From: Saccoglossus kowalevskii
Lineage: Eukaryota > Hemichordata > Enteropneusta > Harrimaniidae
Direction: 5' to 3'
Assembly: GCF_000003605.2 (NCBI RefSeq)
Contig: NW_003116950.1
Span: 367,448-405,251 of the forward strand
DNA length: 37,804 bases
Positions 1-37,804 of this stretch are shown here, one piece after another (position 1 is the first letter of the stretch; each line of letters starts with the position of its first letter). Below the pieces are notes generated by a model that was not told where the DNA came from, did no database searches, and saw nothing but the letters and a program-made list of their open reading frames with translations. The translations under genes and the position numbers were made by a program.

Positions 1-392
1 TTTTGGGGTCTCCAGAGGATGTCATCCATAAAATTAAATCAGTGTGGCCTTAATTGAAAAAAAATATCAATCCAGAAAATGACAAGCTTTTAACTGCATT
101 TTTTAATACGCCGCGAGAGGGCGGTATTCTCAGGATGTACTAGTATTTCACGTTGATGGCGAAGCTCCAGGATTTATTCAAACAGACAGGAGCAGTTTCA
201 CTATTAAACTTATCAGAATTTAAAATATACTTTGAGAACTCACTTTTAATAAATTTAAATAGTATATTGTAAACTCACTACTTCTGAAGGAAAAAATGTG
301 CCGTCCAAAGAGTTGACATCTATTGGGTTGATTTCAAATGATGAATATAGACAGATGCTGAAAGTGATCAACATTTAATTCAGAATTCTATC
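1..392 (+). pseudogene. decayed coding-like stretch, unidentified
   Basis: Several short plus-strand frames read like protein but are broken by stops and frame changes. From base 3 the reading runs LGSPEDVIHKIKSVWP, meets a TAA, then continues in the same frame through NPENDKLLTAFFNTPREGG to a TAG near 150. A second frame from about 144 reads VFHVDGEAPGFIQTDRSS and ends near 220. A third near 290-378 reads EGKNVPSKELTSIGLIS, then NDEYRQMLKVINI and a stop. The pattern suits a degenerate copy of a coding region or transposon, cut by the window edge. I do not recognise the family. Chance open frames are a real alternative. Confidence 0.2.
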
Positions 393-400
393 AAAATAGT

Positions 401-3400
401 TACAAACAATGTCGTCTTACAACTACATACATATTCACTACAACTAACATTACATCGTTAAATTTGACAAATTGAGAAAAGATAGTGAAATTACGAAACG
501 TATTTTTATGAGTAAAAATCCTATAGCATTTGCTTCTTATCAAGTAACCGATTTGTGACACGTTCTTCAAAACGTAAAAGCAAATAGCGCCCCCAGTGAT
601 CGATTCGATATACAAACACATTCGTGTCGTTGATGGCGCCCTTGGTAGTACGTTGAGGCACTGCATACCTAAACACAAATATAGCTATGATCCCGTAGTC
701 AATTCGACATCAGAGGCAATGACGTCAGTAGCGAAACTAGGATCACATGTTTTGCATCACTGCAAAACAATAGCACTGATGTATCACTGTAGATGGCTAT
801 CCTCTAGTATTTTACTATGACTGGAATTTAGAATATGTATGGAATTTAAGGGAATGCGGAATGAAGTCGTGATCTTTCCAGGACATATTGTTCTTCAGAT
901 TCATGTACTGGTGTGCTACTTCAAATCGGGTTATTGATAAGCTGTGTTACCACGGGAAATCATTTGGTTTTTACTTCAGTATGGTACAGCAATGACTATT
1001 ATTCGTCTTTAATCGTCGTTACCGTTAAAATTAAATAAAAAAACATGCAACCCAATGTGAAACGTAAAAGTACGCACATTACAATACAATAAGTAATTTT
1101 TGTTTTATAATTCTAGTTTTATTTCGGATAGACGCTGGTGTTCACGGTAACTACATCATCCTACTCTCTAGTTGTCTTCCATCTTGACTCGATACACACC
1201 TAATACATAATGATAAAAAAACGGCTTCTTCAAATACCAAGGCACCCCTTGAACAAAATATATGCGTTATTGATTTTGACATCAAAATAATGGATAATCA
1301 TTTGGCGGGCATGGCAATAACTTCAGCGCAGACAACAGAAAGAAGTACTACAACAACACTGTCAGGTGGTGCGTTTAGAGGGCGCTGTTGAGGTGTATAA
1401 TCGTAGCAGCGTCTATCGGAAATAACCGTGTTTTTTCCATCGAAATTGTTTCAACCTGTTCTTCTGAATCCACAACGATGATAAAAACCTTTCTTCCTCA
1501 CGTCACGCGATGATGTTATTAAAATATGAATCTCTTGAGTGTATCTTTAAAGTCACTGAGAAAAAAACAAATAATGTATAAAGTCAAGAAACACACAAAC
1601 AAATGCAGTGTAAATGGAAATGTAAGCAGCTAATAAAAGCCGTTGTACATATTGTTCATTCAAATCATGCACCAATCATAACTACGAATTTTTCTAAATT
1701 TTGATATTGACAAATGAGGCCTATATATTTAGGTCGTATTCAGAGACATCACTTTATAATGGGAGGTTCGTTGCAACTTTCAAAATCAAAATTATACGGA
1801 TTACCGTGCCTAATATATACGTTCTAGTTGTGGTGTGAAACCTATACATGTTTACCATTGTTTTTCACCAGCTGATTTGTTGTTGTATTTCCACCTCGAG
1901 TCTACCAATTAAGAAGCTAATCTATGACTGTATATACTTAGGACATAGAGACTAAGTGTTCTAAACTCGGTAAAACCCCGATAGGACAACGAGCCTGAAA
2001 CTAATATAACGGGGTCCTACTTCATTACTTTGGGGAATTAATCATATTTAAATTTCATAATTAATAGTCGAAACAAGTTCATGAAAAAAATAGTGGAGCT
2101 ATGTTCTTAAATTAGACTTGTTTACTTTGCAATTATTTATATTTATTTCTCTACTGATGGTGTATTTTTGTGACATTTTCTGCTTCTGAAATCTGCGGAG
2201 ACTGTGAAGTCTCGAAGTGCATGGCATAATTTAAGACAAATAAAATGCAAACAATATTGAGAATATAGCGAATTATCTTTTTTGCTGTAATAGTCTTGTG
2301 TATTCGGTAATTATGACAAATATCGTTGGTATGCACATGAAAAACATTTCGCTACGAATAATTCGTAATATATTCTGAATTTTTATGGCAAAAGCAGTTG
2401 TCTTCCGGGTTAACGAAATAAAACGAAATAAATTCACAATGTCTAAAACGAAAAGTCTTTGTCGTATTATTGAAATACGTCTCTCGCTTTACGCGCATAA
2501 AAGTTGTCGTCTGAATGAAAATGGCATTGGCATTATTGTACAATGTGTTATCAATGTTATTAGCTTGGAACTATTTCAAGACGCCCACTGGCGTAAATTC
2601 CCCAAATTCTAATACATACAGCAGAATGTTTCGTCGTTGATATCTCAAAGAAAAATGTCAACTTTGTAATGCACCGGTAATAGGCTGGAAACGTACATCA
2701 AACCGCTAAAAGCATATACATTAGAAAACAACGGACGACAGTTATGACAGTAATTGAGATAAAACGTCATATCCGGTGGACATGCTCGTGTTCATTTGTA
2801 TGGTATCGGTGTCAATTTCTAAGACGTCAGACAACCGTAATGGTATACGGGGGTATTCTTTACATTTTTCAGTGATCTCCATTTTGTTCCTATCCAAAAC
2901 AACAATTTATTCTCATGTGTTCTGCTTTCTATCATTTGCATCGCTGAGATATTCGTAGAGTACGGGATTGTATTGGACAGCACTGTTTTACGTACTAATT
3001 TCAATTGAATTATTTGTTGCGTAGAAGGTAACTTACGATACTGTGAGCTAAACAGACAAGACATTTTATTTTACAAATTTTCAAACTTGGTGAACTAAAA
3101 TTAGTTTAATCTACCCACTCCAGTAACACATATCAGCCAAGCTTTCGGATCTGAGTGAATCTCCGAACAAAAACGAAACCGGCGATGTTTATTTAAGATT
3201 TGTTTGACCTCAACATTAACAGAAACGTACATAGACAATTTAGCTAGAACATCCGCTCCAGCATGCTTTTATTATGTTATGAATTTCTTAGTAATTTAGG
3301 TAATTTGTTGTAATTGCAGCACAACCTCCATCATCAACTCTGGTTGTGTGCCAGCAGCTACATTCGTGTAACCACGTATTTCCTACGTCATATGTGCACG

Positions 3401-4040
3401 TCTTAAAAAAACAATGTGACCAGGTGCATGCGATTAAAGTACATTTTTCTTAAAAAACTGAATGCATAATAATTGAGGCACCGACTATACTGAAAGGGAT
3501 TTCTGCACATCTGACTCATATTTGTTTAATTTGAACCACGTCCTCGTACAAGCATATTCATTGGTTCTGTTTAGCTCATATTATATAACACGACGAAAGC
3601 ACGTTAACTCATAACATGTTAAAATAATTGTTCATTTATGCATATATTACCTTTCATTACTAGCTAATTAGTTCTAGTAAATAAGAGACCCTAAGACGAT
3701 GCCTGTCAGTTTGCTTGACGTACGCAATTAGGCATGCAGCCAATTATGCTAATGTAGCTAATTAGGAATATATTCTCGTATATCAAGTTGTCGATGAATA
3801 ACTAACTCTAATGTTGGCGTCTTTAATTACCGCCGGTCAATTACTAAAGAATACAAGATTAGACTTGTTCTAATCTAACTTAAGCTTAGTCGGTTGGATT
3901 AATAGATTAATAGAGAGGTTAGATTAAATAACATAAATTGTTCCATATTATAAAATTGAGGCATATTTCAGGTGTTATATGTTCGATTGTCTAATTCATA
4001 AAAAAGTTAACATATTTCGAATTTACATTAATAATTTAAT
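401..4040. other. AT-rich stretch, no gene recognised
   Basis: Only chance-length open frames on both strands. No paired splice sites with a convincing exon and no tandem repeat were seen. The part from about 3,600 to 3,930 is especially rich in TAATTAG and AGATTA words but shows no clear unit or terminal repeats. Confidence 0.5.
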
Positions 4041-4044
4041 AATA

Positions 4045-4110
4045 ATTGTGATAAGCCCAGTATGCCTAAGGCACATGTCAGGACAATAAAGTCTTATCTT
4101 GTATTTTCCT
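4045..4110 (+). repeat. possible non-LTR retrotransposon 3' tail
   Basis: The stretch ends in GGACAATAAAGTCTTATCTT. This resembles the polyadenylation-signal tail found at the 3' ends of many non-LTR elements in invertebrates. No reverse-transcriptase frame is seen upstream, so at most it is a truncated relic. The call rests on general resemblance only. Confidence 0.25.
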
Positions 4111-4376
4111 CAGCGAGACTTATTGTATGAGCAACTAATTAAATTTAATTAAACATTAGAGAATTCTTCCTTTCTACATCTCGTTATTGCTCACATAGGG
4201 ATACATGTTCTCTTTCTACCCAGAAGACAGCATGCGAGCATTTAATTATTATTCTCCCACGAACAATCGAAGAAAATATATATAACAAGCCATGCATGGC
4301 ACAGTCCCGGTTGGTTATCAAATTATAAGGTATATAGTTTTGTTTATAGTAATATAGTTGGAACATAAACATGTCA

Positions 4377-4990
4377 GAGATATGGATTCAGAAGCTGATG
4401 CTTGATTGTGATTTGTTAACATTAAAATGTATCTGATCGTCAAACGAGTACTTGTCCATACTGAGGGATGTCGCTCTGGAACAGCATTACTTAGAAGAAT
4501 GTCGGCCATTTTGAATATCTATGATATGATGTATAATGAATATATAAAATTTGAACATAATCAGTCAAAGTATGCCAGAACCGCATTCACTACAAAAAAC
4601 TGGCCGCCAGTCAGCCATTTTGAATCTGATTTGAAAAACAAAATAAAGTGCACCAGGGACCCATACTGTTTAATGTATGTACCGAGTTTGAACAAAATCC
4701 ATCCATAAATAACCGAGATTCAGTTCTGGAACTCCAGAAATGCTTGATTTTGGTGATTTTTTTGCACAAAAATTGCTGCGATTCGACCGTCTTGATTGTG
4801 AAAGAAATTGATGTGCAGATGTCAAATTGTATGCATGATATATGTATGAAGTTTGAATGTAATCAGTCAAGGCATGTCTAAGATACAGGTTCGGACGCAC
4901 ACACATACGCACACACGCACGCACAGGGGTCATGCGTCCGAACGGGGACTAATAAAATACCCTAATAACAACGGGAGGTATGACCCGTTT
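4377..4990 (+). repeat. decayed dispersed repeat with internal monomers
   Basis: Related phrases recur inside the stretch. A TTTGAACATAATCAGTCAA block near 4,550 recurs, diverged, near 4,850 (TTTGAATGTAATCAGTCAA), followed in both by AAGTATGCC or AGGCATGTC. Another block, GAGATATGGATTCAGAAGC near 4,378, resembles GAGATTCAGTTCTGGAAC near 4,713. GCCATTTTGAAT occurs near 4,505 and 4,614. The spacing suggests two to three diverged monomers of about 300 bp. The overlapping 77-93-codon frames are within chance expectation and are not called as genes. Confidence 0.45.
4889..4943. repeat. CA-rich tract inside an 11-bp perfect inverted repeat
   Basis: GTTCGGACGCA at 4889-4899 is the exact reverse complement of TGCGTCCGAAC at 4933-4943. 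The 33-base loop is an interrupted (CA/CG)n tract. The structure sits at the 3' end of the dispersed repeat above and may be its terminal hairpin. Confidence 0.75.
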
Positions 4991-7900
4991 AAGAACAAAA
5001 ATATCGATTTCCAGAAGAGCGTCTATATAGGAATACATACATGCAAAGGAGTGGACGTTAAACGGGCTATTCAACACTCGAGTAGAACGCATGGATTCTG
5101 CACGGGGTAAGAACACACATACTAGTAATACTATTCGACATTATTGGCGCCAATTTTTCCAAACTATAATAATTTTAGACTGCAGTAAATCATTCAATTC
5201 TTCAGAATAAAGTTGATTAGATAAGATCGAATTGTTTTTCGTGCAGACAATTTATAGCAATTATTAAACACTCTGAGAAAATAAGCAGGTTTTTGTACGG
5301 AATCAATAATTCGGAGCTGTAGACCTCGTGTAAATAAAACTCGTTTGACATCAGTAGTTGAACCACACTACGTCATACATTTTAATTAACGAAGTTCCAC
5401 AATGCGAAGGTATATTAAATTTAATAATTTACTGGAGGGCATATTAGATTTCTTATCAAATAAACTGTGCGAAAACGAGCAGATGTGAGTTCATATGTGT
5501 GTGTCACATCACCAGGCCACTGGGAATGAACTGAAATGTCAACTGTCATGCATGCTTGAATGTGGCTTCATTGCAATGAGCGGCCGTGGTAAGACTCGAG
5601 AAAATGTTTTGAGCTAAGTACTAGTAACCAACGCACTGTAAAACATGACTCAGACCACTAAAAAAATAGAGGAAATACGCGGACTTTCTTTCGGTAGGAT
5701 GCGTGCCGCACTAACGCGTCTGTAACGTAATAACGTGATATCTGTTGTTATTTTACACGATAATACGACGGTTTTTCCATGCGAGGTCTTTTTTGATGAA
5801 TTTGTCGATTGTGACGACGACTATTGTGAATGGGGCGCTACTGAAGACATTACAAAAACACACACGGCAGATAAATGCTTTAAGTACTTTCGGGAGACTA
5901 GTGTCTAAGGTCTGCCGTGGCACGCATCCCACAAACGTAGTCCCAATTCACACTTTGAACACTACGCTTTTCCAGTATGTACTTTTAAGCGCTTAAGGTT
6001 GTGTTTTTGTTTGACTGTGTGTCTCAAAGCTGATTGCCGATTCAGCGGTACTCCTGAGAGTACTGTCTGCCCAGCCTCCCAAACACGCTGTACTGAGTTG
6101 CAAGTATTAGGTTTGCGAGACATTTTTGAACCGAAAACAAATCACTAGGAGAGGCAACAACTCGAAACAGCCCGGAAATAATTTTACTAAATAACATAAT
6201 AATAGTTATAATAATAATAATAGTTGGATATTCGTTATCTAAAACTGCAAACGTTTTCCAACTAACAACACAGAATTAATTTTATGGATGAATAAACTCA
6301 TCAATACGCTTGCGCAGTGAATTACTGGAACGTACTCGGATTCAGCATACCATAGGAGGAAGCACTCTGTTAGCTTATTGACATGAGTATATCGCTATAC
6401 ATCATTAATATTAGAATATTAACTACGAGCACGCATGTATGTGTTTGTACCGGGCATGTATCTAGTTTCTTGACCGTGCACGCATCAACTGCAAAATCAT
6501 CTTTATTCACCTCGCATCGCGTTGATGACACTAAATACTCATGGTTTTTCAAATTTGTTCGTCAGTGAAATGTTAGTACAGCAGATCACTAGCGGTATAC
6601 ACCCGTATACTTAACGTACTTGATGTGAATGTTGTGATAACGGTTAGGAAATTAGCATGCAATGTGTTTGGTAATAATAGTATACAAAACGAGTGAAACA
6701 AACTAACTAATTTAAATCTATTAATATTATACTAGCATATGATACGTGAAATGTCCCACCTGAGCGCAAATTTGAGCTTTATTGGCAGCGACAGGAGATG
6801 AAAAATCGCGACTAATTGCCAGCGTTTGATATTTATGGGCGTAATTACATTCCCCATTCACACCTGCATAGACTTATTATGCAGGACGGTGTCTTTACGA
6901 GAAACTGACATAACATATAAACTCTCCGCAACTTCATTTAACTAGAAAACTCTTTGTTTTCCAAATAGTGATAGATATGAAGATGCATATAAAACGTTGC
7001 TATAACGAATTGTGCAAGGCGAATAAAATTACAATGTAATATTTGATTCAGAGTATTGTCTAATTAGGCTACTCGTGTTCCCATGCCCTTCTACCTGAAA
7101 ACTGTATTGAGCAGATTGAGCATTCTACACGTGCGTTATCACTGCATTACACTTTTGTGAAAATGTTATCACTAAATACAATTACAATGTACTGAGGATT
7201 ATATTTATATACCAAAAAATAAGTACCAACGTAATATGCGTTTTAAAGTAAATATTGTTGGACAATTGTTATTCGTCTGCGGGAGATTGTGCTACGACTA
7301 TATTATCCTTAACTTTGTTGGTGTCCTTCAAACTTGTTTCTGTACGTCAGTTATACGTACGGCTCGAAAGCGCTAATTTCGTTTGAATCACTGTAAATAT
7401 TTCAAATAATTAGCGAAGTGTTACAAAAAAAAAATGTTGATTTCCCAGTGAATGACATATACAATTGACATAATGAGTAGATGTTGTGTCGGATAAAATA
7501 TGCAAATCTAACACCAATGCTTAAATGCTTACTCTGTCAGAAAACTCATTTCATGTGTAATCCCTTTTGCAGTAGACAAAACGTGCAAGATATCCCTAAC
7601 CATTGACATCGTTATCTTGTGTAATGATGAATTAATTCGATTTAGATGTGATATACAATGGTTCCTATTATAAACTACCCAAAATAATACTCGCGGGAAT
7701 CTATGCATTCAGAGAACGTAACAATCTATTATTTCACGGTTTGTATTCAACGGTTACTGCACCCACACTAAAATGCTAAATAATCCAAATCATCAGAATA
7801 GATGAGGTTATGAGTATTTTATACATGCGAGACAATCAATATGCATGCTGTGAGTTAATCTTTCGAATGTTCCCATACTAAAAATCATGATTGATCGAGC

Positions 7901-10399
7901 AAGATGCACATGATGGGATAAATTGGAGAAACGTTCAATTGGATGTAATCAAACTCTTTTAGATTGCGTTCACTACGAGAGATACTCACAATATAATTAT
8001 ATTATTTGTTTAGTATGCATTCAATTTCAATCCCGAAATCGAAACAGTTATTGATTAGTTGTAGAGAAATATCGGAGTTTAGTACGAAGTAATTCATATA
8101 TTGTTGGTGGATTTTAAATGAATATCAATTTATATTGACTTGTGTTGGGTGTAAAGTGTACAATGATTTTGAAAATGTCGACTCTGCTGAAGGAAAGTCA
8201 GGTATATTTGCGGAAAGAGTTTCCATAATGACCATAATGGTTGGTTACATACACATATAAAATAAATATTTTGGACATATTTTAGAATTTGGCTACCATG
8301 GATTATTAGTAGTAAATATATACTTAGTATCTACTATCAAAATGTGGCTTCAGTAATACTGCGATGTCATTTTTTTCTAGAAGTGGTGTAAATAAACTGA
8401 GAATATTAAAATCAAGATAAATTTCAATTAACGCTTGTTATGTTAAAAACAAAAGTTAAAGAAGCCAGAACATTTCACATTCAGATATATTAAGATATAA
8501 GTGTCCTATCTATAAACGATGCTAAATTAAATTACTGTATTTCAAAGATATTCCCAGCTAAACTTTACATTGACATAATCTGCTTCTTTGGCTTTATACA
8601 TTCAATTTGATTCTAAGAATCAGTTTTCTGCCACATTGTATGACAATTGTTCACACCTTTCAGAAAAATTCCTTTCTTTCTGTCTTACCTGTGATGGTTA
8701 TACATTTAGAACATTTTATTGCATGATTCATGCGAGATGGCATAAGGGCATTTTAGCCAGATTAACGAGAGAAAATTATAATAAACAATATGACTAGTTT
8801 AACAATAGAAGCAAGTAATAATTTGTTAGCGGATATTAGCGGTTGGTTTGAAGGATAATAGGCAAGCAATTTACAAGGTATTTGTATCAAAACACCAAAA
8901 ATGTGGTAACACAACTTACAGGCAGCCATACTTGTTGAATTTTATCTCATTTCCAAGTCCGTTAATTTAGTCTAGTCTCTCGATATATCGTCCCGTGATG
9001 CGAAACATATATTACAAATTGATGACATGCTTAGCCCATTTACATCGATGCTTGTACTTAGATGACGGGGTCGAAGCCTTGGCTTTTCCCACGAGGCTCT
9101 ACAAATTAAAATCCATCAAAAAGCCAAATGTCAAAGGTCATGCAAACTTCAGAATGTCAGATGTTACAAAAGTTAGCTAGCCATCCGCGGTGACATTTTT
9201 TTTATATTTGCTGATAACGGTAATAACGTGATACGATAATTGAAATATTAATAGCGATCAGTACCCAAGGGAACTGTACATCGCTTTTATATTCATCCGG
9301 TTTTTTTACAATCAACGTTTTTGACAGGTACATTACGTGCCAATATATTCATAGACACTAATGGATTACATGTCTTGAGGATAAACTCGAAAAACTGGTG
9401 TCCGTTATCAAACACTCTTTCTTAAATTTGAAACGCTAAACCCCGCAAGGCAATAAAAACATTTCGTCTCGTGTTACTACGATATCTCGCACCTAATATA
9501 TATGCCTTGAAACATAATAGTACATGCCATGTGGTAATCAATCCCTAGTAAATAAGCCTACTTGTTCGAAATACATTGTTGCTTTTAAATTCGAAATCAG
9601 TAAATGTGAGAGCCTGTTTGCGTCTCTTATCTGTGTATTTATTGCATAGGATAGGGCTATTTATCGTCTACATTGCGAGGTATTTAAATCAAATAGTCAC
9701 TGGGAATAGACATTTGAGAATATTTAATGGTTATAGCAAAACTAGATAAAATATGTATATTTTTAATTGTATTGAATCTACGAGGTTTGTTTATTTTAAG
9801 TGTAATGAGTGTTATCCTTTTAAATTTTGAAATGCATCTGGTAATAAATAGCTTGATCACTCACCACAAGCTGAGTTTAACGGTTGGCTAATTGCATTGG
9901 GAAAATAAACAGTAGTGAAATATCATTGATCGAAGATGCGACTCTAAATCAATATCAAGGACAGTTATTTCCTGCTTAATTGAGGAAATCGAACACGCCA
10001 AATGAATCTATACAATTTGTTTCGATTTATGAATCGGCGTTTTTTATGAGCTATTGAGGCCATCAAACACGAAGTGATGCTCGCATTTTAGCAAGTCTAG
10101 CAGAATGGGTTCTTTGAATGACATCAACTGATCAGGTAAATCGCGAATTGAATCCCGAATCCCCAGAAATATTCACAAAGAACGCATTATTATTCAAGAA
10201 CAGTTGATTAACTGCTTTTGGTTAGCGGCCAACACATTACAACAACTTCGTCTTCAAACATGACATTTTCATTCAAGCTTGAAAAGTTCAGTTGTCGCTC
10301 AGCGGCAACACTACCGACCCAAATAATATTTTAATCATATATTATATGTAATGTCTGTCTGTAAGTGGACATCCACATCTTTGAGTTTGAAAAATCAAA
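4991..10399. other. AT-rich stretch, no gene recognised
   Basis: Contains many small open frames, none longer than chance, and one short AAT-type microsatellite (listed separately). Frames at 5745-5996, 8588-8797 and 8995-9180 were examined and show no motif, splice context or hydrophobic leader that sets them apart. Confidence 0.45.
6196..6223. repeat. imperfect (ATA)n microsatellite
   Basis: Repeated ATA/AAT triplets, interrupted once by GTT. Confidence 0.7.
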
Positions 10400-10405
10400 T
10401 TTATT
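10400..10405 (-). terminator. possible AATAAA polyadenylation signal
   Basis: TTTATT on the plus strand reads AATAAA on the minus strand, about 255 bases past the stop codon at 10661-10663. It is the first canonical hexamer I see downstream of the candidate minus-strand gene. The hexamer is common in AT-rich DNA, so the support is positional only. Confidence 0.3.
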
Positions 10406-10523
10406 TCACGCTTACTATTGTCACACTACGACCATTCTGTGAGATTTGGTGTGCTTCCAGGTCCATAGTTGGCGTCTCAAACGATTGTCAAATTATTCAT
10501 TTTAAATAATGCATTTCAAACAG

Positions 10524-10567
10524 AAGAGAGTGAACAGTCGATAAAATCATCTACAAATATACAGCAT
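10524..10567 (+). CDS. weak candidate plus-strand exon
   Basis: An AG acceptor after GCATTTCAAACAG and a GTAAGTGAC donor bound 44 bases. One frame is open (phase 1 in, phase 0 out), reading ESEQSIKSSTNIQH. No partner exon was found, and it opposes the better-supported minus-strand gene. Probably chance. Confidence 0.1.
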
Positions 10568-10660
10568 GTAAGTGACATAAGCCTTACCTTACCCTGCAAC
10601 TATTGATTAATAAGACTGGTGTATCATTGTACTGTTCTGTGCAGCTTCTAAATTTGGAAG

Positions 10661-10733
10661 CTACACTCTTAAAGATGCAATATGGTTACACTGTGAGCAT
10701 TGTTGTTCATATATTGTTATTCCTTCGCGTAAG
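10661..10733 (-). CDS. terminal exon of cysteine-rich secreted-protein candidate
   Basis: On the minus strand an acceptor TGTATTTCAAG is followed by one base that completes a split codon, then 23 codons and TAG. The peptide is LREGITIYEQQCSQCNH followed by IASLRV. The entry phase (one base needed) matches the phase-2 end of the upstream exon at 11074-11225. The join adds two cysteines in a CxxC to that exon's six, within a 74-residue tail. The intron would be about 340 bases. In Kazal/FIMAC-type modules the residues after the central VC continue to further paired cysteines, so this exon plausibly closes the module. Both the exon end and the domain name are inferred; the phase match and cysteines are directly visible. 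Confidence 0.5.
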
Positions 10734-11073
10734 CTTGAAATACACGGATCACTATAGCTTGCCCCAGTGAAATCATTAAAACGTGTGTGCCGGCATAACA
10801 GCAAGAAACATGGCGTCGCTCCACATGTAGGCAATGTACTGGTACAATTTGTCATCGCCTTTAGAACTTTTGCCTCAGCGGGAATAAGCTGTTACGTGAT
10901 TCCCATTATTGACTGTGTTCCAAATGTCGGTTTAACGAAAACTACAATCACGTCGTTATCATTGCACGCCAAAAGGAATTATTAAATGAATAATACATAT
11001 TAGTTAATACAAATATGGCAATAATACTCAATATCCATGTTGCATCTTCAAACAAACATACCGGAGTAAATAC

Positions 11074-11225
11074 CTGTCATAGTCCTCTTCTCCCATGCAC
11101 ACATAACTTTTGTGCAATGGAGAGTAGTCGCATGCGAACGGCCACTGGCATTCACATTTCCATTTCATAAATCGGCTTCCACCCATACATGTTTCATGTT
11201 TGCCGAGCAAGTTACCGTCTTCACA
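11074..11225 (-). CDS. cysteine-rich exon, Kazal/FIMAC-like, of secreted-protein candidate
   Basis: Minus-strand exon bounded by a good acceptor (GAACTGTTCCGTTTCAG) and a GTATTT donor. Only the phase-0 frame is open over 152 bases, giving about 50 residues with six cysteines, at positions 1, 13, 24, 26, 32 and 43. It begins CEDGNLLGKHETCMGGS; the core is KWKCECQWPFAC and it runs on through DYSPLHKSYVC to GEEDYD. The C-x-C-x(2)-x-P-x(2)-C start with a later VC recalls Kazal or factor-I/MAC (FIMAC) modules of extracellular proteins, though spacing after VC is longer than usual. A second donor (CCG|GTATGT) lies 12 bases further on, so the exon could extend to 11062 and add four in-frame residues. 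The next exon upstream may be inside the assembly gap that starts 42 bases away. Extracellular function is inferred from the cysteines and the signal-peptide exon at 23 kb. Confidence 0.6.
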
Positions 11226-11266
11226 CTGAAACGGAACAGTTCAAGACATTAATAATCGTGGTAATG

Positions 11267-11539
11267 NNNNNNNNNNNNNNNNNNNNNNNNNNNNNNNNNN
11301 NNNNNNNNNNNNNNNNNNNNNNNNNNNNNNNNNNNNNNNNNNNNNNNNNNNNNNNNNNNNNNNNNNNNNNNNNNNNNNNNNNNNNNNNNNNNNNNNNNNN
11401 NNNNNNNNNNNNNNNNNNNNNNNNNNNNNNNNNNNNNNNNNNNNNNNNNNNNNNNNNNNNNNNNNNNNNNNNNNNNNNNNNNNNNNNNNNNNNNNNNNNN
11501 NNNNNNNNNNNNNNNNNNNNNNNNNNNNNNNNNNNNNNN
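11267..11539. other. assembly gap (273 N)
   Basis: A run of N. It lies in the intron just 5' (minus-strand sense) of the cysteine-rich exon and could hide an exon of the same gene. Reading frames drawn across it are artefacts. Confidence 0.99.
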
Positions 11540-12307
11540 AAACAAATATCATACTAGTAGTTCATTTAGTAACAATTGCTTAGCCAGAACATCTATATTT
11601 TGTATCCAAGGAGCTCCGTAATATGGAAATTTCCTTTCATAAAAATAGAAAATTCAGCCTAGCCACATGAGTTTAAATTTATGACTGATACCATAACGAA
11701 AACGACGTAATTAAAGATACAGCAAGCACACAATGCAATGCACAATATAAACGGAGCAACTAAGGTTTATTTATCTAATTGCAAAAAGTATAATTTAAGC
11801 CCCATTTGCATACCACATGATATTAAAATGACCATTTTAATTGATGTCGAAATATTTCAGTCATCAAAGGCTCTACCCACAGTGCTTGATGATTTATAGT
11901 GGTAAGCCTTGGTAATTATTTATTACATGTTATTCGATATAACCTCATCCTTGACCAACTTGAGGTTTTAAAATAATTGATGTACATCTCCCCGTCAACT
12001 TCACACGTTGTCTAAAGCTGAAAGCCCTAGTCAAGGTGCAACATGTGATTCGCAGTAGCGGTTTACATGTTATGTACAGTTATGTAGCAATACATCCATT
12101 GCAAGTTATGTGCAGGTAACTGTAGCGATTACACTATACACATAAATACAACTGTAGTAATAACACATACTGTAGATGTAATGCTTTTTGTAAAACTATG
12201 AGGCGGCTTCGACCTCGTGAATTTTAAAGGGAACTGACTGTAAATGTTGGTGTCATGGACAAACATACCGCGGTTACTGGTGCAAATAATTATGACACTG
12301 AACTTAC
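11540..12307. other. putative intronic DNA, nothing recognised
   Basis: AT-rich sequence between the gap and the next weak exon candidate. No repeats or strong splice pairs seen. Confidence 0.4.
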
Positions 12308-12348
12308 GGCCATAACAGAGGGTCCCATGATCAAATGCAGTATACACT
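12308..12348 (-). CDS. weak candidate internal exon
   Basis: A consensus GTAAGTTC donor and a modest ATCATTTAG acceptor bound 41 minus-strand bases. The frame entered in phase 2 reads VYTAFDHGTLCYG and leaves in phase 1. Its entry phase would accept the phase-2 exit of the 17681-17715 candidate, but the acceptor has a poor pyrimidine tract. Confidence 0.13.
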
Positions 12349-12435
12349 CTAAATGATCCGTTTGCATTATAGATATATGTATATCCTCATTTTGAACAAT
12401 TAACATTTGAACAATGTCATATGCTATGATGACAT

Positions 12436-12626
12436 TATACTGTAAAATGTCATTTTATCTAGTTTAGCTAACCTGTAATTTCGTTAATTCAAGATGTCGC
12501 TAATATAGACTAAAGTATACTCCCGCAATTAGATTGTTGGCATTTTAGCTAAATAAGGATTTTGTTAATTCATGAGTCAAATTCACTAAAATGGCATGTA
12601 GCTAATTCAATGTGTTTTACAGTATA
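12436..12626. mobile_element. MITE-like element with 12-bp terminal inverted repeats
   Basis: TATACTGTAAAA at 12436-12447 is the exact reverse complement of TTTTACAGTATA at 12615-12626. If the outer TA on each side is the target duplication, the element is TACTGTAAAA...TTTTACAGTA flanked by TA, as for Tc1/mariner-type MITEs. The interior (about 190 bp, no coding capacity) repeats GCTAA and TTAATTCA words. It lies in the putative intron of the minus-strand gene. Confidence 0.65.
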
Positions 12627-15090
12627 CACGATAAAGGCTTTGTCGGGTTCTTAAACTTGTCGAGTAGATTTTCGTCAGTGCAAGTGTACAGATATAGTTA
12701 TCAGACATCTTTCTTATCTCTCACTGACTCCATTGAATTTACAGGAATTCCATTATAATATCAATGCTTAAAGCAAACAATTATGAGTTGAAACTAAATT
12801 TTCTGTCGTTTAAATAATTTTTCCGGTTTGTTACGATGATTATGAGTACGATTGGTTATAACAGTGTATATATGTGTGTCGTATTTGTGAAAGTACTACA
12901 GGCAGTTTGTATAGTATTTGATGCTTTGTCTTCTCAACAATTGGAAGTGAACACGAGTTTGCATATGACCATAATCAATTGCCTGAAATGAACAATAAAC
13001 TGAAATACACATCGAATACATTGTCATTATTTTAGAATGAATGAAGTGAATTGTAACGCAGTCAATCGCAGCTATATACAGCAATGTATACTGGATAGTC
13101 AATCTGAGCAGTGTGTTGTTTTTCTTTTGTTAAATTCAGTTATATATAATATGTTCAGTTATATATAATATGTTCAGTTATATATAAAGTTGCATTGTGC
13201 GAAAATGATAAGATAACTCTCCGCGTCGGTACTTGAATCAAAGCTGTTTTCCATCCTTGGAGTTATCGAATCAATAGTGAACCACGTGACATTCCGTTTT
13301 TTTTAGTTTTAGAAAAAAAAACGAATTGTCTGCAATGTCATATTTGTTTCAGTAACGCGAATTATTTGCATTCAAGTATTGATAACAAGTATTTTCCTTG
13401 TCGTGCTTCCTATCCGATGAAAAACTCAACGCTGATACATTGGACCGATAATGTTAATATACTATACCCGAATGCATGACCTTATATTCATTGGTTAATT
13501 TTGTCTATTTTGCCACTGTGTTCATTTGTATATCGCACGCTCTATCTGCATGATGTATACCCTAACGACCTGCTTACCTAATATACCGTGACATCACTTC
13601 CTGTTATAACCTATACTTCACAGTTCATTTACTATAATGTAAATGAGTGTAGGATAATTATCTGTCCTGTCAACATCAGTCAACTAGCATGACATGATGA
13701 ATCATCTTATATGTGTAATCGTAATAGTAACTGATCTATTCCCAATTACGATACATCATATTACATGATGTTACAATGCCCCTATGGGACTTGGACGTGA
13801 TGTATTAGTTTTCAGTGATATAACTCATATTTTTTTACTTCGATGTACGTTATGTTTTTTTGTACATCGTTTCGGACGATTAGATGTTCTACCCATTAGA
13901 CTGTTTTAGCCTTGGTTAATTACAGAACATTAGAGAAGCCATTGTAGATCATACACACAGCCATGTTTACTTTATACAGAGAGACGACGGCGTTATGTTC
14001 GACTTTAAGCCTATAATCATGTTTGGTATCGAATGATTGTTTCAAAGTTGGACTAAAAACCCGCAGCAAGTAAATACGGGTTTGTTAATATATGATGTGA
14101 TAACTGATTTGACTTGTTATCACGTCGAATATTCGAATTATGCTTGTCCATCTAGTCATTACAAGTGCGTACTCATTACACGCTATGTCAAGCTGTCTGT
14201 ATGGGACAGTGCCACGTGGCGTAATAGAGAGCGCATTTGCCGATCGAGTTGTGAGTTAGATTATTAATTGCAATAAATTGTATTATACCTTTTTACATTT
14301 ATTGTAATATCTACTGTTGTGAGAATTTGATTGGGGTTTAAACCAGGTAAAGACATTTTCGGACCAAACCTGTTCATCATTGAATATTACTTTTTATTAC
14401 CATAGATTCTGAAGCTGCGAATTACATATACAATTTAATTATAGATATGCATCAAGCATTTAATGAAAAAAGTAAACGATACACCACTTTCCAGGCTTAA
14501 ACACGTATTGAATTTCGAGATAGTTTCAATATTATAATTGGCTTGCTCTATTTAATAACGGAGTACGACAGGTGCATGGCTAGCGGTAAATGAACAATTT
14601 AGAGCTTGATTTGTGTATGGCATATCTCGATAGCCCCGTGACCTCGCTAATATGGCATGCGTAGCTTAGTAATTACGAGAAAGGGCATGAATTGATTAAA
14701 GCCAATACACAAATCCGGTTTCAGAATAGTGAATCCATTAGTAAGCGCCTAACATTTCCCTTGTCCTTAATTGGTGAATATTGTCGTTTCTCTCAGATCG
14801 AAAGTCACAATAACGAAATTATCATTGAATTGTGAGCGTTTTATCAAGTCTAACAAATTAACTTATTTCTGAAGGCTAATAGACAAACAAGCACCGACTC
14901 AGGGTCAATGAACAAGAAATGTATCGATCTTTTTTTTTATTTATGAGATGAAACCGGAATGCTAAGTCATTTAGTTTCATAAACTCTTTTATAGTGTATT
15001 TGTTGGAGGACTAAATGTTTTAGTTACCACTGGTTATTTACTTACAAATTGTTATTTTCAAGACGTTTAAAGCAGAGTTTTAAAGAGTGG
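12627..15090. other. putative intronic DNA, only a short tandem repeat
   Basis: Contains the 19-bp repeat at 13135 and otherwise only chance frames, such as 14037-14267, which has no recognisable motif. Confidence 0.4.
13135..13187. repeat. 19-bp tandem repeat, 2.8 copies
   Basis: The unit TTCAGTTATATATAATATG is present twice perfectly (13135-13153, 13154-13172) and once partially (13173-13187). Confidence 0.9.
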
Positions 15091-15330
15091 TGGTCGTCGC
15101 GCCACGCATGCGCGAGATGTGGAAATCATATAAACAAAGGTGGCGACTTTGACTGTTTTGTAGATCAACGAGTACAATCTGAGAGATTATCAAGCTTTTG
15201 GTGATTGGAAGGTATTGAACGAGTCACCGGCGATAGTTTGTGCAAGTTGCGCCTGAATCAAACAAAACTCGTACTCGTGATTTCATCAGAAAAGCGCATT
15301 GGATCACGTGAAAATCAATGTTTATCAACA
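15090..15330. promoter_or_regulatory. CpG-enriched patch with CGCATGCGC palindrome
   Basis: A locally CpG-rich stretch in AT-rich surroundings, with GCCACGCATGCGCGAG at 15102-15117. The core CGCATGCGC (15105-15113) resembles the NRF-1 binding consensus known from animal promoters. A related perfect palindrome, ACGCATGCGT, is at 15575-15584. No TATA box or clear first exon accompanies it; an intronic enhancer or alternative promoter is speculative. Confidence 0.25.
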
Positions 15331-17282
15331 CAAACGTTGTGACAACAACTGCCCTTTAATTTTATTCAATTCAGTATAACTTGGATCTAAGCGTTTTCAG
15401 TACATATTACGTGCACCTTTTGAGAATTATATGATACAACTGGCTACAATTCAGTATTATACAGACTTAACATTGTTATATGTAAAATGTCGTCATCAAT
15501 ATGAGATAATAAGTCAAGAATTTATGATGAAATTATTCATGCAGAGCAGAGCATGTCATTAGTTATGTTTGGTTACGCATGCGTTAGTCGTGGTCGCCTA
15601 AAGCCACTGTTGAGGTAAAGAAATAGAAGTTCCATCACAGACCTGGAATATATCTGTAATGTTGCATCCCCTCTTACGTAGAGATTTCAAATTGAGATTA
15701 CAGGCACATCTCTCGTTGACGCGTAATGGTTTTCAAATCCCATGACATTACACCCCCTAATTACCAACTGAATGTCAAGAGTCTTTTTTGTTCCCATCAT
15801 CCGCCGACGTAAACCATAAAACTAAAACGTGGATGCCGCCAGAAATATTATCCATAAAATGTAAATATGAAACAAACATAGCGATATTTTAGGCCATTTC
15901 CTGTAATTGACAGTATGAAATTGGAATTCTATTTGCTTGAGTTTGGGTAATTGATTTCAACCAATAATTCTGCGCTAGAATAATAAAACTTGATGAAGTT
16001 ATCGGCGTCATATTTCTGTCATATTTGTTCAAGTTGGTGGAAAATGAAATTGAAATTAGTATATCATTCATAGAATTTGAATAAGTGTCACTGCAATAAC
16101 ATCAATGGAAGCTAAACCACGGCACGGCCTAATGAACTACAGCCGCCAATTAGTCATGCCGTACCCGCTCTGTATAATTAATCCGACGAATATGCGGGTT
16201 ATATTTTATCACGTGGTTTACATACTAATACATTTACAGTAGATCTAACGAACACGTGACAGAGGTTACTATCACTGTTATATTCACGTTTCACGTTGCT
16301 AATGGAACGCCAGGCGTCAAAGATTAGTAAAGTCAACTTCATTTTATACGCATAGTCACATCATACGGCAAACGCAATCAGTTGAAAGCGCTAAGAGTGA
16401 AGTAAAAATACATTTACGACAATGTGTATATTACATAACCATGTAAAAAAACATTGGCTTTGGGTAAAACGACATTAAATACACTCCCAACACACCAAAT
16501 AAGCTTATATTTATAATCAGTATTAGATGTGATTTGTAACTTTCATAAGTAGAAAGTTTATTCCATATGCGAGTATAATCTTCCTTTCAAATGGCATATT
16601 TACATTGTGTCGTCGACGAATTATTGCAAAGGTTAGCTACTTGCAGAGAGCACGATTGTTCCTAAATCTATAATCTAAGTTACGCGATATTTTGAAATTG
16701 ATATTGATGGCGAAATCATATCCACACTGCGTGCTTAGAAATGCATGGTTGATGAATAATAGCCCGTAATTGTGATTTACGACCATGTTGTTAAGTTGGC
16801 CAAAAACTATATATAATATAATTTAAAATTTATTATGTGAATTATTTCAAGCAATCGTCTCTTGTTATTGGCAGCATAAAAAGTGGACTTTATCCAGAAG
16901 AGACTCATTTGGTTTGCGTCTCACTGCAATTAATTTAGTTCTTGTTACAGCAACCTAAATGCCGAGAACTATGGATGCAAACATCGAATCATCGATCCCG
17001 TATTAATAATAAGAGGGGTACATGCGACCTATCATTAACGCAGACACTCCTATGCAAAAATTAAAACGAGAACTGAGTGTTGAACCACACAGTATGCGCT
17101 AAATCCGAACACTAATCCACCACCACTTTGTAAATAGCCATGATCCCATCACATATAAATAACTACAGAAGTATTAAAATCAAATGCACACACAACTCTG
17201 GTGACTTGTGATCTCTAGTATTCATATTGCGATAACGTTACTTGATAGTTAGTGCTGTGCAACCCACGGATAGGACGTGTTT
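15331..17282. other. putative intronic DNA, nothing firm
   Basis: No exon or repeat that stands out, apart from the ACGCATGCGT palindrome at 15575-15584 and an imperfect stem near 16117-16165. Confidence 0.4.
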
Positions 17283-17477
17283 AATATAACTATCATCTGG
17301 TATAGAAAGCACCGTGTATTATTTCTTATCTGTTGTCAACATGGTTAAATGGGTCATTTAATTATTTTGTTAACTGAATGTATATATGTATTCATATATA
17401 TTTCGTATCATCATCGCTATATGTTACTATTCTTACATAATTAATACATCTTACTACTTTTAAATACGGGTAAAATG
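17283..17477 (+). repeat. left arm of ~200-bp inverted repeat pair
   Basis: Matches the reverse complement of 20585-20786 at about 90 % in its core by eye. It includes a long exact block, TTTCGTATCATCATCGCTAT, and further runs such as CATTTAATTATTTTGTTAAC. Similarity stops sharply at the inner end after TAAAATG and fades outward around AATATAACTAT. No coding capacity. Confidence 0.85.
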
Positions 17478-17680
17478 TTATCACATGTATTATCAATAGA
17501 TGTATTAATTCATTTTATACAATAATTAATATTAAGTCCGGAAGCGATATTTTGTTAAAAACATCACAATTTATTTCTCATGATAAGGAGCGATGACTAA
17601 TGGTGATTTGACAGTATGCGGTAGCAATCTTCTAAATGAAAAGATATGGAGGGAATAGTATACCATATATTAGAACTTAC

Positions 17681-17715
17681 ATAGTGTAATTGACGGGGCC
17701 GTCACGGTGATAACG
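17681..17715 (-). CDS. candidate internal exon, 35 bp
   Basis: On the minus strand a strong acceptor (TTTTTTTTACTGTGATCTTTCAAG, i.e. a pyrimidine-rich tract then AAG) and a consensus GTAAGTTC donor bound 35 GC-rich bases. Two frames are open. Entered in phase 0 it reads RYHRDGPVNYT and leaves in phase 2; entered in phase 2 it reads VITVTAPSITL and leaves in phase 1. It lies between the inverted-repeat arms and in the interval where the collagen/cysteine-rich gene needs exons. No family signature. Confidence 0.22.
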
Positions 17716-18163
17716 CTTGAAAGATCACAGTAAAAAAAACGCTCAATGTGTCTGGTTGATATCGAATACAGTTTAGACAACTTTAACATAACATCTAGGT
17801 TACTGGCTTGCAACAATGTGTTGATGGTACGCACCTTTTAACGGGCGCTATTTATCTACCACTAACAATACAGCTGCTTCCAATTCTATTAGAATTAACG
17901 ATTTAAAACCAACATACTCAACTGAATTAACACAAACAACAGTAGCAATTGCCTTTCACGATGCCAACAAGCTTAAGGCTAGTACATTACTTGTATCTGA
18001 CCCTATCTGACCCTCACACAAATGCCAACGCCGGTAGAATCGTATAGTTATGAATGTCAATGTAACTGATTCTAACATTAGTCAATGTTTTGTCGATCTC
18101 AAAATGTAAAAACTATAAGAGATGATTGACGTCATAAAAGCTCTATTTGAAAAAAAACTGTAC

Positions 18164-18229
18164 CTCCGAGGTAACGTGAGGTGCTTGCTGCGAGGTGCGC
18201 ACGCACATTGCCCTGTCGGGTGGCTGGCG
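18164..18229 (-). CDS. candidate internal exon, 66 bp
   Basis: A GC-rich island in AT-rich DNA, bounded on the minus strand by the acceptor AATTAATCTGTTCAG and the donor GAG|GTACAG. All three frames are open. The phase-0 frame, which would keep phase with the 27-bp collagen exon upstream, is 22 codons and begins RQPPDRAMCVRTSQQ. It is not Gly-X-Y. The composition contrast and clean boundaries are visible; its coding status is inferred. Confidence 0.25.
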
Positions 18230-18587
18230 CTGAACAGATTAATTTTGTTAAAATATCATCATTCTGTAGCTTCTAACAATATTGAAAGAGGCAGTTATTC
18301 CTTAATAGTCTTATTCTTGCATGGAGGATTTCTTTCAATTTACAGCCGTATGTGTTATCGCGCATAGACACAGTTATAGAACAATCAAAGAAGCAGTAAA
18401 TCTCCTATTGTGTCAACGATTAGGCTACAATGCATTTAGTTTTCAATTACTGTTCTATAAATTCAAACATTTATTTCTCATATTGGGAACTTTGTTGTTT
18501 TACTGTAAATGCCGCGGGTATATTCCTACCTCTACTTCATTCACCCTGACGAATTTATAGCGTTACAATTTGGAAGTAACCAATATA

Positions 18588-18650
18588 ATGTCTGTCGCTT
18601 TCTATGAGAAACTGGCGAACGGAGTCGTTAATCGCAATTACAGATTACAG
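18588..18650 (+). CDS. weak candidate first exon on plus strand
   Basis: ATG in an acceptable context (AATATAATG), 21 open codons starting MSVAFYEKLANGVVN and ending LQ, then a good GTGAGC donor in phase 0. No promoter or partner exon was recognised, so this may be chance. Confidence 0.15.
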
Positions 18651-18879
18651 GTGAGCATTGTGTACCGAAACAAAAAGGCAAATATTGACGACCGACTCCG
18701 TGGTAACAATTCAACTTGAAGGCACTTCTACTAGGTCGTAATTATTAATCAAGTTTAATGAATCTTAAGCTAGAATCTCCGTCACAAAACACATTCCCGT
18801 TTATGTAGCATACTTTTACTTACAATTTGCGTGGTCTAATGCAGATTTCGGGATATCGCACGAGTATTGAAATAAGAAA

Positions 18880-18894
18880 TCACTGTGACAGTGA
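18880..18894. repeat. perfect 15-base palindrome TCACTGTGACAGTGA
   Basis: Six-base arms TCACTG/CAGTGA around a TGA centre. It could be a binding site or chance; nothing adjacent decides this. Confidence 0.5.
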
Positions 18895-18899
18895 AATTA

Positions 18900-20584
18900 A
18901 TTGTCTTCTGTTTTCGACCATACTTATTTCAATATGTTCGTTGATATATACACATTGAATAACAGTTCATTATGGCCGTGGTTGGTCAAGAATTCATATA
19001 AGTAACTCGTGTGTTGGACTACATGACAGGCCTATACGGACAATCTCGCTTTGGGTTGGTATTCAACAGGTAGTTTTACATGTGAAATTGTCTATTAAAT
19101 AGTAAATGAGCCACGACTTGCGCCCATCCATGCATTGCACGCTTTTGTTCCAGACCAGTTCATGTATATTCACTATTTAAAAGCTCGATCAATAATGCAA
19201 AAGAGTCGTTAATTTAATAGCATTATTCAATTCATTCGTTGTCACTTACAATCCCTGGCAATTTATTCATTTATGACAGTATGAATATTTAAAAGCATAT
19301 ATTAATCAGCGATGTGTTTCGAGGTCAAAACATATGCATGTCTTTGTACAAGTATCACAATGGTCCCACGTTCACATTCGTTTTATGACTATCAGGGCGG
19401 TACATAGTGTGATTGAGTTTCCATTGACAAGATGAATTTACATATTGACGTTCTATCAAATGTTAAAAAAGTCGTCAGTTCAAATCACTCGTGTAATACA
19501 AAGTCGTCAATGATTTACACCACAATTAAAATTGTTATCAAGGCATGGGGTCACACTGAGAGAACACTCCTTAGAAAATGGCAATGTATTGTATTTATCA
19601 TGAATAGGGTTTAACAAAAACAAGTCAGTTTCGAAGTGACGGACTGACATACGCAACACTTTTCCTGAAGGACAATTTCTTTGAAACAAGTCATGCATTT
19701 TTTATATGCTTTTAGTTATCTGGCTGTGGATAGATATTCCTATATTGTATGGCAACGATATGCAAATATTAATCACTTGATTCATGTGTGAAAAACAAGC
19801 CTTCCTCGTCCATAAATCATGAACAAAAAAAACTGTTGGTCAAAGGAACATACTCAAAAACTAAAGAGCATGAACCTCGGAAATATTGACTACCTGCAAG
19901 CCAGTGCATTTGTGACATTACCCAGTATTACGCTGATATGAACGCAAGATTACGAGTTATATATATAGATTTAGTTACCGGGTACAACTAAAGCTGGTGT
20001 AACTTAGAACATGATAATTATCTCCGGTTTGATTCGAGAGTGCCTTTAACTATTCTGTGCATCAATATTAAACGTTAGAACAGTATTATACGACTGTTCT
20101 TATAATTTGTAATTATTTCGATCTGTTTCACAAGAAGGTATATGCGATATCAAGAGTGTATGCATACATTTACCATACCGGTAATCACACGTTTTCCATA
20201 TTGCCGAAAGCAGCAGCTTATTACATACTCATAGTATATCATTTTCATTGATTCAAACCTGTCAGCCACAATAAACATTCAACACACTTACTACATTTGG
20301 AATCTATAATTTGAATATTCATGAGTGTATGCAGTAGCACAAATTGATGTTTATAGTCGCGAGCGGGGTTCGGCGCCGAAATGTTTATTTAAAAATTTCA
20401 ATTTCTTCAAAAATGTTCGCCCGTAATTTGCAAAGACATGCAAAATAGTGCTATAAACTGTTTCATTTCTACTCACAAAACATAATGTGTCGTAATCAAC
20501 AAGTGTCGTAAAACGGTCATAGTTTACGACCTTGAATTATACATACCATATAATACCGATGCTAACATTGGCTAGATTTGCCCT
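18900..20584. other. putative intronic DNA between inverted-repeat arms
   Basis: Chance frames only, such as 19432-19614. Weak minus-strand splice pairs near 19,900-19,950 leave only one frame open and do not fit the phase of the gene. Confidence 0.35.
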
Positions 20585-20786
20585 CATTTTATCTGTATTT
20601 CAAGGTAGTAAGATGTATTAATTATTTAAAATAGTAACATATAGCGATGATGATACGAAATAAATATAAATACATATACACATCCAGTTAACAAAATAAT
20701 TAAATGATCCATTTAACAATGTTGACATCTGATAGGAAATAATATACGGTGCTTTCTATATCACTATATCAGATAATAGTTATATT
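20585..20786 (-). repeat. right arm of ~200-bp inverted repeat pair
   Basis: Reverse-complement partner of 17283-17477, with exact blocks around ATAGCGATGATGATACGAAA and GTTAACAAAATAATTAAATG. Two insertions of the same family in opposite directions, or long terminal inverted repeats of one element about 3.5 kb long, are both possible. In a minus-strand transcript the two arms could pair as a long hairpin. Confidence 0.85.
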
Positions 20787-21722
20787 CTATCGGACCCAGA
20801 ATTAACAAACTGACTGAAAGTGTTAGTAACAGATATAGTAGTATAAATACATCCATTGTTATACGACCATGTATCTACTAAATTAATGTAACAAATATTC
20901 ACGTGGTATAATTAGTTGCGCTTTGGTAATTGTCATGTAAATAAGATGGCTCAGATAGGTATAATCCTCAAGTTATCATATCACAGTATAAAACGAGCAT
21001 ACGTGGTTGATAAAAAATAATTTTCAAATAATCTGATGTAGGTAATTTCAGAAATCCTTCCAACTGAATATAGATTACCATTTAACAGACTCGGTGTCCC
21101 TATAATCTTGATTGACAATTTAATTATAAATCTAATTAACGTTTTAATCAAGTCATTCATAGCATTTTGTCATATAATGAGTTAAACTGCTAAAAAGCCA
21201 TGTCTTCGTCATTTACCGTCTTCTTTCAGTAATGTCACATATAACTTAGCGCATGTATGACATCAATGTATACACACAGAACGAAGTCGTGTTTTGCTAT
21301 TTTATATTGCGCTACGTCGTGTCCCGAAAGTCACTCTGTCCTACATGTACATACATGATGGCTCTCAGCGCCATGAAACCGATAAAAGAAGAAGTATTAC
21401 GGTACATCGCTATCTAGTATGCAGATGATAAGATTGAATACCTCATGGTATTCGAATAATAATCAACTGCCAGATGAAGGTACCATTCTTACGTTTTATT
21501 CCCTGTGAATTAACTAAAGTTTGTATTTTTTTAATAATTTCTATTAGTATTCTACCTTTTTTTCTCATTGGATTGATTAGCCGCATTGTGGATAACGTCA
21601 ATATATGAAATAATGATTAAGTTCATAGCGGACAATCCATCATGAATTTACAGTTATCAACATAATTCATGAATGTGGAGGCTAAGAAGAGGCAAAAACC
21701 GTTTAATGTTAAATAGACTTAC
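20787..21722. other. putative intronic DNA, nothing recognised
   Basis: AT-rich, without repeats or a convincing exon. Confidence 0.4.
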
Positions 21723-21749
21723 CGGAATACCTTTAGATCCAGAGTTTCC
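21723..21749 (-). CDS. 27-bp collagen Gly-X-Y exon
   Basis: Minus-strand exon GGA AAC TCT GGA TCT AAA GGT ATT CCG, encoding GNSGSKGIP. This is three exact Gly-X-Y triplets with a Pro in the last Y position. It is bounded by a strong acceptor (TGCTGCTTTACAG) and a consensus GTAAGT donor, and is in phase 0 at both ends. Collagen-domain exons in animals typically start with a full Gly codon and are multiples of 9 bp, so size, phase and content all fit. It follows the signal-peptide exon, which also ends in phase 0, by an intron of about 1.25 kb. With only nine residues, chance cannot be dismissed. I searched the rest of the window for further Gly-X-Y exons and found none that convince, so the collagenous part would be very short or continue in unrecognised exons. 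Confidence 0.5.
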
Positions 21750-22999
21750 CTGTAAAGCAGCAAAGAAAAACAAAATGGATCAATATCGCTTTCCTACAAG
21801 TAAATTTAAACTAACCAGACATTCGAGTCAAAATGAAGCATTAATCGGAGTATGTGCATACCATTGCAGTAGTTTGCTTACTTAGTGTTTCATTTAAAGT
21901 CAAATTACATACATAAGACGCGAATAAGCTCATTTGACAAACAATCACGAACATGAATTGTGAAGCAATTTTGTTTGATTGCAAAATACACGCAATATAT
22001 ATACATGACATTAGGGATAAAGCTTAGGAAGTAGTGTCAAAGGAATGATAATGGCAATGTACATGCACGAACTGTGTAGGAAAAAGCATAAACGTGATAA
22101 TAATACGATACAAATATGTAACCTATGGCAACATTGTTTTGTGATTGTTCAATTCAATGAGCTGAAGTCTTACAATGCTTATTACAATACGAAACGGTTT
22201 TCAATTTGAAGAATTAATATTCCAAGCTCATGCAAACGTATGGTATGTGTTATGTATGCTAAATCTGTTTCAATAGTAATACATATATATAACCTGTTAT
22301 GCTATTCAATTCTCTGCTAAATACACCTGTGTAATTAACCAGCTAATTGCGGAGTGGACAACGGTTCAGAAATATACAATATACACAAGGGCAACGAATG
22401 AATAACGCTAGCAATGTTACTCGTAAAATGAACATTTGGAAACATTGATACATCACGTAATAATACAACTTTTAAACACAGACTTAAATAATTATTCTGT
22501 TGAATTTTCAACAACAAGTTGCTATTTTTCATTTTTGTGCGTTGTTTGTCAAAAGCCTTGTCCGCTTAGTTAGAATAATAGTTACACGTTGTCTTGTTAA
22601 TTCTGCCGGCGGATCGAAAGTACAAAGACGAATACTCAATTATTAATCGTGGCATTCTTTAAGATACTAGTAATTATTTTGCTTAAATTACAGACATTCA
22701 TATTACGGAGAATGTTTCTCATGAAATAACAATATTGTAATTCTGATGATTATTCTCCGAGTACCGAAATAATAAGATCTTAGATATATTGCACGCTATT
22801 TTTAAATAATTTCTACCGCGATTGCGTCACATATAATGTTACGTGAATGCAAATTTAATATTTGAATTAAATTGATTAACCTGAGCACAATCGATTAGAA
22901 AATTGAAACCGTTGAATGTATATTAAAGTATAAGCCAGTGGAAAATCTCACATACGCGAGACGTTGTGCGAAATTGAAAATATGGTGGGATATACTTAC
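21750..22999. other. putative first intron of the minus-strand gene
   Basis: AT-rich, with no repeat or exon recognised. It includes a 65-codon minus frame at 22335-22532 that is within chance expectation. Confidence 0.4.
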
Positions 23000-23077
23000 C
23001 ACAAAATTACTCTCTGCATTTGAAAATAAAATCGCAATAGCGAGAACTGTAACAGCAAGTGCAAGCGACGTCCTCAT
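23000..23077 (-). CDS. first coding exon with signal peptide, secreted-protein candidate
   Basis: Twenty-six codons on the minus strand. They begin MRTSLALAVTVLAIAILFS and continue NAESNFV, then a near-perfect GTG|GTAAGTAT donor in phase 0. The leader is textbook: a short basic start (MR), a hydrophobic core LALAVTVLAIAILF and a small-residue SNA site, so cleavage before ES is likely. The ATG is the first one downstream of the predicted transcription start, in an AAAATG context. A promoter with TATA and CCAAT boxes lies just upstream. It probably joins the Gly-X-Y exon at 21723 (both phase 0), placing the product in the secretory pathway as an extracellular or matrix protein. A 131-codon frame runs antisense over this exon; I consider it a shadow. 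Confidence 0.55.
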
Positions 23078-23154
23078 TTTCAAAATGTCTGATGCAAATC
23101 TAAACTTATGCAAAGTTACAAATGTTGATGTTCCACCTCCTGCTCTGTGCAATG

Positions 23155-23242
23155 CTATGACTACTAACTCTAACTGCCGTTTTTTTTATAAATTCTGTTA
23201 TTGGTTTTTAAAGTCGACAATTAAATATCAGCCTCCTATTGG
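23155..23242 (-). promoter_or_regulatory. core promoter: TATA box and two CCAAT boxes
   Basis: On the minus strand, TATAAAA is at 23190-23184, CCAAT at 23204-23200 and again at 23242-23238. An initiator-like TCATAG lies at about 23160-23155. Taking the start near 23158, TATA begins at about -32 and the outer CCAAT lies at about -82, both canonical positions. The resulting 5' UTR of about 80 bases has no ATG before the signal-peptide start. Confidence 0.5.
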
Positions 23243-23479
23243 ACAAAACACTGTGGGGGCATACATGATTCATGAGTATCCCCTAGGTGAGCATACTTTA
23301 TCAGGCACCATTAATATTAATAACACCACCTAACGTGGTTATAAAATATACATATTCCGTACTGGAAAGCACTTGCCGCGATGCATACATATGGACGAAG
23401 ATTACGACAATACAAACAGTCCTGGGTGTTTTCACGCTGACACTTTTTATTATTCGTCTTTACATTTTGTGAAAGCGTT

Positions 23480-23720
23480 TGTGTTCTAGGCTCGGATTAA
23501 TAGATAAGTAGTTGGAGAGCAGCGCGGGAGTGACTCATTGTGTTCATCTTTAATAAGGATGAATTGACCGAAACGTCCCCTTTTAAAATGCATTACTTTG
23601 GACCAACTAGTGTCATAATCATTAGTGGAAACTGGCTGTCTCCCTGTTGCCACAGTTGCTCATTCTACCGAGAGTCTTGACAACTACCCCTCGCACCAGG
23701 GACACCTATTTTATCTGCAT
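23480..23720. repeat. possible dispersed-repeat fragment
   Basis: Higher GC than its surroundings. It contains GGATGAATTGACCGAAACGT, preceded by a 6-bp hairpin (TTCATC...GATGAA), and CTACCGAGAGTCTTGACAAC. Phrases ending CCGAAACGTC are common in invertebrate retroelement-derived repeats, which is why I suspect one. On the minus strand it also spells GVPGARGSC (see rejected items). Confidence 0.25.
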
Positions 23721-26160
23721 CAGTTGCATTTAATAAGTGTGTGTTATCATTATATTTCGTCTTGTATAACTCACTTAAGGATTCTAGTAAGTTGATGAGC
23801 GTTGACACTATAATTGCATTGTATACATGCGATACACCGAGCGGGTATATCATAAATTCAATCGCAGATCATTAAAATAACGTGATTGAAGATACAGCAT
23901 TCAATATACTAATTACCACTATTTGTACGATTCGACTGTAACCAGATAAATTAGGAGAGACAAACACACACAACAATGGCGAATATGCTCTAGCACGTTT
24001 CTAATCAGTGGCACAAAGGTAGGATTCTACCGATGTGACGTTCGCATTTAATCGTGTGTAGTTTCACAGGTGCTGCTCCTCCATAGCCGGCGTTGTTCGA
24101 TGACAAATTCATTAATATGTGTCTGGGTTTACCAAGAGCAGTGGATCATTCGCCACGCAGCCATAAATTAACTTCTATAAACTAAAGTACGTATAAATAA
24201 TTAGAGAGACGTTTGAATAAAAAGTGCTCAATCATCACCTGATATTTGAGAAATGCAAATATTATAGACAAAACTGCTCCATAACAAACTGCGTAACTAA
24301 AATGGGTTTTGATTCCATGGACCATGTTGCATGTAGGTTAACACGCTGATTCTTGCATTCAGTAAAATAAGTACTTAAAGGGCGCATCGTATCGTGTTCG
24401 ATATGGGACTCATAGCGACGCATACAACGCGTGTAAAATACATTGTTTGTTTACACGAAATTCGAGCACGCGCTGCACAACGACAACCGCGCTTCAATAA
24501 ACAGGATCACTTTTATATTCCGTAGTCAGTGTCGTAGCTAACTAGGTAACCTACTAATCTACTAACATTCAGCTGATATCTACTGATGGTTTACGTGGCC
24601 AAAGAATTCGTACAGTCCCAATTAATTCGCTGGTATGACGTAGCTAACAATGATCTAATCCTTGTACAACACGTAAACCTTAGAACGTTGCCGTGATACC
24701 TGATTGAGTTTGATAAGAATGGTATGTATTGCGCATGATAAACTATTTTGAGCTGGGTGACTTGTATTATCTCCTTGACAATTGTCCCAAAAAAATGAAT
24801 AGACTTGTAAATTGCATCTATCAGTGTGGATACAGATGGTTGTTTTTTAATTCGAATCTTGCCAATGAATTTAAATCGTGACTTCTTGGTGATTTAAAAA
24901 TAATGTGCATTTGTACTCTGAAATGTGCATTGCATGGCATACACCCTCAACAAGTGAAGGATGGATATTCTGCAATGGTAAAAACGTATATGTTATTCAT
25001 CTTGTGGCTATAAACGGCAAGCGAGGGTATTTGGTGGCGAATATATCTCCCCGGCAAATATGCAAATTCTACCAAAGAGGTCTTATATCTGCTACCAAAT
25101 ACTCGAGCGTACCGTTTGTAACCTCATAATAACACTCGACACAGAAAATACAGCAATGTCAATTCTCCCAACGTCTTTTTTTGGATTATGCTACTATATC
25201 GGTAAGAGGTGATGAAGAGCTATGCTCCACTGCTCTGTATTTACAATATTGTATAATGTAAAACAATTCCCGTTTAAATATAGGATATTTGCATAAGGCG
25301 TTGGATGTACATAATATGTTATAAATGAGCCACCAAGACAACGCCCCCACACTGCATGATCAGAAACCCAATGTCAACGCCTACGTACGGCCCTTCGTAG
25401 ACGAATATTTATTGACTGGTGAGCTGACATTTCTTCTATACAGAAGATGACTGACAAGCACGCCTTAATAAATCCTCTCTTGATTTCCTTAAGGATAAAG
25501 CGCCTTTGTCGACGACATGCCGGTATTTACCCAGTCATAACGAAGGATACTAAATATATCTCGTTTCGTTCCTTGCTCTCATTTTAGTAACCCTGCTTAT
25601 AATATAAGCATTCAACATTCATAATAATGTTGATGTTTCCAAGAATATATTAAAAGCATTGAAAACGATTTCAAGTAACGTAGTATAGGATATAAAATAG
25701 AGTCACCTTAATATAAGCGTTGAGCAGATTCACAAATATTCATGAAAATTTGTCCTGAACTTTGTACGATATTATGCCCACGAACAAATAAATAAACACA
25801 CACCGACAATGTCTTCGCAACAATTCGAAACTTAACTAAGCAATGAAGCCACTGTACGGTATATGGAAATGAATTGAGAAAAATATACGTTTTTCTTTGA
25901 ACATTGGTTGAAATTGTCAAATGCGTTTACCGTGTCATTTTGTTATGACATGGTAACTATCTGTTACTAGTCTTAATAAGTCTGAACCACAGTTCCACTC
26001 AACAAATGAATACACATAAAATATAAACATAAATTCTCTTCTAATAAAAACAAAGAATTAATCGATGTAAACGTATTTCATTTGGTTTATATTATTGGTC
26101 ATAACCCACTGAACCGAAATAAAGTGGCAGTATGCTGAAAACATGTTTATCTCACTGCAA
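23721..26160. other. AT-rich stretch, no gene recognised
   Basis: A somewhat CpG-rich patch lies at 24,370-24,500. The 74-codon frame at 24905-25129 was inspected; it lacks recognisable motifs and flanking splice logic. Confidence 0.4.
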
Positions 26161-26164
26161 CACT

Positions 26165-26760
26165 AAAATTGAAATATAGCTGCAAGCAGCAATGCTGGGC
26201 TTGGCTCAATAGGCAATTGAACCGATGTTGCTATGACTATGTCAGTGGTTGTTAAGAAACTTATAATGTGTAATCAAAGTATAAACGGTATGTGTCAAGA
26301 AATTATGATTTTATTTGTTTGAAATGGTAGCATTTGGTTACTATAGATGTATAGTATTGTGGAAAATAATGTTTATATTCACCAAAATGCTTTGTTCTTG
26401 TGAGTTGCTATGGACTCATATGTGTCATGCGATTCTTAGCATTGTATCATGAGAGAGCCATTTTTAAGGATGGTTGCCAAGGTCGTAGTTCTTGACCATG
26501 TTATGATGTAATGCAAAAACGATCTTTGAAAATAAGTATACGCCAAATTATGGTGGGTTGAAAGAGAACCCCATGAAAAAATAAACTCATAATACCACTA
26601 GAAAACACATTTCTGTTATTAGACAATTATTACAAAATATTTACAAGGCATCGAAATCAAAATTAATTTACATAGAGTTTGGAAGGAAAGAATCTGAAAT
26701 ACATGGTAATACAACACCCTAGCACAAAACCTCTGAGTAGCATATTTTTGAGAAAAATGC
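26165..26760 (+). repeat. dispersed repeat copy 1 (AGCTGCAAGCAGC family)
   Basis: Begins near ATATAGCTGCAAGCAGCAATG (palindromic GCTGC..GCAGC at 26178-26190). Further in it has TTTTTAAGGATGGTTGCCAAGG. Both phrases have diverged counterparts in the same order at 36,244 and 36,577, which suggests two old copies of one family. Boundaries are uncertain. Confidence 0.35.
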
Positions 26761-27026
26761 AAAGAATTTTCAAAATATCACATCAAGTTTGAAATTCACC
26801 CTCCTGTCTTTTCCATCTCCCAGACTCGACGAACAATAGCACCAAAACTCAGCTAAACAGACTATGCAGTTTTCCATGTGAAGTTTGATGTACAATCACA
26901 TAGTCTTCAACATTCGGACCCCAATATTTCATACACTGTCGAGCAATTCGTAACAATACAACTCGCCACAATCAAATTTGCTAAAGGTAGATTGAACGGT
27001 TTTACAACCAAAATAATTTACAGGAA

Positions 27027-27076
27027 NNNNNNNNNNNNNNNNNNNNNNNNNNNNNNNNNNNNNNNNNNNNNNNNNN
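27027..27076. other. assembly gap (50 N)
   Basis: A run of exactly 50 N, probably a scaffold join of unknown size. The frame running into it is an artefact. Confidence 0.99.
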
Positions 27077-28269
27077 GAAAATAATTATATATGAAAATGA
27101 ACAATCGAACAAAAGAAATAATTTGTGGACGTCACATGCATATTGCCCCCAAGCATAAATATACAATCACAATCTACATTCAGATTAATTTCTGTTGCAA
27201 ATGAATTCTACGTTTTCGTGAAAAGAGTGTTTTTAATCTTCACATTCACGACGAAACATATACTTGAACTGAAATATTAGATGTTTACATTAATTGGTAA
27301 TTATTCAATAGAACTTTAGATTAAACTGACATGCTAATTTATATGCTAATTATACACAGCGGAAATGAGCTGTCATTAGTAGGTGTCATTAACTTTTCTA
27401 CAGTCATCCAATTATATCATCATTATACTTTGATTTAACAAGTTATATTCCTCTGTGTGGTACTGTGAATGAGACATTGAACAAAGAATCAAAATAGTGG
27501 GTACATTTCCTGGAAATATTTCTGATTTATCACTCTGTTTAACAACTATCAACTATCCACTTACTATTCAATAATCATGTCAAATTGAATGTAAGTCGGT
27601 CTGATTATTTGATTTCTCAATTATTGTAGCTATTTCGTAGTTCTTTCCTAGTAGTATTTAGAAATTTCGGTCATCTTGTTCTAAATATAGTAATGTACAT
27701 CTTGTGTTAAAATATGTAAAGAATATATGTGAAACACGCATAAGGAGAAAAATGGGCACAGAGCTGCGAGATGAAAATAACATATACTTCCGCGGTATGC
27801 GAGACATTAATATTAGGCACTGTTGAACTCTCGTTGCTGATAATGTTTCCAATCTGATGCGCTGATTTTGATGTACCCGACATTTTTTGCGTAATATAAA
27901 ATGAATAGTGGTATACTAAAAAACCATACCGTATCAGATAATTTTACAAGCAATGTTATAGACTGATACATCAGTTGGGTGTTATGTCGGTATAGTAATG
28001 ATCATTCTCAAACACAGGAATTCGATGTTTGAACTCACATACTAAAATGTTTTTGTTTTTTCCCCAAGTTAAAAGTTTTTTTGTTTTTGTTTTTTGACAT
28101 GTTTGTCATTACTCATAAACAAAAAATACAGAAATTAAAGAAATAAATACAGAAATAAACAGTAATTCACGCTTTGACAAAAAGAATTGACAATTTCCTT
28201 CATTATTATGCTATAACGCAAATTGAAGCGAAGATTTAGACAACATTTTTATTATTGTTTCATTGTTTC
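27077..28269. other. AT-rich stretch, no gene recognised
   Basis: Includes a T-rich then A-rich segment at 28,045-28,165, just upstream of the minisatellite. No exon recognised. Confidence 0.45.
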
Positions 28270-30736
28270 AAATTACATATAAGGCATACAAATACAGGTA
28301 TAAACACTTTGTATGGACACAGTGAAATTACATATAAGGCATATCAATACAGGTATAAACACTTTGTATGGACACAGTGAAATTACATATAAGGCATACC
28401 AATACAGATATAATCACTTTGTATAAACACAGTGAAATTACATATAAGGCATATCAATACAGGTATAAACACTTTGTATGGACACAGTGAAATTACATAT
28501 AAGGCATACCAATACAGATATAATCACTTTGTATAAACACAGTGAAATTACATATAAGGCATACCAATACAGGTATAATCACTTTGTATAGACACAGTGA
28601 AATTACATATAAGTCATACCAATACAGGTATATACACTTTTTATAGAGAGGGTGAAATTACATATAAGGCATACCATTACAGGTATAAACACTTTGTATG
28701 AACACAGTGAAATGACATATAATGCATATCAATACAGGTATATACACTTTTTATAGAGAGAGTGAAATTACATATAAGGCATACCAATACAGGTATAAAC
28801 ACCTTGTATGAACACAGTGAAATGACATATAAGGCATACCAATACAGGTATAATCACTTTGTATAGACACAGTGAAATTACACATAAAACGTACCAATAC
28901 AGGTGTACTCACTTTGTATGGAACCAGTGAAATTACATACAAGGCATACCAATACAGGTATAAACACTGTGTATATGAGCCCAGAGAAATGACATATAAG
29001 GCATACTATTACAGGTATAATCACTTTGTATAGACACAGTGAAATTACATATAAGACATACAGATACAGGTATAAACACTTTGTATAGACACAGTGAAAT
29101 TACATATAAGGCATACCAATACAGGTATAATCACTTTGTATAGACACAGTGAAATTACACATAAAACGTACCAATACAGGTGTACTCACTTTGTATGGAA
29201 CCAGTGAAATTACATACAAGGCATACCAATACAGGTATAAACACTGTATGAGCCCAGAGAAATGACATATAAGGCATACTATTACAGGTATAATCACTTT
29301 GTATAGACACAGTGAAATTACATATAAGGCATACAGATACAGGTATAAACACTTTGTATGGACACAGTGAAATGACATATAAGGCATACCAATACAGGTA
29401 TAAACACTTTGTATGAACACAGTGAAATGACATATAAGGCATACCAATACAGGTATAGACACTTTGTATAGACACAGTGAAATTACATATAAGGCATACC
29501 AATACAGGTATAATCACTTTGTATAGACACAGTGAAATTACACATAAAACGTACCAATACAGGTGTACTCACTTTGTATGGAACCAGTGAAATTACATAC
29601 AAGGCATACCAATACAGATATAAACACTGTGTATGAGCCCAGAGAAATGACATATAAGGCATACTATTACAGGTATAATCACTTTGTATAGACACAGTGA
29701 AATTACATATAAGGCATACCAATACAGGTATAAACACTTTGTATGGACACAGTGAAATTACATATAAGGCATACCATTACAGGTATAATCACTTTGTATG
29801 GACACAGTGAGATTACATATAAGGCATACCATTACAGGTATAATCACTTTGTATGGACACGGTGAAATTACATATAAGGCATACCAATACAGGTATAATC
29901 ACTTTGTATAGACACAGTGAAATTACATATAAGGCATACAAATACAGGTATACCCACTTTGTATGGTCACAGTGAAATGACATATAAGGCATACCAATAC
30001 AGGTATAAACACTTTGTATAGACACAGTGAAATGACATATAAGTCATACCAATACAGGTATAGACACTTTGTATAGACACAGTTAAATTACATATAAGGC
30101 ATACCAATACAGGTATAAACACTTTGTATGGACCCAGTGAAATTACATACAAGGCATACCATTACAGGTATAAACACTTTGTATGGTCACAGTGAAATGA
30201 CATACAAGGCATACCATTACAGGTATAAACACTTTGTATGGACACAGTGAAATTACATATAAGGCATACCAATACAGGTATAATCACTTTGTAAAGACAC
30301 AATGAAATTACATATAAGGCATACAAATACAGGTATAAACACTTTGTATGGACACAGTGAAATTACATATAAGGCATACCAATACAGGTATAAACACTTT
30401 GTATGGTCACAGTGGAATTACATATAAGGCATACCATTACAGGTATAATCACTTTGTATGGACACGGTGAAATTACATATAAGGCATATCAATACAGGTA
30501 TAAACACTTTGTAAAGACACAATGAAATTACATATAAGGCATACAAATACAGGTATAAACACTTTGTATGGTCACAGTGAAATGACATATAAGGCATACC
30601 AATACAGGTATAAACACTTTGTATGCTCACAGTGGAATTACATATAAGGCATACCAATACAGGTATAAACACTTTGTATGAACACAGTGGAATGACATAT
30701 AAGTCATACCAATATAGGTATACTCACTTTGTATGG
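28270..30736. repeat. 55-bp minisatellite, about 45 units
   Basis: The unit reads AAATTACATATAAGGCATAC, CAATACAGGTATAAACACTT, TGTATGGACACAGTG (55 bp). Units differ by point changes and occasional 2-bp length changes. A distinctive trio (a CACATAAAACGTACC unit, then a GAGCCCAGAG unit, then a CATACTATTACAGG unit) recurs from about 28874, 29151 and 29534, showing higher-order duplication. The unit lacks stops in all three minus frames, which creates long but meaningless frames (up to 120 codons) rich in LVCLICNFTVSIQS-type peptides. Confidence 0.97.
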
Positions 30737-30774
30737 TGTCGCATACGACTTATTTTCCACTACCGTGTCACTGA

Positions 30775-30889
30775 GAATGTTCTAGAACCGCACTGTGTCT
30801 GGGTGGAATATTCTATATTTTTTAGAAAATGGTTGAATAGGTAATAGAACACTGTAGGAGGCAATAGAAGGTAATGGAACATTCTAGAA
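30775..30889. promoter_or_regulatory. cluster of heat-shock elements in the LTR
   Basis: GAATGTTCTAGAA at 30775-30787 and GAACATTCTAGAA at 30877-30889 each match the three-box HSF consensus GAAnnTTCnnGAA perfectly. A two-box GAATATTC is at 30806-30813. All lie 70-180 bases upstream of the LTR's TATA box, where HSF sites normally act. Binding and heat induction are inferred from the consensus, not shown. Confidence 0.6.
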
Positions 30890-30956
30890 ATTTGTAGTAA
30901 GTTCCAGACTCATTATGTATGCTGATGTAATGGTCTATTTATAGACAGTGGGGGTG

Positions 30957-30963
30957 TATATAG
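30957..30963 (+). promoter_or_regulatory. LTR TATA box (TATATAG)
   Basis: GTGTATATAGGGGAG sits mid-LTR, downstream of the heat-shock elements. Transcription would start around 30985-30995 (near CACTGAGTTCAG), marking the U3/R boundary. A TATAAATAG on the opposite strand at about 30936-30944 is an alternative. Confidence 0.5.
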
Positions 30964-31241
30964 GGGAGTTGTTCAGCACTGAGTTCAGATCGGAGATCTC
31001 GTTGAATTGTGTTGGACTTTAAGTATCTAGTTATTGGAGGTTTGGAGTTTTACCGCGTTATTGTACTTGATGTTTGCAGAGTATAATAATACCAGTACTA
31101 GTTGAAACCTCATCTGTTGGCTCCGTGTTCGTATGTTATCATCGCCGCCAGGGAAGTCTTTATGTTACTGATGCCATTTTGGTATTTGAACCATCACACC
31201 TGTACTATACCAATTACGGTAATATTACGTTGCGTGTGACA

Positions 31242-31316
31242 TATGGTCACAGTGAAATGATATATAAGGCATACCAATACAGGTATAAACACTTTGTATA
31301 GACACAGTGAAATTAA
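31242..31316. repeat. minisatellite remnant beyond the LTR
   Basis: About 1.4 units continuing in exact register from the array broken by the LTR: TATGGTCACAGTGAAATGAT through AAACACTTTGTATAGACACAGTGAAATTA. It then meets unique sequence. Confidence 0.95.
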
Positions 31317-31433
31317 GACTTTTTATGGACTCACAAAACAAATCCCGGTCAAATCTACAGCGTGTTATAGGAAGGTAGTTCAAAACATGTATTTCGTTTG
31401 TGGCAAAATAACTTCATGTACTGTTAGAAGGAA

Positions 31434-31703
31434 TTATAAAAGTAGACGAATATGTATGTGAGTTTTTAATATATTAAATATACGTGATTGCTGATAATGA
31501 ATTTGTCGTGAACCAAGATGTATAGGAGAATCTTTTTTTTCAACTGAAGTCATAATGTCTTCCAAGTTGTAGAGAAATATCATTCTTGAAAACCTCTCTG
31601 ATTTTCGATTTATTCCACACGATTGTAAACTTTGTCGATTCGTATATGCTATGGTCGAACAGAGAACTGATTCAAAAACTTGACCATGTTGCGAAACTCT
31701 CAC
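31434..31703 (-). CDS. weak candidate terminal exon, unidentified
   Basis: Ninety minus-strand codons are open from directly after an AG (TTGTCAATTATTTAG) to a TAA. The start is VRVSQHGQVFESVLC and the rest is Lys/Arg/Ser-rich without a recognised motif. Its phase-0 entry agrees with the exon candidate at 33086-33154. Length alone is within chance expectation for this base composition. Confidence 0.15.
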   Translation of the reverse strand: MRVSQHGQVFESVLCSTIAYTNRQSLQSCGINRKSERFSRMIFLYNLEDIMTSVEKKDSPIHLGSRQIHYQQSRIFNILKTHIHIRLLL

Positions 31704-31709
31704 CTAAAT

Positions 31710-33085
31710 AATTGACAATATTTGCATGCCCTGTGGTATTGTTCTCCTTTCGCTCAATTAAACCCAAATAAGAATGTGTCAATTAGGAGAATAACATAAA
31801 CATTTTCATATTTTTTTGAATAAATTAAATTTTCTGAAGATTGGATTCAGTGCCTGCTGGCCCATTTTCTTTTCTTATTTTTACTTGATAGAGTATTTTC
31901 GAAAAAAATCTCCATCACAGTGTTCTTAGTGAATACTCAATGTCAACTTTGACATATTAATGGAAAGATAAAAGATACGTATATAATCCACTCAGACGGT
32001 TACCAAACAAAACATGGCTACTCTTACAACGCTTTAGTGTTTTAACAATTGGCATTGTTATACGTAACACTTTGGAATACAATTTTGCATGGATAGACTG
32101 TGCTGGGTTTAGTTCTCCCATTCTACATTTTTCGAAAACGCGTTTTGATTGGTTTTATTCCTCAACTGCATAATCCCAACCACACTTCGTCGATAAATTG
32201 AACTCAAATTTACATCAGTTATTGACACAATTTAGCATAATTGTAGGCGTTTCGTTTTTGTAACTTGTTTTCAAAAGCGACAATTCACGCAAATTTGTTT
32301 TTCTTACCCATTTTTCAAGATGGCGGCAAAATAACTGCAAACTGCCAGTGTTTGCCGATGTTCGTTTCTAATTTAACTATACATTTCTATTTGCATTGAT
32401 TATCAGTTCGGTAAATTGTGCCATCCAGAGAGAGGATTTCATGTTTGTTTACATTGACCACCAGAGTGGACGCATCATGGCGCATCTACATTAAAAACGT
32501 TTGTTCAAGAATACGTGCAATTTAAACATGTATAAGTGTCAAGACTAAAGCTGCGTAAAGATCACATCTTATTGATTACCACTAACGGAGACCTAGTAAT
32601 GACAATAATGAGTAATTTAATTGATAACATCTAACGTGAAACGAGGTCAGTTACGACGAGGAGTGACATCCTACGTATATCATATCTATTCATTTAAAGT
32701 TATTCTAATAAATTTGAGACGATGCTTTCTACAACCATTGACAAATTTAACGTGCGATTTTATTTAATTCGCGATATAATTTATATAGTAAACTCATGAT
32801 TATTGTATTTTGCTTCATATATTGTGATTATATTGAGATAATAATTGATTAAGATTTGATACGGTTAAACCTTTCTATTTTGTAGTCATAGTAACTCTGT
32901 GAAAAGTATATTAAGATAATTTATTCCTTAATATAATCCCCTGTTCATACGTTGTTTTACGTGTCCAGATTATTTATTACTGCATTAGCATAATATGGAT
33001 TGAATCGCACAGAATAGTGAAATAGGACAGCTAATCATGTCTGATTTAGATCCTGTCAGATGTACAAACTGGAAACTGAACTTAC
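31710..33085. other. no gene recognised; one YY1-like site
   Basis: AT-rich. CAAGATGGCGGC at 32316-32327 matches the YY1 consensus, and TGATTGG (an inverted CCAAT) lies near 32,147. The same AAGATGGCG phrase occurs in a repeat at 36,742, so it may be repeat-derived and not a promoter. Confidence 0.35.
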
Positions 33086-33154
33086 GTTGTATTGTGACAT
33101 TATATATTGATTGCTCCCATCCGTCATCTCTCTCTTTACTTCTAGGTGAACTTT
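33086..33154 (-). CDS. candidate internal exon, 69 bp
   Basis: On the minus strand an acceptor CTTGACTGTGTATATTTAG and a consensus GTAAGTTC donor bound 69 bases, phase 0 in and out. The peptide starts KVHLEVKREMTDGSNQY. A second frame, SSPRSKERDDGWEQS, is also open. The splice sites are good; no family is recognised. Confidence 0.22.
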
Positions 33155-33726
33155 CTAAATATACACAGTCAAGACAGTATTTAATGTATAACAAATGAAG
33201 CTACTGAGTGTAATTTCAATATAGGATATGAAACAATTAGTTAGTGTTTATTTTAGAAATAAACTAACCATACAATCGAATTCGATATAACATAATTGAA
33301 TAAAAGTCAATCAATATTTCCTCTGTAAATGTCATATATTATCGGTAGGGTTAGATCTGATTGTAATACGGTATATACATATCCACCACTTTACGTGATT
33401 GTCGTCCCAATGCCACGGTGTTATCGATTATCAACTGTCATATTTACTCACAATGAAGATTGTGTGACTGTGACGGAGATGGATGGAACTTTTATACTAA
33501 GATAAGACATAGGTATTCCAGTTTAACACTGTATACATGAATTTTAATGCCAACAAGTACGATTACGATAATTGATATTAGGAAATTAAAGATTTTAATA
33601 TTTAGACGAGGAAGGTGCCATGGTCAAAATCATTGTAAGAGATTATAGTATGTTTCATCATCGTATGGAACTTGAAATAATTCTAGAATTAAAAATGTTA
33701 ACCGAAAATTAACTCATAATGGTTTT

Positions 33727-33853
33727 GTTGTGTGTGTGTGTTGTGTCGTGTCTTGTGTGACTTGTCGCGTCATGTTGTATCTTGTGTATCGCGTGTTGTG
33801 TCGTGTCGTGTCTCATGTGTCTTGTCGGGATGAGTTGTGTAGTGTTGCGTGCT
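33727..33853. repeat. degenerate GTGTC/TGTGT pentamer-like tract
   Basis: Repeated GTGTC, TTGTGT and CGTGTC words over about 125 bases with many substitutions. Read on either strand it is low-complexity DNA. Confidence 0.8.
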
Positions 33854-35333
33854 TAACATTTTTCAACCACCATATCAAATTGTACTTGTTTTGAATACGG
33901 ATTCCTATACCGCATTCATGAATATCATACTATATAAAGTCTTAAGAGTGTTTCTATTTCATTCAAATTTAATAAATATACCATCGCCAACCTTAGTAAT
34001 GTCGATAGATCACATTTGAACATTAAAACAGTAAACGACGCCCCTCGATATTAAACCTTACTTGATGCTTGCATTTCATGTAAATTTGAATGCCATGTGC
34101 CCAATATTCATACTATACTTTTTGTAATGTAATTCACATTTATTATGTACATTAAGGTATCTGGTTTCACCTGTCACTGAGCAGAACTGAACATGTATTT
34201 CAATTATTACAGACATTTCTCACCAATTTATAAGAAATACAATACATTTGTGTTATCAACATAACCATAATTTATTTAGAAAATGTCTTTTTGTAATCAA
34301 TATTATTATACATTTGTCACCGTCACCGTAACGCCATAAGTTACAGCTAGCCGTAATTTTGCGGTATTACACTGGGTATTCCCATCCTCCCATATTAGAA
34401 AACATGGATTCAAAATATGGAATGATTACGCGCGTAAGCGTCCTCTAACAGAAAAAGCAATCATGACAGCCCCCATGGTTTGACCGGACTCCACACAAAA
34501 ACGTTCGCTAAATATATTTTAAACGTTTTGGATTTCAGCATTTCCATTATGTATCCTAGGAACGAAAAGATGTATAATAATAATGTTATAACGAGGATAC
34601 TGCAAAGTATGCACTCAGACAGTACACGATCGATCGATACTCACGCTTTACTGTCTTCGTGCATAAACTCATATTACAATTGAAGACAATTGTTGAGTAT
34701 GATTGATATGATGCAGTATTTACAGCATTCGACATTTTGTGCATTGGAGATTATGACATTGATAAGCATAGCATAATCTGATTCTTTAATAGATTTATGT
34801 TTTCATCATATCAGATAACAGATATCATCCGACTTGATTGATGTTACTCATTTATCACCGAAAATTACACATAATAAGAGTGCCATAGATATCTAAGCAA
34901 GCATATATGTATCTTCAAACCGGTGCTTAAAAAATATATTTTACTAGCTATGGAAATGTGTGTAGCTTTTTTAGATCCGGTCGTAGAGTAAAATATCTAC
35001 GTATAAAGAAAAACTTTAACTGTAGGATAACATACAAAAACAAAGACAAAATGTAAATTTTAAATGTCGAACGGTCTCGTTGTCTAATTAATATCACACA
35101 ATTCATTCACATCAACGATTATTTATTCACGTGCTATTACAATCGAGGGTACAGCAATAATTATAGTACATCTATGTTGTTCAATCTTGATATCATATTA
35201 TAACAAGTTGACTTCTCATAATTCATATTAAATGATTGAGTGTTCGTATACTAAGCCAATATTTACGAGGCGCACGGGACCGCATTAAATGAATTACCGG
35301 GAACATTGCATTCATTTTATTGCATATCATCAT

Positions 35334-35338
<5 letters not shown>

Positions 35339-35378
<40 letters not shown>
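35339..35378. repeat. (AT)20 microsatellite
   Basis: Twenty uninterrupted AT dinucleotides. Confidence 0.98.
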
Positions 35379-35382
<4 letters not shown>

Positions 35383-35856
35383 CCTTGCAAACAGTTTCAC
35401 GTTAACAAGAAACATTCCTAAAACATACCATGGCGTAATTTGTTTGATTTTTTGACAATATTTGTCTTAAAGGATTGCAGTAAATCTGTGTTGTTTTATG
35501 AAGACTTCAAGTAAAATGCTTGCATGTATTAATTTTACCGATTTCATCGTTTTTGTTTTCTCATATAATGCAACAGAATTTTGAATTGAATTTTCTATAA
35601 AATAAGTAAACCTGGTACAAATATATCTCTAAAAAACCGTGAAAACAACCTAGTGATTCTACGTCAATCAGCAAGTTTCATTGCGGGACGTTCTATACAC
35701 TAAATATTGGGTCTGAATCATTTTCTCACTTCTGTAAATGTCTTCAGACTTATATGTACTAGAAATGTTTACAGAAAACGTGACACGAAGATGTTGCGTC
35801 CACGTTTTACTGTGCTAACACGGATCCTTAAACGCAGGTTCGAAGTCGGGGCTTAC

Positions 35857-35883
35857 CTGACAAACACGCTGTTCATTAGCTAT
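35857..35883 (-). CDS. candidate internal exon, 27 bp
   Basis: On the minus strand a clean acceptor (CATTAAGTTTCAG) and a GTAAGC donor bound 27 bases. Only the phase-0 frame is open; it encodes IANEQRVCQ and leaves in phase 0. Size and phase resemble the Gly-X-Y exon at 21.7 kb, but the sequence is not collagenous. It could precede the 33086 candidate. Confidence 0.22.
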
Positions 35884-36012
35884 CTGAAACTTAATGTCGG
35901 TCGATGGCTTTCGGGTTAATTCATTCTAGGGTTTTCCGTATCAGATTGTGAATATTCATAAGTTGAACATCATGTAGATCTTGCGTATACGGCGTATCTG
36001 CTGCGTTTTCAA

Positions 36013-36020
36013 TATATAAA
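36013..36020 (+). promoter_or_regulatory. candidate TATA box (TATATAAA)
   Basis: Lies 112 bases before the ATG at 36132. An initiator-like TCAACTCACTC lies about 30 bases downstream. TATA-like words are frequent in this AT-rich DNA. Confidence 0.25.
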
Positions 36021-36131
36021 TTACCACACATTCAAAATTTCAACTCACTCACACGTGTACTGCATTGCGTAATAAATGTGTGAAGACTTCCATAGCATAT
36101 TTCATTTAATAACAAGAGCAGGGTGTTAACA

Positions 36132-36160
36132 ATGAAGCTGCTTTTTGTACTGACTGTTAG
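36132..36160 (+). CDS. candidate first exon of a small plus-strand gene
   Basis: AACAATG is a strong initiation context. The codons give MKLLFVLTV, then a split codon AG before a GTGTTA donor (phase 2, a poor match at +5). Without splicing the frame stops after 17 codons. The hydrophobic start resembles a short signal or anchor segment. The phase matches the next candidate exon at 36427. Confidence 0.22.
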
Positions 36161-36243
36161 GTGTTATCTTTGGGTAGCCAATTAGGCACAATCTAGTAAT
36201 AGCTATTGCGACAAAATCAGTCTTAGTAACAAATATTTATTAA

Positions 36244-37000
36244 AGCTGCAGGCGGCATTAGTGGTTCGTCATAACGTAGTTTAAGGTGAAAATGCACTTG
36301 GTTCCGTGTATTTTCTCAGTTCGGTTATTAAAATATGGTTTTCTGAACGTATAATGAGTCATATGCTTATGAATAATATTGATTCTGTACGGTCATCTCT
36401 TGTTCAATGTCTTCGTTATTGCATAGGTCAGACGACCCGACCCTCATAATATTTGAAGTTGAAGTCTCAAATGTGCATCAGCTCCACTCAGATTCAATAT
36501 ACACAGTAAGTTTATAATAATATAACGTTCAGCGAGGTTCACAAACGGCTTGACATAAAAGCCTGCTTTATACAAAAATTTTAGATGGTGGCCAAATCAT
36601 GAGACTGGGCAAAACAAGTAGTTTTGTTAATAAGCTACTTTGATCGTAAATAGTACATTAACAATTTCAAGTCAATTGGTTAAAACACGTGACCCATAAA
36701 GATGAAAATGCACAAAATGTGTGCAATTTTTAACAGAAATCCAAGATGGCGACCAAATTATGTGACTAGTCCTAATTATATGTCTGCAGTCTAAAGTAAG
36801 TTAGTAGAGATATGAACATGGTAAATTTGAAAATCAATCAGGTAACTGTTTCATCATTATAAAACTACTTTCCGTTTCTTTTTGGGGGGGGGGGGCTAAA
36901 CTATGTGACCAATCATGAAGAGCTTTCAAACAGTACCCTTCTTCATAGATAGATGTTAAATTCCAGATCGTAGTGTTCAATAGTTTTGATGTGAAAGATT
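36244..37000 (+). repeat. dispersed repeat copy 2 with internal monomers
   Basis: AGCTGCAGGCGGC at 36244-36256 parallels 26178. Three diverged blocks follow at about 150-bp spacing: AGATGGTGGCCAAATCATGAG (36,587), AGATGGCGACCAAATTATGTG (36,744) and a CTAAACTATGTGACCAATCATG block (36,896). The last is preceded by a run of 12 G at 36884-36895. It overlaps candidate coding sequence at 36427, which lowers confidence in that exon. Confidence 0.4.
36427..36505 (+). CDS. candidate second exon of a small plus-strand gene
   Basis: An excellent acceptor (CAATGTCTTCGTTATTGCATAG) and a consensus GTAAGTTT donor bound 79 bases. One frame is open, entered in phase 2 and left in phase 0. It starts SDDPTLIIFEVEVSNVHQ and ends DSIYT. 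The alternating hydrophobic pattern could be a beta strand. No family recognised; it may lie inside a repeat. Confidence 0.25.
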
Positions 37001-37216
37001 TTCAAGCGTTTTTTCGCTGTTTTTATTTGTGAAATAAATATTTGTGAAGCTAATACACCAATAATGCTACAAAAAAATCAGATTGGCAAGACACTTAGAA
37101 AATGGTCAAACTTAACTTAACTAGGTAGTAAATGAAAGTGTCGGTATTGTTTCACTGCACACTGAAGGTACAGAAATTGAGAAAAGCTTCACAAATTTCT
37201 GGAAAATCATTTTTAG

Positions 37217-37522
37217 ATATGGATGACTAAATATTTCACTGCAAGCGAAAAGGTAAAAACAACAATAACAATAGGGTTCCCTAAACATGTTTCATATGTG
37301 TCCCGTCGACAACGTATCGTCCACTCCACAAGTAAATTTATGTCTAAAAAGATGCAATGTAAATTTACAAATACTGCTCCTCTATTTGAATTAAGTGACA
37401 ATTTAGCGACTTTTGCATCACATATTTTATTAAACACAGAGACAGTTATTGCTTTCATTTATAGTTTATATCTTGTTTTCAGTGAATCCCGGGTGATTGC
37501 CAATAAATATATAGTCACGTGA
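37217..37522 (+). CDS. candidate terminal exon of a small plus-strand gene
   Basis: Directly after an acceptor (GGAAAATCATTTTTAG), 101 phase-0 codons run to TGA. The peptide starts IWMTKYFTASEK, is Lys/Thr-rich in the middle, and has a hydrophobic stretch near the end (AFIYSLYLVF). The phase agrees with the exon at 36427. A donor (AAG|GTAAAAAC) at 37253 would allow a shorter internal exon. The frame length alone is not significant here. Confidence 0.22.
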   Translation: MWMTKYFTASEKVKTTITIGFPKHVSYVSRRQRIVHSTSKFMSKKMQCKFTNTAPLFELSDNLATFASHILLNTETVIAFIYSLYLVFSESRVIANKYIVT

Positions 37523-37584
37523 TTGCCAGTACACTTAGATGATTTTACTCTATATGAAGGACATGACAGGCCTTAATACGCAGG

Positions 37585-37590
37585 AATAAA
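37585..37590 (+). terminator. possible AATAAA polyadenylation signal
   Basis: A canonical hexamer 63 bases after the TGA of the plus-strand candidate. Confidence 0.25.
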
Positions 37591-37804
37591 TAACCAGTGT
37601 GGAAATATACATACCAAGCACTAAGCAATAAGCAGTATATAGTAGTATCTAGCGACCCTGATACCAGCGTTGTATAAAATATCATAGAGGCGGAGAAACT
37701 GAGTTTGAAGTTCCACGATATTATGAATCTAAATTTATTTCTAGTTTTATATTACGCAGCACATTAGACAAATTAACTCATTCATATTTTCAGTTCAACT
37801 GAGT

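Follow-up and report, generated by a model that had tools for sequence, protein, structure and literature searches.

A solo LTR and its heat-shock elements

The window, by which we mean the whole stretch of 37,804 bases analysed, contains a 505-bp solo long terminal repeat (LTR) on the + strand (30737–31241), assigned below to a Gmr1-type Ty3/gypsy retrotransposon and delimited by its TG...CA ends (TGTCGC...GTGACA), by matches to other members of its family and by a perfect 5-bp target-site duplication (TSD), TATGG, on the left (30732–30736) and on the right (31242–31246). The target of the insertion was a 55-bp minisatellite, which the LTR interrupts near the right end of the array: 44.9 copies as delimited by TRF lie upstream of the LTR promoter (28270–30736), while a remainder of about 70 bp, with its right limit set by eye, lies downstream (31242–31313). 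The promoter is marked by a TATA box on the + strand (30957–30962; TATATA in at least 43 of 49 aligned copies), and from its position we infer that transcription would start near 30985, within a start region at the U3/R border (30980–30996, + strand) placed by TATA spacing.

Lacking any internal region, this copy is incapable of autonomous transposition. No Pfam match was found for the 10 window ORFs scanned. Elsewhere in the window, an inverted repeat with arms of about 200 bp that are 87% alike and separated by 3.1 kb (17283–17477 and 20585–20786) may represent either a DNA transposon or a short element present twice in opposite orientations.

The original prediction placed two three-box binding sites and one two-box site for heat-shock factor (HSF) in the LTR, and a script located all three on the + strand: the three-box heat-shock element (HSE) GAATGTTCTAGAA (HSE 1, 30775–30787), the two-box element GAATATTC (30806–30813) and the three-box element GAACATTCTAGAA (HSE 2, 30877–30889). 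Their ends lie 170, 144 and 68 bp, respectively, from the TATA box at 30957, in agreement with the expectation that they would be found 70–180 bases upstream of it and wholly inside the LTR. When all 37,804 bases were scanned by script, these two proved to be the only three-box HSEs in the window. As a null, 20,000 first-order Markov sequences were matched to the LTR in length and composition; they contained a mean of 0.0026 three-box sites per LTR, and not one contained two. Furthermore, across the window and the flanks of 20 other copies, 43 three-box sites fell inside the masked elements (11.5 kb, 22 LTRs) versus four in the 219 kb that was left unmasked. A chance origin of the HSEs was rejected on the basis of this null and of the concentration of three-box sites in family LTRs.

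The family and its parent element

The genome searched comprises 572 Mb in 4830 contigs. With the window LTR as query, 596 first-look candidates were obtained, and the 40 that were scored, the window copy counted among them, show 95–100% identity; a second search, using the most diverged LTR as query, yielded 594 candidates, of which 40 were likewise scored. By script, the first 40 scored copies divide into 28 solitary LTRs flanked by an exact 5-bp TSD, five LTRs joined to internal sequence and seven that are neither, one of the seven (L013) having an exact duplication by eye if one changed first base is allowed. The median pairwise distance within the family is 3.2%, and the paired LTRs of single elements differ little (in L014 at 5 of the 488 positions compared, with a further 23 gap positions; in L061 by 14 mismatches in 509 aligned columns), which suggests that both insertions are fairly recent. 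Judged by these sequence distances, the family is young. L014 was also considered as a miniature element, a candidate dropped for the run of N inside it (50 N in the locus). Other copies are flanked by genes for a rhodopsin-type GPCR and an O-fucosyltransferase and by a C2H2 zinc-finger ORF, as would fit an animal host. At one locus (L018) about 1.3 kb separates a family LTR (4654–5158) from a rhodopsin-type GPCR gene that consists of a single ORF (6496–7506) and exemplifies a possible neighbour of the HSEs.

The nature of the parent can be read from copies that retain internal sequence. In L061 the 5' LTR is followed, in this order, by an integrase C-terminal piece (SH3_Tf2-1, 4.5e-5, and Integrase_p58_C, 1.1e-4, both below Pfam's cut-off), a reverse transcriptase (RVT_1, 4.8e-23), an RNase H (1e-40) and the 3' LTR. 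In L026 a piece of Gag shows similarity above cut-off to the SCAN family (PF02023; E 3.4e-8, 33.6 bits with a cut-off of 27), and another internal piece gives a weak match to the integrase zinc-binding domain. In L014 the first LTR is followed by TCTGGGGGCTCGTCCGGGA, which we take to resemble the primer-binding site for tRNA-Pro; ahead of the second LTR is a purine-rich tract, and the two LTRs together are flanked by TAATG. A SCAN-like Gag is a trait of the Gmr1 clade of Ty3/gypsy elements. This clade is further described, in the excerpted text of one source, by an integrase upstream of the reverse transcriptase (PMC6238403), and the window LTR family is like it in both respects. We consequently regard the parent as a Gmr1-type Ty3/gypsy element, an assignment based on domain order (integrase, reverse transcriptase, RNase H) and on the SCAN-like Gag.

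Unlike the window LTR family, the Gmr1 clade is described in the same excerpt with no mention of an HSE (PMC6238403). Within the host genome, none of seven related elements (44–60% identity in RNase H, drawn from 152 matches among 150 scored candidates) has a three-box HSE in the approximately 0.8 kb after RNase H, a negative weakened by the fact that at least three of the seven (L064, L067 and L068) show no clear LTR start by eye. As none of the seven shows the sites in this stretch, the HSEs look like a property, or a gain, of the window LTR family, and with these relatives sampled such a gain might be traceable. Evenly spaced RNase H copies were also noticed on six small contigs (C3559, C4161, C1400, C3929, C819 and C1135), for instance at 561, 6383, 12196 and 17862 on C3559 and at 2494, 6939 and 11366 on C1400. 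These arrangements, as if of head-to-tail retroelements, may be concatemers, extrachromosomal circles or assembly artefacts.

Retention and genomic abundance of the sites

The original prediction was staked on the HSEs being shared by other LTRs of the family, and the comparison came out in its favour, both within the retrieved copies and across the genome. A tally of every retrieved LTR that spans both positions in one piece, with each genomic copy counted once, comprises 58 LTRs; of these, 49 have both three-box sites intact, 55 have one or both and three have neither (HSE 1 and HSE 2 being intact in 52 each). The split 5' LTR of L060, which falls outside this tally, keeps site 1 and has site 2 deleted. 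Eighteen of the 58 (including L038, which is also in the LTR list) were reached via matches to internal sequence rather than through LTR similarity, and 12 of these have both sites intact. In an alignment of 49 LTRs, which omits one duplicate row and from which a length filter removed the split 5' LTR of L060 as well as L031 and L035, 44 copies retain both three-box sites; counted singly, HSE 1 is intact in 47 copies, HSE 2 in 45 and the two-box site likewise in 45. Outside this alignment, six LTRs adjoining other internal matches have site 1 in three cases, site 2 in five and both in three. Five copies belonging to a diverged type (L036, L039, L040, L069 and L071) lack the two-box site, while both three-box sites are common to the main and the diverged type. 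A further conserved LTR block (30921–30944) contains TGATGTAAT and CTATTTATAG, which presumably resemble ATF4-type and MEF2 sites; among the 49 copies CTGATGTAA is unchanged in 46 and CTATTTATAG in 44.

Throughout the genome the strong pattern GAANNTTCTAGAA occurs 1164 times (612 forward and 552 reverse), whereas the control, the same pattern reversed, occurs 141 times (66 and 75); the three-box HSE pattern in general is GAANNTTCNNGAA, and this genome-wide count covers its TTCTAGAA form only. The exact ordered pair of LTR sites, with 70–95 bases between them, occurs 316 times (165 and 151) versus none in the control. Therefore at least 632 of the 1164 strong GAANNTTCTAGAA sites come from the window LTR family, a share that refers to these strong sites and not to all three-box HSEs. 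Among 100 GAANNTTCTAGAA places listed, 70 belong to ordered pairs of LTR sites 62–105 bp apart, and 86 carry the TG or CA linker of the family.

A proposed heat-response model and its relation to known systems

Taken together, the sequence features strongly suggest heat-driven transcription from the LTR, and an HSF-driven heat response of the family is, in our estimation, the best explanation of them and a probable one. The host genome encodes an HSF DNA-binding domain, of which one matching exon was found (E 7.2e-23). Under this model, heat or another protein-damaging stress would bring HSF trimers onto both three-box sites of U3, and the bound HSF would recruit Pol II to the LTR TATA box. 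Complete elements would then produce genomic RNA in bursts, to be reverse transcribed, with priming probably from the tRNA-Pro-like site (an assignment made from general knowledge), and inserted anew, so that the element would borrow the stress response of its host as its own trigger. For the window copy the consequence is narrower, as it could serve at most as a rightward-pointing promoter or enhancer inducible by heat. The proposal that it could also confer heat-responsive transcription on the minisatellite found no support as regards sense transcription, because the + strand LTR points away from the array: transcripts would run to the right, and nearly the whole array lies to the left.

The pattern of conservation could also arise if the HSEs were a frozen accident of the founder LTR, carried along by recent multiplication and without a transcriptional role. 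The family is young, so that shared descent alone would give high retention and must account for much of the HSE conservation; moreover, other parts of the LTR are equally or more conserved, the two HSE 13-mers standing no lower than the 11th and 29th percentile when the 13-mers of the LTR are ranked by variability and being exceeded in conservation by blocks at 30915, 31058 and 31175. Against this, the HSE core varies less than the rest of U3 in the 49 aligned LTRs (0.6% versus 2.2% changed; resampling P 0.009), a difference also seen with gaps counted (16 of 1176 core cells versus 297 of 9849; Fisher P 3e-4, with cells that are not independent). The two diverged copies tested point in opposite directions: in L040, the most diverged copy read (80% identity), none of 18 core positions is changed versus 44 of 222 elsewhere in U3 (P about 0.02, gap positions being counted singly), and in L034 two of 18 are changed versus six of 222. 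On balance, conservation of the HSEs lends function modest support. The retention of both three-box sites by the main and diverged types alike, and the improbability of two ideal sites arising by chance at promoter distance, which counts for a heat response, also speak against a frozen accident, and we consider it an unlikely account.

A role for HSF need not imply a role for heat. Transposons benefit from germline expression, and HSF could bind these sites for basal, germline or developmental transcription, a reading that we find about as improbable as the frozen accident, given that a TATA box with perfect three-box sites close by is an arrangement that fits inducible heat-shock promoters. 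It does draw some support from HSF5, which acts in male meiosis according to the excerpted text of one report (PMC11059408). Far less credible than either alternative is that the boxes serve a different factor, STAT or TEAD for instance. Although GAA and TTC half-sites are found in other motifs, the boxes of the LTR alternate with gaps of exactly two bases in runs of three, and there are two such runs. In a STAT site TTC and GAA must be separated by three or four bases, and a STAT-type spacing was rejected on that ground.

If the family is heat-responsive, as we favour, one transposon family has provided the genome with hundreds of ready-made heat-inducible promoters. We put forward, as a tentative proposal that is less likely than not, that a single Gmr1-type family captured two ideal HSEs, persists mostly as solo LTRs and supplies more than half of the strong GAANNTTCTAGAA HSEs. 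The result would be a layer of heat-inducible promoters that is specific to the lineage and dispersed over the genome.

Well-described heat-triggered LTR elements are known from plants, and ONSEN (COPIA78) of Arabidopsis, likewise an LTR retrotransposon with a heat-responsive element in its LTR, is the closest functional analogue of the window LTR family, although it belongs to another superfamily and its host to another kingdom. ONSEN is a plant copia element with the consensus nTTCnnGAAn, whereas the window family is an animal Ty3/gypsy element with two three-box sites; the heat response of ONSEN is experimental, whereas that of the window family is predicted from sequence. The original comparison with ONSEN can thus be kept for the working logic, namely HSEs in an LTR promoter and conserved across a family, but not for membership, as the parent appears to be of the Gmr1 type. 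Membership in copia was rejected because RVT_1 is the only Pfam family to which the reverse transcriptase piece has a match at E <= 0.01, and because of the SCAN-like Gag.

A second parallel concerns CpG content. In the window copy, the 203 bases from the end of HSE 1 to the start region contain one CpG (30789), with none further before 30991, where about 5.9 would be expected from base content; among the 49 copies, the interval 30790–30985 has no CpG in 35, one in 13 and two in one. The promoter of ONSEN is free of CG sites, as stated in an excerpt of PMC3907296. This likeness between the two CpG-poor promoters is suggestive only.

Helitrons insert without a target duplication, and Helitron membership was rejected for the window element, which is an LTR with a 5-bp TSD. 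The window family nevertheless resembles the Helitrons of Caenorhabditis as a transposon spreading a large share of the HSEs of its genome, for in C. elegans Helitrons carry over half of them, according to excerpted sources (PMC6927752; for Caenorhabditis see also PMC8896005). Helitrons are, however, DNA transposons, whereas the window family is an LTR element with the sites in its own promoter. TCN3 and TCN12 of Cryptococcus are LTR retrotransposons of a fungal host with putative HSEs in the LTR and with mobilisation raised at 37 C, as given in an excerpt of PMC12810828. The same excerpt states that the principle has been shown in animals, and it is therefore not new there. In a fish, LTR retrotransposons are among the thermally responsive transposable elements, in an excerpted account that mentions HSE or HSF 0 times (PMC12834978), and no animal LTR retrotransposon with HSEs was found in the literature searched by title and opening of the abstract. 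If the tentative proposal of a dispersed promoter layer is true, the window family would be an animal LTR counterpart of both ONSEN and the Caenorhabditis Helitrons.
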